The translations under genes were made by a program, and so were the position numbers. 64,000 nt of DNA. Origin: Woeseiaceae bacterium. Lineage in GTDB: Bacteria; Pseudomonadota; Gammaproteobacteria; Steroidobacterales; Woeseiaceae. Numbering within the stretch: position 1 is the stretch's first letter; each line of letters starts with the position of its first letter. The notes below the pieces were generated by a model. The model was not told the origin of the DNA, made no database searches, and saw only the letters and a list, made by a program, of their open reading frames with translations. The DNA lies in NCBI GenBank assembly GCA_028822065.1, contig JAPKEL010000001.1, positions 62,001 to 126,000 of the forward strand, in the 5' to 3' direction. Shown one piece after another: positions 1 to 64,000 of the stretch.

Positions 1-215
1 AAATTAGCAAAACAGGCAACTGTATTGGCTACAGAGCCGCCAGACATTTCTTTTTTTACTGACATTTTTTTGTATAAATCGGATGCAGCTGATTCATCGA
101 TAAGCATCATTGAGCCTGGCTGAGCGTTAATTTCGTGTAGAAAATCATCGGATACCTGTGCCAGAATATCGACAATTGCATTACTTATTCCTAAGAGCTC
201 AACTTTATTTGGCAT
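1..215 (-). CDS. PfkB-family sugar/nucleoside kinase, N-terminal part (adenosine kinase-like)
   Basis: The gene runs off the left edge; only the first 71 residues are visible, from an ATG at 215. The protein opens with a beta strand reading VELLGISNAIVDIL and has GGSVANT near residues 59-65. This is the N-terminal substrate-binding signature of the PfkB/ribokinase superfamily, where a GG and a following Asn contact the sugar. The 'GISNAIVD' opening resembles bacterial adenosine kinase-like members, which phosphorylate nucleosides or sugars with ATP. It is divergent from a phosphoribosyltransferase gene, which would suit nucleoside or base salvage, but that link is inference. The catalytic GAGD region is outside the window, so substrate cannot be assigned. 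Confidence 0.8.
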   Translation of the reverse strand, partial: MPNKVELLGISNAIVDILAQVSDDFLHEINAQPGSMMLIDESAASDLYKKMSVKKEMSGGSVANTVACFAN

Positions 216-323
216 AAAAATTTTTCCTATTCTTTAATTGTATAAACTGTCTTAATTTATATTTTAAGTCTCTATTATAGGTGTATTATTTGAGTTAGAT
301 ATTAATTTATAGCGATATATACA

Positions 324-866
324 ATGAAAAAAATTATTCTTACGGCGCAAGAATTATTAGACGATTCTTATCGTCTTGGCATGCAAGTGATCGAGAGTAA
401 ATATGAGCCCACTTTTTTAGTAGCTCTCTGGCGAGGTGGGGGACCAATTGGAATAGCTATTCATGAGCTATTAAGTTTTTATAAATTTAAAGTCAACCAT
501 GCGGTATTGAAAACATCATCATATAAAAATTTCGAGCAATCAAATCAGATTTATATCGATGACATGAGTAACTTGATTAAAAATATTTCACAACAAGATA
601 GAGTGCTTTTCATTGATGATATTTTTGATACGGGGCGAACCTATGCTGCTATTATTGATGCTCTAGTTGATAATTGTGGCGCAAATCTGCCAAGTGATAT
701 CCGTTTAGCTGTTCCTTGGTATAAACCAGAAAAAAATAAAACAAAATATACCCCTGATTATTTTTTGCATACAACTGATAAATGGATTGTTTTTCCACAT
801 GAGTTAGATGTTTTGAATGATAAAGAGTTAGCGATTCATCGCCCGGGCATTAAAAAATTAGAATAA
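324..866 (+). CDS. Predicted purine-type phosphoribosyltransferase
   Basis: This 180-residue cytosolic protein carries the PRPP-binding motif VLFIDDIFDTGRT at residues 94-106: two acidic residues followed by a DTGRT loop, diagnostic of type I phosphoribosyltransferases. Around residues 35-42 is ALWRGGGP, the pyrophosphate-side loop of the hypoxanthine/xanthine branch (the COG2236-like group). Members of this family join a base to PRPP, usually hypoxanthine, guanine or xanthine. The true substrate cannot be read from sequence. It starts at an ATG with only a weak ribosome site. It lies divergent from a PfkB-type kinase, so a nucleotide salvage role is reasonable but inferred. Confidence 0.8.
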   Translation: MKKIILTAQELLDDSYRLGMQVIESKYEPTFLVALWRGGGPIGIAIHELLSFYKFKVNHAVLKTSSYKNFEQSNQIYIDDMSNLIKNISQQDRVLFIDDIFDTGRTYAAIIDALVDNCGANLPSDIRLAVPWYKPEKNKTKYTPDYFLHTTDKWIVFPHELDVLNDKELAIHRPGIKKLE

Positions 867-956
867 ATCATAATGGATAAAGGTTTATCTATCTAAGTAA
901 CCAATAGTAAAATAACGAAGAATCTTATTGAGGTTATATTTAAGGATGAAATATCG

Positions 957-2027
957 ATGCATTTGAATCAAAAGAATCCGCTTGATATTATTGTATCTGA
1001 AACTCCTAATTTTTCAGATGCTGAAGCTATTGATATAGTTAAGATAAATTATGGGTTAGACGTAACAGTAAAAAAATTGGTGAGCGAGAGAGATCAGAAT
1101 TTCCTCATTAGTACTAAACTAGGAAAAAAATACGTTTTAAAAATAGCAAATTGTGAAGAAGATCCAGTTGTCACTGATTTTCAAATTAAAGGCTTAATGC
1201 ACATCATGCTTAAGTATGATAATTCTATTATTACGCCAAAAATAAAGAATTCAATACTGGATTCTGATTCGATTCAAATCAAAAAAGATGACAGTAAATT
1301 CAATGCAAGAGTGGTCACTTATCTTGAGGGTGAACCATTATGGACTTCAGAGAATTCAATACCAGATGCTTACCTAGCTAGAGATATGGGCAGATATTTG
1401 GCTCGTCTTGGAAAAGCGTTGAAAGATTTTACTCACCCCGGATCCAATCAAAGTTTGTTATGGGATATAAAGCAAGCATTGTTCTTGCGTGAGATAACCG
1501 GGTATATTTCAGATAGCTCATCCAAAGGGATGGTCGATGAAGTATTAACCGCTTTTGAGGGGTATGCATTACCAGTATTTGATTCTTTACCTTGGCAAGT
1601 TATTCATAATGATATGAATCCAGATAACGTATTGATTGACATTAAGGGAATGAGACGAGTCTGCGGCATTATAGATTTTGGTGATATGGTTTATTCTCCT
1701 TTAATTATTGATCTTGCTGTGGCGGCTGCTTATTTGGATACCGATGATGGCAATCCATTGTATTTAATAAATAATTTTATTACGGGATACAATAGCGAAA
1801 GAAAGCTTACTTTAGATGAGATAAATGTTTTATTTGATTTAATAAAAGTCCGTCTTGCGACGACGATAGCTATTGCAGAATGGCGCAAGTCATTTCGCGA
1901 AGCAGATGATCCATATTTAATGCTTAATTCTGATGACAGCTCCGTTAAATTTCTCGAAAGATTGATTGAGATTCCTCGTGAGCATGCAATTCAGACATTC
2001 AGGCAGATATGTGCCTCTAATGCTTAA
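957..2027 (+). CDS. APH-fold phosphotransferase (hydroxylysine/homoserine kinase-like)
   Basis: A 356-residue protein of the aminoglycoside phosphotransferase/choline kinase fold. The catalytic loop HNDMNPDNVL lies near residues 214-224 and the metal-binding IIDFGD near 237-243, both intact. The N-terminal lobe contains the ATP-binding Lys in KKYVLKIAN. Overall arrangement resembles hydroxylysine kinase and the kinase half of class III aminotransferase/kinase fusions, so an amino-alcohol or amino acid hydroxyl is a likelier substrate than an antibiotic. AAGGATG ahead of the ATG serves as ribosome site. Its last codons overlap the start of the following transporter gene by 8 nt, implying translational coupling. 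Substrate remains unassigned. Confidence 0.75.
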   Translation: MHLNQKNPLDIIVSETPNFSDAEAIDIVKINYGLDVTVKKLVSERDQNFLISTKLGKKYVLKIANCEEDPVVTDFQIKGLMHIMLKYDNSIITPKIKNSILDSDSIQIKKDDSKFNARVVTYLEGEPLWTSENSIPDAYLARDMGRYLARLGKALKDFTHPGSNQSLLWDIKQALFLREITGYISDSSSKGMVDEVLTAFEGYALPVFDSLPWQVIHNDMNPDNVLIDIKGMRRVCGIIDFGDMVYSPLIIDLAVAAAYLDTDDGNPLYLINNFITGYNSERKLTLDEINVLFDLIKVRLATTIAIAEWRKSFREADDPYLMLNSDDSSVKFLERLIEIPREHAIQTFRQICASNA

Positions 2028-3306
2028 AAAAAAATTGCTGGATATAATTTATAAGGCTGCTCGTATTAAGCCGAATGAATTGCGTGCTACTTTATTGTCT
2101 TTTGGTTTTGTTTTTTTATTAATGACTGCTTATTTTATTCTCCGACCATTAAGAGACGCAATGTCGAGCGATTGGTCAGACCCTGAATTGAGTTGGTTAT
2201 GGACTTCAACTTTCTTTTTTAGTTTTATTGCCGTCACTTTATATAGTGCGATTATCTCTAGAGTAAAGCTCAAATATGTTGTTCCAGGTGTTTATATTTT
2301 CTTTTCGCTTTCATTTATTTCATTTTATCTACTTGCTGCAGTAATCCCTGATCCAGATTTTCTAAATAAATGTTTTTATGTATGGCTTAGCGTATTTAGT
2401 TTGTTTCATGTATCTGTCTTCTGGAGTTTTATTTCAAATTTATTTTCTACTGAACAAGCTCCTCGTTTATTTAGTTTTATAGCCTCAGGTGCGAGTATTG
2501 GCGCAATTATTGGCCCTGCAATACCAATTATGTTTGCCGGTGATCTTGGTGTGATGAATTTACTATTGATCGCTGCAGGTATATTACTGCTTCCCATTCC
2601 TATAATTAATCAACTTGAGTCGCTAAAAGTTGCAGAACTTGGTAACAAAAATCTAAATATTGAGGCACCTAATAAAAGGCTGGAAAAAAATATCTTATCC
2701 GGATTTTTGACTTTTATTAAAGATCCCTATCTCGTTGCTATTGGGGTTTTTATCTTACTTTATGTTGCCATGAATACATTTATTTACTTTGAGCTTAGAA
2801 AGTTTTTAATTGATTTTGATAGAGATACTCGCACGCAAATTTGGGCTTCCATTGATCTCGTTGTAAATTTATTGGCTATCACAACAGCAATTTTTGCAAC
2901 TAGCCGAATAGCAATTCGCTTTGGGATGCCATTGACTTTAGCAATAATTCCTTTACTGATGATTTTTGGTTGGATGGCGGTGGCTGTTTCTCCTATATTA
3001 TTCGTTTTAATAGGTTTGCAGGTAATAAGGAGAGCTGGAAATTATGCTATAACCAAACCAGGCAGAGAAATGTTATTTACTATGGTCAGTAATGAGGCAC
3101 GTTATAAGGCAAAACCAGTTATTGATATTGTGATCTATCGTGGTGGCGATATGGTAACTGCCTGGTTTTATACATTGTTAACTGCATCCTTTGGGTTAGG
3201 TCTAAATATCATCGCATTAATTGCGGCTTGTTTGGCTGCTGTCTGGGCTTCTACTGGCGTTTATCTTGGAAGAAAATATAATAATCAGAATGACGTCGTT
3301 ATATAG
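2020..3306 (+). CDS. NTP/NDP exchange transporter-type membrane protein
   Basis: Hydrophobic 428-residue protein with about 11-12 membrane segments. The first segment reads LLSFGFVFLLMTAYFILRP and is followed by LRDAM, the opening typical of the bacterial 'NTP/NDP exchange transporter' (Npt-related, COG3202-like) family within the major facilitator superfamily. I placed the start at ATG 2020; an in-frame ATG at 1966 would give a long overlap and an 18-residue polar extension unlike the family. The gene overlaps the kinase gene by 8 nt. True ATP/ADP exchange is established for Rickettsia, Chlamydia and plastid members; the function of free-living bacterial homologues is not settled, so transport of nucleotides here is only a family-level guess. 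Confidence 0.75.
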   Translation: MLKKKLLDIIYKAARIKPNELRATLLSFGFVFLLMTAYFILRPLRDAMSSDWSDPELSWLWTSTFFFSFIAVTLYSAIISRVKLKYVVPGVYIFFSLSFISFYLLAAVIPDPDFLNKCFYVWLSVFSLFHVSVFWSFISNLFSTEQAPRLFSFIASGASIGAIIGPAIPIMFAGDLGVMNLLLIAAGILLLPIPIINQLESLKVAELGNKNLNIEAPNKRLEKNILSGFLTFIKDPYLVAIGVFILLYVAMNTFIYFELRKFLIDFDRDTRTQIWASIDLVVNLLAITTAIFATSRIAIRFGMPLTLAIIPLLMIFGWMAVAVSPILFVLIGLQVIRRAGNYAITKPGREMLFTMVSNEARYKAKPVIDIVIYRGGDMVTAWFYTLLTASFGLGLNIIALIAACLAAVWASTGVYLGRKYNNQNDVVI

Positions 3307-3341
3307 TATAAAAAGTTATTAATTAAGGGATTATATTTTTT

Positions 3342-3905
3342 ATGTCGTATGAATCATTGCAACAATTGGCAATAACGATACGTGGTCGACGAACGATTAA
3401 AATGTTTGAACAACGATCAGTAGATTCAAATATTATTAGGGATGCAATCGAAGTCGCTCGGTGGGCGCCAAACCATCATCTAACCGAACCTTGGCATTTT
3501 TATCTTTTGAATGATGTAGCTATCAAGAAAAGTATTGATTTAATCCGCATCATTGTGACTGAAAAAAAGGGTGAAAAACTTGGTAATTTCAAAGCTCAGG
3601 ATGCGTCAAAGAGGCCGGGATGGCTGATTGTTACTTGTAAGAAATCTGAAGATAAACTCGTTCAACAAGAAGATTATGCGAGTGTATGTTGTGCGATACA
3701 GAATTTCAGTCTGTACCTTTCGGAAGCAAGATTAGCTTCGAAGTGGACTTCTGGGCCAATAATTAGAGATCAGCGTTATTATGATTTGCTGCATATAGAC
3801 AGTAATTCTGAATTCATCGTGGGACTCATTTGGTATGGATATCCTATGATTACACCTAAGCAAACTCGTAAAGAAATAGATAAAATTATAACTTCTATCG
3901 ATTAA
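3342..3905 (+). CDS. Nitroreductase family FMN oxidoreductase
   Basis: This 187-residue protein begins with RGRRTIKMFEQRSVD, followed by ARWAPNHHLTEPWHF at about residues 39-53. This is the nitroreductase-superfamily FMN-phosphate-binding start (an R-R/T motif) and the 'APN/S..N.QPW' element. Members bind FMN and reduce nitro groups, quinones or enals with NAD(P)H; some act in cofactor metabolism. The C-terminal part (VGLIWYGYP) matches the usual 'G.i.iGyp' strand. AAGGGA lies about 11 nt before the ATG. It is convergent with the exporter gene on the other strand, only 18 nt away. The physiological substrate cannot be inferred. Confidence 0.8.
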   Translation: MSYESLQQLAITIRGRRTIKMFEQRSVDSNIIRDAIEVARWAPNHHLTEPWHFYLLNDVAIKKSIDLIRIIVTEKKGEKLGNFKAQDASKRPGWLIVTCKKSEDKLVQQEDYASVCCAIQNFSLYLSEARLASKWTSGPIIRDQRYYDLLHIDSNSEFIVGLIWYGYPMITPKQTRKEIDKIITSID

Positions 3906-3923
3906 TTTAAAATCAAATTGCTT

Positions 3924-5150
3924 TTAATCATTATTCATAGATGAGTTCAAATTTACAATGTGACGTTTCATTACCTTAAAACTCAGTAGATAGATTACTA
4001 AAGTTACAAAACCAAAAATAGCCATGACTAAGATAGCATTTCTTATCGAATCATTGTAAATGATACCAGTAGTAATGGAGCCTAATGAAGAGCATAAATT
4101 TTGTATCGTGCCAATTATTGAAGCCGCTATTCCAGCTATTTTTGGAGCAGGATCAAGGGCCATAGCCGTTGCATTAGAGATAAGAAAACTGGTGCCAAAC
4201 ATGTAAATACAAATACTGCACCACAACCATATGAAATTTGCTTGATTTTGCCATGCAAAATAGATCAGTAATATGGCGCCAAGTCCCACAAGGAATGACC
4301 CTAACCCCATTATTTGTAAAATATTGAACTTTTTTAGTAAACGTCGATTAATGGTCGAACCAATCAATACCCCCAACCCAGCTAGTGCAAAAATAGGACC
4401 AAACCACTTAACGGGAAAGTCATATATCCCTATAATCAATGAAGAAGAAGCGCTAATCATGGACATGTAACCCATCGTCGGAATAACAATCAATAGCATA
4501 CCAATGATGCTCTCTTTATGACTAAAAAATTCTTTTATGCCGGTATAAAATTGCTGTTTAATATGTTTATTTTTATCTGGTTTTTTTGTTTCATACAATC
4601 CATTAGTGATGCTGAAAAATATAATGGCACCAAATATCGTGATTGCAATAAATGGAGCTCGCCAGTCAAATTGTGATACTAAATATGCCCCTATAATTGG
4701 TGCTAACATTGGGGTTGCGGTGAATATCATAACCATAATAGATAGAATACTGGCGGCTTTTTTGCCGCTAGCAATGTCTCTAACTATGGCTCGAGATACC
4801 ACCACGCCAACTGAAGCCCCTAGTCCTTGAAGAAATCTTCCTATTAACATCACTTCCATGGATGTGGCTAAGGAGGTGATAATGCCAGCAAATATGAAAA
4901 TTAAAGTCCCGCTTAATAATATTGGGATTCTACCGATACGGTCAGATAACAAACCTGCTGGCAGCTGACCAAGGGCAAAACCGGCCAAGAAAATTCCAAT
5001 AATAAGCTGTCCAGCGGATAAATTACTGGAAAGATCAATTACCATATCAGGTATTGATGGCAAGCTCATATCGATTGTGAGCGCGCCCATACCGGTTAGA
5101 CAGCCAAGAACAATGATGAATTTTCGTTTTACTGGGAATTCAATATTCAT
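3924..5150 (-). CDS. Bcr/CflA-type multidrug efflux MFS transporter
   Basis: A 408-residue, 12-segment major facilitator protein of the inner membrane. Diagnostic DHA1 features are LGCLTGMGALTIDMSLPSIP in segment 1, GQLPAGLLSDRIGRIPILL (motif A, about residues 60-78) in the loop after segment 2, and RFLQGLGASVGVVVSRAIVRD (motif B). MSLPSIPDMV and the motif-B arrangement are typical of the Bcr/CflA subfamily, which exports drugs such as bicyclomycin or amino acid derivatives by proton antiport. Bicyclomycin targets Rho, but no link to the rho gene further along is implied. The gene is monocistronic and convergent with the nitroreductase gene. Confidence 0.85.
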   Translation of the reverse strand: MNIEFPVKRKFIIVLGCLTGMGALTIDMSLPSIPDMVIDLSSNLSAGQLIIGIFLAGFALGQLPAGLLSDRIGRIPILLSGTLIFIFAGIITSLATSMEVMLIGRFLQGLGASVGVVVSRAIVRDIASGKKAASILSIMVMIFTATPMLAPIIGAYLVSQFDWRAPFIAITIFGAIIFFSITNGLYETKKPDKNKHIKQQFYTGIKEFFSHKESIIGMLLIVIPTMGYMSMISASSSLIIGIYDFPVKWFGPIFALAGLGVLIGSTINRRLLKKFNILQIMGLGSFLVGLGAILLIYFAWQNQANFIWLWCSICIYMFGTSFLISNATAMALDPAPKIAGIAASIIGTIQNLCSSLGSITTGIIYNDSIRNAILVMAIFGFVTLVIYLLSFKVMKRHIVNLNSSMNND

Positions 5151-5331
5151 GTAATAGGCTTTTAATAATTTAATTAAATAGAGGAAGACCTAATGATACA
5201 GAAAAGTAAACTCAGTTATTTGCTTATATATGTTGATTAACAGCTGACTAAATGCCGGCAAAATTAACAAAAAGTTGCTAACTCAACGGGCGAAGGATTT
5301 TCTCGCCTAAATTATATACGCAAGACAGATA

Positions 5332-6543
5332 TTAGTATGTTTTTCCCTTGATATATAAAGCAGATAATTGATCGAACCCGAGCCAATAAGATAGTTCATT
5401 CGGGTGATCTATATCCCAAACAGCAATATCGGCTTGTTTGCCTTGCTCCAAAGTGCCTTTTGTATTTGTTGCACCCAAAGCTTTGGCTGCTTCTCTTGTA
5501 ACCCCTGCCAAACATTCTTCAGGTGTTAGATTGAAAGTATTTGATGCCAGTGTCATTGCTAGTCTTATCGAACAAAGTGGAGATGTGCCTGGATTACAAT
5601 CTGTAGCTACTGCCATAGAAACACCAGAATTACGAAGTTCTTGAATTGGTGGTAACTGCGTTTCACGCAAAGTCATGAATGCCCCAGGAAGCAGAACAGC
5701 CACACAATCTGCTTCTGCAAGGGCATGAACACCTTCTATTGTAGTATATTCAAGATGATCTGCTGATAAAGCATGAAAATCTGCAGCTAATTTTGCACCA
5801 TTAGAGTTAGATAATTGATCTGCATGAAGCTTGACCGGTAAGCCCAGAGATGTTGCTTTCGTAAATAGCTTTGTAATTTGATTATTATTGAAAGCAATTT
5901 TCTCACAATATGCATCAACTGCATCGATGAGACCAAGATTATTTATTTCTGGTAGAACTTCTTCACAAACATATTGAATATAACTATCACTGTTGTTTTT
6001 ATATTCGGGCGGTATGGCGTGCGCGCCCAAAAAAGTCTTATGAATTGAAATATTCTCATTTTCAAGATTGCATGCGACTTTTAGCATTTTTATTTCGGTT
6101 TCTAGATCAAGACCATAACCGGATTTAATTTCTATAGTTCCAACGCCCTCTCGACGTAGAGATGATAATCGTGCTCTGGAATTATTAGTTAACATGGAAA
6201 TATCGCAGTCACGAGTAGCCTTCACAGTTGAAACTATTCCTCCACCTTCATTAGCAATATCCGTATAGCTTTTCCCATTGGCTCTTGCTTCAAATTCCCA
6301 AGCACGATTACCGGCAAATACCAGATGAGTATGACAATCAATTAAAGCTGGCGTTAACCATTTTCCAGGCATTGATATTTTTTTCTTTACTGTTTTATCG
6401 GGTATATCTTTTGTGGGGCCTAACCAAGAAATTAAACCTTTAGAGATAGCTAATGAGCCATTTTTAATTAGGCCATAGGATATGCCATTATCTGCCATAG
6501 TGGCGATATGAACATCAGTAATTAAAAGATCCCAATCTGGCAT
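5332..6543 (-). CDS. hutI: Imidazolonepropionase
   Basis: Third enzyme of histidine degradation; hydrolyses 4-imidazolone-5-propanoate to N-formimidoyl-L-glutamate. The amidohydrolase-fold protein has the metal-binding DCHTHLVFAGNR near residue 70, the glycine-rich IKSGYGLDLETE, a later HADQLSN and the C-terminal ATDCNPGTSP, all as in HutI. I chose ATG 6543 (403 residues, GGAATAAT upstream), because a start 15 codons earlier at 6588 adds a non-conserved tail and has no clear ribosome site. It is transcribed away from the other hut genes, with which it shares an 83-nt intergenic region containing a predicted HutC operator. Confidence 0.95.
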   Translation of the reverse strand: MPDWDLLITDVHIATMADNGISYGLIKNGSLAISKGLISWLGPTKDIPDKTVKKKISMPGKWLTPALIDCHTHLVFAGNRAWEFEARANGKSYTDIANEGGGIVSTVKATRDCDISMLTNNSRARLSSLRREGVGTIEIKSGYGLDLETEIKMLKVACNLENENISIHKTFLGAHAIPPEYKNNSDSYIQYVCEEVLPEINNLGLIDAVDAYCEKIAFNNNQITKLFTKATSLGLPVKLHADQLSNSNGAKLAADFHALSADHLEYTTIEGVHALAEADCVAVLLPGAFMTLRETQLPPIQELRNSGVSMAVATDCNPGTSPLCSIRLAMTLASNTFNLTPEECLAGVTREAAKALGATNTKGTLEQGKQADIAVWDIDHPNELSYWLGFDQLSALYIKGKTY

Positions 6544-6595
6544 TATATTATTCCATTTTATGGTATTTCTTGCTTTAAAAAGTAGCATGTAATAG

Positions 6596-6609
6596 CCTGT
6601 ATATACAAC
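6596..6609. promoter_or_regulatory. Predicted HutC operator in hutI-hutF divergent region
   Basis: The sequence CCTGTATATACAAC holds a perfect 10-bp palindrome, TGTATATACA (6598-6607). This matches the GntR/HutC-type operator (TTGTATATACAA-like) known from Pseudomonas hut promoters. It lies 17-30 nt before the hutF start and within the only divergent promoter region of the locus. The repressor gene hutC is the second gene of the same operon, so autoregulation with release by urocanate is expected from the family. Binding itself is inferred. Confidence 0.6.
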
Positions 6610-6626
6610 TAATTTTTAGAATAATT

Positions 6627-7979
6627 ATGCACTCAATTCACGCAAAAAATATATATTTAGAAGGTGGCTGGCAGAAAAATATTCGTTTGGATATATCAGA
6701 TGGGATAATCCAAGAAATAGAATACGACATTTCCACCGAGTCTCAGGATAATACCGTTGATATCCTGATACCGGGTTTGTGCAATGCTCATAGTCATAGT
6801 TTTCAAAGAGCTTTAAGTGGCCGCACTGAATTTAAACCTACCAGTAAAAAAGATAATTTCTGGACATGGCGCGAAGCTATGTACCATCTTGTTGAGCATG
6901 TTGATGCTTCAATTATCTCTGCAATAGCAGCACAAGCATATCAAGAGATGCTTGCAAATGGGTATACCTCGGTTGTTGAATTTCATTATTTGCATCGAGA
7001 GCAAGGTGAGGATGAATCTAGTAATAAATTATTTGATGCGCTTCTTGAAGCAGCTAATCTGACTGGTATTAGATTAATATATACCCCTATCCTGTATCAG
7101 CGAGGTGGCTTTAAAGATGAACTATTATCATCCCAGCAGGAACAGTTTCATCTTACCTGTGAAGAATTAATTCAGCACTATTATTACGCAAAATCAATAC
7201 TTACGGAGCGACATTCTCTGGCGATTGGGGTACATAGTTTACGTGCAGTAACAAATAAATCTATGCAAAGGGTTGTTGATTTTGCTGAAGAAGAGAAAAT
7301 TCCGTTTCACTTGCACATTGCCGAACAACAAAAAGAGGTTGTAGATTTTTATGAATTATATAACGCGAGACCTGTTGAGTGGTTATTAGAGAATTTTAAT
7401 GTCACTGAGAATTGGTGTCTTGTTCATGCTACTCATTTAAATGATCATGAGTTGAAGTTACTGGCTAAATCTGGTGCTGTTACCTGCTTATGTCCAACTA
7501 CAGAAGCAAATTTAGGCGATGGCATATTCAGATTACAGGACTATTTGCTTCAAGGTGGAAGACTAGCTATAGGTTCAGATAGTAATATTTCGATTAATTC
7601 ATTTGAAGAGCTACGTTGGTTAGAATACGGACAGAGACTATTAAAAAAAGAGCGAAACATAGCATCCTCAGAAAATCTGGGCTCTGGGCAATGTTTATTT
7701 AACATGGCACTAGAAGGGGGAACGCTTGCTTCAGGAAATAAGAAAATAGGTGCATTGAAGAAAGGCAGTTATGCGGATTTTTTTTCCTTATCTAGTGATA
7801 ATTCTTCTCTTGTGGGGCATCAAAATAATACGTTAATGGATGCGATTATCTTTTCCAATCATAATGCTTTAATTGATCAAGTCATGGTTGATGGTAAGTG
7901 GCTTGAGCCTAATCCTTCCACTAAGGATAATTTCCAAAAAGTCATGCATCAACTTTTCACTGCAGAAGTAAAAGATTGA
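6627..7979 (+). CDS. hutF: Formimidoylglutamate deiminase
   Basis: A 450-residue amidohydrolase that converts N-formimidoylglutamate to N-formylglutamate plus ammonia. Visible metal-site motifs are GLCNAHSHSFQRALSGR (about residues 50-66), HLHIAEQQKEV in the middle, HATHLND and GSDSNISIN towards the C-terminus. The 'NAHSHSFQRAL' signature separates HutF from related guanine deaminases. Its presence together with HutG defines the two-step Pseudomonas-type route, which yields free formate. First gene of the + strand hut operon; its stop codon is followed within a few bases by the hutC start. Confidence 0.95.
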   Translation: MHSIHAKNIYLEGGWQKNIRLDISDGIIQEIEYDISTESQDNTVDILIPGLCNAHSHSFQRALSGRTEFKPTSKKDNFWTWREAMYHLVEHVDASIISAIAAQAYQEMLANGYTSVVEFHYLHREQGEDESSNKLFDALLEAANLTGIRLIYTPILYQRGGFKDELLSSQQEQFHLTCEELIQHYYYAKSILTERHSLAIGVHSLRAVTNKSMQRVVDFAEEEKIPFHLHIAEQQKEVVDFYELYNARPVEWLLENFNVTENWCLVHATHLNDHELKLLAKSGAVTCLCPTTEANLGDGIFRLQDYLLQGGRLAIGSDSNISINSFEELRWLEYGQRLLKKERNIASSENLGSGQCLFNMALEGGTLASGNKKIGALKKGSYADFFSLSSDNSSLVGHQNNTLMDAIIFSNHNALIDQVMVDGKWLEPNPSTKDNFQKVMHQLFTAEVKD

Positions 7980-7981
7980 TT

Positions 7982-8719
7982 ATGGAAAATCAAATACCTC
8001 GTTATCAGCAAGTCAAAGAATTGATTATCAATCAGATTTCAAGTGGGGCATTAAAGCCATTGCAAAGAGTGCCGTCAGAGAATCAGCTTGTTGTTTTGAT
8101 GGGAGTTTCAAGAATGACCGCAAACCGTGCATTGCGTGAGTTAAATGATGAGGGTTATTTGGATCGTAAAGCTGGGATAGGTTCATTCGTTTCTGACTTA
8201 AAAGCAACCTCACATTTACTTGAGATAAGAAATATTGCAGATGAAGTAACACTTCGTGGCCATAAATATTCTTCACGAGTTATTGATCATGTGCAGAAAA
8301 TTGTTCCTAAAGATATCGCAAGAGCGATGAATATTAACAAAGACATGGAAGTGGCACATATTTTATTGGTGCATTATGAAAACGATATACCTATCCAGAT
8401 TGAAGATCGTTTTGTTGATATCTTATTTGCACCAGAATTTATGAAACAAGATTTTTCACAAATTACTCCGAGTGCTTATTTGAGTGGTATTGCACCACTT
8501 CAAGAAGCTGAACAGGTGGTTAAAGCGATAATACCTAAAAACTCTGTAAGCAATCTTTTGCAGATGGATTTAGGCCAGCCATGTCTTTTGATTACTAGGC
8601 GGACTTGGGTTTTGAGTAAACCTGTAACGTATGGAAGATTTTTTCATCCTGGCGATCGATATGAATTAGCAGGACATTACAAGCCACTCCAAGGAAAAAA
8701 ATACAATAATATTAAATAA
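7982..8719 (+). CDS. hutC: Histidine utilisation repressor (GntR family)
   Basis: A 245-residue GntR/HutC regulator. The N-terminal winged helix-turn-helix reads [10 protein letters not shown], then [22 protein letters not shown] and [13 protein letters not shown]. The C-terminal UTRA ligand domain (about residues 90-240) contains [11 protein letters not shown] and CLLITRRTW, both conserved in HutC. Urocanate is the known inducer in the family. I take ATG 7982 as start; a TTG at 7976 overlapping the hutF stop would add only two residues. The encoded repressor probably acts at the palindrome upstream of hutF. Confidence 0.92.
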
Positions 8720-8736
8720 ATTATGATGAGGAAGAT

Positions 8737-10395
8737 ATGAAAGAAAAACGCACAATTAGATCACCAAGAGGATCCAATTTAACCGCTAAAAGTTGGTTAA
8801 CTGAAGCACCTCTGAGAATGCTAATGAATAATCTTGATCCAGAGGTAGCAGAAAATCCAGATGAATTGATTGTTTATGGAGGTATCGGTAAAGCGGCTCG
8901 AAATTGGCAATGTTTTGACTCTATTGTATCAAGTTTAACTTCATTGGAAGACGATGAGACGTTATTAATTCAATCTGGAAAGCCTGTTGGGGTCTTTAAA
9001 ACGCATACAAACGCCCCACGAGTGTTGATAGCAAATTCAAATTTGGTCCCAGCTTGGGCGAATTGGGAACATTTTAGAGAGTTAGATAAGAAAGGTTTAA
9101 TGATGTACGGTCAGATGACGGCTGGGTCTTGGATATATATTGGCAGTCAGGGGATTGTGCAAGGCACATATGAAACATTTGTAGAAATGGGAAGACAGCA
9201 TTTTGATGGTAATTTAAACGGCCGTTGGATACTGACTGCTGGATTAGGTGGAATGGGCGGCGCACAACCGCTAGCAGCTACAATGGCAGGAGCATCTATG
9301 CTTGCCATAGAATGCAGTGCTGAACGAATCAAAAAAAGACTGGAAAGTAAGTATCTTGATCGCGCTGTAAATTCACTCGATGAAGCAATGGATTTGATTA
9401 ATGAATCCATACAAAAGAATGAGCCATTATCTGTTGGTTTATTGGGCAATGCTGCTGAAATTCTTCCAGAAATGATTAAACGTGATATTAAACCAGATAT
9501 TGTTACCGATCAGACTTCAGCACATGATCCAGTGAATGGCTATTTGCCAATTGGGTGGAGTATAGAAGAATGGTATGAAAGGCAGGTTTCTGATCCTGAG
9601 TCAGTGGCCGCAGCTGCAAAAAAATCAATGGCAATACATGTAGAGGCAATGCTGCATTTTCATCATGCTGGCATTCCAACGGTTGATTACGGTAATAATT
9701 TAAGACAAGTTGCTTATGATGAGGGTGTTAAAGAAGCATTTGCCTTTCCTGGTTTTGTTCCAGCTTACGTAAGACCCCTTTTTTGCCGCGGTATTGGCCC
9801 GTTTCGATGGGTGGCGTTATCTGGCGATCCTGAAGATATTTACAAAACCGATGCAAAAGTAAAAGAGTTGATCCCAGATGATTTGCATCTGCATAGATGG
9901 ATAGATGCAGCGCAGGAAAAAATAAAATTCCAAGGGTTACCCGCAAGAATTTGTTGGTTAGGTCTGGGGCAACGGGATCGCATGGCACTTGCATTTAATG
10001 AAATGGTTAGAAATGGTGAATTAAGTGCGCCGGTGGTCATAGGGCGGGATCATCTGGATAGTGGGTCAGTTGCTAGCCCTAATCGAGAAACCGAAGCTAT
10101 GATGGACGGCTCCGACGCAATATCAGATTGGCCTTTATTGAATGCACTCTTAAGTACCGCAGGTGGAGCAACTTGGGTATCGTTACATCATGGCGGTGGT
10201 GTTGGTATGGGATATTCTCAGCATTCTGGCTTGGTGATTGTTTGTGATGGCACTATTGAGGCAGATCAGAGAATTTCTCGTGTTTTATGGAATGATCCCG
10301 CAACTGGAGTTATGCGCCATGCGGATGCAGGCTACAAAGAAGCTATTGATTGTGCTAATAAGTATGATCTTAATTTACCAATGACAAAAACTTAG
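8737..10395 (+). CDS. hutU: Urocanate hydratase
   Basis: A 552-residue enzyme of the usual family length that uses tightly bound NAD+ to add water to urocanate, giving imidazolonepropionate. Sequence marks include [20 protein letters not shown] near residues 124-143, the Rossmann-like [30 protein letters not shown], and [19 protein letters not shown] near 478-496. GATGAGGA ahead of the ATG is a good ribosome site. It is the third gene of the operon, 17 nt after hutC and 8 nt before hutH. Confidence 0.97.
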
Positions 10396-10403
10396 GCTTT
10401 ATA

Positions 10404-11924
10404 ATGAAATTACATATAGATAATCAGTTAATAGACTTAGATTGCTTAAGAAAAATTTCTTCTGAATCAGTAATTATTTCGATCGATCAGAGTGTGAAAA
10501 GTAAGGTTGAACTTGCTTTTCAGCATATTCAAGCTTCGATCAATAAAAATGAAACAGTTTATGGCGTTAATACTGGATTTGGAAAGTTAGCAAGAATTCG
10601 TATAGAGAATGAAGATCTGGCAGATCTTCAAAGAAACTTAGTGTGCTCACATGCAGTAGGCGTTGGTGATTTCTTACCTGAAAAGATAGTTAAGATAATT
10701 ATGATACTTAAGGTAGTGGCCCTTTCTAAAGGTTTGTCAGGAGTATGTAATACGGTAATAGAGCGTTTATGCGATCTTATTAATCACCGAATATTTCCGT
10801 GTATTCCAGCTAAAGGTTCGGTTGGAGCATCAGGAGATTTAGCACCTTTAGCACATCTCTCGCAAGTGCTAATCGGAGAAGGAGAGGCTTCCTATAAAGG
10901 TGAAGTTATTAGCGCTAAAGAGGCGTTGCAATTATGCTCACTTGAGCCACTAAAATTAGGACCCAAAGAAGGCTTGGCTTTATTAAATGGGACACAGGTC
11001 TCTACAGCTATTGCTATTAGCGCATATTTTGAGGTGGAAAATTTATTTCAAGCAGCTATATATGCAGGTGCCTTAACGGTGGATGCAATAAAAGGCAGTC
11101 AAAAGCCATTCGATTCTCGTATACATAAAGCCAGAGGCCATCATGGCCAAAAGGTTGTTGCAGAAAAACTAAAATCGTTATTGAAGGGTAGTGAAATCAT
11201 GACTTCACACAATAACTGCGATCGAGTACAAGACCCATACTCCATTCGATGTCAGCCTCAAGTTATGGGGGCTTGCTTGGATATCATGCATCATGTTTCA
11301 TCGGTTTTGGTTATTGAAGCTAATGCTGTTACTGATAATCCTTTGGTATTTGTAGACACTGAAGAAATTATATCTGGCGGAAATTTCCATGCCGAACCAG
11401 TGGCGTTTGCGTCCGATCACCTTGCCTTGGCTATTGCGGAAATAGGGTCGATAGCAGAGAGGAGATGTGCCTTATTAATTGATCCTCAATTAAGTGGATT
11501 ACCTGCTTTTTTAGTAAAAGAAAGTGGCTTAAATTCCGGCTTTATGATTCCTCAAGTTACAGCCGCAGCATTGGTTTCTGAGAATAAGACCTTAGCGCAT
11601 CCTGCAAGCGTGGATAGCATACCGACTTCTGCAAACCAAGAAGACCATGTCAGTATGGCTACACATGCGGCCAATCGTCTTCTGACCATGACTCAAAATC
11701 TGGCTTACGTTATTGCGATTGAGTATTTGAGTGCCGCACAAGGTATAGAGTTTCATCAGCCCCTTAATACTTCGAAACAATTACTCGAAACTATGCTAAA
11801 TATACGCACCGTCTCTGGGTCATTGATTAATGATCGATCGCTAGCTTCAGATATTAAGAGTTTATCTGAATTGATCATTAGCGGAGAGTTTTGCCCACAA
11901 GAATTCGAAATTTTTTCTAAATGA
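10404..11924 (+). CDS. hutH: Histidine ammonia-lyase
   Basis: First step of histidine degradation: deaminates histidine to trans-urocanate. The 506-residue protein contains the Ala-Ser-Gly triad at residues 142-144 (GSVGASGDLAPLAHL), which cyclises to the MIO electrophile. The substrate-site motifs YGVNTGFG (53-60), NGTQ, and QDPYSIRCQPQVMG are also intact. Length and motif spacing fit bacterial HAL. The stop codon overlaps the hutG start (ATGA), so the two are translationally coupled. Confidence 0.97.
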   Translation: MKLHIDNQLIDLDCLRKISSESVIISIDQSVKSKVELAFQHIQASINKNETVYGVNTGFGKLARIRIENEDLADLQRNLVCSHAVGVGDFLPEKIVKIIMILKVVALSKGLSGVCNTVIERLCDLINHRIFPCIPAKGSVGASGDLAPLAHLSQVLIGEGEASYKGEVISAKEALQLCSLEPLKLGPKEGLALLNGTQVSTAIAISAYFEVENLFQAAIYAGALTVDAIKGSQKPFDSRIHKARGHHGQKVVAEKLKSLLKGSEIMTSHNNCDRVQDPYSIRCQPQVMGACLDIMHHVSSVLVIEANAVTDNPLVFVDTEEIISGGNFHAEPVAFASDHLALAIAEIGSIAERRCALLIDPQLSGLPAFLVKESGLNSGFMIPQVTAAALVSENKTLAHPASVDSIPTSANQEDHVSMATHAANRLLTMTQNLAYVIAIEYLSAAQGIEFHQPLNTSKQLLETMLNIRTVSGSLINDRSLASDIKSLSELIISGEFCPQEFEIFSK

Positions 11925-12742
11925 ACATTATGCAACCGTCCGACTCATTTACTTTTCATAATGGACAATCACCATTATTAGTAAGCATTCCTCATGATGG
12001 GAGAAAGTTAATAACAGGTATGTCTTCTCAAATGACTGAAGAAGCACTTACATTGCCTGATACAGATTGGTACGTGAATAATCTTTATGTTTTTAGTCAA
12101 AAACTCGAAGCAAGTGTTATTAGTGCTGATTACTCAAGATATGTTATTGATTTAAATCGATCTTCAGATGATTTAAATTTATATAAAGATCAAAAATCAA
12201 CCGGTCTATGCCCTTTAAAAACATTTATCAATAAAAATATCTATTTATCATCCTGTCAAATTGATGCGAACGAGATAAGCGATCGCATTGGATCTTATTG
12301 GACCCCTTATCATGAAAAAATAAAAACTGTTCTTAATCAGAAAAAAGCTAAATTTGGTTATGCATTACTCTGGGATGCGCATTCCATAAAAACATCCGTC
12401 CCTGGGTTGTTTGATGGTAAATTACCTGATTTAAATATTGGTACTAATTCTGGTGCGAGTTGCCCATCAGAAATTGAAGAAGCGGTTATTAAAATTGCCA
12501 GTGATTCAACTTATTCAACGGTATCAAACCAGAGGTTTAAAGGTGGTTTTATTACACGTCATTACGGCATGCCTCAGAATCGGATTTATGCAATTCAACT
12601 TGAAATAGCCCAAAGTTGCTATATGAATGAGTCCTTATTAACCTATAACAATGAATTAGCCACACAGTTAATGAGCACCTTAAAAATAATGCTTAAAACA
12701 TTTATGATAGCTGCAAAAAAATACAATAAATCTTTGAGCTGA
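11921..12742 (+). CDS. hutG: N-formylglutamate deformylase
   Basis: A 273-residue FGase-family hydrolase that splits N-formylglutamate into glutamate and formate, the last step of the HutF/HutG route. Recognisable parts are PLLVSIPHDGRKL, DTDWYVNNLY, YSRYVIDLNR, WDAHSIKTSVP and RFKGGFITRHYG; the His and Asp residues in these form the metal site. It starts four bases inside hutH; an alternative ATG three codons in (11930) cannot be excluded. The sulfite dehydrogenase gene begins only 2 nt after its stop. The formate product is the substrate of the formate dehydrogenase encoded at 15030-19884. Confidence 0.93.
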   Translation: MNIMQPSDSFTFHNGQSPLLVSIPHDGRKLITGMSSQMTEEALTLPDTDWYVNNLYVFSQKLEASVISADYSRYVIDLNRSSDDLNLYKDQKSTGLCPLKTFINKNIYLSSCQIDANEISDRIGSYWTPYHEKIKTVLNQKKAKFGYALLWDAHSIKTSVPGLFDGKLPDLNIGTNSGASCPSEIEEAVIKIASDSTYSTVSNQRFKGGFITRHYGMPQNRIYAIQLEIAQSCYMNESLLTYNNELATQLMSTLKIMLKTFMIAAKKYNKSLS

Positions 12743-12744
12743 AT

Positions 12745-14061
12745 ATGAAAAAAATAACGGGCTTGCATAATCTTTACGCGAAGAATTCAATATTGGCAGA
12801 TGAAGTGACTTGGGGTAGAAAAACAGACCCAATATCTAGGCGAGGATTTTTAAGAAACAGCGGGCTTATTACTATGAGTGCGGCTTTAGGGGCATCAATT
12901 CCGTTTGCTAAAAATATGCCTGCTGGGCTTATACCGGCAGCATTTGCGCAAACCGATCAATTGTTTGAGTTATTTGGAAAAGACGGATTAACGTTACTAA
13001 ATGATAGGCCCATAAATGCTGAAACTCCGCCTCATCTTCTTGATGAGAGAGTAACATCTGCCTCACGTTTATTCATAAGAAATAATGGCATTCAACCAAA
13101 TCAAGACACAGTCAATCCAGATAACTGGGAGTTAACTATTACTGGTGAATCCTGTATTGAAACTAAGACAATTACTTTAAATGAACTGAAAAATAATTTT
13201 CAGCATCATACACTGCAATTACAACTTGAGTGTGGCGGTAATGGGCGATCTGAATTTTTCCCACCTGCAAAAGGCAATCAATGGTCGACGGGTGCAATTG
13301 GATGCCCAGAATGGACTGGGGTTAGATTGAGCGAAGTCCTTCAGTATGCTGGTATAAAAGAGGACGCCATCTATGTTGCTTATGAAGGAAGGGACAAGCA
13401 TCTCTCAGGCGACCCTTCTAAAAAAGCAATTTCACGTGGCGTTCCCTTGTGGAAGGCGATGGAAAACGAATCGCTTTTAGTCTGGGGCATGAACGGTGAA
13501 GCATTACCGTTAATTCATGGCGCACCTTTGCGTATGATTTGCCCAGGATGGCCAGCATCAGTGAGTGGTAAATGGCTCTCCAGAATATTAATTAGAAATA
13601 AAGTTCATGATGGCGCAAAAATGAATGGTCAATCTTATCGCGTGCCATGCAAACCAATAGCACCTGGAACCAAAGTAGCTGATAAGGATATGTGCATCAT
13701 TGAATCCATGCCGGTGAAATCAATCATTACTTATCCAAAATCGGGGCTTACCCATCTTTTAAAAGATAAACTGAAAATACGTGGCCATGCTTGGGCTGGC
13801 GATTTTAGTGTAAAAAATGTGTACGCCTCTATTGATTTTGGCGCAAATTGGCAGCTGACTAAACTGGAAAAACCAGTGAATAGATTCGCATGGCAACACT
13901 GGAAGCAAGATATAAATTTTCCGGAGACTGGTTATTATGAGGTTTGGGTCCGAGCTGAAGATGAATATGGAAACTCACAGCCAGTGATTCTTCCGCAATG
14001 GAATCCACGCGGTTATTTAAATAATGCATGCCACCGAATAGCGATTAATGTCAGTGCTTGA
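12745..14061 (+). CDS. Sulfite dehydrogenase-like molybdoenzyme (SorA/SoxC family)
   Basis: A 438-residue protein of the sulfite oxidase fold, exported folded by Tat: the N-terminus has SRRGFLRNSG followed by a hydrophobic stretch ending in AFA. The Mo-pterin domain contains LQLECGGNGRSEF with the Mo-ligating Cys at residue 163, and the C-terminal dimerisation domain begins near LKIRGHAWAGD. Family members oxidise sulfite to sulfate in the periplasm and pass electrons to a c-type cytochrome. A cytochrome gene follows at once. The gene lies 2 nt after hutG, so it is probably in the same transcript. Thiosulfate-pathway SoxC and stand-alone SorA cannot be separated reliably here; sulfite as substrate is family inference. 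Confidence 0.85.
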   Translation: MKKITGLHNLYAKNSILADEVTWGRKTDPISRRGFLRNSGLITMSAALGASIPFAKNMPAGLIPAAFAQTDQLFELFGKDGLTLLNDRPINAETPPHLLDERVTSASRLFIRNNGIQPNQDTVNPDNWELTITGESCIETKTITLNELKNNFQHHTLQLQLECGGNGRSEFFPPAKGNQWSTGAIGCPEWTGVRLSEVLQYAGIKEDAIYVAYEGRDKHLSGDPSKKAISRGVPLWKAMENESLLVWGMNGEALPLIHGAPLRMICPGWPASVSGKWLSRILIRNKVHDGAKMNGQSYRVPCKPIAPGTKVADKDMCIIESMPVKSIITYPKSGLTHLLKDKLKIRGHAWAGDFSVKNVYASIDFGANWQLTKLEKPVNRFAWQHWKQDINFPETGYYEVWVRAEDEYGNSQPVILPQWNPRGYLNNACHRIAINVSA

Positions 14062-14066
14062 TTTTT

Positions 14067-14399
14067 ATGTATAAATTAATTTTAATAATACTTAGTTGCT
14101 TATGGGGAAATGCACAAGGCGTCGAGAAAGACCTAGGTACCGGACTCATTATCGCTCCAGGGTGGGAGCTTGTTAGAATGCATTGCGGAGCTTGTCATTC
14201 TTATAAACTCGTAACGGCGCAGCGAGCAGATAAAGAAGGGTGGCGAAGCATGATTCAATGGATGCAAGAAACTCAAAATCTTTGGGAATTTGATGAGGTA
14301 ACTGAAAATGGTATATTGAATTATTTGTCAAACTCATATCCACCACAAGCAAATCGGAGAAGAGCGCCAATTGCGAAAAATTTAATGCCAACGATGTGA
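14067..14399 (+). CDS. Small periplasmic c-type cytochrome (SorB/SoxD-like)
   Basis: A 110-residue protein with an N-terminal signal peptide (hydrophobic LILIILSCLWG ending near AQG) and one haem-binding CGACH motif at about residues 40-44. A distal Met (SMIQWM or the C-terminal M) may be the sixth ligand. A TTG at 14058 overlapping the previous stop is an alternative start, but ATG 14067 gives a cleaner signal peptide. Position right after the sulfite dehydrogenase gene marks it as the likely electron acceptor of that enzyme. Confidence 0.8.
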   Translation: MYKLILIILSCLWGNAQGVEKDLGTGLIIAPGWELVRMHCGACHSYKLVTAQRADKEGWRSMIQWMQETQNLWEFDEVTENGILNYLSNSYPPQANRRRAPIAKNLMPTM

Positions 14400-14415
14400 G
14401 GAGAGGAAAGCAAAC

Positions 14416-15033
14416 ATGAATCGAGTAAAACAAAAATTTATCGTATTTTTCTTTGTGTTATTTTTTGGTGTTTTTATTCAAGCGCAGCAACTTAATAACA
14501 CACTCCACAATGCCATGCAATCGGTAAAAAGTTCTTTAAAAAATATTGTTGAAGCGACAGCTATCGAAATTGATAGGGACGCGAATATCGCTCTCAAATT
14601 ACTCAGTAGTGAGATTGATGATTCAAGTTTATTTATTGACCAAGCCTATGGTTATTTGATTTTCCCTAGAGTGGTGAAAGTCGGAATGGGCGTTGGAATT
14701 GAGACTGGTGAAGGTGTGCTTAGAATTGACGGTTCCAGTGCAGATTATTATCGTCTTTCATCAGGATCACTGGGTTTTCAAATTGGTGCTCAAGCAAAAG
14801 CTATCGTCGTGGCTTTTATGACCGAAGATATTTTGAATAATTTCCGTAATAATCCGGGCTGGAAAGTTGGTGTAGACGGCAGTATTACTATCATCGATCA
14901 AGGTTTAGGCCAATCAATTGATAGCGATAATATATTAGATCCAATTATTGCGTTTATTTTTGATAGTAGAGGCTTAATGTATAGCTTAACTTTGGAGGGG
15001 ACGGTCTTTACTTTGTTGGACAAATCAAATTAG
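14416..15033 (+). CDS. SYLF-domain (Ysc84-like) lipid-binding protein, secreted
   Basis: A 205-residue protein with an N-terminal signal peptide (hydrophobic FIVFFFVLFFGVFIQAQ). The rest matches the SYLF/Ysc84 domain: AYGYLIFPRVVKVGMGVG, then YYRLSSGSLGFQIGAQAKAIVVAF and a later GWKVGVDGS. In eukaryotes the domain binds phosphoinositides and actin; in bacteria the role is unknown, although periplasmic copies are common. The GAGGAGAGGAAAG leader gives a strong ribosome site. It is the last gene of the + strand run, and its stop overlaps the fdsA stop by 4 nt in convergent orientation. A link to sulfite or formate metabolism is not shown. Confidence 0.75.
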   Translation: MNRVKQKFIVFFFVLFFGVFIQAQQLNNTLHNAMQSVKSSLKNIVEATAIEIDRDANIALKLLSSEIDDSSLFIDQAYGYLIFPRVVKVGMGVGIETGEGVLRIDGSSADYYRLSSGSLGFQIGAQAKAIVVAFMTEDILNNFRNNPGWKVGVDGSITIIDQGLGQSIDSDNILDPIIAFIFDSRGLMYSLTLEGTVFTLLDKSN

Positions 15034-17867
15034 TTGACTGTTTCTAGTATTTTACCTTCTTTTTTGGCGCGCATCTTGAACTCCTCCTGCCATTTTGATC
15101 GATGCGTGGCCGGTGTAACTTGGACTGCGGTGACTTTGTATTCTGGGCAGTTCGTGGCCCAGTCACTGTGCTCAGTAGTAACCACATTTGCACCAGTTTC
15201 AGGATCGTGGAAGGTTGTATAAACAACTCCGGGTTGAACTCTTTCGGTGATTTTAGCGGTTAATGTAATATCACCTTTTCTACTGGCAAGAGAGATTCGA
15301 TCACCTTCCTTAATACCTCGTGTCTCAGCATCATGTGGATGAATTTCCAATAAATCCTCATGATACCAGACAATATTTTCTGTTCGTCTCGTTTGTGCGC
15401 CCACATTATATTGTGAGAGAGTTCTGCCAGTTGTTAAGATTAATGGGAATTTTCTAGTGGTCTTTTCTTCGGTAGCCACATAATCCGTTTCAACAAACAG
15501 TCCTTTTCCTCTAACAAAATTATCAATATGCATGATAGGTGTTCCTGTTGGTGCTTTCTCATTGCACGGCCATTGAACACTTCCAAATCTATCGAGAAAT
15601 TCATGTGAGACATTCCTGAATGTTGGTACTAAGAGAGCAATCTCATCCATAATCTCAGATTCACTATTGAAATTCATTGGGTAACCAAGTGCATTAGCAA
15701 GATTTTGAGTGATTTTCCATTCTGACATTCCTTGTCTTGGCTTCATAACGGGCCTAACTCGGTTGATTCGTCTTTCAGCATTAATGAAAGTGCCATCTTT
15801 CTCTAAAAATGAAGTGCCCGGAAGAAAGACATGGGCAAATTTCGCGGTTTCATTTAAGAATAAATCTTGGACTACAATACAATCCATATTGCTAAGCGCC
15901 GCTTCAACATGTTGAGTATTTGGGTCGGACTGGGCGATATCTTCGCCTTGAATATACATACCCATAAATTTGCCAGAAATAGCCGCATCGAACATATTAG
16001 GAATACGATAGCCCGGTTCAGGATCAATTGTTACATTCCAATTTTCTTCAAATATACCTCTAACAGCAGCATCTCCAACGGGCTGATAGCCGGGTAATTC
16101 ATGCGGGAAGGAACCCATATCACAAGATCCTTGAACATTATTTTGTCCTCGGAGTGGATTGACGCCCGCGCCAGAGAAGCCGACATTACCGGTTGCCATC
16201 GCTAAATTGGCCATACCCATAACCATAGTCGATCCCTGGCTATGTTCAGTCACACCAAGGCCATAATAAATTGCTCCTCTTTTAGCGCTGCCATACAAAC
16301 GAGCCGCATCTTTGATACTCTGTGCGGTTACTCCAGCAATACTTGCAACATTATCTGGATCATTTTCGGGCTTAAGTACACATTGTTTCCAAGCATCAAA
16401 AGATTCCATATCACATCTTTCTTTTACATATGCTTCATCGACTAAATTTTCTTTTACGATCGTATGGGCTAGCGCGTTAATGACTGGAACATTTGTTCCT
16501 GGTAAGAGCGGTAAATGATGTTCGGCTTTAATATGCGGGCTTTTTACTAAATCAATCTTACGAGGGTCAAGGACTATCAGTTTTGCGCCTTGTCTTAATC
16601 TTTTTTTCATTTGTGAGGCAAAAACGGGGTGACCAACCGTTGGATTTGCACCAATGACAATAATTACATCCGCGTCCATGACGCTTTCAAAAGGCTGTGT
16701 TCCTGCTGATGTACCAAGTGTTTGTTTAAGGCCATAACCTGTTGGTGAGTGACAGACTCTGGCACATGTGTCTACATTATTATTATTAAACGCAGTCCTG
16801 ACTAGTTTTTGAACCGCATATACTTCTTCAGCTGTGCAGCGGGACGAGGTTATACCACCAATAGATTTTCGTCCGTATTTATTTTGAATTTGTTTGAATC
16901 GTTTAGCGGCAAAAGCAATTGCCTCATCCCAACTGGCTTTTCGCCATGGGTCACCAATATTATCTCGTATTAATGGGTCAAGTACTCGTTCTTTATGAGT
17001 CGAGTAACCCCAGGCAAAACGCCCCTTCACACAACTGTGGCCATTATTTGCTTTGCCTTCCTTGCTTGGAACCATTCGAACTACTTGGTCACCCTTCATT
17101 TCAGCTCTGAAAGAGCAACCTACACCACAATAGGCACAAGTGGTATCGACACTGTGTTCTGGCTGACCATGATCAATGATGCTTTTTTCCATTAAAGTAG
17201 CCGTTGGACAAGCTTGTACACAGGCCCCACAAGATACGCATTCTGAGTCAAAAAATGACTCGTTGATACTTGCTGAAACCTTAGAATCAAAACCTCTACC
17301 CTCAATGGTGAGGGCGAATGTTCCTTGTATTTCATCACAGGCCCTCACGCATCTTGAGCAGACAATGCATTTACTGGCATCAAAACTAAAATAAGGGTTG
17401 CTGTCATCAATCACTGTATTGAGATGATTTTTACCTTCGAGCCCATAACGAACATCACGCAATCCAACTGCACCTGCCATATCCTGCAATTCACAATCAC
17501 CATTAGCTGAGCATGTTAAGCAATCCAATGGATGATCAGAGATATAAAGCTCCATTACATTACGACGGAGTTTTGCAACTTTTTCAGTTTGTGTGCGTAT
17601 TTTCATCCCATCTTCAACAATGGTAGTGCAGGATGCAGGAAATCCTTTTTTTCCTTCGATCTCAACTACGCAAAGTCGGCATGAACCAAAGGATTTTAAG
17701 CTATCTGTAGCACAGAGTTTCGGGACATCTACACCTATTTCTCTGGCCGCTCGCATCACGCTGATGTCAGCTTGAACGCTCATCGGTTTTCCGTCAATTT
17801 CGATGGAAACGGTTTTTTCACAGCGACTTGCTTCAGTACCTAAATCAATTTGTCTGGTTATATTCAT
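15030..17867 (-). CDS. fdsA: NAD+-dependent formate dehydrogenase, catalytic alpha subunit
   Basis: A 945-residue cytosolic Mo/W-bis-MGD enzyme oxidising formate to CO2. Order of domains: a [2Fe-2S] ferredoxin-like start (LCATDSLKSFGSCRLCVVEI), a His/Cys cluster (HPLDCLTCSANGDCELQ), two 4Fe-4S clusters (CIVCSRCVRACD; CVSCGACVQACP), then CAYCGVGCSF opening the catalytic domain. The Mo-ligating position in CARVCHSPTG is cysteine (about residue 372), not selenocysteine. The His-Ser/Arg formate-site context is intact and the C-terminal molydopterin-binding domain (GDRISLASRKGDI) is complete. Fourth gene of the fdhD-fdsG-fdsB-fdsA operon. Confidence 0.94.
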   Translation of the reverse strand: MNITRQIDLGTEASRCEKTVSIEIDGKPMSVQADISVMRAAREIGVDVPKLCATDSLKSFGSCRLCVVEIEGKKGFPASCTTIVEDGMKIRTQTEKVAKLRRNVMELYISDHPLDCLTCSANGDCELQDMAGAVGLRDVRYGLEGKNHLNTVIDDSNPYFSFDASKCIVCSRCVRACDEIQGTFALTIEGRGFDSKVSASINESFFDSECVSCGACVQACPTATLMEKSIIDHGQPEHSVDTTCAYCGVGCSFRAEMKGDQVVRMVPSKEGKANNGHSCVKGRFAWGYSTHKERVLDPLIRDNIGDPWRKASWDEAIAFAAKRFKQIQNKYGRKSIGGITSSRCTAEEVYAVQKLVRTAFNNNNVDTCARVCHSPTGYGLKQTLGTSAGTQPFESVMDADVIIVIGANPTVGHPVFASQMKKRLRQGAKLIVLDPRKIDLVKSPHIKAEHHLPLLPGTNVPVINALAHTIVKENLVDEAYVKERCDMESFDAWKQCVLKPENDPDNVASIAGVTAQSIKDAARLYGSAKRGAIYYGLGVTEHSQGSTMVMGMANLAMATGNVGFSGAGVNPLRGQNNVQGSCDMGSFPHELPGYQPVGDAAVRGIFEENWNVTIDPEPGYRIPNMFDAAISGKFMGMYIQGEDIAQSDPNTQHVEAALSNMDCIVVQDLFLNETAKFAHVFLPGTSFLEKDGTFINAERRINRVRPVMKPRQGMSEWKITQNLANALGYPMNFNSESEIMDEIALLVPTFRNVSHEFLDRFGSVQWPCNEKAPTGTPIMHIDNFVRGKGLFVETDYVATEEKTTRKFPLILTTGRTLSQYNVGAQTRRTENIVWYHEDLLEIHPHDAETRGIKEGDRISLASRKGDITLTAKITERVQPGVVYTTFHDPETGANVVTTEHSDWATNCPEYKVTAVQVTPATHRSKWQEEFKMRAKKEGKILETVN

Positions 17868-17875
17868 ATGGGGCT

Positions 17876-19423
17876 TTATTTATTTTCTGGTTTAAAGTCT
17901 TCTGGGAAGTAGTGTAACGCACTTTTTACTGGAAATGGTGTCAATCCACCCATAGCGCATAGTGACCCATCAATCATGGTTTCGCATAGATCATTAAGAA
18001 GATCTATATTTTGTGCCCTATTTTTATTGCTGATGATTTTATCAATAACTTCAACACCACGTATTGAGCCAATACGGCACGGTGTACATTTCCCGCAAGA
18101 TTCAATTGAGCAAAATTCCATAGCAAATCTTGCTTGAGTTGCCATGTCGGCAGTATCATCAAACACCACCACTCCACCATGACCAACCATTCCATCTTTA
18201 GCCGCAAATGCTTCATAATCAAGAGGTATATCCAACAAGGAGTCAGGAAAGTAAGCGCCTAGTGGCCCCCCTACTTGTACTGCGTAAATTGGTTTGCCTG
18301 ATGCTGTACCATCACCCCATTTTTCGATTAATTCACGTAAGGTTATTCCAAAGGCTACCTCAACCAAACCGCCTCGTTTAACATTACCAGATAGCTGAAA
18401 AGCCAACGTGCCTTTAGAGCGATTGATTCCATATGCTGAATAAGCCGCCCCCCCTTGATCAATAATATCTGGTATTGATGCAAGCGTGACAACATTATTG
18501 ACAACTGTGGGTTTTCCGAAAAGACCTTCAAGAGCAGGAAGAGGAGGTTTGTATCTTATCATCCCCGCTTTGCCTTCAAGGCTTTCTAGCATAGCTGTTT
18601 CTTCTCCACAAACATAAGAGCCACCACCAATATGAATATCTATCTCAAAATCAAATCCACTGGCTTGAATATTTTTACCTAACCAGTGATGTTTTTTTGC
18701 GGTTTTTATAGCTGATGTGAGGATTGAATGAGCATTCGGGTATTCTGATCGAAGGTATATGTAACCTTTATTGGCACCCACGGTAAATCCAGCAATAGCC
18801 ATACCCTCAATAAGGGCCATTGGATCGCTTTCCATAAGTATTCTGTCTGAGAAAGTGCCGCTATCACCTTCATCGGCATTACAGGCGATATATTTTTGAT
18901 CGCCTTCTGCATTAGCGACTGTTTGCCATTTGATAGCAGTTGGAAAACCTGCTCCACCTCGTCCTCTTAATCCTGATTTTTCAAGCTCTTTGAGGATATG
19001 ATTAGAGCCTTTTTTGAGTGCTATCTTTAACCCATTAAAACCCCTGTTTGTTGTGTAATCATCGAAAGACATAGGATCAATAAGCCCACATTTTCTAAAT
19101 GTCCATCTTTGTTGATTCTTAAGATAATCGATTTGGTCTGTATTACCTAGTTTGAGGGGGTGTGTTCCACCATTTAAGAAATCAGCATTAAAAAGATCAA
19201 TTACATCTTCTTCTGAAACGGGACCATAAGCAATGCGATGATTTTTGACTTCAATCTCGATGAGCGGTTCAAGCCAGCTCATACCCCATGTACCATTACG
19301 AATAATCGTTACTTCTTTTTTTTGTTTTTGCGCTATTTTCTCGATTTTCTTCGCAACTTCATCGCCGCCCATAGAAATTGATGCAGTATCTCGAGGAATG
19401 AATATTTTGGTTGATGCAGTCAT
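17876..19423 (-). CDS. fdsB: Formate dehydrogenase beta subunit (NuoF-like, FMN/NAD site)
   Basis: A 515-residue homologue of complex I NuoF. It holds the NADH/FMN-binding GLRGRGGAGFPTAIKW, the YVCGEETAMLESLEG element, and the 4Fe-4S motif ESCGKCTPCRIG near the C-terminus. An N-terminal extension of about 120 residues resembles the thioredoxin-like fold seen in FdsB/HoxF. In the Fds complex this subunit passes electrons from the alpha subunit to NAD+. Its start overlaps the fdsG stop region by one base and it ends 8 nt before fdsA, showing a tight operon. Confidence 0.94.
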   Translation of the reverse strand: MTASTKIFIPRDTASISMGGDEVAKKIEKIAQKQKKEVTIIRNGTWGMSWLEPLIEIEVKNHRIAYGPVSEEDVIDLFNADFLNGGTHPLKLGNTDQIDYLKNQQRWTFRKCGLIDPMSFDDYTTNRGFNGLKIALKKGSNHILKELEKSGLRGRGGAGFPTAIKWQTVANAEGDQKYIACNADEGDSGTFSDRILMESDPMALIEGMAIAGFTVGANKGYIYLRSEYPNAHSILTSAIKTAKKHHWLGKNIQASGFDFEIDIHIGGGSYVCGEETAMLESLEGKAGMIRYKPPLPALEGLFGKPTVVNNVVTLASIPDIIDQGGAAYSAYGINRSKGTLAFQLSGNVKRGGLVEVAFGITLRELIEKWGDGTASGKPIYAVQVGGPLGAYFPDSLLDIPLDYEAFAAKDGMVGHGGVVVFDDTADMATQARFAMEFCSIESCGKCTPCRIGSIRGVEVIDKIISNKNRAQNIDLLNDLCETMIDGSLCAMGGLTPFPVKSALHYFPEDFKPENK

Positions 19424-19884
19424 TACTTTAAACCAACTATTTGATTGAATTTCTTTGTATCAACCTTACCGTAAACCTTTTCATCAATCATAATTGCGGG
19501 AGAGCAGGCGCAATTTCCTAAGCAATAGATTGGCTCCAAGGTATACGCATTATTTTCCGAGGTTTCATGTAATTTAATTCCCAGCGCTTTTTCAGCATGA
19601 GCAGTTAACTGTCGACTGCCCATTGCTTGACAGGCCTCAGCTTGACAGATCTTTATTATTTTTTCGCCAGCCTCTGTGGTGCGGAAATCATGATAAAAGC
19701 TAACTGTGCCATGTATCTCAGCTCTAGATAGGTTGATTTCTTTGGCGATTAATCTTATGGCTGATTCACTAATATAAGAAAATTTAACCACAAAAGCTTG
19801 CAGAATTTGGACTAACATTTTTGGTTTTGCGCCAACTTCATGAATAATTTCAAGGGCAATCTTTTCGTTGTATTTATGTCTCAT
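19423..19884 (-). CDS. fdsG: Formate dehydrogenase gamma subunit (NuoE-like [2Fe-2S] protein)
   Basis: A 153-residue thioredoxin-fold [2Fe-2S] protein of the NuoE/HoxE family. The four cluster cysteines are visible: CQAEAC (C-x4-C) near residue 80 and CLGNCAC near residues 121-127. HGTVSFYHDF is also conserved in FdsG. It pairs with the NuoF-like FdsB to form the NAD+-reducing module. It is the second gene of the operon, after fdhD. Confidence 0.92.
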   Translation of the reverse strand: MRHKYNEKIALEIIHEVGAKPKMLVQILQAFVVKFSYISESAIRLIAKEINLSRAEIHGTVSFYHDFRTTEAGEKIIKICQAEACQAMGSRQLTAHAEKALGIKLHETSENNAYTLEPIYCLGNCACSPAIMIDEKVYGKVDTKKFNQIVGLK

Positions 19885-19898
19885 ATTCTGTTGTACTT

Positions 19899-20744
19899 CT
19901 AATTATTAATTCTTTTGGATGTAGAGTAGATATTAAATTTCTTGTTCCTTAGAAAACCAATCAAGGTGATGTTAAATTTTTCCGCTAAACTGATTGCTAG
20001 GCTAGATGGAGCACTGACAGCAGCAAGCATTGGTATTCCAGCAACTATAGTTTTTTGCATTAGCTCAAAACTTGTTCTACCTGAAACAATTATACCTAAT
20101 TCACTTGCTGGAAGCTTTTTTCTTCTGAGCATTGCCCCAATAATTTTATCCACCGCATTGTGCCGTCCCACATCTTCTCGAACAAGAATAATTTCACCAT
20201 GTGCATTAAAGAGTGCTGCGGCATGTAACCCACCTGTTTTGCCAAATATAATTTGCTGTTCTCTGAGTTTTTCAGGCAAATCAGTCAGAGCAGATCGGTG
20301 GATAGAAAAATTACTTTTGTTTGTTTGGCAGCCCTTATTATAGATGGCTTCAATTGAAGTTTTACCGCATACCCCACAACTGGAGGTAGTATAAAAATGC
20401 CTAGTTAGACTATCTGCATCAATTGTAACCGAGGGCTTGATTGATACTCGGACAATATTCTTTGTGCCGCTTTCTTTATCAACCTCACCAACCACGTCAA
20501 TTGATTCAATATCTTCAGTACCATGAATAATTGACTCAGTAAAAAGAAAGCCCGTAGCCAAATCTTCATCATGCCCTGGTGTTCGCATGGTCACCGAAAT
20601 GCTTTTTGCAGCTGACGAAGTTTTAGTTTCGGAGCATAATTGAATTTCTAGGGGCTCTTCTATAGCCACCTGGTCTAATGCAGAAATTACTTTACTGTTA
20701 TCAAATTTCGTAATTTGAATGCTTTTATGGCGGTTTATTGTCAT
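19899..20744 (-). CDS. fdhD: Formate dehydrogenase accessory sulfurtransferase
   Basis: FdhD transfers sulfur from IscS to the bis-MGD cofactor of formate dehydrogenase. The 281-residue protein shows the defining SSCGVCGKTSIEAI (CxxC), the RTPGHDEDLATGFLFTE start and EDVGRHNAVDKIIG, the cofactor-binding loop. I chose the ATG at 20744 rather than the one 12 codons upstream (20780), because family members start close to the ITKFD strand. It leads the fds operon, unlike the Cupriavidus-type order in which it follows fdsA. No fdsD-like small gene was found. Confidence 0.92.
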   Translation of the reverse strand: MTINRHKSIQITKFDNSKVISALDQVAIEEPLEIQLCSETKTSSAAKSISVTMRTPGHDEDLATGFLFTESIIHGTEDIESIDVVGEVDKESGTKNIVRVSIKPSVTIDADSLTRHFYTTSSCGVCGKTSIEAIYNKGCQTNKSNFSIHRSALTDLPEKLREQQIIFGKTGGLHAAALFNAHGEIILVREDVGRHNAVDKIIGAMLRRKKLPASELGIIVSGRTSFELMQKTIVAGIPMLAAVSAPSSLAISLAEKFNITLIGFLRNKKFNIYSTSKRINN

Positions 20745-20897
20745 GAATTTATTATAATACGGATCTGAATGGCATGGCACTTAAAGAACCAATTAAGTTT
20801 TTGTGTTATTGCTTTAATTTTATGGTTTGTAAACGCTATTATTAGCATCTAATAACCATTAGAATAAATTCAAATCCTAATTGCGGAGATGATACCG

Positions 20898-22079
20898 GTG
20901 TTTGAAAAATTTTCCTTAGTTCCTCCTGATCCAATTTTAAAGTTAATTGTTGAGCACAAGAATGATACACGTTCCAATAAAATAGATTTAGGGGTAGGCG
21001 TCTTTCGAGATGCGTCAGGAAAAACTCCAATTATGGGTGTTGTAAAAGAAGCGGAACGTTATTTATTGGATACACAACAATCGAAAGCCTATATTGGATT
21101 GGCGGGCGACGCAGATTTTAATCTTGCTATGCAAAATCTTATTTTAGATCAGAGTGTAACTGATGATCGTTTTGCAACCATTCAAACAGCTGGAGGTTCG
21201 ACTTCGCTTCGAGTTGCAATAGAATTGATACGAAAATCAACAAAAGATCTAACTGTATGGGTCAGTGAACCAACTTGGAATAATCATATACCGATACTGG
21301 ATAGTGTTGGAGTTAATGTTGATATATATCCTTACTATGATGTTATTAATAACCAACTCAATTTTGAGGGCTTTATAGAGTGCTTGAATAACATTCCTTC
21401 TGGAGATGTCGTGTTATTACATGCTTGTTGTCATAATCCTACAGGCATGGATCCGACGCCTGAGCAATGGCAAGAAATTACTGAAGTGATTGCAAAACGT
21501 AAGATAATCCCTTTAATTGATAATGCTTATCAGGGCTTAGCAAATGGTTTATCTGAAGATGCTTTTGCGATTAAATTAATGGCCGAAAAGGTTGATGAGA
21601 TGCTTATTGCTAGTTCTTGTTCTAAGAATTTTGGTCTTTATAGGGATCGTGCTGGGACTTTAACGATTGTCTCGGAAAATGCAAAAACTAATTTACATGC
21701 TCGTAGCCATGCTTTAAAAATTATTCGAACAATGTGTTCTGTTCCTCCGGATCATGGATGTGCAGTTGTCAGTCATATCTTAAATAATAATGAATTGCGA
21801 GATAGATGGATAATTGAATTGGGTGAAGTAAAAGATCGCTTAAAAGAAATGAGAGTACTCCTAAATCAGGCTCTGAATGATAGAACGGCTGATTTTGACT
21901 CTTCACACCTTACTAAGGCGAATGGAATGTTTTCATATCTTGGGGTGAATTCTGAGCAAGTCCAAGAAATGAAAATCAAGCATGGTGTCTATATGGAAGG
22001 GGCTGGACGTATTAATTTAGCCGGTATCACAAAAGAGAATGTGAATGCTCTTGCTGATGCTATTATTGATGTGCTTTAG
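20898..22079 (+). CDS. Aromatic/aspartate aminotransferase (class I, subgroup Ib)
   Basis: A PLP enzyme of about 393 residues with the AspC/TyrB layout: KIDLGVGVFRDASGKTPIM at the start, CCHNPTGMDPTPEQW in the middle, and the Schiff-base lysine in SSCSKNFGLYRDRAGT (about residue 242). It transfers amino groups between aspartate or aromatic amino acids and 2-oxoglutarate. Start choice: an in-frame ATG at 20889 abuts the GGAG Shine-Dalgarno sequence (20885-20888) with no spacer, whereas GTG 20898 lies 9 nt after it; I prefer the GTG. Which amino acid is preferred is not visible. Confidence 0.88.
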   Translation: MFEKFSLVPPDPILKLIVEHKNDTRSNKIDLGVGVFRDASGKTPIMGVVKEAERYLLDTQQSKAYIGLAGDADFNLAMQNLILDQSVTDDRFATIQTAGGSTSLRVAIELIRKSTKDLTVWVSEPTWNNHIPILDSVGVNVDIYPYYDVINNQLNFEGFIECLNNIPSGDVVLLHACCHNPTGMDPTPEQWQEITEVIAKRKIIPLIDNAYQGLANGLSEDAFAIKLMAEKVDEMLIASSCSKNFGLYRDRAGTLTIVSENAKTNLHARSHALKIIRTMCSVPPDHGCAVVSHILNNNELRDRWIIELGEVKDRLKEMRVLLNQALNDRTADFDSSHLTKANGMFSYLGVNSEQVQEMKIKHGVYMEGAGRINLAGITKENVNALADAIIDVL

Positions 22080-22543
22080 TTTAAGAAGAGAATTTTATCA
22101 TTTCTTTGTAAGCCAAGATTTTCGGTAACTCCACCAGCTAACTCAAGGACATATTGTACCGGTTCCTTTGATCTTATTGTTTGCAAGGACAATGGCTCTG
22201 TTGTTTTCATGATTGATGATATGTCTCCATTTGCCTTTATAAAAAGCATATCCAAGGGTATATAGGTATTTTTCATCCACATAGCCCTCATTCTTTCTTC
22301 TGGATATATAAATAACATCCCAGTATGCTCTGATAATATTTTGACGTGCATTAAACCTCTAGCTTGTTGTTTTTGGGTGGTCGCTAACCATACTGTAAGG
22401 CGTATACAGGTTAGATTTGAAGAAGAAATAATGATATTTTTTTTGGTAAAATCTCTATCCAGCTCTTCATTTGAATGGCATAAATTACTGACTATTAAGA
22501 AAGTGAGTAGTAAAATGCTTTTTTTGAGTGTATTTCTTGTCAT
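22076..22543 (-). CDS. DUF192 family secreted protein
   Basis: A 155-residue protein with an N-terminal signal peptide (ILLLTFLIVSNLCHS). The mature part matches DUF192: RLTVWLATTQKQQARGLMHV followed by GMLFIYPEERMRAMWMKNT and IPLDMLFI. The family is small, often periplasmic or membrane-anchored, and without a firmly established biochemical role. The gene is convergent with the aminotransferase gene (4-nt overlap of ends) and divergent from the moxR operon. No function is claimed. Confidence 0.8.
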   Translation of the reverse strand: MTRNTLKKSILLLTFLIVSNLCHSNEELDRDFTKKNIIISSSNLTCIRLTVWLATTQKQQARGLMHVKILSEHTGMLFIYPEERMRAMWMKNTYIPLDMLFIKANGDISSIMKTTEPLSLQTIRSKEPVQYVLELAGGVTENLGLQRNDKILFLN

Positions 22544-22652
22544 TTCTTTAATTATTTTTTTGTTTTGATGTTTAATACAATGGCATCTTTAGTTTAAAAT
22601 AAATATAAAATAGATTATATGGTAAACCGCCTTTTTTATTAGGAGTAACTGC

Positions 22653-23621
22653 ATGACCGTATTGGAAAAATTACAACAGCTTGAGAAACATTCAAGCAAT
22701 CTAATCATTGGCCAATCAAAATTGATTAATCGTATGCTTATTGCTTTATTGTGTGATGGGCATCTTTTGGTTGAGGGAGCCCCTGGCCTGGCAAAGACTA
22801 GGGCTATAAAAGTTCTTGCAGATAGTATCGAGGGGAGTTTCAATCGATTACAGTTCACCCCTGATTTATTGCCAGCTGATCTTACCGGCACAGAAATTTA
22901 TCGACCCCAAAATGGGTCATTTGAATTTCGTGAAGGTCCGTTGTTCCATAATTTAATTCTTGCTGATGAAATTAATAGAGCTCCAGCAAAAGTCCAATCT
23001 GCATTATTGGAAGCTATGGAAGAGCGCCAAATTAGTGTTGGAAATAAGAGTTATAAATTATCCAAATTGTTCTTAGTAATGGCCACACAAAATCCAATCG
23101 AGCAGGAAGGGACTTATCCTTTGCCAGAAGCTCAGTTAGATCGTTTCTTATTACATGTTGAAGTTGGGTACCCTTCTATTGAGGATGAACGACGTATTTT
23201 AATATTAAATAGAAATGAGGCAAAATTGGACAATAAGAGTACTTTTGAACCTTCAACATTGTTATCAGAAAAATCAATTCTTGAAGCAAGACAACAAATA
23301 TTAGCTCTTCATCAATCCGACGACTTGGAAAAATATATTGTAAATTTAGTCGTTGCAACTAGAGATCCTGGAAAAGCTGATTCAAGTTTAGCGGGGCAGA
23401 TTTTATATGGTGCTAGCCCGCGTGCATGCATGGGAATAGATCGTGCTGCTCGAGCCTGTGCATGGCTAAAAGGTAAAGATTATGTTGGGCCTGAGGATAT
23501 TCAGGAAGTGGCTCCCGATGTTTTGAGACATCGTTTGGTTTTGAGTTTTGAGGCTGAGGCCGATGGTGTAACCGCCAACCAAATAATCGATAAGTTACTC
23601 AATAATATTGGTGTACCTTAA
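22653..23621 (+). CDS. moxR: MoxR family AAA+ ATPase
   Basis: A 322-residue AAA+ ATPase. Walker A is GAPGLAKT (42-49), Walker B LILADEINRAP (101-111), sensor 1 ATQNPIEQEGTYPLPEAQLD and arginine finger in DRFLLHVEV. MoxR proteins work as chaperones with von Willebrand factor A (VWA) partners in maturation of complexes. It heads a seven-gene same-strand run with DUF58, DUF4381 and batA-D, the standard 'aerotolerance' arrangement. TTAGGAG supplies the ribosome site. Confidence 0.9.
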   Translation: MTVLEKLQQLEKHSSNLIIGQSKLINRMLIALLCDGHLLVEGAPGLAKTRAIKVLADSIEGSFNRLQFTPDLLPADLTGTEIYRPQNGSFEFREGPLFHNLILADEINRAPAKVQSALLEAMEERQISVGNKSYKLSKLFLVMATQNPIEQEGTYPLPEAQLDRFLLHVEVGYPSIEDERRILILNRNEAKLDNKSTFEPSTLLSEKSILEARQQILALHQSDDLEKYIVNLVVATRDPGKADSSLAGQILYGASPRACMGIDRAARACAWLKGKDYVGPEDIQEVAPDVLRHRLVLSFEAEADGVTANQIIDKLLNNIGVP

Positions 23622-23638
23622 ATTGACGGGATCTATTT

Positions 23639-24598
23639 ATGTCTCAAATAGAAGTAAAATCAATGCCATCTCCAGTTAGAGTAACTCAAAGGGATCTGAT
23701 TATGCTGAGTAATACAGCTAAAGTGATTCCCCTTGATGCACTGCGTATAAAATCATTGCAAGCCGGATCTTATGTGTCCCAATTCAAAGGACGAGGCATG
23801 GAATTTGACGAGTCGAGGCCTTATCAACCTGGAGATGACCCACGTAATATTGATTGGCGTGTTACTGCAAGAAGTACTGAGGCCTATACCAAGCTCTATC
23901 GAGAAGAAAGAGAAAGGCCGGTGTATGTAGTGACTGATTTAAGAAGTAATATGCATTTTGCAACGCGAGGGCGCTTTAAATCAGTAGCGGCAAGTTATGT
24001 GGCTGGTTGCATTAGTTGGGCCGCTCATCATCGTGGTGATCGACTAGGTGGAATCGTATTTGGCGATAATATTTGCAAAGAGGTTAGACCGAGAATTGGT
24101 CGTCAAGCAGCATTGCGTTATATACATCATGTTGCTGAGCATCCAGATTGGAATGCTACTTTATCCATTGATGAATCTATTCAGCATGCATCATTTTTGA
24201 AAGCAACAACCGCATTGAGACGGGTAGTAAGACCCGGAAGTTTGGTGGTGATTATTAGTGATTTCATGGGATTTTCAGGCATGTGTCATTCTTCATTAGC
24301 TAAGCTTGCCCGGCATAATGAATTATTAGCTATTTTTATTAGTGATCCGATTGAAATGATTCCACCACCACCGGGGCGATATCGTATTGTATCTGCGGGA
24401 CAAGATAGATTAATTGAAACCTATTCAAAACAAGCTAGAAATCAGTATGCCAATGCTTTTATTGAGCGAAAAAATGATTTGGTTAATTTTTTTCGACGTT
24501 ATGGTATTCATCACATGTCAATTTCTACTGATGAGGATCCTATCGAGGCAATAAAAAATTCTCTGGGTAGGCAACGAAAACGTCAAGGCAAAAGATAA
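23639..24598 (+). CDS. DUF58 domain protein of the MoxR-Bat operon
   Basis: This 319-residue protein has the DUF58 signature FKGRGMEFDESRPYQPGDD followed by PRNIDWRVTARS, around residues 48-80. The C-terminal half (VVRPGSLVVIISDFMG) has a degenerate VWA-like fold. DUF58 proteins nearly always sit next to MoxR and are thought to be its direct partner. No transmembrane segments or signal peptide are evident, unlike longer DUF58 proteins with two N-terminal membrane helices. Function is inferred only from context. Confidence 0.85.
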   Translation: MSQIEVKSMPSPVRVTQRDLIMLSNTAKVIPLDALRIKSLQAGSYVSQFKGRGMEFDESRPYQPGDDPRNIDWRVTARSTEAYTKLYREERERPVYVVTDLRSNMHFATRGRFKSVAASYVAGCISWAAHHRGDRLGGIVFGDNICKEVRPRIGRQAALRYIHHVAEHPDWNATLSIDESIQHASFLKATTALRRVVRPGSLVVIISDFMGFSGMCHSSLAKLARHNELLAIFISDPIEMIPPPPGRYRIVSAGQDRLIETYSKQARNQYANAFIERKNDLVNFFRRYGIHHMSISTDEDPIEAIKNSLGRQRKRQGKR

Positions 24599-24600
24599 AT

Positions 24601-25095
24601 ATGGATCCAACTGCAATACCTATAAGAGATATTCGTTATCCTAATGAACTTGATTGGTGGCCTTTGGCCATAGGTTGGTGGTTAGTTATTATTATTGTAT
24701 TTCTGACTGCTGTTTTTCTGGGGTATAAGTTATATAAAAGATGGATCAGTAATCATGCACGTAGAATTGCTTTAAGAGAATTAAAGATAATTGAGGATAA
24801 TTTTAGCTTATCTAACGATGCGGTTGTCTTATTGCAAGAGTTATCAACTTTATTAAGACGTACTATTTTGGCTTACTCGCCTAGGAATAAAATGGCAGGA
24901 TTGGTTGGTGAGCAGTGGCTTATTTTTTTAGATCAAGGGCTCGATGAGAAGTTTTTTTCTCAAGGTATTGGCAAGCAATTAACATCAGTACCTTATCGAA
25001 ATAAAGATGCATCTCAATTAAGAGATATGAGCGCATTATTGAATATTGTTAAATTACGAATCGAAACCCCGATTAGTCAAAAGGATGTCAACTGA
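24601..25095 (+). CDS. DUF4381 membrane protein of the Bat operon
   Basis: A 164-residue protein with a short N-terminal segment rich in Pro/Trp (LDWWPLAIGWWLVI), then one membrane helix (VIIIVFLTAVFLGYKL) and a cytosolic domain with LLRRTILAY. This matches DUF4381, a constant companion of MoxR-DUF58-BatA operons in Gammaproteobacteria. It starts 2 nt after the DUF58 gene and its end overlaps batA. Its exact role is unknown. Confidence 0.8.
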   Translation: MDPTAIPIRDIRYPNELDWWPLAIGWWLVIIIVFLTAVFLGYKLYKRWISNHARRIALRELKIIEDNFSLSNDAVVLLQELSTLLRRTILAYSPRNKMAGLVGEQWLIFLDQGLDEKFFSQGIGKQLTSVPYRNKDASQLRDMSALLNIVKLRIETPISQKDVN

Positions 25096-26123
25096 TGTGG
25101 ACATTGGCATGGCCATGGATGTTATTAGGATTGCCTTTACCTTTTATGGTGAGGCGATTCCTCCCACCCTCTAATGAAACAAATGAATCTGGATTGAAAG
25201 TTCCAAGTTTTGTTTTATTTTCAATATTAATTAATAGACCTTCAGCTGAGCAATATACAAATTGGCGACTCTGGATTGGTTTGATTGCCTGGTGTCTTCT
25301 TGTGTTGGCCAGTGCAAGACCTGAGCGTATTGGAGATGAAGTTGAAATCCCAGTTTCTGGCAGAAATTTAATGTTGGCAGTGGATTTATCTGGAAGCATG
25401 GATGCTAAAGATTTTGAGCTTGGGGGAAGAAGGGTTGATCGTTTAACAGCAACCAAAGCTGTGGCAAGTGACTTTATAACGAGGCGGAAAGGCGATCGTA
25501 TTGGACTTATTCTCTTTGGTGAACAGGCGTACCTCCAAGTACCATTAACACTTGATCGTGAGACAGTGAAAACTCTGCTTTTAGAAGCATTTATAGGATT
25601 GGCTGGAGAAAAAACGGCTATCGGAGATGCAATTACTTTAGCTGTTAAGAGAATTCATGATCAACAAGAAGAAGGGACAAAACAAGTGCTTATTCTGTTA
25701 ACGGATGGCGCAAATACGGCTGGTGAAATTGAACCATTAAAGGCAGCTGAGTTGGCCCAAAATATAGGACTACGAATATATACTATTGGTATTGGGGCAG
25801 ATCAGATGGTTGTTTCATCATTAACTGGAGGATTGCGGCGCGTTAACCCATCTGCCGATCTTGATGAGACAACATTGAATGAAATAGCTGAGAAAACTGG
25901 TGGAAGATATTTTCGGGCAAAGGATACTTCGTCTTTACAAGAGATTTATCGCCTACTTGATGATATTGAGCCAGTCCCTGAACCTGAAGCTGGTTTTAGG
26001 CCAGTACAGTCGTTCTTTTTTTGGCCACTTGGGTTGTCACTTATAATCAGCATTTGTCTGGCATTAATGAATTTGTTTGAAAATGGTGGTTTGAGCCGAA
26101 TGCGTGAGGCAATAAGACAATGA
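25095..26123 (+). CDS. batA: BatA, membrane VWA protein
   Basis: A 342-residue protein with membrane helices at both ends (WPWMLLGLPLPFMV and LWIGLIAWCLLVLAS at the N-terminus; FFFWPLGLSLIISICLAL at the C-terminus) and a VWA domain between. The MIDAS metal site is intact: DLSGSMD at residues 97-103 and LTDGANTAGE. Bat proteins were named for Bacteroides aerotolerance; the complex is thought to handle envelope or oxidative stress, but the mechanism is unproven. It overlaps batB by 4 nt. Confidence 0.9.
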   Translation: MWTLAWPWMLLGLPLPFMVRRFLPPSNETNESGLKVPSFVLFSILINRPSAEQYTNWRLWIGLIAWCLLVLASARPERIGDEVEIPVSGRNLMLAVDLSGSMDAKDFELGGRRVDRLTATKAVASDFITRRKGDRIGLILFGEQAYLQVPLTLDRETVKTLLLEAFIGLAGEKTAIGDAITLAVKRIHDQQEEGTKQVLILLTDGANTAGEIEPLKAAELAQNIGLRIYTIGIGADQMVVSSLTGGLRRVNPSADLDETTLNEIAEKTGGRYFRAKDTSSLQEIYRLLDDIEPVPEPEAGFRPVQSFFFWPLGLSLIISICLALMNLFENGGLSRMREAIRQ

Positions 26124-27109
26124 ATTATGCTGATTTTCATTTCTTGAGGCCGGAATGGTTAATTATTTTGCCATTTATGCTGGGATTAATTTTTCTTTTT
26201 AAGACACAGTTATTATCATCTGGGAATTGGCTTAAACTGGTTGAGCCAGAATTAATTCCTTATGTTTTATCGCGTCATCAATTGCAGGAAAAGAAATATA
26301 AATGGTGGTTAATTTCAATGACAATAATATTGACATTAGCCGCCTTGGCTGGACCAACATGGGAAAGGCTTGAGCAGCCAGCTTTTAGAATGGATCAGTC
26401 TCTAGTAGTTGCCCTTGATTTATCTAGATCAATGAATGCACAAGATATATATCCAGATCGAATAACAAGAGCACGCTTAAAAGTTTTGGATATCTTAAAG
26501 CGACGCCAAAGTGCACAGGTGGCATTGATTGTTTATTCTGCTAATGCATTCACTGTGACACCTTTAACTACAGACTCAAAGACAATTGCCTCATTGGTAG
26601 GAAGTTTGGATACAAAAATTATGCCAAGTCGGGGGAGTTATCCTGCTGCTGCTATCGATAAGGGTATGCAATTACTTAAACAGGCAGGCGTGATAAATGG
26701 TGAGGTGTTATTGGTTACAGACGGAGGAAGTACTTCTGCAGCAATGGCCTCTGCCAAAAAGTTGAAAGAAGAAGGCTATAGTCTCTCTATATTGGGTGTA
26801 GGATCACTTAATGGTGCGCCTATACCACAAGAGGATGGCGGTTTTATTACTGATCGTAATGGCCAAATTGCCGTAGCAAAACTAGCTATGGAGGATTTGA
26901 AGGAATTGACCCGAATTGGTGGTGGAAAATACGTCAGCCTAACAGCTGATGATCGAGATTTAGACTCATTATTATCGAATAGAATTACTTCGAGTAAGAA
27001 AAGTGATCAATCATTAGCCACGGACCAATGGAATGAATTTGGACCATGGTTATTATTAATTATTATGCCTATCGCTTCTTTAGCGTTTCGTCGTGGATGG
27101 ATTTTTTAA
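26120..27109 (+). CDS. batB: BatB, membrane VWA protein
   Basis: This 329-residue protein has the same architecture as BatA: two N-terminal membrane helices (LIILPFMLGLIFLF; WWLISMTIILTLAALAG), a VWA domain with MIDAS DLSRSMN (100-106) and LLVTDGGST, and a C-terminal helix (WLLLIIMPIASLAF). BatA and BatB are thought to form a membrane complex with BatC and BatD. Overlaps at both ends indicate translational coupling. Confidence 0.9.
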   Translation: MNYADFHFLRPEWLIILPFMLGLIFLFKTQLLSSGNWLKLVEPELIPYVLSRHQLQEKKYKWWLISMTIILTLAALAGPTWERLEQPAFRMDQSLVVALDLSRSMNAQDIYPDRITRARLKVLDILKRRQSAQVALIVYSANAFTVTPLTTDSKTIASLVGSLDTKIMPSRGSYPAAAIDKGMQLLKQAGVINGEVLLVTDGGSTSAAMASAKKLKEEGYSLSILGVGSLNGAPIPQEDGGFITDRNGQIAVAKLAMEDLKELTRIGGGKYVSLTADDRDLDSLLSNRITSSKKSDQSLATDQWNEFGPWLLLIIMPIASLAFRRGWIF

Positions 27110-27113
27110 AGCT

Positions 27114-27947
27114 ATGTTTAAATTACTCGTATTTTTAGCGTTTACTTTTTGTCTCTCCACTTCATTGTTGGCCGCTGATTGGAATGATCTTTGGTTAACG
27201 AAGGATCAACAAGCAAAAAAAGCCATGGATGTTGGTAATTATGATGTGGCAGTTGAATTATTTGAAGATCCTTTATGGCGAGCTTCAGCTCAGTATCAGG
27301 CCGGTAATTATTCAGCTAGCGCTCAGTCATTTTTAGACGCGAATAACGATGATGGCTTATATAATTATGCAAATTCATTGGTTAAGATGGGTCAATTTCC
27401 ACAAGCAATTAAAGCTTATGAGATGGTTATTCAAAAAGAACCCAATGCGGAGGATGCAATTTTTAATCGCGATTTGATTCAGGAACTACTAGATCAGCAA
27501 CAAGATAATGAAAATAAATCCCAGTCTGAACAATCTTCTGATGATGGGAAGGAAGGCGAAGAAAGTGATGGTCAAGAAGAAGGAGAGTCAGAGAAAGCTT
27601 CAGGCTCCCAACAAAGCGATGGTCAGTCCAGTGACCAAGACGAGGATGATAGCGTTACTCAAGATGAAATGAATCAAGAGGATTTAGAAGCAATTGAGCG
27701 TGAATTGGAGAAAGCAGCACAAGAGCAAACAGAAAAACAAGAAGATGAAAAAACCCCAGAAAAAACGAACGGAATCGAGGAAAGGGCTGATCAAGAACAG
27801 CAACAGGCAATGGAGCAATGGTTGAGAAGAATTCCAGATGATCCTGGCGGGTTATTAAGGCGTAAATTTAGATATCAATATCAGAGACAAGGTTTTGATC
27901 AAGATGGCAATCAATTATGGCCAGATGATGGAGTGCAACCATGGTGA
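27114..27947 (+). CDS. batC: BatC, TPR protein with acidic low-complexity tail
   Basis: A protein of about 277 residues with a signal peptide (LLVFLAFTFCLSTSLLAADW). Tetratricopeptide-like repeats follow (QAKKAMDVGNYDVAVELFED; FPQAIKAYEMVIQKEPNAED). The second half is a long Gln/Glu/Ser/Asp-rich, probably disordered region (about residues 150-245), ending in a conserved basic segment (WLRRIPDDPGGLLRRKF). That last motif is typical of BatC/BatB-C fusions. I use ATG 27114 for a clean signal peptide; a GTG at 27093 overlapping batB is the alternative. Confidence 0.85.
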   Translation: MFKLLVFLAFTFCLSTSLLAADWNDLWLTKDQQAKKAMDVGNYDVAVELFEDPLWRASAQYQAGNYSASAQSFLDANNDDGLYNYANSLVKMGQFPQAIKAYEMVIQKEPNAEDAIFNRDLIQELLDQQQDNENKSQSEQSSDDGKEGEESDGQEEGESEKASGSQQSDGQSSDQDEDDSVTQDEMNQEDLEAIERELEKAAQEQTEKQEDEKTPEKTNGIEERADQEQQQAMEQWLRRIPDDPGGLLRRKFRYQYQRQGFDQDGNQLWPDDGVQPW

Positions 27948-29638
27948 TAAGTAGTTATAAAAAACAATATCATCGATGCAAAAGAAACTGCTTTTTTCTT
28001 TTATGCATATTTCTGACACATATTGCTTTAATGAGCATCTCTTCAGCTACTGTGATTGCTACTATTGACCGGTCTAAGGTTGAGCTAAATGAGACTTTTA
28101 CATTAAAAGTAATAGTAGATACAGCTATTGATATTGAGCCAGATGCAAGTGACCTAGAAGATGATTTTTATGTTGGTTCGCGCAGTCAATTAAGTAATAC
28201 CAGCATCGTTAATGGAAGAATATCACGCAGCAGAACTTGGACTTACGCATTGATGGCAAAGAAACCAGGTAATCTTGTAATACCGCCTATCGTCATAGCT
28301 AATGAGCAAAGTGAGCCAATTAATATTCTAATCATTCCTCAATCAGAATCGATTTTGGGTGAGGCAGATATTTTTATTTCTGCTGAGTTAGATGCGGAAG
28401 AGACTTATGTGCAGGCGCAAAATCTACTAAGAATAAGAATATACAGAATGGTGCAAACAAGACAGCCTCGCCTTTATGAGCCAGAAATATCTGGAGTTGA
28501 TATTCTTATGGAGATAGTAGGGGACGACCAAAATTATGAATCAGTCATTAATGGAAAAACCTATGATGTTATCGAAAGAGTGTATGCACTTTTCCCTCAA
28601 GAGAGTGGTTCCTTGGAGATTGCGCCCATTCGTTTCGAAGCTAGAATACTAAAGAATGGCAGTATTACCGGTCGAAAAACTTATCAGTCAAAAAGTTCTA
28701 TGGTAAAGGTGTTACCAATTTCAGCACCACCCTCAGATTATCCTAATGCCGATTGGCTACCTGCGAGAAATGTCGTAATTAGTGAGGAATGGTCGAGAGA
28801 TCTACAAAACCTTAAGTCAGGCGAACCAATTACACGTCAAATGAATATTACCGCAATTGGTCAACTATCAACTCAACTACCATCGTTAGATTATAAAATC
28901 GATGATAGGTTGAAAATATACCCTGATAAACCTAAATTCTCTGACAGTATAGAAGCTCTAGGGATGGTAGCTTCAAGGACAGATCAATACGCCATGATTG
29001 GGATGGAGGCTGGCGAGATTGAATTACCTGGTATTGAGCTACCTTGGTGGGATATTGCTGATAGAGAATGGAAAATTGCAGCTTTACCTGCCAAAAAAAT
29101 TATAATCCAACCCTCAACAGATGAGCTAATACAAGAGGCAATAATACCAATAAACGATGAGCAGGAAGTTTCTCAACCTGATCAGATTGTATCGGATGAA
29201 TTATGGAGAAATATCAGCGGAGCTTTAGGCGCGTTATGGATCCTGACCATCCTTCTTTGGTTTTATTCCAAACCAGCAAAGAAAAGAAAAGAGAAGAAAA
29301 CTATAGAGCCTCCTTATAAAAAACTTGAGCGAGAACTGCGAAAAGCCAAAAAAGCAGCATCATCAAACGAAAAAGAAAAGTTTAAACAAGCACTTTTTGA
29401 CTGGTCAAAAATACAATGGCCCGAAGATATTCCTCGTAGTATAGAAGAGATTGCTTTGCGTGTTAAAAACCCTCTTTCAGATGAACTAAAAGTATTTAAT
29501 AAAATTGCTTATGGCTCTGATCAAAATGAATCTTGGGATGGGAAAGCCATGGCAAGTGCCATCAAGAAAATTTCATTTTTTGACGTAACCGATAGAAAAA
29601 AAAATGGTAGAGCGCTTCCCCCATTAGCCCCAAATTGA
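27941..29638 (+). CDS. batD: BatD family protein
   Basis: A 565-residue envelope protein with an N-terminal signal segment (CFFLLCIFLTHIALMSISSA), a large beta-sandwich-rich periplasmic part containing TIDRSKVELNETFTLKVIVD and PGNLVIPPI, and one C-terminal membrane helix (ISGALGALWILTILLWFY) followed by a short basic cytosolic tail. This matches the BatD ('oxygen tolerance') family. It closes the moxR-bat operon and is convergent with the glyoxalase gene. Confidence 0.85.
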   Translation: MVISSYKKQYHRCKRNCFFLLCIFLTHIALMSISSATVIATIDRSKVELNETFTLKVIVDTAIDIEPDASDLEDDFYVGSRSQLSNTSIVNGRISRSRTWTYALMAKKPGNLVIPPIVIANEQSEPINILIIPQSESILGEADIFISAELDAEETYVQAQNLLRIRIYRMVQTRQPRLYEPEISGVDILMEIVGDDQNYESVINGKTYDVIERVYALFPQESGSLEIAPIRFEARILKNGSITGRKTYQSKSSMVKVLPISAPPSDYPNADWLPARNVVISEEWSRDLQNLKSGEPITRQMNITAIGQLSTQLPSLDYKIDDRLKIYPDKPKFSDSIEALGMVASRTDQYAMIGMEAGEIELPGIELPWWDIADREWKIAALPAKKIIIQPSTDELIQEAIIPINDEQEVSQPDQIVSDELWRNISGALGALWILTILLWFYSKPAKKRKEKKTIEPPYKKLERELRKAKKAASSNEKEKFKQALFDWSKIQWPEDIPRSIEEIALRVKNPLSDELKVFNKIAYGSDQNESWDGKAMASAIKKISFFDVTDRKKNGRALPPLAPN

Positions 29639-29684
29639 ATATAGCTATTTCGGAATTTTGAATATTTCTTAGTTGATTTGGTAA

Positions 29685-30104
29685 TTACCAATGACCTGTA
29701 TTTTTCATGGATATCCATGGTTCCCTAGGTTCAAGAGGTTTTCCTTTTTGCAAAAGTTCGATAGATATATTATCTGGTGAACGAATGAATGCCATTCTTC
29801 CATCATGTGGCGGCCTATTAATGGTGATGCCGGCTTGAATAAGTTTATTGCATATTGCATAGATATCCTCAACGGCATATGCAATATGACCAAAATTCCT
29901 TCCCTCAGTATAATTTTCTTTATCCCAGTTATAGGTTAATTCAATCTGAGCATTCTCATCATCTGGAGCCGCTAAAAAGACCAATGTAAATCGACCTTTA
30001 TCATTATCTTTACGCTTTATTTCAACTAAACCTAAATGCCTGCAATAAAATTCTATAGATGCAGTTAGATCTGATACCCTGACCATCGTATGTAAATATT
30101 TCAT
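29685..30104 (-). CDS. gloA: Lactoylglutathione lyase (glyoxalase I)
   Basis: A 139-residue metalloenzyme converting the methylglyoxal-glutathione hemithioacetal to S-lactoylglutathione. [20 protein letters not shown] and [20 protein letters not shown] contain the metal-site His and the conserved strand of the VOC fold; EL in [10 protein letters not shown] gives the last metal ligand. Start at 30104 is supported by GAGGG five bases upstream; an upstream ATG at 30206 would overlap the divergent gene and has no homologous extension. Metal preference (Ni or Zn) is not readable. Confidence 0.92.
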
Positions 30105-30170
30105 TTTAACCCTCAGATATTTGGCGATATTTAAGTATGAATTATTTATAATCACGATTTCAATTCTTAC

Positions 30171-30887
30171 TTGATTTTCTGGAATAATATTTTGCAAAAT
30201 ATACAAGCAATAACTATAGATCTAGATGATACCTTATGGGATATCGACCCTGTAATACATAGGGCTGAAACCATACTTTGGAGATGGCTGGCATCAAATT
30301 ATCCAAGGATTAGTTCGATATATGATCCGGAAAAAATATTAAATTTAAGATCAGAGATAGCGCAAGAGTATCCCGATAAAGCATTTGATTATCGTTTTAT
30401 GCGTAAGTTAATTTTACGTAAAATATTTCGCGATGCTGATTATGAAGAGAATCTTGCTGAGGGTGCATTTGCAGTATTTGATAAGGAGAGAAATAATGTT
30501 GAGTTGTATGATGGAGCATTATATACACTAAAAGCTCTGACTAAAAAATATACATTAATTGCGATAACCAATGGTAATGCTGATCTTGAACGAATCGGAT
30601 TGCGTCATCTCTTTGATGATGTGGTAACAGCTGTTGAAGTGGGTTATGCAAAACCTGATGAACGTATTTTTAATGAAGCGATAAGGAAATCAGGGGCTGA
30701 AGCACAAAGGATATTACATGTGGGTGATAATCCTGAGGCCGACATTGTGGGTGCCGCAAATGTCGGTCTAACTACTGTCTGGATAAATTCAAAATCTTTA
30801 GTGTGGCCCGATCAATTTATTAAGCCAGATATAACTATTAACAAAATTACTGAATTATGTGATTTATTACTACCAGAGATTAATTGA
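30171..30887 (+). CDS. HAD-family phosphatase, YigB-like
   Basis: A protein of about 238 residues of HAD subfamily IA. Motif I is [13 protein letters not shown] near residue 16, motif II ITNGN, motif III/IV KPDERIF and [17 protein letters not shown]. The Trp after DDTL and the following AE.ILWRWL resemble YigB, which removes phosphate from the riboflavin intermediate ribitylaminouracil phosphate and FMN. No ATG is available near the start: TTG 30171 or TTG 30192 are the candidates, and the start is uncertain. Its end overlaps the convergent OmpA-like gene by 8 nt. Confidence 0.8.
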
Positions 30888-32331
30888 TTTCATTACTCTG
30901 AGAGGAATGTAAAACAATATCGATGCGACGATTCTTCTCTCGTCCAAGAGCGGTTTCATTATTAGCAACGGGCCTAGTTTCACCGAAACCAGTGGCAATA
31001 ATTCGATAACTCTTTACACGCATTGCATTAATCATGTATTGCTTAATTGAGTCTGCTCGCAGCTGGGATAATTTTTGGTTCAACTGATCGTCTCCCTGAG
31101 AGTCTGTATGTCCTTCTATGATAATTTCACTTCTAGGATACACATCAATTGCTTTTTCCACTTTTACCAATAAAGGTATACTCTCTTTTATAATTTTAGA
31201 TTCATTACTTTCAAAGGTAAGTCCTATCAATCTTAATATGACATTATTATTTTCTCTGAAAACCCTAGCTTCAGCTGAGTTAAACATTTTCTCTACTTTA
31301 TCAAATTGCTCTTTAACTCGAGCTTGAGCCTCAATTTTTTGGATAAGAGTTTCTCTTTCTTGAGTAGCTCCTCCTAACCGTTCGTCAAGATTACGAATTT
31401 CTTCTTTCATATCTGCAATTTGAATTAAATTATCTTTTTGATCTTGCTCTAGATATTGTTTCTCATTTCTTAGGATATCAATGTATTTAACCAAGCTATT
31501 TGTGAGAGAGTTATATCCATCGGTCATGAGTGGATATATATCAGCCGAATTAGCAATTTTTTCTAAATCAGTTTCCCATTGAATGATTAATTCTTCGGTT
31601 GTAATCAGATCATCTTGTGTATTTTGTATCAGTTGAGACAAGAAAATGGCATGAGCACTTCGTTCAATAGATCTGTTGGTTATATTAGTTACAACATCAA
31701 AATTATAGCGATTGATTGTTAGTTCTTGGTCAGCCATGTCTAGAAATTTTTGTGCTTGCGCTAGAGTAATCTGCGCGTATCGATCAGCCTTTTCTTTTTT
31801 AGCGAGAGATATTTTGAGTTTAGCCTCAGATAGCAACTCATCTTTTATACATAAGAGTTCAATCTCGTTGAAATCTTTAGCTGCCTCTATGTTTAGTTTT
31901 TTAGCTCTTTCAAGATTGCCATTTTCGATAGACTTATTAGCCAGAACAAATTTTCGTTCGGCTTTTTGCCATTTTGATAAATACTTATTAGGGCCATTCA
32001 CTTTAATGGCATTGCGACGATTGAGAATTAAATTTTTAAGGATCTGACTTGCTAATTTCGCATTTTCGGTAGCTGATCGAAAGTATAAGGACGATTTCTT
32101 TGCTTGTTCACATATATACTTCGCTTTTTTTGATGACGAATTGGCTTTTCCTTGAGCAGCAAGAGCTTTTTTATAAGTTTGTGGTGCGAGTATTTTTGCA
32201 CTAACCTCATTAGCGTTATCTGCAGCTAATTTTAGGTCTTTTAGGCATTGTTCAGTTGAAAATTCTTGAGCATTAACGGTTGAGTATAAACACATGAGAA
32301 TGAGCAAAAATTTATTTTTTTTAGTAAACAT
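30880..32331 (-). CDS. OmpA-like peptidoglycan-binding protein with long coiled coil
   Basis: This 483-residue protein starts with a signal peptide (FLLILMCLYSTVNAQ) and an Ala/Lys-rich alpha-helical repeat region resembling DUF4398 (LAAQGKANSSSKKA; LASQILKNLILN). A predicted coiled coil follows around residues 290-345 (MKEEIRNLDERLGGATQERE). The C-terminal 115 residues form an OmpA-like domain: IIIEGHTDSQGDDQLNQKLS and ARADSIK-type, then GFGETRPVANNETALGR and NRRIDIVL, which bind meso-diaminopimelate of peptidoglycan. It probably links or spaces envelope layers; no beta-barrel is apparent. Confidence 0.85.
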   Translation of the reverse strand: MFTKKNKFLLILMCLYSTVNAQEFSTEQCLKDLKLAADNANEVSAKILAPQTYKKALAAQGKANSSSKKAKYICEQAKKSSLYFRSATENAKLASQILKNLILNRRNAIKVNGPNKYLSKWQKAERKFVLANKSIENGNLERAKKLNIEAAKDFNEIELLCIKDELLSEAKLKISLAKKEKADRYAQITLAQAQKFLDMADQELTINRYNFDVVTNITNRSIERSAHAIFLSQLIQNTQDDLITTEELIIQWETDLEKIANSADIYPLMTDGYNSLTNSLVKYIDILRNEKQYLEQDQKDNLIQIADMKEEIRNLDERLGGATQERETLIQKIEAQARVKEQFDKVEKMFNSAEARVFRENNNVILRLIGLTFESNESKIIKESIPLLVKVEKAIDVYPRSEIIIEGHTDSQGDDQLNQKLSQLRADSIKQYMINAMRVKSYRIIATGFGETRPVANNETALGREKNRRIDIVLHSSQSNEIN

Positions 32332-32472
32332 TATTTTAAACTTATCTTTGATTGGATTTTACTGCCTTTGTTAATTTTTAATAATACCAATAACATATAT
32401 AATAAAGGAGTAATCGCACGTTTCTTTTTTTCATGACAGAATACATCTTTATCAATAGTACTAGCAATTCAA

Positions 32473-33480
32473 ATGACTAACATAATAAAATTTCAAGGTA
32501 TCCCAATTATTCCTTCAGGCACGAAGTATAAAACTTCTGAGGGATTCTCAGCCATAAAAAACGGAATTAAATCAAGGAATAATATTACTGGTTTGAGGGG
32601 CAGAAAACCAGCATGGCTAAAAGCAAAAATTTCAGGTGGTGCGATTTACGAAGAAGTGAAGAGTATTGTTAGAAGTAATAAGCTTAGTACCGTTTGTGAA
32701 GAATCAATGTGCCCTAATATTGGTGAATGTTGGAATAATGGTACAGCTACTATTATGGTTATGGGAGCGGTTTGTACTCGAGCTTGCCGTTTCTGTGCCG
32801 TTGATACCGGTAATCCAAGAGGTTGGTTAGATCTTGAGGAGCCAAGAAATACGGCCTTAGCAGTTCAGCTTATGAAATTGGTGTATGTGGTTATTACTTC
32901 GGTTGATCGTGATGATTTAGAGGATGGTGGTGCCACACATTACGCAGCTTGTGTAAGGGAAATTAAAAAACTAAATCCATACACTGCCGTAGAAGCCTTG
33001 ACCCCAGATTTTAATGGTGTGGATACTAATGTAAATAAAGTCGTAATGTCAGGACTTGATGTTTTTGCCCAGAATATTGAAACAGTTGAAAGGTTAACAA
33101 GAACCGTTCGTGATCCACGGGCTGGCTACCGACAAACATTAGATGTGTTAGCCATAGCAAAGTCAATGAATCCAGATGTGCTGACTAAATCAAGTTTAAT
33201 GCTTGGGCTTGGTGAAACTGAAGGAGAAATTCTGCAGACCATGTCTGATTTAAGAGCAAGAAATGTTGATATTGTGACTCTTGGTCAGTATCTATGTCCA
33301 ACTGTTAATCATTTGCCAGTTGAAAGGTACGTAACTCCGGGTGAATTTGAAAAATATCGTCAACTCGGCTTAACCATGGGTTTCCTTGAAGTGGTCTCTG
33401 GGCCGCTTGTTAGGTCAAGTTATCGAGCAGATAAAGTGTTGCAACAAAATAATGTAGGCATCAGTATTAATGGCCTTTAA
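32473..33480 (+). CDS. lipA: Lipoyl synthase
   Basis: Radical SAM enzyme that inserts two sulfurs into octanoyl groups on E2 and GcvH proteins. Both 4Fe-4S clusters are visible: the auxiliary cluster [12 protein letters not shown] (C-x4-C-x5-C) and the SAM cluster CTRACRFC (C-x3-C-x2-C). The C-terminal RSSYRAD provides the serine ligand of the auxiliary cluster. Length of 335 residues is usual. lipB is not adjacent, which differs from E. coli and Pseudomonas but is common elsewhere. Confidence 0.97.
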
Positions 33481-33501
33481 ATTTAATGATTAAGGAAGAC
33501 T

Positions 33502-34521
33502 ATGTTTGAATTTTTAATAGAGTATGGATTGTTTCTTCTCAAAGCAGTTACTATTTTAGTAGCTATTGTCGTGGTTATTTCATTTGCTGCAGCTACAAAG
33601 AAAAGCTCTAAGCAAGAAGGTCTTGAAGTTGAAGATCTAAACCAAAAAAATAAAGATTTATCAGATGGGTTGCAAAAAGCTATTTTGCGTAAAGATGAAT
33701 GGAAGACTAAGTTAAAAAAAGATAAAGCAAAAATAAAAAGTGATGCAAAAAAGAAGAAATCTCGACCGAAAGCCTACGTAATTGACTTTATAGGTGACCT
33801 TAAAGCGAGCGCAGTTCCTGCCTTAAGAGAGGAGGTGAACGCTATATTGAATGTAGCAAAGAAAAATGATCAAGTAATTGTAAGGTTAGATAATCATGGC
33901 GGAGTTGTGCATGAACATGGTTTGGCTGCTTCGCAATTAGTTAGAATTCGTGAGAAAAATATCAATTTGATAGTAATGGTTGATAAAGTGGCTGCCAGCG
34001 GAGGTTACCTCATGGCATGCGTTGCTAATAAAATATATGCCGCCCCTTTCGCTATATTAGGCTCCATTGGAGTAATTGCACAGTTACCTAATTTTAATCG
34101 ATTATTGGATTCGCACGGGGTGGACTTTGAGCAAGTTACCGCTGGCCAATACAAGCGTAATGTGACTATGTTTGGTAAAAATACCGATGAAGATAGAGCT
34201 AAATTAAAGGATCAACTTGAAGAGGTGCATGATCTTTTTAAATCCTCAGTGAGCGATTATAGGCCTTCTATGGATCTTGATAAGGTTGCTACAGGGGAGC
34301 ATTGGTATGGTAAAAAAGCGCTAGAACTAGGACTTGCAGATGAAATTAAAACAAGTGATGAATTGCTCATTGAGATGGGCAAGAAGTACGATATATTTAG
34401 TGTTAAATTTAAATTAAAGCAACCATTAAAAAAACGCCTTATGTCTGGTGTTGACAGCCTGTTTGCTAGATTCGAAGATATTAAGTGGCGGCGTAAATTT
34501 GAAGGTCAATTGCCACGTTAG
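33502..34521 (+). CDS. sohB: SohB-type inner membrane serine protease
   Basis: A 339-residue protein of peptidase family S49. An N-terminal membrane helix (AVTILVAIVVVISFAAA) and a Lys-rich linker precede the protease domain. The nucleophile serine lies in KVAASGGYLMACVAN and the general-base lysine in TAGQYKRNVTMFG, both intact. The conserved ILGSIGVIAQLPNFN element is present. The length and linker fit SohB rather than the double-domain SppA. It probably degrades membrane or signal-peptide fragments on the periplasmic face. Confidence 0.9.
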   Translation: MFEFLIEYGLFLLKAVTILVAIVVVISFAAATKKSSKQEGLEVEDLNQKNKDLSDGLQKAILRKDEWKTKLKKDKAKIKSDAKKKKSRPKAYVIDFIGDLKASAVPALREEVNAILNVAKKNDQVIVRLDNHGGVVHEHGLAASQLVRIREKNINLIVMVDKVAASGGYLMACVANKIYAAPFAILGSIGVIAQLPNFNRLLDSHGVDFEQVTAGQYKRNVTMFGKNTDEDRAKLKDQLEEVHDLFKSSVSDYRPSMDLDKVATGEHWYGKKALELGLADEIKTSDELLIEMGKKYDIFSVKFKLKQPLKKRLMSGVDSLFARFEDIKWRRKFEGQLPR

Positions 34522-34562
34522 TAGATTTAGGTAAATATAAGTTTTATAGGAGAGAGTGGATT

Positions 34563-35375
34563 ATGCATAGAAAATGGATTAGGTATATATGCTTATTAGC
34601 GATTCATATCATTGTATTAACGTCCTGTGCTTCTTCACCTACAGGTCGTAGTCAGATGATATTAAAATCAGATGCTGCCCTGGAACAAGAAGGATCTCGT
34701 CAATTTAAACGACTTAGAGAAACGTTGCCATTGGTTCAAAATCCCGCAACCATTGATTATGTGGCTTGTGTTACAAATTCAATAGTGAATGCCATTGAAG
34801 GTAGTGATGCTGATCTTTATTGGGAATTAGCAGTTGTGGATCAGCCTGATGTAAATGCTTATGTTTTGCCTGGAGGAAAAATTGTCGTCAATTCAGGAAT
34901 ACTGACTATGACGTCCAATCAACACCAATTAGCAGCAGTTATTGGACATGAGGTAGCTCATGTTACCGCCAGACATGCAAATGAGCGTGCATCTAGAGCA
35001 GCAGTGACAGATATAGGTGTTGATATTGCAGCAATTATTCTGGGTGGCGGTTATCGTAACCAAACGCAAGGCGCCAGGAATGCGCTATCCACAGGAGCAT
35101 TATTGGGTTTGTTGAATCCTTTTAGTCGTCTTCAAGAAACCGAAGCTGATCTTGTAGGGATTCGATATATGGCAAAAGCAGGTTTTGATCCCAGGGAAAG
35201 TGTTGAGTTATGGAAAAATATGAACCAAAAGAATGCTTCTAAAATTCCTGAGTACCTCTCAACACACCCTTCCGGAGAAACTCGAATTGATGATTTGATT
35301 GCTCAATATCCGGATGCGTTAAGTTTATATAATGATGCGCAACTTAATGGAGTTATACCAGATTGTAAGCTTTGA
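34563..35375 (+). CDS. M48-family lipoprotein metalloprotease (LoiP/Oma1-like)
   Basis: A 270-residue zinc protease. A signal peptide with lipobox (IIVLTSC, Cys22) indicates a lipoprotein of the outer or inner membrane. HEVAH at residues 129-133 is the zinc motif, and ETEADLVGIRYMAKAGFDP supplies the third ligand. VNAYVLPGGKIVVNSGIL is typical of the LoiP/YggG and Oma1 group. These enzymes act in envelope protein quality control. AGGAGAG ahead of the ATG is a strong ribosome site. Confidence 0.9.
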   Translation: MHRKWIRYICLLAIHIIVLTSCASSPTGRSQMILKSDAALEQEGSRQFKRLRETLPLVQNPATIDYVACVTNSIVNAIEGSDADLYWELAVVDQPDVNAYVLPGGKIVVNSGILTMTSNQHQLAAVIGHEVAHVTARHANERASRAAVTDIGVDIAAIILGGGYRNQTQGARNALSTGALLGLLNPFSRLQETEADLVGIRYMAKAGFDPRESVELWKNMNQKNASKIPEYLSTHPSGETRIDDLIAQYPDALSLYNDAQLNGVIPDCKL

Positions 35376-35433
35376 TTTTGAGATACCACACTGCTAATAA
35401 GAGGTATTGTATGATGGGCATGAGGTTAAATTA

Positions 35434-35952
35434 ATGGCATTGCATGTGGTGTTTTCTCATGGACAAGAAAGTGGGCCATGGGGTACGAAAATAAAAACTA
35501 TGGCAAACCTAGCAGTGAGCTTAGGTTGCGAAGTTAAAAGTATTGATTACCAAGGTATCGAAGCTGCAGATCATCGTGTTATAAAGCTCATTTCTGAGTG
35601 TTCGTCTATTAAAGACTCGATAGTCCTAGTAGGTTCAAGTATGGGTGGCTTTGTCGCTTCAGCTGCCGCAAAAGAAATTGAAGCGGTCGGTTTATTTGTT
35701 TTGGCACCTGCTTATTTTATGAAAGGGTTTGATTACACCCCTTTTGAAGTTGCAGATATACCAACTGAGATTATTCATGGATGGCGTGATGATATTATTC
35801 CAGTGAAGAATAGCATTCGTTACGCACAAGAAAACCATGCGAAATTACATATTCTTGATGGCGATCATCGATTAACTGAGAATATTGAAGATATAAATGC
35901 TTATTTAGAAATTTTTCTGAATCAACGCATTCTTGATCATTCATTAGAATGA
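35434..35952 (+). CDS. Small alpha/beta hydrolase
   Basis: A 172-residue alpha/beta-hydrolase. The start VVFSHGQESGPWGTK forms the oxyanion-hole region, VGSSMGGF is the nucleophile elbow (Ser in GSSMGG), and IHGWRDDIIP and DGDHRL give the Asp and His of the triad. It resembles the short YqiA-like esterases. ATG 35434, with GAGG 9 nt upstream, was chosen; a TTG at 35407 would add nine residues ahead of the first strand. Substrate unknown. Confidence 0.82.
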   Translation: MALHVVFSHGQESGPWGTKIKTMANLAVSLGCEVKSIDYQGIEAADHRVIKLISECSSIKDSIVLVGSSMGGFVASAAAKEIEAVGLFVLAPAYFMKGFDYTPFEVADIPTEIIHGWRDDIIPVKNSIRYAQENHAKLHILDGDHRLTENIEDINAYLEIFLNQRILDHSLE

Positions 35953-35988
35953 GAGCTTACCTCAATAACTGCATGGTAAATATTTAAT

Positions 35989-36924
35989 ATGGAAAATATA
36001 AAAGTAGCCTCTTTTTATCGTTTTCTAAGGATTAATGACTTGAGTAATATGCGTGGAAATTTATTGGCATTATGTAAGAAATTAGATTTACTTGGAACAA
36101 TTTTAATAGCAAAAGAGGGGTTTAATGGATCGATTTCAGGGCAGCACGATGCAATTATGGAAATATTTAATTGGCTTGAAAAGCGATTAAATATTGATAA
36201 CCCTATTATGAAAACGGCGCGATGGGCAGATGTCAATAGTCCTCCATTTAGTAAATTACATATAAAAATAAAAAAAGAAATTGTGGCTCTTGGTCGAGAA
36301 GATATTCGTCCTTATGAAAAATCTGGAACATCCGTCATACCAGAAAATTGGAATCAATTAATTCAGAATCCTGAAACTCTTATTATCGATACTCGTAATA
36401 AATATGAGATTAATATCGGGTCTTTTCCTGGTGCTGTTAATCCCAAAACTGATGCATTTAGAGATTTTTCAGAATTCGCTAAAAATATTCCAGAGGTTAA
36501 AAAAGATAAGCCAGTGGCAATGTTTTGTACGGGCGGCATTCGTTGTGAAAAAGCTGCTGCACTAATGGTTGAGATGGGTTTCAAAAATGTTAATCAGCTT
36601 GAAGGTGGAATATTAAATTATCTAAAAGAGATAAAAGAGTCAGAGAATATCTGGCATGGGGAGTGTTTTGTTTTTGATAATCGTGTTGCAATTGATGGTG
36701 AGCTTAAGAATGGCAAATACATCCAATGTCATGCTTGTCGTCATCCTCTCTCTTTGCAGGAAACGCAGTCTCCAGATTATCAAGAAGGTATCTCATGCTC
36801 GAGATGTATAAATACAATTTCAAAAGATAAGCTTGAAGGCTTTAAAGAAAGACAAAAACAAATTAAATTAGCAAAGCAACGTGGTGAGAAACATATAGGT
36901 AAGGTTCTGAATAAAAAGAAATAA
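35989..36924 (+). CDS. trhO: tRNA uridine-34 hydroxylase (rhodanese-like TrhO/YceA)
   Basis: A 311-residue protein of the UPF0176/YceA family. An N-terminal acylphosphatase-like part contains AKEGFNGSISG. A rhodanese domain with the active cysteine in MFCTGGIRCEKAA follows, and a C-terminal zinc-type Cys cluster (CHACRHPL; CSRC) closes it. TrhO makes 5-hydroxyuridine at position 34 of tRNAs in an oxygen-dependent reaction. The gene is apparently monocistronic. The C-terminal Lys-rich tail is short. Confidence 0.92.
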   Translation: MENIKVASFYRFLRINDLSNMRGNLLALCKKLDLLGTILIAKEGFNGSISGQHDAIMEIFNWLEKRLNIDNPIMKTARWADVNSPPFSKLHIKIKKEIVALGREDIRPYEKSGTSVIPENWNQLIQNPETLIIDTRNKYEINIGSFPGAVNPKTDAFRDFSEFAKNIPEVKKDKPVAMFCTGGIRCEKAAALMVEMGFKNVNQLEGGILNYLKEIKESENIWHGECFVFDNRVAIDGELKNGKYIQCHACRHPLSLQETQSPDYQEGISCSRCINTISKDKLEGFKERQKQIKLAKQRGEKHIGKVLNKKK

Positions 36925-36978
36925 ACCTAGATTATTTATTTTTGGCAAATGAAACTATATTTGATAAGAGGGATTAAT

Positions 36979-37194
36979 TTAAGCATCTAAGTTAGGAATC
37001 ATGGCGCTTTCTAGTTTGGTAATCATATCTTTGAGAAGTAATCTTCTAGTTTTAAGTCGGCGTAAGTTAAGTTGATCGGTTTCTGGTTTAGATGCTATGT
37101 GATCAATCTCTGCATTAATTTTTTGATGCTTGATTCGAAGCTCTTTAAGCCTCGCAAGTTTTTCAAAAGAATCTGTATCAACTGTATCGGTCAT
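36979..37194 (-). CDS. DUF465 (YdcH-like) small helical protein
   Basis: A 71-residue helical protein. LKELRIKHQKINAEIDHIA and LRRLKTRRLLLKDMITKLE match the DUF465/YdcH pattern of two charged helices. The function of the family is unknown. It lies alone on the minus strand between trhO and cysQ. Basic and amphipathic content suggests coiled-coil self-association or nucleic acid contact, but nothing firmer can be said. Confidence 0.8.
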   Translation of the reverse strand: MTDTVDTDSFEKLARLKELRIKHQKINAEIDHIASKPETDQLNLRRLKTRRLLLKDMITKLESAMIPNLDA

Positions 37195-37286
37195 ATATTG
37201 GAGATTGCTTTCTCATTTTTTATAGCACTGTTTTATTCTTACATAATTCATCATGAAGGTGCAAATTCCTTTTCAAAAGCAATTAC

Positions 37287-38084
37287 TTAATCATTCTTAA
37301 CGAATAACTCCTTAAATTTCGCAGAATTAATCACTACGAAATTGGGGTTAAGAATGTTGTCTTTTGTATTATAAAGAAGTGGGTTGCCATCAGTTTTTAA
37401 AACCATGCCACCTGCTTGCTCAACGACTGCTTGGGCTGCAGCTGTATCCCATTCAGAGGTTGGCCCATATCGAGGATAAATATCAGCCAAACCCTCAGCA
37501 ATCAAACAAAACTTAAGTGAGCTGCCGATTGGCTTTAATTCATATTCCTCAATTTGGCTTAGAAATTTTTTTAAAGTTTCTCCTTGGTGTGATCGGCTTC
37601 CTACAATTCTCAATTTTTGATTGGGTTTTTCTGTGACTCGAATTATTTTTTTACCAACATCTGGATCAATTATTTGCGCTCCAAATCCTTCACAACCAAT
37701 ATATGTCTTCATAGATACTGGAACATAAACAATCCCTAAGACAGGTTTATGATTATCGATTAAAGCAATATTGACTGTAAATTCACCATTTTTTTTAACG
37801 AATTCCTTAGTGCCATCTAATGGGTCAATTATCCAGTATTGTTGCCATGTTTTTCTTTTCTCGAAACTCTGGAGTGGCGTTTCTTCTGATATAATTGGTA
37901 TGCTAGGCGTAATTTTTCTTAGTCCATCAATAATAATATGATGAGCATTTAAATCGGCTTGTGTCAGAGGTGAGTTATCGTCTTTTTCTAGAACATCAAA
38001 ATCAGAATAATAAATTTCGAGGATGGCATTTCCGGCTGATTGAGCCAGCTCAGATAAGGGCTCGACGAGATTAGCAAGATTCAT
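37287..38084 (-). CDS. cysQ: 3'(2'),5'-bisphosphate nucleotidase
   Basis: A 265-residue Mg-dependent phosphatase of the inositol monophosphatase fold. SEETPLQSF, then IDPLDGTKEFVKKNGEFTVN (metal motifs at about residues 62-115) and SEWDTAAAQAVVEQAGG are the three metal/lithium signature blocks. CysQ turns over 3'-phosphoadenosine 5'-phosphate made during sulfate assimilation. It is divergent from a yrfG-like gene, a common gammaproteobacterial neighbourhood, although the usual nudE is missing between them. Confidence 0.93.
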   Translation of the reverse strand: MNLANLVEPLSELAQSAGNAILEIYYSDFDVLEKDDNSPLTQADLNAHHIIIDGLRKITPSIPIISEETPLQSFEKRKTWQQYWIIDPLDGTKEFVKKNGEFTVNIALIDNHKPVLGIVYVPVSMKTYIGCEGFGAQIIDPDVGKKIIRVTEKPNQKLRIVGSRSHQGETLKKFLSQIEEYELKPIGSSLKFCLIAEGLADIYPRYGPTSEWDTAAAQAVVEQAGGMVLKTDGNPLLYNTKDNILNPNFVVINSAKFKELFVKND

Positions 38085-38153
38085 TTTTAGAAACTTTATA
38101 ATTTATTAATAATAAAACCATTGTCTTTGTCAAATTACATTAAATTTATCAAA

Positions 38154-38819
38154 ATGCATACATCCCAAAAAAATATTTTAAAAAAATGCGATACATTAAT
38201 GCTGGATATGGATGGAACTATATTGGATCTAGCTTATGATAGTTTTATTTGGCTTGATTTGGTGCCCAAGGAATACGCAAAAAAGTTAGGTATTTCGTTG
38301 GATGATGCTACGGCAAAATTATATAAATACTTCATTAGCCTGCAAGGAACGCTCAAATGGTATAGCGTGGATCACTGGAGTGATTTACTGGATATAGACA
38401 TCATAAAGCTGCATCAGATGGAAAGCGCAAAGATTCAATATCTTCCTGGTGCTGAGAAATTTCTTAATGATATAAAAAAGTATGATATTCGTGTTCTTTT
38501 AGTCACTAATGCGCATGGAGATATTTTGAAATTAAAATCTGAAGTGACGGGTCTTGATAAGTATTTTGATCAAATGTATGTTTCCCACGACTTTGGCGCC
38601 CCAAAAGAAAGCCAATTATTCTGGCAAAACTTAAACGACACTGAAAAATTTGATATTAAACGCACTCTATTTGTTGATGATACAGAAAAGGTTTTAGACA
38701 GTGCGAGGCAATATGGGATAGATTCTTTAGTTCAAATTACCAATTCAGATAGCAAACAAAAGCAACAAATAGTAAAGAATTATCTTGGGATGACTGGCGT
38801 TATAGAGTTAATAGAATAA
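38154..38819 (+). CDS. yrfG: HAD-family GMP/IMP nucleotidase, YrfG-like
   Basis: A protein of about 221 residues with HAD motif I DTLMLDMDGTILDLAYD, motif II LLVTNAHGD, and motif III/IV APKESQLFW and TLFVDDTEKVLDSA. The 'WLDLVPKEYAKK' stretch after motif I is typical of YrfG, which dephosphorylates GMP and IMP in E. coli. I use ATG 38154; a TTG at 38121 is possible but less likely. Its pairing with cysQ agrees with known gene order. Confidence 0.85.
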   Translation: MHTSQKNILKKCDTLMLDMDGTILDLAYDSFIWLDLVPKEYAKKLGISLDDATAKLYKYFISLQGTLKWYSVDHWSDLLDIDIIKLHQMESAKIQYLPGAEKFLNDIKKYDIRVLLVTNAHGDILKLKSEVTGLDKYFDQMYVSHDFGAPKESQLFWQNLNDTEKFDIKRTLFVDDTEKVLDSARQYGIDSLVQITNSDSKQKQQIVKNYLGMTGVIELIE

Positions 38820-38841
38820 GCTAAGTACTGGTAATATCGAT

Positions 38842-40080
38842 TTAGTATTTACCTTTGTATTTGCTTTTCTTCTTGTATGGAGGCTTTTTAAGTTTTGGCA
38901 ATTGCGTTGGTTCATATTTAGCCACTGGGATCTTATTACCAATGTATTTTTCTATATCAGGAAGTGATATTGCGTAAGTCTCACAACCAAAACTAATAGC
39001 ATTACCATTAGAGCCTGCCCTGGCTGTTCGCCCTATACGATGAACATAATCTTCTACATCCTGAGGAAGATCATAGTTTATTATATATTCAACATTAGGA
39101 ATATGCAGCCCTCTGGATGCCACATCAGTAGCAATAAGGACGCTCAACTGATCATCTTCAAATTGCTTTAATATCTTAATTCTTTTGTTTTGCGGGACAT
39201 CTCCAGAAAGTGCTTTAGCATCGATGTTATTTTCTTGCAAGTAAGCTTCGACAATTTCAATTTCTTTTTTTGTATTGATGAAGACCATAATTTTACTGTT
39301 TTTTACTTCTCTGATTAAGCCAACTAAAAGCGGAATTTTCTCCTCATTTGAAGGAAAAAATATCGCTTGCCTGATTCTATCAGCCGTTATTTTTTCTGGC
39401 TCAATTCTTATTAATTCAGGCTCATTCATATGCTCATAAGCCAATTCCATTACACGATGTGATAAGGTCGCAGAAAAAAGCATATTAAGTCGTTCTTGTG
39501 GCTTGGGAAGTCGTCTTAGTAAATAACGAATATCCTTGATAAAACCAAGGTCAAACATTCTATCTGCTTCGTCTAGAACTAAGACTTTAATTTTATGAAG
39601 TTTAAAGATACCTTTTTTATAATAATCAATAATTCGACCCGGAGTACCAATTAAAATATCGATACCTTTCTTTATATCAGTGGCTTGTTTTTCGTAGTCA
39701 GTACCCCCGTATGCTAGACCAATAGTGAGTTTTGTGTGTTTAGCGAGCGCCTCGGCGTCCTTTGCAATTTGTATGGCCAGTTCACGTGTTGGTGCTAATA
39801 TAAAAATTCTGGGCTGCCTATTATTAGAAGTATTATCCTCATTGCTGGCTTTTAAGATATGCTCTAAAGCAGCAATCAGAAATGCAGCAGTTTTACCTGT
39901 TCCAGTTTGTGCTTGACCGGCAACATCTTTACCTTGAAGTGCAATTGGTAAAGATTGAGCTTGGATGGGTGTACAATGAGTGAAGCCAGATTCTGCGATG
40001 CCGTCAAGAATCTTTTGATCAATGGTAAGTGTATCAAATTTTGTCTGGCTTAAATGACTGTCTTTAATTATTTTTTTAAT
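38842..40080 (-). CDS. rhlB: DEAD-box RNA helicase RhlB, probable AUU start
   Basis: A 412-residue RhlB orthologue, the helicase of the RNA degradosome. Motifs from the proposed start: Q motif FTHCTPIQ (33-40), Walker A AQTGTGKT (57-64), DEAD (170-173), SAT (203-205), and HRIGRTARAG near the C-terminus. LAYGGTDYEKQ and DRMFDLGFIKDIR are RhlB-specific. The frame is open from 40089 (stop at 40092-40090) but contains no ATG, GTG or TTG before the internal ATG at 39558, which would delete motifs Q to DEAD. AGGA at 40088-40091 is followed after 7 nt by ATT at 40080, so AUU is the likely start. It is divergent from trxA-rho as in E. coli. Confidence 0.88.
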   Translation of the reverse strand: MKKIIKDSHLSQTKFDTLTIDQKILDGIAESGFTHCTPIQAQSLPIALQGKDVAGQAQTGTGKTAAFLIAALEHILKASNEDNTSNNRQPRIFILAPTRELAIQIAKDAEALAKHTKLTIGLAYGGTDYEKQATDIKKGIDILIGTPGRIIDYYKKGIFKLHKIKVLVLDEADRMFDLGFIKDIRYLLRRLPKPQERLNMLFSATLSHRVMELAYEHMNEPELIRIEPEKITADRIRQAIFFPSNEEKIPLLVGLIREVKNSKIMVFINTKKEIEIVEAYLQENNIDAKALSGDVPQNKRIKILKQFEDDQLSVLIATDVASRGLHIPNVEYIINYDLPQDVEDYVHRIGRTARAGSNGNAISFGCETYAISLPDIEKYIGNKIPVAKYEPTQLPKLKKPPYKKKSKYKGKY

Positions 40081-40188
40081 AAAAAATTCCTAAAATACTT
40101 GCAATATGTTTCGTGACGGGTTCAAATTGTATCTATTAAGAGACAACTTTCGTTGGATCAACCAAGGTTAACTACCCAAATTCAAAAT

Positions 40189-40240
40189 AAGTGACGTTAA
40201 AGCCTCGACATATTGCCTGATTGGGAACTCATCGTCACTT
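40189..40240. repeat. 8-bp inverted repeat with 36-nt loop in rhlB-trxA intergenic region
   Basis: AAGTGACG (40189-40196) and CGTCACTT (40233-40240) form a perfect inverted repeat. On the + strand it is followed by TATTTTTTC, which resembles a terminator tail. On the minus strand it would lie in the rhlB 5' leader, and the 36-nt loop is exactly an ATG-to-TAA reading frame of 11 codons (40232-40197). It could be a leader hairpin, a terminator of a short + strand transcript, or chance. Confidence 0.4.
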
Positions 40241-40252
40241 TATTTTTTCAAT

Positions 40253-40291
40253 GTTCATATATTATATAAGTTATGTGAACAAAACTATAAT
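40253..40291 (+). promoter_or_regulatory. trxA upstream region: imperfect palindrome and -10-like box
   Basis: GTTCATATA (40253-40261) and TATGTGAAC (40272-40280) are inverted copies with one mismatch, separated by 10 nt. TATAAT at 40286-40291 is a consensus -10 box for trxA, and the palindrome covers the -35 area (TTATAT/TATATA). The arrangement looks like an operator over the -35 region. No regulator can be named. Confidence 0.4.
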
Positions 40292-40324
40292 GCTGAAATT
40301 AAAATAATTCGGAGGATATGACCG

Positions 40325-40651
40325 GTGGGTGAAAATATTATACAAACGAGTGATAGTACATTTGAAGCAGATGTTATTAAATCAGAGAAACCCGTTCTAC
40401 TCGACTTTTGGGCCGAGTGGTGTGGACCTTGCAAAATGATAGCGCCTCTTTTGGATGAAATCTCATTAGAATATCAGGACAAACTCTCGGTCGCTAAAAT
40501 CAATATTGATGAAAATCAAAATACCCCACAAAAGTATGCCGTAAGAAGTATACCCACTTTAATGTTATTCAGAGATGGGAATGTGCAGGCTCAGAAAATG
40601 GGAGCTTTATCAAAGTCTCAACTAGTTGAATTTTTGGAATCTAATTTATGA
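40325..40651 (+). CDS. trxA: Thioredoxin 1
   Basis: A 108-residue thioredoxin with the redox site [17 protein letters not shown] (CGPC) and the cis-proline in SIPTLMLF; it is nearly collinear with E. coli TrxA. The start is GTG at 40325, 9 nt after GGAGG. An ATG at 40318 in another frame runs into a stop after four codons and is a decoy. Its stop codon overlaps the rho ATG (ATGA), so the two genes are translationally coupled. TrxA reduces protein disulfides in the cytosol and probably supplies electrons to DsbD. Confidence 0.96.
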
Positions 40652-42066
40652 GTGAACAAGTAAACAATAAACCGCGAAGACCAAAGCAATCTTCAAACCA
40701 TTCAAATCGTCGACGCAGAAGACCACCACGCCGAAATGATATTTATCCTGATGATGGGGAAAGTTTAGAGGTAATATCACCTGATCAGCTTGAGATGAGC
40801 AAGAAAGGAATGAATCTTACTGACCTGAAGAATAAACCCCCTTCAGAGTTGGTTGAATTAGGCGAATCTCAAGGATTAGAGAATCTTGCTCGGTCGCGTA
40901 AACAGGATATTATTTTTTCTATTTTGAAGGCGCATGCAAAAAATGGGGAAGATATTTATGGCGATGGAGTTCTGGAGATTCTTCAAGATGGCTTTGGATT
41001 TTTAAGGTCAGCTGATAGTTCCTACCTTGCTGGTCCTGATGATATTTATGTCTCACCAAGCCAAATTCGGCGATTTAATTTAAAAACTGGAGATACTGTT
41101 TCTGGTTTAATTAGACCACCCAAAGATGGCGAGCGATATTTCGCATTATTAAAAATTGGTGAAGTCAATTTTGATGCCCCTGAGAATACACGAAGTAAGG
41201 TTCTTTTTCAGAATCTTACGCCATTGCACCCTACCGAACGTTTTACCTTGGAGCAAGGCAATGGCAGCAAAGAAGATCTAACCGCACGTATCATAGATAT
41301 GGCGTCACCCATTGGTAAGGGGCAACGCGGTTTGATAGTTTCGCCACCTAAGGCAGGTAAGACTATTCTGCTGCAAAATATTGCCTCGGCCATATGTGCC
41401 AATAATCCTGATGTGACATTAATTGTGTTATTAATTGATGAGCGGCCCGAAGAAGTTACAGAGATGGCGAGAACCGTAAGGGGTGAAGTAGTTTCATCAA
41501 CATTTGATGAGCCTGCTAGTCGTCATGTTCAAGTAGCTGAAATGGTTATCGAAAAAGCAAAACGATTGGTAGAGCATAAAAAAGATGTGGTAATTCTTCT
41601 TGATTCAATAACTAGATTAGCAAGAGCTTACAACACAGTTGTCCCATCTTCTGGTAAGGTTTTAACAGGTGGCGTAGACGCTAATGCACTCCATCGTCCA
41701 AAAAGATTTTTTGGCGCTGCTCGAAATATCGAGGAGGGCGGCAGCTTGACAATTTTAGCTACTGCGCTTGTAGATACTGGCTCTAAAATGGATGAAGTTA
41801 TTTATGAGGAGTTCAAAGGTACAGGAAATATGGAAATCCACCTGGATCGAAGAATTTCAGAAAAAAGAGTGTTTCCGGCAATAAATATAAATCGATCTGG
41901 AACGAGAAAAGAAGAGTTGTTAACAGATCCTGCTGAGCTGCAAAAATTATGGATCTTAAGAAAAGTATTGCATCCAATGGATGAGTTAGCTGCAGTAGAA
42001 TTTTTAATCAATAAAATGCAAGATACAAAAACTAATAGTAAATTCTTTGATGCAATGAAGCGTTAA
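40648..42066 (+). CDS. rho: Transcription termination factor Rho with arginine-rich N-terminal extension
   Basis: A 472-residue hexameric RNA-dependent ATPase. The region from M55 ([19 protein letters not shown]) to the end is collinear with E. coli Rho: RNA-binding DGFGFLRS, Walker A PPKAGKT near residue 233, Walker [17 protein letters not shown], and the R-loop [11 protein letters not shown]. The 54 residues before M55 are an extra, basic, low-complexity segment containing [11 protein letters not shown]. The upstream start is supported by the ATGA overlap with trxA; M55 has AAAGGA directly abutting it with no spacer. The spaced rho leader of E. coli (rhoL) is absent here. Confidence 0.95.
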
Positions 42067-42080
42067 AATTAAAAATTAAA

Positions 42081-42105
42081 CTATATTGTAATATAGAAGT
42101 TTTTT
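42081..42105 (+). terminator. Intrinsic terminator after trxA-rho
   Basis: CTATAT (42081-42086), loop TGTA, ATATAG (42091-42096), then AAG and six T (42100-42105). The stem is AU-only apart from its outer C-G pair, so it is weak, but its position 14 nt after rho fits. Confidence 0.5.
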
Positions 42106-42152
42106 AGTAATTAACTTTCGAACGGAAGGAATAAGTCAACAAGGAAAAACTA

Positions 42153-42818
42153 ATGACTATAAAGTCTTGTCTACTAATTACCTTTGCTTTTATGGCGTCG
42201 TTTGCTGCACAGACCCAAGAAGTCAATACGAATATGAAATTTCATATCGCCGAAGAAGGTAGTTGGTTACGCGTTTTAGCCTATCCTGATGGCCCATTGC
42301 GTCGCTTTGGTCATAATCATGTAATCTCACATCATAATATCTCAGGTTCCGTTGGCGTTGCATCCAATCCGCTTGAATCTATCATTATGCTCTCATTAAA
42401 AGTGGCTGATTTTGATATTGATAATCCTGCAATACGAGAACTTGAAGGGCAAGAATTTGAAAAAGAAGTGTCTCAAAAGGATATCGATGGTACTCGAGTC
42501 AATATGCTCGGAGAAAATTTACTATATGGTGAAAAATTTCCAAAAATTGAGATTCACTCTAAAGTAATTAATGGAAATTTACCTGATGTGGATATATTGG
42601 CAACGGTCATTATTAAAGGAGCTGAGCATCAAGTAAAGATACCAGCAAGGATAGAATTAACAGATGATTTGTTTATGGCGAAAGGACAGTTCGAAGTAAC
42701 CCATGGTGATCTTGGTTTGACACCATTTTCAGCTGCGGGTGGAGCACTAACTGTTCGCGATTTATTGGTCTTTAAGTATGAGATATCAGGCGGAGCGTCA
42801 GAAGAAAACAAGCAGTAA
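42153..42818 (+). CDS. YceI-like periplasmic protein
   Basis: A 221-residue protein with a signal peptide (LLITFAFMASFAAQT). The rest is a YceI/lipocalin-like beta barrel: LRRFGHNHVISHHNISGSV at the start, FPKIEIHSKV and VIIKGAEHQVKIP in the middle, and LTPFSAAGGALTVRDLLVFKYEI at the end. YceI proteins hold long isoprenoid chains such as polyprenyl quinone or amphiphilic lipids. It is convergent with the flavin amine oxidase gene; a second YceI gene lies on the other side of that gene. Confidence 0.82.
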   Translation: MTIKSCLLITFAFMASFAAQTQEVNTNMKFHIAEEGSWLRVLAYPDGPLRRFGHNHVISHHNISGSVGVASNPLESIIMLSLKVADFDIDNPAIRELEGQEFEKEVSQKDIDGTRVNMLGENLLYGEKFPKIEIHSKVINGNLPDVDILATVIIKGAEHQVKIPARIELTDDLFMAKGQFEVTHGDLGLTPFSAAGGALTVRDLLVFKYEISGGASEENKQ

Positions 42819-42845
42819 TGTAATCTACTAAACTTATTTTCAGTA

Positions 42846-44450
42846 TTAAGCTTTCATAACGCTAGCATGAATCTTTTCGATCTGCGCCCACGCTGATTCA
42901 ATCGCGCCTACTTGCCAGCCTGGCAAGCCACTGACTTGATCACCGGCAAAGTAGATGCGTCCTTGCGGCTCTCTTAATACTGGCATATGTTTTTGGCGAT
43001 CTGGTGGTGACCAGGCTGTCCAACCAGCTTCACTGAAACGAGTAAGATGCCAGTCAATAGAAAAAGCTTTATTGTCATAATGCTTGCGGAATTGCCCGGG
43101 ATGTATGCGTTCACTTCGTTCTAAAGCTTGTTCAACTTTTTGGCCCATTGAGAGTTCACCATGAACGATTGCTGCTCGACCAAACGCATAAGCACTCTGG
43201 ATGATACCTTTCTTGCCACAGTAACCATAAGAAGGATAAATAACGGTATGTCCAGGAATTCCTAAGGTACTTGATCCACCATAAATATTATCATCTTCTT
43301 CCCAGAAACGTCGATTCATTTGAAGTGATAATTTACCTACGGTCATTTTTCTCGGGGCGGCCATTGCTTCTTTGCATTGATCTGATAAATCTGTTTTCAG
43401 CTTTGATAAAATGCCGAGTGGAATTGTTGTGATACAAAAATTTGCATTTTCAACTCGTGTTTCTCCAGTGGCAGTATCTCGGTATGTCACTCTGACATTA
43501 TTTTTATCTTGTTTTAATTCTAAAACTTCAGCGTTGAAGGTAATTTTTTCTCCAACTTCACGTTCAAAACCTTGTGCGATTTGATCCATTCCGCCTACAG
43601 GCTGGTACATCGTTGCTGGATGGTCGATTGTTGTGACACCTTGAAATGAATTTCCTAACCCTGATTGTAAGATTTCCTTGAAAGCAAAAGCTTTTGAACC
43701 GGTCATTACATTAGTACCCATGGCATCGAATTTAGTAATGCCTCTATGAAGAGTACCTTTATAGCTTAGGTCTTTTGCATCCAAGAATCCTTCTCGAATG
43801 AGGTAATCGGTGAGTTTTTCTCTGTCTCGATTAGTTAGCTCATCATCAAGTGCTCCTTGATCTGTGAGTTTTGCTAATAATTCCGAGGTATAGCCCCTCA
43901 TATCTGCTTTTATTTCTCGTTTCCGAACTCTGCGGCCACCCAATGGTCCATTGGCTTTGTCGTGTTGAATATAACCGAGATCGTTTTCCTGAACCATGAC
44001 CTCCATCGGAACACCGAATTTACGAATATAATGAAAAACTGCATGATGGAAGCTTGGTAGCCGCCAAGGACCATGGTTAAAATACTGTCCCTCATCAAAA
44101 TCACAGGTTCGTTTCTCACCATCAACGGTTGTTGTTGTAAATCCAGCGCGTGAGGATTGACAGCGACCTCCTGCGAAAGGTCGGGCTTCTAGAATCTGGC
44201 AGTCATAGCCACGTAGACCTAGTTCATAGGCTGCAGTCATACCTGCAAGACCGGCTCCTAAAATCAGTACTTTCGTCCCTTCAGAGCGTCCCATGAGGTT
44301 AGGTGGAGCTTCTGCGGCAGACGCAATCCCCATATCCCAACCATTTAGCGCTGTCATCACTGCAGAAACACCACCGAAGGCAGCGCATCCTTCCAGAAAT
44401 TCTCGTTTGCTTATAGTATAGGGTTGATCAGGACTGGTTCTTTTTACCAT
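42846..44450 (-). CDS. Flavin-dependent amine oxidase, exported
   Basis: A 534-residue FAD protein of the monoamine/L-amino acid oxidase family. VLILGAGLAGMTAAYELGLRGYDCQILEAR (split here as GAGLAGMTAAYELG and ILEARPFAGGRC) is the Rossmann FAD site at about residues 58-90, and IYFAGDQVSGLPGWQVGAIESA is the C-terminal FAD loop. The N-terminus SKREFLEGCAAFGG plus a hydrophobic stretch is a Tat-like signal with KR in place of RR, suggesting export of the folded flavoprotein. It is the second gene after a YceI gene, 21 nt away. The substrate could be an amine or amino acid; nothing in the sequence decides it. Confidence 0.82.
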   Translation of the reverse strand: MVKRTSPDQPYTISKREFLEGCAAFGGVSAVMTALNGWDMGIASAAEAPPNLMGRSEGTKVLILGAGLAGMTAAYELGLRGYDCQILEARPFAGGRCQSSRAGFTTTTVDGEKRTCDFDEGQYFNHGPWRLPSFHHAVFHYIRKFGVPMEVMVQENDLGYIQHDKANGPLGGRRVRKREIKADMRGYTSELLAKLTDQGALDDELTNRDREKLTDYLIREGFLDAKDLSYKGTLHRGITKFDAMGTNVMTGSKAFAFKEILQSGLGNSFQGVTTIDHPATMYQPVGGMDQIAQGFEREVGEKITFNAEVLELKQDKNNVRVTYRDTATGETRVENANFCITTIPLGILSKLKTDLSDQCKEAMAAPRKMTVGKLSLQMNRRFWEEDDNIYGGSSTLGIPGHTVIYPSYGYCGKKGIIQSAYAFGRAAIVHGELSMGQKVEQALERSERIHPGQFRKHYDNKAFSIDWHLTRFSEAGWTAWSPPDRQKHMPVLREPQGRIYFAGDQVSGLPGWQVGAIESAWAQIEKIHASVMKA

Positions 44451-44471
44451 TGAGTCTCTCCTAGCGGCAGA

Positions 44472-45023
44472 CTATTGTTGTAATCTGAGTTCTATCTGGA
44501 CACCGACTTCATTTGCGATCCAATTTGTCGCATCCCAGCCAATACCAAAGAGTAAACGTTTAACTTCAAAACTTCCGGAAAATTGCGCTTGTGTTTCAGA
44601 GACTTTGAATTCAAATATCATAGTGATTGGTTGATTAATGCCGACTATAGTTAGTTGACCGTGAGCAGCAAAGGTTCCATCATTTAATAACTCTATACGC
44701 TCAGATTCAAATCGGGAATTAGGGAAATTTTCTGGATTAAACCAATCTTCTTCCATTAAATACGCATCATATTCTGCGTCACCGGAGTCTGCTGAGTTCA
44801 TTTTAACTTCACCAACGATTTTTCCGGCTCCAGGATTAGACGGGTCAAAGTCGATCATTGCTGAGAAAATATCGAAGCGCCCACGAAACGCTGCTCCTTC
44901 GAGTGCACCTATAAAGCGAACATTACCTTCATCTTCTATTAGCTTCCATTCCGATGCGTCAGCCCTGATCGCAAAGCTTGCGACAAGCACCAGAGATATG
45001 AACCATTTTGAGTATTTTACCAT
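44472..45023 (-). CDS. YceI family periplasmic lipid-binding protein
   Basis: A 183-residue protein with a signal peptide (FISLVLVASFAIRADA). The YceI domain is clear: GNVRFIGALEGAAFRGRF, MNSADSGDAEYDAYLMEEDW and NPENFPNSRFESERIE, followed by INQPITMIFEF and LLFGIGWDATNWIANEVGV. These small beta barrels bind isoprenoid lipids or quinones. It is co-transcribed with the flavin amine oxidase gene directly downstream, suggesting the two act together, although no partner is known. Confidence 0.87.
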   Translation of the reverse strand: MVKYSKWFISLVLVASFAIRADASEWKLIEDEGNVRFIGALEGAAFRGRFDIFSAMIDFDPSNPGAGKIVGEVKMNSADSGDAEYDAYLMEEDWFNPENFPNSRFESERIELLNDGTFAAHGQLTIVGINQPITMIFEFKVSETQAQFSGSFEVKRLLFGIGWDATNWIANEVGVQIELRLQQ

Positions 45024-45177
45024 AATCCATGCTCCTCTATAGTCGTTGGTCTTTCGTATTAAAGAACAGAGCCAATCGTCGCGTATCGTGACAGCAAGCT
45101 ATAGATTTTGCAATCGTTTTATGTGGAATCAATCTCATTATTCGTGACGGTAAATCAAATATATTTACAGTAAAAAT

Positions 45178-45210
45178 ATAAGCCAGTATGACGTAAATAT
45201 ACTGGCTTAT
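45178..45210 (-). terminator. Strong bidirectional intrinsic terminator after doxX-like gene
   Basis: ATAAGCCAGTAT (45178-45189) and ATACTGGCTTAT (45199-45210) pair perfectly over 12 bp with a 9-nt loop. On the minus strand, after the DoxX stop, the stem is followed by ATTTTTACTG. On the + strand the following TATTTTAC is also U-rich. It separates the DoxX gene from the YceI-amine oxidase transcript. Confidence 0.8.
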
Positions 45211-45224
45211 TATTTTACATTTCC

Positions 45225-45599
45225 CTAGCTTCTCTTTTCGTCAACACTCCAAGTACCACTTCCTTTGGCTGCAATGAAGAGGAATATAAAGCAGAATGCT
45301 ACTGCAAGCTCGCCCTTATTGTTGATTGGTAATCCGCCACCCATTTTCGAGAAATGGATAAGCCAGTAAGCGCCAGCCATCAGACCACTAGCAAGAAATG
45401 CCGCAGCTGAAGTACAAAGACCAATCATGATTAGTGCGCCACCGATTACTTCTATCGGACCCGCCAAGTAATACATCCAACCGGCTTCTCCTGCCATAAT
45501 GGCTTGCATTTTCGGTATCCCATGAAAGATAAATAAGAATCCTGAGACGATTCTGAGCAATGCGTATGTTTGTGTTTCATATTGTTTCATAAAGTCCAT
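45225..45599 (-). CDS. DoxX family membrane protein
   Basis: A 124-residue protein with four membrane helices: LLRIVSGFLFIFHGIPKM, WMYYLAGPIEVIGGALIMIG, AAFLASGLMAGAYWLIHF and GELAVAFCFIFLFIAAKG. R in LLRIVSGFLFIFHG and the PIEVIGGALI segment are DoxX hallmarks. DoxX-type proteins associate with membrane redox complexes, but their reactions vary. It is monocistronic, followed by the strong hairpin at 45178-45210. Confidence 0.88.
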   Translation of the reverse strand: MDFMKQYETQTYALLRIVSGFLFIFHGIPKMQAIMAGEAGWMYYLAGPIEVIGGALIMIGLCTSAAAFLASGLMAGAYWLIHFSKMGGGLPINNKGELAVAFCFIFLFIAAKGSGTWSVDEKRS

Positions 45600-45730
45600 A
45601 TTTTTTATCCTCTGTTGTTAAAAAGTTTTACCCCAATCATTAACTTTCCCATTTATGGATAATGATTATTCTTTAATAATTACACATTAAGTATGACTCT
45701 GTCGATTTCGAATGAAACTATTTATATTAT

Positions 45731-46939
45731 TTACGGCATTTTCCATCGATAAAATTTTAAGCTTTCCGATTTTTTGAATAAACTTGGTTCACTAGCAAGT
45801 TCAATATACCCATCTGTTCCAATCAATGAAGCGAAATCTCCTGATGTATTGGTTTCGATTGGATAAGCTTTTAATATGCCATTCTCTGAGTTGATTATTT
45901 TAACTGGCAAAAAATAAGTCAAATTTGCTTTGAATGTTATTTCTTCTTGTAATTGAGCGTATTCATTAACAAAAATATTTCGGCCATAAGCCTGTTGAAG
46001 TGCCTGTATAACGTAATGACGACAGCATGTTAATGTAGATACTGGATTTCCTGGTAAAGCGAAGATGAGTTGTTTTTTTGGACCAATACCAAACCACATC
46101 GGTTTTCCAGGACGCTGAAGAACTTTATGGAATATATTTTTTACACCGCATTCTTGGAGTACTTGTGGAATAAAATCTGCTTGGCCCATTGATACTCCAC
46201 CACTAAGAATTAAGATATCTGATGAAGTTAGATGATTGTTAATAACCTCTTTTTGGATATCTTTATCATCGACTAAATGAATATATTGGCTGTTCTTAAA
46301 TCCCTGTTGTTCAAGCATTACCATTATTGCCGGCCCATTAGACATTCTAATTTGATGAGGTAATATTGGATCACCCGCGGCAACAAGTTCATTACCATTA
46401 GAAATAATACAGATTTTAGGGTCAGAGCTGACTAATATCTGCTTCATTCCACAAGACAGGATGAGCGAAATATCAATGGGTTCTATTTTGTGACCGATTT
46501 TAAGCGCTTCGGTATGCTTTTGATGATCGGAACCTTGTTGATGAATATATTGCAGTTTTTGTGGCTGATAATTTTTGTCTACTAAAGCAATACCCTCTTT
46601 TATTTGTATATATTCTACTGGAATTATGCAATTTGTATTTTTCGGTAATATTGCACCAGTCATAATTTCGATACAATAATTATCATCTTTAAGTGTAGTT
46701 TGGGCATCGCCAGCAAATTGAGTATTTGCAATAGTAAATTGATCTACACCTTTTTGAAGGGCGGCAAAACAGACAGCAATACCATCCATAGTGACTCGAT
46801 CAAATGGCGGTTGATCTCTTTCTGCGTAAATGGGTTCTTTAAGGATTCTACCTACAGATTGAAGTGTATTAATTTTTTCATTACTAAATATCGGGAGCTC
46901 ATCAAGTATTAACTTCATTGCTTCCTTTGATGAGATCAT
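45731..46939 (-). CDS. moeA: Molybdopterin molybdenumtransferase
   Basis: A 402-residue enzyme that inserts molybdate into adenylated molybdopterin. PPFDRVTMDGIAV, EIMTGAILPKNTNCIIPVEY, SNGNELV and LSGGVSMGQADFIPQV are the standard MoeA blocks, and FALPGNPVSTLTCC is the C-terminal binding loop. The start at 46939 lies 1 nt after the purD stop; an ATG five codons earlier overlaps purD. It supports the several molybdoenzymes encoded in this window. Its position at the end of purH-purD is unusual for E. coli but means it may be co-transcribed with purine genes. Confidence 0.94.
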   Translation of the reverse strand: MISSKEAMKLILDELPIFSNEKINTLQSVGRILKEPIYAERDQPPFDRVTMDGIAVCFAALQKGVDQFTIANTQFAGDAQTTLKDDNYCIEIMTGAILPKNTNCIIPVEYIQIKEGIALVDKNYQPQKLQYIHQQGSDHQKHTEALKIGHKIEPIDISLILSCGMKQILVSSDPKICIISNGNELVAAGDPILPHQIRMSNGPAIMVMLEQQGFKNSQYIHLVDDKDIQKEVINNHLTSSDILILSGGVSMGQADFIPQVLQECGVKNIFHKVLQRPGKPMWFGIGPKKQLIFALPGNPVSTLTCCRHYVIQALQQAYGRNIFVNEYAQLQEEITFKANLTYFLPVKIINSENGILKAYPIETNTSGDFASLIGTDGYIELASEPSLFKKSESLKFYRWKMP

Positions 46940-46940
46940 T

Positions 46941-48221
46941 CTACTCTCTCTCAATAGCTCTATAACCTATATCATCTCGATGAAATTCACCTTCCCATGA
47001 AATTTGTGCAACAGTTTCATAGGATTTTTGCTGAGCTTCTAAGGTGTCATCGCCCATACCCACAACGCAGAGTACTCGACCACCTGCGGTTACAAATTGA
47101 TCTTCTTTAAATAATGTTCCAGCATGAAAAACTTTCGAGATATTGCTGTTATTAGATTCTAGGCCAGATATTTTTTGCCCAACTGAATATTTAATTGGGT
47201 AGCCGCCTGCTGCCATTACGACACCCAGTGCAATTTTTTTGCTCCACTTGACATTGTGATTTGAGAGATTACCGTTTAAGGTTGCTTCGCATAATTCGAC
47301 AAAATCAGATTCTAGTCGCATCATAATTGGTTGAGTTTCTGGATCACCAAAACGACAGTTATATTCTAGTATTTTAGGGTTACCTGCCGCATCTATCATA
47401 ATTCCAGCGTACAAGAATCCTAAGTAATCAATACCATCTTTTTTTAATCCCTCTAAGGTTGGATGAATAATTTCATTCATTATTCTATCTTTAAGGGCTT
47501 TAGTCACAATTGGCGCTGGAGAATAAGCTCCCATACCCCCTGTATTAGGTCCAAGATCATCATTATCTCTGGCTTTATGATCCTGAGAAGTGGCGAGCGA
47601 AATTACCTCTGTCCCATCGGTAATGACAATAAAGCTTGCTTCTTCACCAGCTAGGAATTCCTCAATAACAATTTTAGAGCCAGCCGAACCGAAACTTTTA
47701 TCACCCAGAATATCTTTCGCGGCGGCTATCGCATCGTCAACTTGCATGGCTACAAAAACACCCTTACCTGCGGCTAAACCATCCGCTTTTACAACAATGG
47801 GGGCGCCTTTTGATTTAATATAGTCGATTGCTAAATTTAATTCCGAGAAACATGCGTATTCAGCTGTTGGGATATTGTGCCGTAATAAAAACTTCTTGGT
47901 AAAAGATTTGGAACCTTCGAGTTGAGCTGCTTTTGCATTGGGACCAAAGCATGGCAGTTCAGCCGCATTAAATTTATCTACAATCCCAAGAACCAGGGGA
48001 GCTTCTGGACCGACTATCGTTAATGCTATTTTTTCTTTTTTTGCAAAAGCCAGAAGATTTTCAATATCTTCAGCATTGATATTGATATTTTTAACCTTTT
48101 TTTCTTGTGCTGTACCCCCATTACCGGGCGCAACATATATCTGAGATACTTTTTTTGATTGTGAGCACTTCCAAGCAAAAGCATGCTCTCTTCCACCATT
48201 CCCAATTATCAATATCTTCAT
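46941..48221 (-). CDS. purD: Phosphoribosylamine-glycine ligase
   Basis: A 426-residue ATP-grasp enzyme making glycinamide ribonucleotide in purine synthesis. MKILIIGNGGREHAFAWK at the start, GPEAPLVLGIVDKF, the ATP-grasp loop KADGLAAGKGVFVA, and NCRFGDPETQPIM are diagnostic. It lies 21 nt downstream of purH in the common purH-purD order. Length is typical. Confidence 0.97.
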   Translation of the reverse strand: MKILIIGNGGREHAFAWKCSQSKKVSQIYVAPGNGGTAQEKKVKNININAEDIENLLAFAKKEKIALTIVGPEAPLVLGIVDKFNAAELPCFGPNAKAAQLEGSKSFTKKFLLRHNIPTAEYACFSELNLAIDYIKSKGAPIVVKADGLAAGKGVFVAMQVDDAIAAAKDILGDKSFGSAGSKIVIEEFLAGEEASFIVITDGTEVISLATSQDHKARDNDDLGPNTGGMGAYSPAPIVTKALKDRIMNEIIHPTLEGLKKDGIDYLGFLYAGIMIDAAGNPKILEYNCRFGDPETQPIMMRLESDFVELCEATLNGNLSNHNVKWSKKIALGVVMAAGGYPIKYSVGQKISGLESNNSNISKVFHAGTLFKEDQFVTAGGRVLCVVGMGDDTLEAQQKSYETVAQISWEGEFHRDDIGYRAIERE

Positions 48222-48242
48222 AATTTTGCTCTATCTATATTC

Positions 48243-49796
48243 CTAATGCCTAAAGTGTCGCATATTAGTAAATACCATTGCTATCCCATGCTCATTAGCT
48301 GCATTTATTACTTCGCTATCACGCACCGATCCACCTGGTTGTATGATCGCGCTGACATTATGCTCGGCTGCAGCATCAATACCATCTCTAAATGGAAAAA
48401 ATGCATCGGATGAGAGTACTGATCCAGCTACAATTAAATTTTCATCCTGAGCTTTAATAGCTGCTATCTTGGTGCTGTATACTCGACTCATTTGACCTGC
48501 ACCTACTCCAATAGTCATTTTATCTTTGCAAAAGACAATGGCATTGGACTTGACGAATTTACTTACTCGCCATGCAAATAGAAGATCATCCATTAGTTCT
48601 TTGGTGGGAGTTTTTTCAGTGACAACCCTGAGATCTGATTCATTAATCATTCCATTATCAACGGTCTGAACCAGCAGTCCCCCAGAAACTTTCTTGAATT
48701 CGAAATCTTGGTTTGGGGTTGTATTTTGATCACCAGTAATAAGAACACGAATATTTTCTTTTTTACTAACTATCTTTTTTGCAGCCTCTGTAATTTCAGG
48801 GGCAATTATTACCTCAACGAATTGTTTTTCCAGAATAGCCGTTGCAACATTGTCATCAAGTGGGCGATTTACTGCAATGATGCCGCCGAATGCTGAAGTA
48901 GGATCAGTAGAAAAAGCCCTCTGATAAGCTTCCAAGATATTATTATTTACCGCTACTCCACAAGGATTTGCATGCTTTACAATGACGCATGCCGGTTCTA
49001 TAAATTGATTGACGCAATCAAGGGCAGAGGCACTATCAGCAATATTATTATATGACAGCTCCTTACCCTGAAGTTGTTTCGCTAAGGCTAATGATTTGTT
49101 ATTCAGGACTGAATCATCCTTATAAAAAGCCGCTTCCTGATGAGGATTTTCCCCATAACGAAGTTTGGAAATTAGTTCACCCGTATAGAAAAATTGATTT
49201 GTGAAGGTCTCATTTGAGAAAGATTGACTGAGGTATTGATTAATTGAAGCGTCATAACTTGCAGTATGACCAAAAGCCTTAGCTGCGAGCTGTTGTCGGT
49301 AATGAATGGTTAAGTTGTCACTGTCTAAATTTTCTAAGAATTGATTATAATCATCCGGATCTACAAGGACAGCTACACCATCATGATTCTTTGAGGCGCC
49401 TCTTATCATCGCAGGTCCACCAATATCAATATTCTCAATCGCTTGCTCAAGAGAGGTATCTGGATTACTTATTGTTTCTTTAAAAGGGTATAAGTTAACT
49501 ACCAATAGATCGATGGGCTCTATTGCGTGACTCTGCATAACCGATTCATCAATGCCTCTTCTGCCAAGCAAGCCTCCATGTATTATTGGGTGGAGGGTTT
49601 TTACTCTTCCATCCATGATCTCAGGAAAACCAGTTTTTTCAGATACTTCTATTGCTGGAATACCTTCATTTTGAAGTACATTGTAAGTACCACCGGTGGA
49701 TAGAATTTCGACACCATGTTGATTTAGAGATTTTGCTAGAGCGATAAGACCACTCTTATCCGAAACACTAATGAGTGCACGGGTAACTTTAAACAT
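48243..49796 (-). CDS. purH: Bifunctional AICAR transformylase/IMP cyclohydrolase
   Basis: A 517-residue enzyme catalysing the last two purine steps. The N-terminal cyclohydrolase part has [30 protein letters not shown] and [13 protein letters not shown]. The C-terminal transformylase part has [39 protein letters not shown] and [10 protein letters not shown]. All are intact. It follows fis by 9 nt, continuing the dusB-fis-purH-purD cluster seen in Pseudomonas and other Gammaproteobacteria. Confidence 0.97.
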
Positions 49797-49805
49797 TGTT
49801 TGCCT

Positions 49806-50087
49806 TTATTGATTTATTGAGTATGTTTTTAATTTCTTTCTTAGTGTGCCTCGATTAATCCCTAGGATTTCAGCTGCCTGGCTTTGATTCCCATTTGTAT
49901 ATTTCATTACAGCTTGGAATAAAGGCTCTTCAACCTGCCCTAAAACTAAGTTATATAAATCACCAGGGCGATGCCCATTGAGGCTCTCAAAATAATTTTT
50001 CAAGGCATCTTTGGTTTGTACACGTAATAATTTACCATTCATTGAATTGGTTTGTTTTATTTCGTCCTGTACTTGCTTCTTTGTCAC
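49806..50087 (-). CDS. fis: Nucleoid-associated regulator Fis
   Basis: A 93-residue Fis. [31 protein letters not shown] and the C-terminal helix-turn-helix [20 protein letters not shown] are collinear with E. coli Fis. No ATG lies at the expected start: GTG 50087 is the best candidate. An ATG 15 codons in (50042) would remove part of the flexible N-terminal arm. Fis bends DNA and activates stable RNA promoters in fast growth. It is in the dusB-fis operon, the standard arrangement in Gammaproteobacteria and strong evidence of lineage. Confidence 0.94.
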
Positions 50088-50160
50088 TGAGTTACGATTC
50101 CTAACTTAATTTTTCAAAAAAATCATGTTTGTAATAATTGTTATAGATAAATTACATTCT

Positions 50161-51129
50161 TTAATCAAGGGCTTGGAAATATTCTTTTACTAGACCTATT
50201 TGTTCGTCTGCTTTAATAGCTCTGACGGCTTTTGATCTAAAATCTTTTGAATCATCTAAGTACATACAATACCAATTTAGATGCTTTCTAGCTAATCTTA
50301 CTCCAAGCTGTTCTCCATAAAAATCATATAGATCAAATAAGTGTTCAAGCATAGTATCACGGACATTATTTTTTTCTAGCGGGGTGATGTGTTTTCCTTC
50401 ATTTAGATAGTAATTCAACTCACGAAAAATCCATGGTTTTCCTTGTGATGATCGTCCAATCATCAAAGCATCAGCCTTGCTTTTACGAAATACTTCTAAT
50501 GATTTTTCAGGAGAATTAATATCACCATTTGCGATCACTGGTATGGAAATTGATTTTTTGATTTGCGCAATTGTTTCGTATTCAGCTTGCCCACTGAAAC
50601 GACATGCTCTAGTTCTGCCATGAACTGTGATTGCTTTTATACCACTATTTTCAGCAATATGAGCCACTTCTAGGCCGTTTCGTTCATCTGGATTCCAGCC
50701 AGTTCGAATTTTAAGAGTTACTGGAACATCAACTGAAGCTACGACTGCTTCGAGTATGGTTTTTATTTTCCTTGTATCCCTCATGAGCGCTGAACCAGCA
50801 TGCTTGTTACATACTTTTTTTGCAGGACATCCCATATTTATATCTATTATTTGAGCACCCTTTTCGACACAAAGTTGAGCAGCAATAGTGAGTAATTTAG
50901 GTTCTGAGCCAGCAATTTGAACAACTCTTGGTTCTATATTCATATCTAGATTAAGTCTATTTTTAGATTTCGTGGTTTTCCATAAACTAATATCAGCAGT
51001 GGTCATTTCAGAGATCGTCATACCTGCACCAAATTTTTTACACAGTCTTCTAAATGGTGCATCAGTGATACCTGCCATTGGCGCCAAAATAAAAGGACTA
51101 TCTAGTTTAAATTCTCCAATTCTAAGCAT
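50161..51129 (-). CDS. dusB: tRNA-dihydrouridine synthase B
   Basis: A 322-residue FMN enzyme reducing uridine in tRNA. PFILAPMAGITDAPFRRLC near the start, NMGCPAKKVCNKHAGSALM with the catalytic cysteine, ITVHGRTRACRFSG, VIANGDINSPEK and ADALMIGRSSQGKPWIF are the DusB signatures. It is followed by fis after 73 nt, matching the dusB-fis operon, and preceded by prmA after 17 nt. Confidence 0.96.
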   Translation of the reverse strand: MLRIGEFKLDSPFILAPMAGITDAPFRRLCKKFGAGMTISEMTTADISLWKTTKSKNRLNLDMNIEPRVVQIAGSEPKLLTIAAQLCVEKGAQIIDINMGCPAKKVCNKHAGSALMRDTRKIKTILEAVVASVDVPVTLKIRTGWNPDERNGLEVAHIAENSGIKAITVHGRTRACRFSGQAEYETIAQIKKSISIPVIANGDINSPEKSLEVFRKSKADALMIGRSSQGKPWIFRELNYYLNEGKHITPLEKNNVRDTMLEHLFDLYDFYGEQLGVRLARKHLNWYCMYLDDSKDFRSKAVRAIKADEQIGLVKEYFQALD

Positions 51130-51146
51130 GCCAGTATCCGTTTAGA

Positions 51147-52043
51147 TTATTTTTTCGAGCCACAGATTAATGACCATTCATCGTGATGTGTTGAAAAATC
51201 GATATTTATGAAAGGTTTGTATGCATTTTCAATGAGCTTAACTTGACTTGAAAGTATTCCTGAAATACCAATAAATCCATTTGTTTTTAGCATTTTAGTC
51301 AGTAATGGAGCAAGCATAATAAGCGGTTCTGCAAGTATATTTGCTACAATAATGTCATATTTTTCTGAGAAATCGATGATCTTTTCGTATATAAAAATAT
51401 TTTTCTCTACATTATTTTTTAAAGCATTTTTTGATGTCGCTTCAATTGCTTGAGGGTCTATGTCTATTGCAGTTACTCTATTAGCACCAAGTTTTAATGC
51501 ACTAATACCGAGTATTCCTGAACCACACCCATAATCTAATATATTTTTTCCTTTTAAATCTAATGAATCTAGCCATTCAAGACAGAGCTTTGTTGTTGAA
51601 TGAGTTCCAGTACCAAATGCTAGGCCCGGGTCAAGACGCACTATGATTTTTTGTTTGTTCGGAACATCATACTCTTCAGGGTAAACCCAAAGATTTTCCC
51701 CAAAACACATTGGTTTGAAATCTTTCATCCACTCTCTCTCCCATTCCCGTCCAATGAGTTTTTTGAGAGAATTTTTAGGTAATTTTTTTATATCGAGGGC
51801 AATTATTAAATCATTTTTTAGAGAATCAAAATCAGTATTAATTGGAAAGAGGCCCGTTATAAGACTACTTACCCAGTAAGGAGTTTTGCCTGGTAAGGGC
51901 TCGTATATGGGCTCTATTCCAGCATCGCTATAAGTTATAGATACGGCACCATAGTCATAGAATATTTGTTCTATGCATTTTTTGCTAAGAGATCCAAGAT
52001 TCAATTCAAGTTGATACCAATCAGTATGATTTGATAGACCCAT
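51147..52043 (-). CDS. prmA: Ribosomal protein L11 methyltransferase
   Basis: A 298-residue SAM methyltransferase that trimethylates L11. The N-terminal substrate domain starts DWYQLELNLGS. The catalytic domain has RLDPGLAFGTGTHSTTKLCLEWL, the SAM motif ILDYGCGSGILGISALKLG, and IVANILAEPLIMLAP. All match PrmA. It lies 17 nt downstream of accC and upstream of dusB in the conserved cluster. Confidence 0.95.
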   Translation of the reverse strand: MGLSNHTDWYQLELNLGSLSKKCIEQIFYDYGAVSITYSDAGIEPIYEPLPGKTPYWVSSLITGLFPINTDFDSLKNDLIIALDIKKLPKNSLKKLIGREWEREWMKDFKPMCFGENLWVYPEEYDVPNKQKIIVRLDPGLAFGTGTHSTTKLCLEWLDSLDLKGKNILDYGCGSGILGISALKLGANRVTAIDIDPQAIEATSKNALKNNVEKNIFIYEKIIDFSEKYDIIVANILAEPLIMLAPLLTKMLKTNGFIGISGILSSQVKLIENAYKPFINIDFSTHHDEWSLICGSKK

Positions 52044-52060
52044 GACATTAAAATACTAAG

Positions 52061-53401
52061 TTAAAGTCCGAGTCTTTTTTCGAGATAATGTATGTTGGTG
52101 CCACCGTTTTTAAATGCAGAATGCTGAAGAATTTCTTGATGGAGCGGGATATTTGTTTTGATACCTTCAATGACTATTTCTTTTAATGCATTACTCATTC
52201 GAGTGATTGCAGAATCTCGATTGTTTCCATGAGAGATGATTTTTCCGATCATTGAATCATAATAAGGAGGAACTTTGTAACCGCTATATATGTGACTATC
52301 GATTCTAATGCCTGGACCTCCTGGCATGTGCCATAATTTTATATCTCCAGGCGAAGGCATGAAACTCTTTGGATCCTCGGCATTCATTCGACATTCAATG
52401 GCGTGACCTTGAATTTTTATATCTTGCTGGGAAAGCTTAAGTTTTTCGCCAGCTGCGATATTTAATTGTTCCTTTACTATATCGACTCCAGTAATCATTT
52501 CTGTAACCGGGTGTTCCACTTGCAGTCTTGTATTCATTTCAATGAAATAAAATTCATTATTTTGATAAAGAAATTCAAATGTTCCTGCACTGCGATAACC
52601 TATGTCTAAGCAGGCTTTAACACAACGGTCACCGATAAATTTTCTTTGCTCTTCTGTAATTCCTGGCGCAGGTGCTTCTTCGATAACTTTCTGATGCCGG
52701 CGTTGCATTGAGCAATCTCGTTCACCTAGGTGGATGGCATTACCTTGACCATCTGCCAATATTTGCACCTCAATATGACGAGGTGTTTCTAAAAATTTCT
52801 CCATATAAACATCTTCATTACTAAATGCAGATCTTGCTTCAGCTTGAGTAAGAATAATAGCATTCAATAAAGATGCCTCTGAATGCACTACACGCATGCC
52901 TCTTCCACCGCCACCACCTGAGGCTTTAATGATGACGGGATAACCAATTTCTTTGGCGATTTTAAGGTTTTCATCTGAGTTGTCGGTAAGCACTCCATCT
53001 GATCCAGGAACAGTTGGTACACCAGCTTCTTTCATCACTTTGATGGCTGATACTTTATCGCCCATCAGCCTTATAGATTCTGCTTTTGGGCCGATAAAGA
53101 CAAAGCCAGAGGATTCTACTCGCTCAGAAAAATCTGCATTTTCAGAAAGGAAACCATAACCAGGGTGAATCGCAACAGCATCGGTTACCTCTGCTGCACT
53201 TATTATTCTAGGCATATCTAAGTAACTATCCGCACTTGCCGCAGGTCCAATGCAGACTGTTTCATCTGCTAATAAAACATGCTTTAGATTACTATCCACA
53301 GACGAGTGAACAGCCACTGTTTTGATACCCATTTCATGGCAAGCACGAAGAATTCTTAAGGCGATTTCGCCACGGTTAGCAATAACTACCTTGCCTAGCA
53401 T
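52061..53401 (-). CDS. accC: Acetyl-CoA carboxylase, biotin carboxylase subunit
   Basis: A 446-residue ATP-grasp enzyme that carboxylates biotin on BCCP using bicarbonate. [50 protein letters not shown], the metal motif [15 protein letters not shown] and [17 protein letters not shown] are all intact. It follows accB by 12 nt. This is the first committed step of fatty acid synthesis, together with AccA and AccD encoded elsewhere. Confidence 0.97.
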
Positions 53402-53413
53402 ACTACCGATCTC

Positions 53414-53890
53414 TTAGTTATCAGCATGCTTGTCAATTACGAACAGTATTTGATCATATTCAACAGGATCACCATTTTGAGCACGTATTGATTTAATGGT
53501 TCCATTTGTCTCAGCTTCTATTTGATTCATCATTTTCATTGCTTCAATGATGCATAAGGTGTCACCTTCTTTAACGTGATCACCGACTTGCACGTAAGGC
53601 GGAGCCCCTGGCGAGGGAGAAGCATAGAAAGTCCCAACCATCGGGGATGGCACTTCGTGATCCAATGTATTACGTATTTTCTTTTTGGAGCTTTTGTTTT
53701 CAACTGCTGGAGTCTGATGTGTCATTTCTGAGGGTGCTACAGATATTGGCTGAGGTTCCGCGTTGTTAGATATTTTAATGTTTGCTTCACGGGTGATACG
53801 AACAGATTCTTCACCTTCCGTAATTTCGATTTCTGCGACACCCGACTCATTAAGGAGCTCGATTAATTTTTTTACTTTTCTTATATCCAT
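53414..53890 (-). CDS. accB: Acetyl-CoA carboxylase biotin carboxyl carrier protein
   Basis: A 158-residue carrier protein. An N-terminal [17 protein letters not shown] start, a Pro/Ser-rich linker, and the biotinyl domain with [31 protein letters not shown] (biotin-accepting lysine at about residue 119) and [12 protein letters not shown] used ATG 53890, with AGGA 8 nt upstream; an in-frame start at 53914 overlaps aroQ. It is followed by accC. Confidence 0.95.
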
Positions 53891-53900
53891 GGTTCTATTC

Positions 53901-54344
53901 CTAAGATAGATCAATCTTTTTTATAGCGGCAAGTAAAGCCAACTCATAGCCGTGAGCACCCAGTCCAATTAAGCAGCCTGATGCAACATCACTAAAGTAA
54001 CTTTTGTGTCGAAAATCTTCTCTAGAAAATGTATTGCTCAGGTGAATTTCAAAAAAAGGAATGTTAATAGCAAGGAGAGCATCTCGCATCGCTATACTGG
54101 TGTGTGTAAAAGCTCCAGGATTAATCAGGATAAATTGCGTATCTGAATTTTGACCAGCTTGAATTTTATCGACAATTTCATGCTCTGCATTACTTTGAAA
54201 GCAATCCAAGGAATGACCGTGTTTTTTTGCGAGCTCAGTTAGACTACTTTCAATATTTTCAAGATTTACCTCACCGTATAGATCTGGCTCTCTTGAGCCG
54301 AGAAGATTAAGATTTGGACCATTGATCAGTAATATGTTTGCCAT
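53901..54344 (-). CDS. aroQ: Type II 3-dehydroquinate dehydratase
   Basis: A 147-residue dodecameric enzyme of the shikimate pathway. [20 protein letters not shown] holds the catalytic tyrosine, [13 protein letters not shown] and [18 protein letters not shown] the substrate loops, and [17 protein letters not shown] the catalytic His region. The aroQ-accB-accC arrangement is shared with Pseudomonas and many other Gammaproteobacteria. Confidence 0.96.
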
Positions 54345-54457
54345 AAGAAGTTATTTATTTAGTATTTTAATGGAAGATAGCAGAATTTAACGCTTTTTAA
54401 CAACTTTTTATCTTATTTTAAAATAATACATTAATTATGAAGCTTCTTGTAATGAGA

Positions 54458-55036
54458 TTAGATAGGGCCCAGTTGTACTTTCGCTTCACTTGCAGTGATT
54501 TCCCCATTTTCTATGGCTTTTAGTACTTTAATTATCAATTCTATATGATGTTCTTTAATCTCACCAATATGAGTTTTGATGATCTCCTCATCTTTTGTAA
54601 CGATCATTGTGAAAGGCAGACCAATAAAATCAACTCCTGAGTTTTCTGCAATTACCACTGCGTCTTTTTCTCCGATTAATATTGGATAATCAAAATTGGT
54701 GTTTTCTGCGTAAGATGTCACTTCATCAAAATCATCAACAGCGATGCCGATGATTTGAATTAGCCCATCTGAAAGTTTTTCTTGCGTCTCATTTAATAGC
54801 GGTATTTCACGTCGGCATGGGGCGCACCATGTAGCCCAGAAATTTATTAATTTTGCGGAGTTATTCCATTCAGATGAATGTCTCATAGATCCACTTAAGT
54901 CAATCATTTCAAAATCCATCAATAGCTGTTTTTCGCTAGTGGTTATAACTTCATCGGACGATTTATTCTGCGATGTCATTTGTTCGCAGCCCATTATGTT
55001 TAGTAACAAAATTAGGGTAAAAACTGACTTCATCAT
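54458..55036 (-). CDS. TlpA/ResA-type thioredoxin-like lipoprotein
   Basis: A 192-residue protein with a lipoprotein-type signal (FTLILLLNIMGCEQ, Cys17) and a thioredoxin fold with WATWCAPCRREIPLL (CAPC). VDFIGLPFTMIV contains the cis-proline. TlpA/ResA proteins reduce disulfides in the periplasm, often during cytochrome c maturation. It is directly downstream of dsbD (29 nt), which would feed it reducing power. The window encodes at least two cytochromes c, a plausible use for it, but that is inference. Confidence 0.87.
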   Translation of the reverse strand: MMKSVFTLILLLNIMGCEQMTSQNKSSDEVITTSEKQLLMDFEMIDLSGSMRHSSEWNNSAKLINFWATWCAPCRREIPLLNETQEKLSDGLIQIIGIAVDDFDEVTSYAENTNFDYPILIGEKDAVVIAENSGVDFIGLPFTMIVTKDEEIIKTHIGEIKEHHIELIIKVLKAIENGEITASEAKVQLGPI

Positions 55037-55065
55037 AGCAATTGCCTTTGTCTTTCAGTTGTATT

Positions 55066-57303
55066 TTATTTAATAGCTGCTTGTACGTGCTTTGTAAATT
55101 CTTGTGCCTTCATATAGCCAACTACCTCGTAGCCTTGCTTTTTAATTCCATTAGTATCATAAAAGATAATTGTTGGAGGGCCAAATACATTCAGTTCATT
55201 TAATAAGGCTTGATCTATTTCATCATTAGCAGTGACGTCTGCCTGGAGTATGGTGGTATTAGATAGAGCATTTTGTACATCTTCATCGGTAAAGGTATAA
55301 GCTTCCATTTCCTTACAAGAAACACACCAATCGGCATAAAAATCCAGCATGACTGATTTTTGATTTGAGCTAGCTTGTATCAATTCAAAATTTAAGTCAT
55401 CGATAGATTTTATACGTTTAAAATGCAATTCATTGCTAACGCTATTTTTGTTGCCAAGAATACCGATATTAGCTAGTGGCTGCATCGGATTTTTGTTACC
55501 AGATAAAGAACCTAAGATTAAGGCGCCACCATATAATAGGATCAGCAAGCCAAGCCCTTTATTAAATTTTTCAGTATTTTTTGAATTTTGGGTGAGACTA
55601 TTCAATCCACCTAAGAAGATACCGAACATTATTGCTAGAGCTCCCCATAAAGCCAAAACCACAGTGGCATTTATAATTCTAGATAGCATGTATATGGCTA
55701 GACCAAGCATTAAAAAACCGAATATATTTTTTACTTTATCCATCCATTTACCGGCTTTTGGTAATAACCGACCGGCTGAAGTACCAATCACTATTAATGG
55801 GGTACCCATTCCAAGACTCATTGCAAATAATGCGATACCGCCCCTAGCAATATCACCAGTTTGACCGATTACCATTAAGGTTGCTACTAATGGAGGTGCA
55901 ATGCAGGCCGTTACAATCAAAGAAGAGATAGCCCCAATAAAGAAACTACCGATAACAGTCCCACGTCTTTGCTGATCATTTAGTTTTGATAGTCGCGCTT
56001 GGAAAATCGAGGGGAGTTGAAAACTGAGAAGATCAAACATAGCTAAAGCAAGTAAGATGAATAGAGTCACAAATATAATAATAACCCAAGGTGTATTAAA
56101 AAAAGCTTGGAGTTGAAGACCGATTGAGGCACTAATAATTCCTGCTAAGGTATAAACAATAGCCATCCCCATTACATAACTGGTCGCTAATATAAATCCT
56201 CTCCTTGGTGTGATATGTTCACCCTCACCAGCAAGGATTCCAGAAAGGATTGGGATCATAGGTAGAACGCATGGGGTAAAAGACAGCAACAAACCAGCTA
56301 TAAAGAAAGTTAAGATTACCGTTAATATATTCGCTTGAGAGATGAGTGAAGCGAGACGGGATTGTTCTGAAATTTTAATAGCGCTAACAATGGGATTAGC
56401 AATTACCTCTCCAGAAGGAAAAATAACATCAATCTCTTTTTGTTGAGGAGGCAAACATAATTCATCTTCTATGCACCCTTGATAATTAACCATAAAGGTT
56501 AAATTATTTTCATCGGCGCTTTCTCTACCAATTGCAATTCTGCCAAACACTTCCTCAAAATAAACTTCAGTTTCCCCAAACCACTCATCAGTTTTTATTT
56601 CGCCTTTGGGTAATTCAATAGCCCCTATCTTTATATCTGGATTACTTGTGGTTATCGATATTTTATCTTTATAAAGGTAATGCTTTGGTGCAATTTGGAA
56701 TCCAATCTCTAATGTGGTTTTATCAATTACCTGAAGGAATGGCTTAAAAGTTGATGCCGAATAATTTTTCTTATTGGGTTGAATTAAAGAGGTTACTTGT
56801 TCTTTCTTTGTCGATTTTATCAAGTTGACATTGGCATCCCATTTTTGCGGTGGATAGCAGATCCCTCTATCAGCACATCCTTGAGAAAGGATTTGTAATT
56901 CAAGTTGATTTAATGATTCATCTTTTCTTTCGTAGGGAATATGGAATGAAATATCGCCCCGGTATACTTGCTGGATTCCAAAAAATTCATCTTCATGGTA
57001 CGAACCCTCTGGTAGCTTTATATTTACCAACTGAATTCCGGGTGAGTTCGATATGAAATTCATTTTTTTACGATATAAGTAATACCCATCTTTAATCGAC
57101 CAATCTATTTTGATTGTTGAACCGGTATCTTTGATTTTGTATTCAAAAGCCTCTTCAGCCCTGAGTAATGCTGTTGATGTTTTATTATTTAATGAATTAT
57201 CTGATTCCAATTCATTTGAGCAGCTTATAGACAATGTTGCTATTAAGGCCCATAGCAGAGAATTTTTTATAAAATTTAAGGAATTAAATATAGGTATATT
57301 CAT
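55066..57303 (-). CDS. dsbD: Thiol:disulfide interchange protein DsbD with doubled N-terminal domain
   Basis: A 745-residue inner-membrane protein that moves electrons from cytosolic thioredoxin to periplasmic partners. The order is: an N-terminal signal of lipoprotein type (SISC, Cys28); a first DsbD-alpha domain with GCADRGICYPP (C143, C149); a second similar domain with GCIEDELCLPP (C277, C283); eight membrane helices (TFFIAGLLLSFTPCVLPMIP onward, with a second membrane Cys in IVTACIAPPLV); and a C-terminal thioredoxin-like domain with FYADWCVSCKEME. E. coli DsbD has one alpha domain and 565 residues. It shares an intergenic region with groES. Confidence 0.93.
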   Translation of the reverse strand: MNIPIFNSLNFIKNSLLWALIATLSISCSNELESDNSLNNKTSTALLRAEEAFEYKIKDTGSTIKIDWSIKDGYYLYRKKMNFISNSPGIQLVNIKLPEGSYHEDEFFGIQQVYRGDISFHIPYERKDESLNQLELQILSQGCADRGICYPPQKWDANVNLIKSTKKEQVTSLIQPNKKNYSASTFKPFLQVIDKTTLEIGFQIAPKHYLYKDKISITTSNPDIKIGAIELPKGEIKTDEWFGETEVYFEEVFGRIAIGRESADENNLTFMVNYQGCIEDELCLPPQQKEIDVIFPSGEVIANPIVSAIKISEQSRLASLISQANILTVILTFFIAGLLLSFTPCVLPMIPILSGILAGEGEHITPRRGFILATSYVMGMAIVYTLAGIISASIGLQLQAFFNTPWVIIIFVTLFILLALAMFDLLSFQLPSIFQARLSKLNDQQRRGTVIGSFFIGAISSLIVTACIAPPLVATLMVIGQTGDIARGGIALFAMSLGMGTPLIVIGTSAGRLLPKAGKWMDKVKNIFGFLMLGLAIYMLSRIINATVVLALWGALAIMFGIFLGGLNSLTQNSKNTEKFNKGLGLLILLYGGALILGSLSGNKNPMQPLANIGILGNKNSVSNELHFKRIKSIDDLNFELIQASSNQKSVMLDFYADWCVSCKEMEAYTFTDEDVQNALSNTTILQADVTANDEIDQALLNELNVFGPPTIIFYDTNGIKKQGYEVVGYMKAQEFTKHVQAAIK

Positions 57304-57496
57304 TGTATTTGTTGAGCATGCCGATTTAGATGGGTTTATTTTTAAATAATTACTTTAATAAAAATTATAAAATTAGCTACCCGATTTCATGTTTAACGAA
57401 GAAGCATACATTGCCATAAATGATCTGTCATCATAGAGATAACAATAGTTACAAGAAATAATACAATATTATTTTACTTGTTTTCGTAATTAAACC

Positions 57497-57524
57497 TTGA
57501 AATTTTAATTTGTGTCCTTATTAT
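57497..57524 (+). promoter_or_regulatory. Predicted sigma-70 promoter of groESL
   Basis: TTGAAA (57497-57502) and TATTAT (57519-57524) are separated by 16 nt. The CIRCE element begins on the last base of the -10 box, so a bound repressor would cover the start site. CTTGAA followed by CCTTATTA after 14 nt is also loosely like a sigma-32 promoter. The rest of the 312-nt dsbD-groES gap (57304-57615) shows only AT-rich sequence. Confidence 0.6.
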
Positions 57525-57550
57525 TAGCACTCTTCGTAATTGAGTGCTAA
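57524..57550. promoter_or_regulatory. CIRCE element (HrcA operator)
   Basis: TTAGCACTC (57524-57532), 9-nt spacer, GAGTGCTAA (57542-57550): a perfect match to the CIRCE consensus TTAGCACTC-N9-GAGTGCTAA. It lies 66 nt before the groES start. HrcA represses chaperone operons through CIRCE and is released when GroEL is titrated. hrcA itself is not in the window. Confidence 0.93.
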
Positions 57551-57615
57551 TGGCCATTATTACAAAGAATTGAATTTATTTTTAAGTTAATTAACATTTT
57601 AGAGGAGAATAGCTG

Positions 57616-57906
57616 ATGAATATTCGTCCGCTTCATGACAGAGTCATCGTTAAGCGCATGGAAGAAGAACGCACTTCCCCTGGAGGAATTGTTCTTCCGG
57701 ATGGTGCAACAGAAAAACCAATTAAAGGCGAAGTTATTGCTGTAGGGAACGGAAGAGTTCTCGATTCAGGTAAGATGAGGGCATTGGATGTAAAAGCCGG
57801 TGATCAAGTTTTATTTGGTAAATACAGTGGTACTGAAATTAAAGTTGATGGCGAGGAGCTTCTTGTAATGAAAGAAGACGACATCGTTGCAATTTTTGAA
57901 GGTTAA
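57616..57906 (+). CDS. groES: Co-chaperonin GroES
   Basis: A 96-residue GroES of standard length. [20 protein letters not shown], the mobile loop [15 protein letters not shown], and [20 protein letters not shown] and [12 protein letters not shown]-type ending are all present. AGAGGAG supplies the ribosome site. It forms the lid of the GroEL chamber and leads the groES-groEL operon under a CIRCE element. Confidence 0.97.
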
Positions 57907-57947
57907 TGAAATGTATTTCATTATTAAATGTAAGAATAAAATTTTAA

Positions 57948-59615
<1,668 letters not shown>

Positions 59616-59660
59616 TCTGCCCTCGTTAATTGCAGAACATTGCAAGAGATTGCATATAAA

Positions 59661-59690
59661 CCCACAAGCTATAGGGCTTGTGGGTTTTTT
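59661..59690 (+). terminator. Intrinsic terminator after groEL
   Basis: CCCACAAGC (59661-59669), loop TATAGG, GCTTGTGGG (59676-59684), then six T (59685-59690). The 9-bp GC-containing perfect stem with U-tract is a classic terminator, 45 nt after the groEL stop. Confidence 0.9.
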
Positions 59691-59703
59691 GTTTGTAACG
59701 AAG

Positions 59704-60309
59704 CTAATTTTTTCGTGAAAGATATTTAATCCAGATACGATATAGCAGTAAAATTGATAAAACGAAAACATAGATTAAAGGTTCGGTGATGTCTTTTTTG
59801 ACTTGCCACCAATAATGCCATACAGCCAATATGCTCGCTGCATAAATTAAACGATGAATTGCGTACCATTTCTTTTGTAGTTTTCTTTGTATATTGTTCG
59901 TTGAAGTACTCGCTAAGAGAAGCAGTATAAGTAGTGCGAGAAAACCAATCGTAATAAAAGGTCGAGTAATGATGTCTTCGGTAATAGCTGGTAAGTAAAT
60001 ATTCTGCTCTAAAATTAACCATGTTAAAAAATGCATCAACACATAAAAAAAAGTAAACAAGCCAAGCATTCGTCGAAATAAAGTGAGCCAAATTTGACCG
60101 GTGAGTTTCCTCAGAGGGGAAATCGCGAGAGTGAGTAGCAAAAATCTTAAGCCCCAATTACCAAGTCTATCCTGAATGTTTTCAATCGGATTTGCGCCTA
60201 AATTGCCAGTTAACTCTATTGAATCGGTTAATATAAAAAAAAATGGCAGTAGACAAATTAGAAATACCGGTGGCTTCAGGAATATCCTTGCTGTTTTGGT
60301 GGTGAGCAT
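59704..60309 (-). CDS. msrQ: MsrQ, haem-binding membrane subunit of methionine sulfoxide reductase
   Basis: A 201-residue membrane protein with about six helices and the YedZ/FRD haem fold: LLTLAISPLRKLTG, then LGLFTFFYVLMHFLTWLILE and KKWYAIHRLIYAASILAVWHYWW, whose His residues bind haem b. MsrQ passes electrons from the quinone pool or flavin reductase to MsrP. It follows msrP on the same strand by 24 nt. Confidence 0.92.
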   Translation of the reverse strand: MLTTKTARIFLKPPVFLICLLPFFFILTDSIELTGNLGANPIENIQDRLGNWGLRFLLLTLAISPLRKLTGQIWLTLFRRMLGLFTFFYVLMHFLTWLILEQNIYLPAITEDIITRPFITIGFLALLILLLLASTSTNNIQRKLQKKWYAIHRLIYAASILAVWHYWWQVKKDITEPLIYVFVLSILLLYRIWIKYLSRKN

Positions 60310-60333
60310 GATTTTTTTATTTGAGAGTATTGA

Positions 60334-61293
60334 TTAGAAATGTCGACGGAGATTGAGTCCATCGTATAAGTGAGCTACTTGTTCACCATATCCGTTGAAA
60401 AGTTGTGTTGGTTGTTTACTGGCAAAAACGCCACTACCAATTCTTCTTTCTCTGGCTTGACTCCATCTTGGGTGAGGTACTTTTGGATTAACATTCGCAT
60501 AGAAGCCATATTCATTTGATGCTGCCATTTCCCAGCTTGTTTTAGGCTGGCCTTTAATGAAACTCATTTTGACAATACCCTTGATACCCTTGAAGCCATA
60601 TTTCCAGGGTACTACCAATCGAATTGGCGCACCATTTTGATTCGGTAAAGCACGACCATAGATTCCTACTGCGAGCAATGGAAGAGGATTCATGGCTTCT
60701 GCGATAGTTAACCCTTCGCGGTAAGGCCATTTTAGTACTCTTGATCTTTGACCAGGCATTCTTTCGCGGTCATGTAATGTTTCAAATCGAACATGAGTTG
60801 CTGAAGAGAGCGGTTTGAATGCTTTGATAACATTAGCTAACGGAATACCGACCCACGGAATTACCATAGACCATGCCTCAACGCACCTCATTCTGTATAT
60901 GCGTTCTTCAAGAAGGTAGGGCTTTATAAAGTCTTCGATATTAAAGATGCCGGTTTTCTCAGCTTCTCCCGTAACTTCAATTGACCATGGACGTGACTGA
61001 AAATCCTTTGAATTCTTGTAAGGGTCATCTTTATCAAGGCCAAATTCATAATAATTGTTATAACTGGTGACATCTAGAAAGTTATTTATTTTTTCATCGG
61101 TACTATAAATACTTGATTTAATATCACTTAATTCAGCAAAAGGTTTTTCAGGAAGATTAGCTCCAAATAGGTTATTGGAGAGAATACTCCCCCCAATCAG
61201 TGTGCTGGATTGAATGAATTTTCGACGATTCAGATAATTTTTTTCGCTGGTTATTTCAAAGGATTTAATGGTTGATGGTTGTTTAATTAACAT
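60334..61293 (-). CDS. msrP: MsrP, periplasmic methionine sulfoxide reductase molybdenum subunit
   Basis: A 319-residue sulfite-oxidase-fold molybdoenzyme. The Tat signal is NRRKFIQSSTLIGGS. The Mo-ligating Cys is at about residue 137 in YRMRCVEAWSMVIPW, followed by FETLHDRERMPGQ, and the C-terminal half lacks the dimerisation domain of true sulfite oxidases. MsrPQ repairs oxidised methionines in the periplasm. The pair is standard in Gammaproteobacteria. Confidence 0.94.
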   Translation of the reverse strand: MLIKQPSTIKSFEITSEKNYLNRRKFIQSSTLIGGSILSNNLFGANLPEKPFAELSDIKSSIYSTDEKINNFLDVTSYNNYYEFGLDKDDPYKNSKDFQSRPWSIEVTGEAEKTGIFNIEDFIKPYLLEERIYRMRCVEAWSMVIPWVGIPLANVIKAFKPLSSATHVRFETLHDRERMPGQRSRVLKWPYREGLTIAEAMNPLPLLAVGIYGRALPNQNGAPIRLVVPWKYGFKGIKGIVKMSFIKGQPKTSWEMAASNEYGFYANVNPKVPHPRWSQARERRIGSGVFASKQPTQLFNGYGEQVAHLYDGLNLRRHF

Positions 61294-61320
61294 ATTTTAT
61301 TATTCCAGATAAATAAAAAA

Positions 61321-62577
61321 CTAGCCCCAATCTTGAACACGATATACAACTTCACCGCCCGCGCGAAGCCTCCATCCAGTAATGGGATTATTATGATAAG
61401 GGATAGAACCCGCACCTCTAACCTTTATTAATGTTTCACGGGTTGGTTGAACATATCCAGTTTCATCAATTGCTCGACTTAGAATAATGGCCTCTTTGCC
61501 ATCCCAATTAAATAAATGTCTAAATCGAGTATGTGCTTTGGATAGAATGGGTTCTTGAAGTTTTGCAGTCTCCCATGTTTTACCATTATCCGTGCTGACT
61601 TCGGTAGCGGTAATTTGACCACGACCACTCCAAGCAATTCCTTGTATTTCTATCCAGCCTTTTTCGACTGTATTTGGAAAAGTGGGATAAGTAATAATCG
61701 AGCGTGCATCCATAGTAAGACTAAACTGCCTTGCTTTTCCGTTTCGGATGGTTTCGGTATATTTAGAAGTCTCTTCTCGAGTCATAAAAGGTTGATCAGA
61801 AAACTCAATCCTTCGTAACCATTTAACTGACGAATTTCCTTCATAACCTGGATTTAAAAGTCTAACAGGATATCCATTTTCTGGTCTGATAGACTCTCCA
61901 TTTTGAGCATAAACAATCATAGATTCATGCCATATTTGCTTGGGGACGCTTCGAGTCAGCACTGCAGCATCGGATCCCTCAGCTAATAACCATGTTGCAG
62001 AAGGTTTGATGCCAACTTCTTTTAGTAATGTCGATAACATGACCCCTGTCCATTCACTTTGACTGGTCATGCCACAGATATTTTGTGGTGTTGTATATTC
62101 ATCCGCCTCTCTGGCTAGATTGCCAGAGCATTCTATAAAGCATATTCGACTTACAGCGGGAAAGCGTTTTAAGTCATTTATTGAAAAGGTCATCGGTCTA
62201 TCAACCATGCCATGAAGAATCAGTTTATGTTTTTGAGCATCAATGAGTGGTACACCAGCATGATGACGTTCAAAATGCATATCAGAGGGTGTGATAGTGC
62301 CATGTAATTGGTGTAATGGTGTTCGTGAACTGGTGCCCGTATATCTAACGTCACGTTCATATTTTTCAAATATAGAACGTTTTCCAACTTTAGTGGCCCA
62401 TTGTTTTGCTGTTACTTTTGTGGGATCTGCTGGCGCAAAAGGACGATTTGAGGATGTTTGAACTTCTTTACCTGTAGCTGATTTCGCAATCATTGTGCCA
62501 GCCGCTCCAGCCATACCAACGAGGGCACTTCGTCGAGTGATGTTTAATTTAGATGATTTATTTTCTTTTTCTTTCAT
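61321..62577 (-). CDS. Sulfite dehydrogenase-like molybdoenzyme (SoxC-type)
   Basis: A 418-residue Tat-exported protein (TRRSALVGMAGAAGTM at the start). The molybdenum domain has SRICFIECSGNLAREAD with Mo-ligating Cys at about residue 150; the Mo-co C-terminal dimerisation domain has IEIQGIAWSGRGQITATEVS. RYTGTSSRTPLHQLHGTITPS near residue 80 is SoxC-like. The next gene downstream of this one's start is a cytochrome (62580-63209), as in SoxCD. This is the second sulfite dehydrogenase homologue in the window. In Sox, SoxCD acts on a sulfane sulfur bound to SoxY; no soxXYZAB is visible here. Confidence 0.85.
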   Translation of the reverse strand: MKEKENKSSKLNITRRSALVGMAGAAGTMIAKSATGKEVQTSSNRPFAPADPTKVTAKQWATKVGKRSIFEKYERDVRYTGTSSRTPLHQLHGTITPSDMHFERHHAGVPLIDAQKHKLILHGMVDRPMTFSINDLKRFPAVSRICFIECSGNLAREADEYTTPQNICGMTSQSEWTGVMLSTLLKEVGIKPSATWLLAEGSDAAVLTRSVPKQIWHESMIVYAQNGESIRPENGYPVRLLNPGYEGNSSVKWLRRIEFSDQPFMTREETSKYTETIRNGKARQFSLTMDARSIITYPTFPNTVEKGWIEIQGIAWSGRGQITATEVSTDNGKTWETAKLQEPILSKAHTRFRHLFNWDGKEAIILSRAIDETGYVQPTRETLIKVRGAGSIPYHNNPITGWRLRAGGEVVYRVQDWG

Positions 62578-62579
62578 TA

Positions 62580-63209
62580 TCAGTGCACCATATTATATTC
62601 GAGACGATCATCAGGTACGAATTTATCGTGCGCAGGCATCACTATTTCTTTTAACGAACTGGCAGATAATTTTGTACTATCAGGGACAATGTTATTTAAA
62701 TATAGCAAATATGCTGAGAGCGCATAGACCTCATTAAATGTGAGTGATCCAGGTGCATTCATAGGCATTGAGCGTAAAATATAATCATAAAGTGTGGTTG
62801 CATATGGCCAGTAATTACCAATTGTCCGGCATTCAAACCCGCATGCAACAATGCCTTGTGGGAAATCTTCATCCTCATAGGCTACCAGCCGCTCATTAAT
62901 ACCGCCTTGACCGCTAACCCCGTGGCAAAAAGCACATTTAGTGGCATAAAGTATCTCTCCTTCACTGACAGAGCCTTCCCCAAGAGGTAAACCGGTGCCA
63001 TCTGGACGAACATCAAGATTCCATTTTTTAATTTCTTCTGTTGTTGCTGGACGTCCAAAATTAAATAAAATCTCCTCAATATCACTTTTTGTGTTGTTAT
63101 CAGAAGATTTTTGTTGGGCGCTTGAGAGGCTGGGTACCATGAAAGTAAAATAAATTATTATAATTTTTATGTATAGACTCAATGTCTTTTTTCCCCATAT
63201 GGATTGCAT
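62580..63209 (-). CDS. Periplasmic c-type cytochrome (SoxD-like)
   Basis: A 209-residue protein with a signal peptide (IIIIYFTFMVPSLSSAQ) and one haem site, CAFCHGVSGQGG, near residue 93. Sixth-ligand methionines are offered by RSMPMNAPGSLTFNEVYALSAYLLYL. The layout (N-terminal extension, single haem, 'MPMNAPGSLT') is like SoxD and related cytochromes. The gene sits 2 nt before the SoxC-type gene, so it is almost certainly the electron acceptor of that enzyme. Confidence 0.87.
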   Translation of the reverse strand: MQSIWGKKTLSLYIKIIIIYFTFMVPSLSSAQQKSSDNNTKSDIEEILFNFGRPATTEEIKKWNLDVRPDGTGLPLGEGSVSEGEILYATKCAFCHGVSGQGGINERLVAYEDEDFPQGIVACGFECRTIGNYWPYATTLYDYILRSMPMNAPGSLTFNEVYALSAYLLYLNNIVPDSTKLSASSLKEIVMPAHDKFVPDDRLEYNMVH

Positions 63210-63320
63210 TTAATTCTACGTTTATACGAGATGATAATCGCAGGATATGTAATTTCATTCAAGGAGATTTATTTTAAACATTGTTTTTGTTTTTTTTTAG
63301 GTAAAAAATTTCATAATAAC

Positions 63321-63349
63321 TTGTAATTTTTTGCTAGTGAGGCTAATTT
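63321..63349 (+). promoter_or_regulatory. Possible promoter of the ileS T-box transcript
   Basis: TTGTAA (63321-63326) and TAATTT (63344-63349) with a 17-nt spacer would start transcription a few bases before the T-box leader. The -10 box is a poor match, so this is tentative. The rest of 63210-63320 is AT-rich and shows no gene. Confidence 0.35.
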
Positions 63350-63365
63350 CTGAAATAGAACATCG

Positions 63366-63608
63366 ATGGGGACAAATAGGTAATTAATTTGTTTATAGCG
63401 ACTGGAGGATGGTGAAAGCTCCAGAGCAAACTTTATTGAAAATCACCCCGGAGTTATCACCTGAAATGCAGTGGGCAAATTAAGTGTGATCGGCTAATCC
63501 ACGATAAGGGTACAATGAGGCGAAAATAAGTTTTTCGTAAAACCGGGTGGTACCGCGATAAAGAGTATTATTGCCCCGGACGTATACTGGCGTTCGGGGA
63601 TTTTTTTT
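63366..63608 (+). ncRNA. T-box riboswitch (isoleucine), transcription-terminating type
   Basis: This is a T-box leader upstream of ileS. Stem I carries the apical element CTGGAGGATGGTGAAAGCTC (from 63402) and the downstream CACCCCGGAG (63444-63453), both standard in stem I. The likely specifier codon is ATC (63456-63458), in GTTATCACCTGAA. The T-box core CCGGGTGGTACCGCG is at 63543-63557; TGGT (63548-63551) would pair with the tRNA 3' end ACCA. CCGGG (63543-63547) can pair with CCCGG (63575-63579) as antiterminator, competing with the terminator stem. Uncharged tRNA-Ile would allow readthrough into ileS. Fold drawn by eye only. Confidence 0.93.
63574..63608 (+). terminator. T-box terminator hairpin
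   Basis: CCCCGGACG (63574-63582) pairs with CGTTCGGGG (63591-63599) over nine positions including one G-U; loop of 8; eight T at 63601-63608. Its 5' arm shares the bases needed by the antiterminator, so the two structures exclude each other. It ends 21 nt before the ileS ATG. Confidence 0.9.
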
Positions 63609-63629
63609 GGGTAAAAGAAAAGTATAGAA

Positions 63630-64000
63630 ATGATATTTAAAGAAATAAAAAGCAGATATAACGGCCCAGCTCTTGAAAAAGAAGTCTTAGCTTTCTGGGA
63701 AGAAAATGCTGTTTTTGAAAAAACACTCGAGCAATCCAATCATCGTCCATTATTTACTTTTAATGAAGGGCCGCCAACGGCAAATGGTAAGCCGGGTATT
63801 CATCATGTATTAGCGCGTTCTTTTAAGGATGCTTTTCCAAGATACAAAACAATGCAAGGTTTTCATGTGCCGCGCAAAGCCGGTTGGGACACTCATGGTT
63901 TACCTGTTGAGCATGAAATAGAAAAGCAACTGGGAATTTTTGATAAGAAAGAAATCGAATCCGAGGTAGGTATTGCTGAGTTTACTCAACGATGTCGAGA
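63630..64000 (+). CDS. ileS: Isoleucyl-tRNA synthetase, N-terminal part, altered HIGH motif
   Basis: The gene runs off the right edge; 123 residues are visible. ATG 63630 begins MIFKEIKSRYNGPALEKEVL, followed by the class I synthetase start FNEGPPTANGKPGIHHVLAR. The HIGH signature is GIHH (residues 56-59; 63795-63806), with the first and third residues exchanged. RYKTMQGFHVPRKAGWDTHG and LPVEHEIEKQLGI resemble type 2 (IleRS2-like) enzymes of Bacteroidetes, Clostridia and some Bacilli more than the E. coli type 1 enzyme. It charges tRNA-Ile. Preceded by an isoleucine T-box; whether the chromosome also carries a type 1 ileS cannot be seen. Confidence 0.93.
   Translation, partial: MIFKEIKSRYNGPALEKEVLAFWEENAVFEKTLEQSNHRPLFTFNEGPPTANGKPGIHHVLARSFKDAFPRYKTMQGFHVPRKAGWDTHGLPVEHEIEKQLGIFDKKEIESEVGIAEFTQRCR

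Follow-up and report, generated by a model that had tools for sequence, protein, structure and literature searches.

An isoleucine T-box riboswitch precedes ileS, the isoleucyl-tRNA synthetase gene, at the 3' end of the window, the whole 64,000-base stretch of Woeseiaceae DNA analyzed here. In a cmscan search of the whole window, the T-box model RF00230 was the sole Rfam match reaching gathering score, with 103.8 bits against a cut-off of 93 (E 7.9e-22) and a full-length alignment to model positions 1-219 (Table 1). The 1.96 Mb (1958327-base) source genome holds one T-box match (E <= 0.001).

Table 1. Features of the leader and the start of ileS, in window coordinates
Feature	Position	Strand	Basis or remark
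-35-like hexamer TTGTAA	63321-63326	+	read from sequence; 17 bases to the -10-like hexamer
-10-like hexamer TAATTT	63344-63349	+	read from sequence
T-box leader (RF00230)	63354-63581	+	full-length model match
Stem I	63359-63455	+	closing pairs join columns 17-19 and 116-118 of alignment A3
Specifier AUC (isoleucine)	63442-63444	+	placed via the RF00230 alignment
T-box core GGGTGGTACCGCG	63545-63557	+	read from sequence
Bulge UGGU	63548-63551	+	read from sequence; complementary to the uncharged tRNA end ACCA
Antiterminator	63543-63579	+	CCGGG with CCCGG, GCGA with TTGC around the bulge
Intrinsic terminator	63574-63608	+	stem 63574-63599, eight T 63601-63608
ileS (type 2)	63630-64000	+	ATG at 63630; ORF cut by the window end; full ORF 1047 aa

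Read from 5' to 3', stems II and III lie between stem I and the core, and 21 bases separate the run of eight T from the ileS start. The AUC specifier corresponds to the amino acid of the downstream gene. The UGGU bulge has an established role in T-boxes, pairing with the 3' end of uncharged tRNA; known leaders also possess finer parts, specifically an AG bulge, a distal loop, and a pseudoknot. Terminator and antiterminator overlap at 63574-63579, which makes them mutually exclusive. A terminator scan returned one site, the leader's, versus a mean of 0.3 in shuffles, and the terminator folded alone reaches -18.7 kcal/mol (z -4.87). Stem I folded alone has ordinary stability (z -0.74), and an antiterminator fragment, one base short, took a different fold when folded alone. 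A stricter consensus scan left the two promoter-like hexamers unlisted. A match to NsiR1 over the 3' end of the leader was set aside: it scores 25 bits against a cut-off of 39 and overlaps the T-box.

A first-pass annotation of this DNA had called a T-box before ileS, and the covariance score above threshold bears out that call. The landmarks it named, an ATC specifier, a core with TGGT, mutually exclusive stems, and eight T, can all be read from the sequence. Its span, 63366-63632, begins 12 bases late and enters ileS by three.

Upstream of the leader lies a minus-strand ORF (62580-63209) with no NCBIfam match, in which CAFCH suggests a cytochrome c. The window also carries two sulfite-dehydrogenase-like genes, at 12745-14061 on the plus strand and 61321-62577 on the minus strand; one is SorA/SorT-like, below cut-offs, and one matches SoxC over the cut-off.

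The synthetase behind the leader

The window isoleucyl-tRNA synthetase (IleRS) matches TIGR00392 at 943 bits, over the cut-off. An identity as MupA (NF000257) was rejected: the 871 bits obtained fall below the cut-off of 1900, as for a relative rather than a true MupA. Against solved chains, it scores 906 bits with 8c8w, 874 with 1ile, 359 with 8c9f, and 347 with 1ffy. We take 8c8w to be Priestia IleRS2, 8c9f to be Priestia IleRS1, and 1ffy to be an IleRS1. By this closer sequence match to solved IleRS2 than to IleRS1, the window ileS is assigned to type 2 (IleRS2). The first-pass annotation was right that ileS follows the leader and overlooked the type of the enzyme.

Within Woeseiaceae, the window enzyme is 68-89% identical to the 20 other IleRS compared. 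Against the IleRS1 of nine further families in the order, identity is 26-28% (about 27%), a comparison that draws on 9 of 15 other-family genomes. One IleS over the TIGR00392 cut-off was present in 23 of 25 family genomes and none in the other two; in the source genome, ileS2 is the sole isoleucyl-tRNA synthetase gene found. Across a phylum sample, the window IleRS was matched at E <= 1e-150 in 6 of 397 genomes, the source included.

The active-site motif sets the family apart as well. It reads GIHH in 18 of the 21 family rows (the remaining three were truncated at the N-terminus during extraction) and HXGH in all nine IleRS (9/9) from other families of the order. According to PMC10485003, the swapped G/AXHH motif in IleRS2 is linked to mupirocin hyper-resistance. 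IleRS1 is described as the general proteobacterial type, with ileS2 transferred into some alphaproteobacteria (PMC4861432). Given that GIHH occurs in the only IleRS found in the family, natural mupirocin tolerance is predicted, and Woeseiaceae IleRS2 is probably mupirocin-tolerant; as a hyper-resistant type 2 enzyme it would have a mupirocin Ki in the mM range.

Distribution and conservation of the leader

The T-box is a family-wide trait of Woeseiaceae, a marine gammaproteobacterial family. With stricter filters, under which weak matches are lost, it was found in 89 of 107 Woeseiaceae genomes, one in each, including 43 of 45 good-quality genomes and all of the genera (12/12); two of the 18 genomes with no match are of good quality. 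In a 40-genome set that included the source, 22 of 25 Woeseiaceae genomes carried a T-box, and no match occurred in 15 genomes from other families of the order. The same stricter filters, again at the expense of weak matches, were applied to a class sample of genomes with completeness of 80 or more: 2 of 321 had a T-box, both Woeseiaceae, and no match was found in the 319 others, 299 of which were counted in the total only. The first-pass annotation had treated the locus as an unusual location, an oddity of one genome; the T-box is instead common to the family and to a second gammaproteobacterial group.

Genome size varies in the family. Both the window's genus and another one (G064, G113, G091; L053, L054, L055) include small genomes of about 1.1-2.0 Mb, and other Woeseiaceae mostly span 2.4-5 Mb. 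A T-box match is present in all three small genomes of the other genus and, for the window's genus, in 6 of 9.

Woeseiaceae belongs to the Gammaproteobacteria, order Woeseiales. The chance that the contig is instead a mis-assembled chimera, or derives from a T-box-rich phylum, is in our judgment vanishingly small. The leader does lie about 4.6 kb from the end of a 130157-base contig. Moreover, the source assembly contains no 16S rRNA (one was found in one of four relatives searched), so the family was placed by kinship and by named records. Against a chimera, the T-box recurs in those 89 separately assembled family genomes, among them a single 4.06 Mb contig (G013), and the junction with the upstream ORF, the point at which the first-pass annotation had asked for a chimera check, recurs with its sequence in three further members of the genus. 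The family is likewise tied to records named Woeseiaceae or Gammaproteobacteria. Specifically, the record "Woeseiaceae bacterium isolate PL25a_bin.57" falls in the window's family by the place and score of its T-box and by DNA match. The T-box of G089 has the same contig place and score as that of L079 (JANQLK010000028, "Woeseiaceae bacterium"), and the T-box locus of G054 is, over 3231 bases, letter-identical to that in the genome of L083, a "Gammaproteobacteria bacterium". The recurrent junction, the family-wide T-box, and the DNA match to a named record led us to reject both chimera formation and mis-binning. The first-pass annotation had argued from gene order for a gammaproteobacterial contig, and the window genes aroQ-accB-accC-prmA, purH, purD, rho, trxA, groEL, and dsbD fit such an origin.

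The second group emerged from a scan of named records for IleRS2, which covered the best 80 of at least 589 candidates, with the T-box searched in 35 of those 80 genomes. Among the matches listed, IleRS2 is 60-66% identical in L081, L082, and L084, which are labelled Gammaproteobacteria or Acidiferrobacteraceae. L081 has a T-box scoring 99.4 bits; L082 and L084 have IleRS2 and no T-box match. When the genome of L082 and its relatives were searched under the stricter filters that lose weak matches, 33 of 61 had a T-box, one each, and 28 had no match. IleRS2 lies behind the T-box in all nine second-group loci examined (9/9). The 33 T-box places were compared by eye with the 89 from Woeseiaceae, and none coincide. 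One member, L300, carries a glutathione S-transferase-like ORF between T-box and ileS2, so that two genes may be under T-box control in this genome. Near the T-box-less ileS2 of L082, positions 5732-5814 match an S-adenosylhomocysteine (SAH) riboswitch (RF01057) at 48.4 bits, with a cut-off of 37.

To describe the leader as an RNA, 39 of the 89 family matches were fetched, and 33 of these 39 leaders form alignment A3. Three near-copies (L005, L008, L054) and three leaders with terminator inserts (L059, L065, L070) were excluded, and hence the pair counts come from alignments lacking those three irregular leaders. The inserts are palindrome-like sequences of the GGTG-CAGTCACC type, in or beside the terminator stem, and perhaps represent a small mobile palindrome.

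Specifier, core, and bulge are invariant in 33 of 33 aligned leaders. Standard pairing holds in 96.5% of cells across the 44 canonical pairs, and both sides have changed in 31 of the 44 pairs (197 cells), versus 20.3 pairs and 56.9 cells in shuffles, none of which (0/500) scored as high. Shuffles leave relatedness unaccounted for; slid controls, in which partners were moved by 1-3 columns, retain relatedness and gave 29-44 both-side-changed cells. This covariation backs stems I, II, and III. In helices 1-4 of stem I, 97.0-99.2% of cells are paired, and 12 of 16 pairs show both-side changes in some row; in canonical stem II, all four pairs do (4/4). The nine pairs of the antiterminator are retained in 33 of 33 leaders, and because they hardly vary, being mostly invariant, they carry little information on covariation. 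An 8-pair helix from stem II to the core, proposed by RNAalifold, was set aside: none of its pairs has changed on both sides (0), and shuffling gives the same result. With one invariant side the helix is unable to covary, and canonical stem II uses the same bases.

The surroundings of the leader are conserved too. The T-box lies on the IleRS2 strand in 39 of 39 family loci, and alignment places the core 68-167 bases upstream of the start codon. Of the 39 loci, 37 also have the pattern TTG-N3-N17-TA--T, picked after viewing the alignment, just upstream of the leader. Hairpins at or below -10 kcal/mol that end in a T-rich tail were likewise counted in 37 of the loci, those of L059 and L065 being doubtful; no terminator-like hairpin was found in L053 and L054.

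Could the leader be the non-functional remnant of a T-box that was transferred and then decayed? Of the 89 family matches, only 16 pass the Rfam gathering score and 73 fall under it, so annotation strict to that score would presumably miss most of them. Some second-group members have no T-box, and the terminators of L053, L054, L059, and L065 are missing, weak, or irregular. The compensatory changes across the family, the invariance of specifier, bulge, and core, and the promoter-like element in place at nearly every locus all speak against decay, and we consider a relic very improbable. As judged from these alignments, the leader is under selection as RNA in Woeseiaceae.

History of the leader and ileS2

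Two trees bear on where the leader and the enzyme came from. A careful tree holds 54 IleRS2 rows, all trimmed to the N-terminal half, and a quick full-length tree holds 70 of 106 IleRS2 rows. In the careful tree, 29 gammaproteobacterial IleRS2 rows from the two groups form one clade (100/100), and those of Woeseiaceae form one clade within the sample (95/93); for the second group, a single clade was unrejected (AU test, p 0.161). L082 and L084, which have no T-box, branch among rows that carry one, making T-box loss the simplest reading for them. The single gammaproteobacterial clade makes one ancient import, with T-box losses afterwards, the likely history.

In the quick full-length tree, the neighbors of the clade are Roseiflexaceae, Trueperaceae, a Myxococcales MAG, and G499 (98 SH-aLRT). 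The N-terminal tree does not reproduce this placement and gives the clade different neighbors. Among the matches listed, a T-box core precedes IleRS2 in Chloroflexota, Deinococcota, Actinomycetota, and some Bacillota. An IleRS2 gene in an Oceanococcus MAG labelled gammaproteobacterial (L095:8001-11063) falls outside the two-group clade. It groups with Bacteroidota in the quick tree and with Ignavibacteria and Acidobacteria, on a long branch, in the N-terminal tree. The L095 genome has no T-box match, and its IleRS2 may be either a separate import or contamination.

The first-pass annotation had proposed that leader and ileS were transferred together. That proposal draws indirect support from the single IleRS2 clade and from outside IleRS2 genes with T-box cores, and the two appear to have been imported together, long ago. 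Alternatively, the T-box was not imported with ileS2 and was added later, or the two had different donors. The shifting neighbors of the clade would allow this, as would the fact that IleRS2 with no T-box core upstream is common among the named-record matches listed; in addition, trees of T-box leaders are reported to be extremely unreliable (PMC2494555). However, five Chloroflexota (L086, L087, L088, L096, L112) have a T-box core before ileS, detected in L096 and L112 by the covariance model as well, and the Deinococcota L103 has a core and a partial 30.4-bit match there. The nesting of L082 and L084 also argues against separate arrival, which we deem unlikely. Our best guess at the donor is a lineage with T-boxes, for example Chloroflexota or Deinococcota.

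More finely balanced is how the pair came to reside in two gammaproteobacterial groups. Woeseiaceae and the second group may have had no common ancestor with the pair, one passing it to the other or each acquiring it separately. In favor of this, the 15 genomes from elsewhere in the order are without a T-box, and all nine enzymes examined there (9/9) are IleRS1. The single IleRS2 clade counts against separate entries from outside and leaves transfer between the groups untouched, and we place this alternative only slightly below an even chance.

Shared inheritance leads to a broader proposal. Specifically, one T-box-ileS2 import would have displaced ileS1 in an ancestor that Woeseiaceae shared with one or more other families. 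The T-box would now be established and inherited in part of the Gammaproteobacteria, comprising more than 100 species with a single T-box on their only, presumably mupirocin-tolerant IleRS, and antibiotic selection on the enzyme may have carried the riboswitch along. We judge this proposal in its entirety to have an even chance of being right.

Proposed mechanism and comparison with known systems

We consider it highly probable that a transcription-attenuating isoleucine T-box controls ileS2 and that leader and GIHH ileS2 entered a gammaproteobacterial ancestor together and replaced ileS1. The notion is that transcription begins just upstream of stem I, at the putative promoter, and that the AUC specifier pairs with the anticodon of tRNA-Ile(GAU). 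If this tRNA is uncharged, its 3' end would pair with the UGGU bulge and stabilize the antiterminator, and ileS would be transcribed. If it is charged, the terminator would form and transcription would halt. The imported unit would have come from a T-box-bearing lineage outside the class and been retained in Woeseiaceae and the second group, with the T-box lost in some members.

Searches with RF00005 and ARAGORN in genome stretches revealed neither tRNA-Ile(GAU) nor tRNA-Ala(UGC) among 30 tRNAs of the source genome or 42 of the single-contig relative, and neither appeared in one further stretch of a third genome. A degenerate pattern for tRNA-Ile(GAU) gave no GAU match in 11 genomes. The unseen tRNA-Ile(GAU) probably reflects a gap in the searched sequence and not a true absence.

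Judged from titles and abstract openings in mostly open-access literature, we found no report of a T-box in Gammaproteobacteria, Woeseia, or Woeseiaceae. Published surveys place T-boxes in Firmicutes, Actinobacteria, Chloroflexi, Thermus/Deinococcus, and Geobacter (PMC3766115) and isoleucine T-boxes in Deinococcus, Dehalococcoides, and Actinobacteria (PMC2494555). Of the 125 proteobacterial genomes in the latter source, 2 have T-boxes, which accompany leuA, and the word Proteobacteria is absent from the main text of the TBDB paper (PMC7778990). A covarying, family-wide T-box in Gammaproteobacteria widens the range of the riboswitch class. It also offers a natural example of a regulatory RNA whose transfer probably accompanied that of its gene and which persisted as the sole T-box in foreign transcription machinery, in a family whose only found IleRS is a swapped-motif IleRS2 with predicted natural tolerance. 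There is strong support for Woeseiaceae as a lineage new to this known riboswitch class, and one in which the synthetase itself has been replaced.

How does this system compare with those already known? Like RF00230 leaders elsewhere, it combines a full-length match with stems I-III, core, UGGU bulge, antiterminator, terminator, and an aminoacyl-tRNA synthetase gene downstream. It differs in that the host is a gammaproteobacterium and that genomes with any T-box match have one (89/89). The ileS T-boxes of Chloroflexota (Thermoflexus L096, Anaerolineaceae L087 and L088, Roseiflexaceae L112) likewise precede a type-2 ileS with the swapped GXHH motif, whereas their IleRS2 is only 43-47% identical to the window's. 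Furthermore, the six Chloroflexota genomes searched yielded between 3 and 8 T-box matches apiece, unlike the one per Woeseiaceae genome. Geobacter sulfurreducens and Pelobacter carbinolicus are Deltaproteobacteria. Their T-box resembles the present one in that its hosts are classed as Proteobacteria in PMC2494555, but it sits in a different class and before leuA, in contrast to ileS here. Finally, the Streptomyces griseus type of IleRS2 with G/AXHH (PMC10485003) shares the type-2 enzyme and the swapped signature, GIHH here; in Woeseiaceae, by contrast, IleRS2 is the only IleRS found, and resistance is predicted from the motif.
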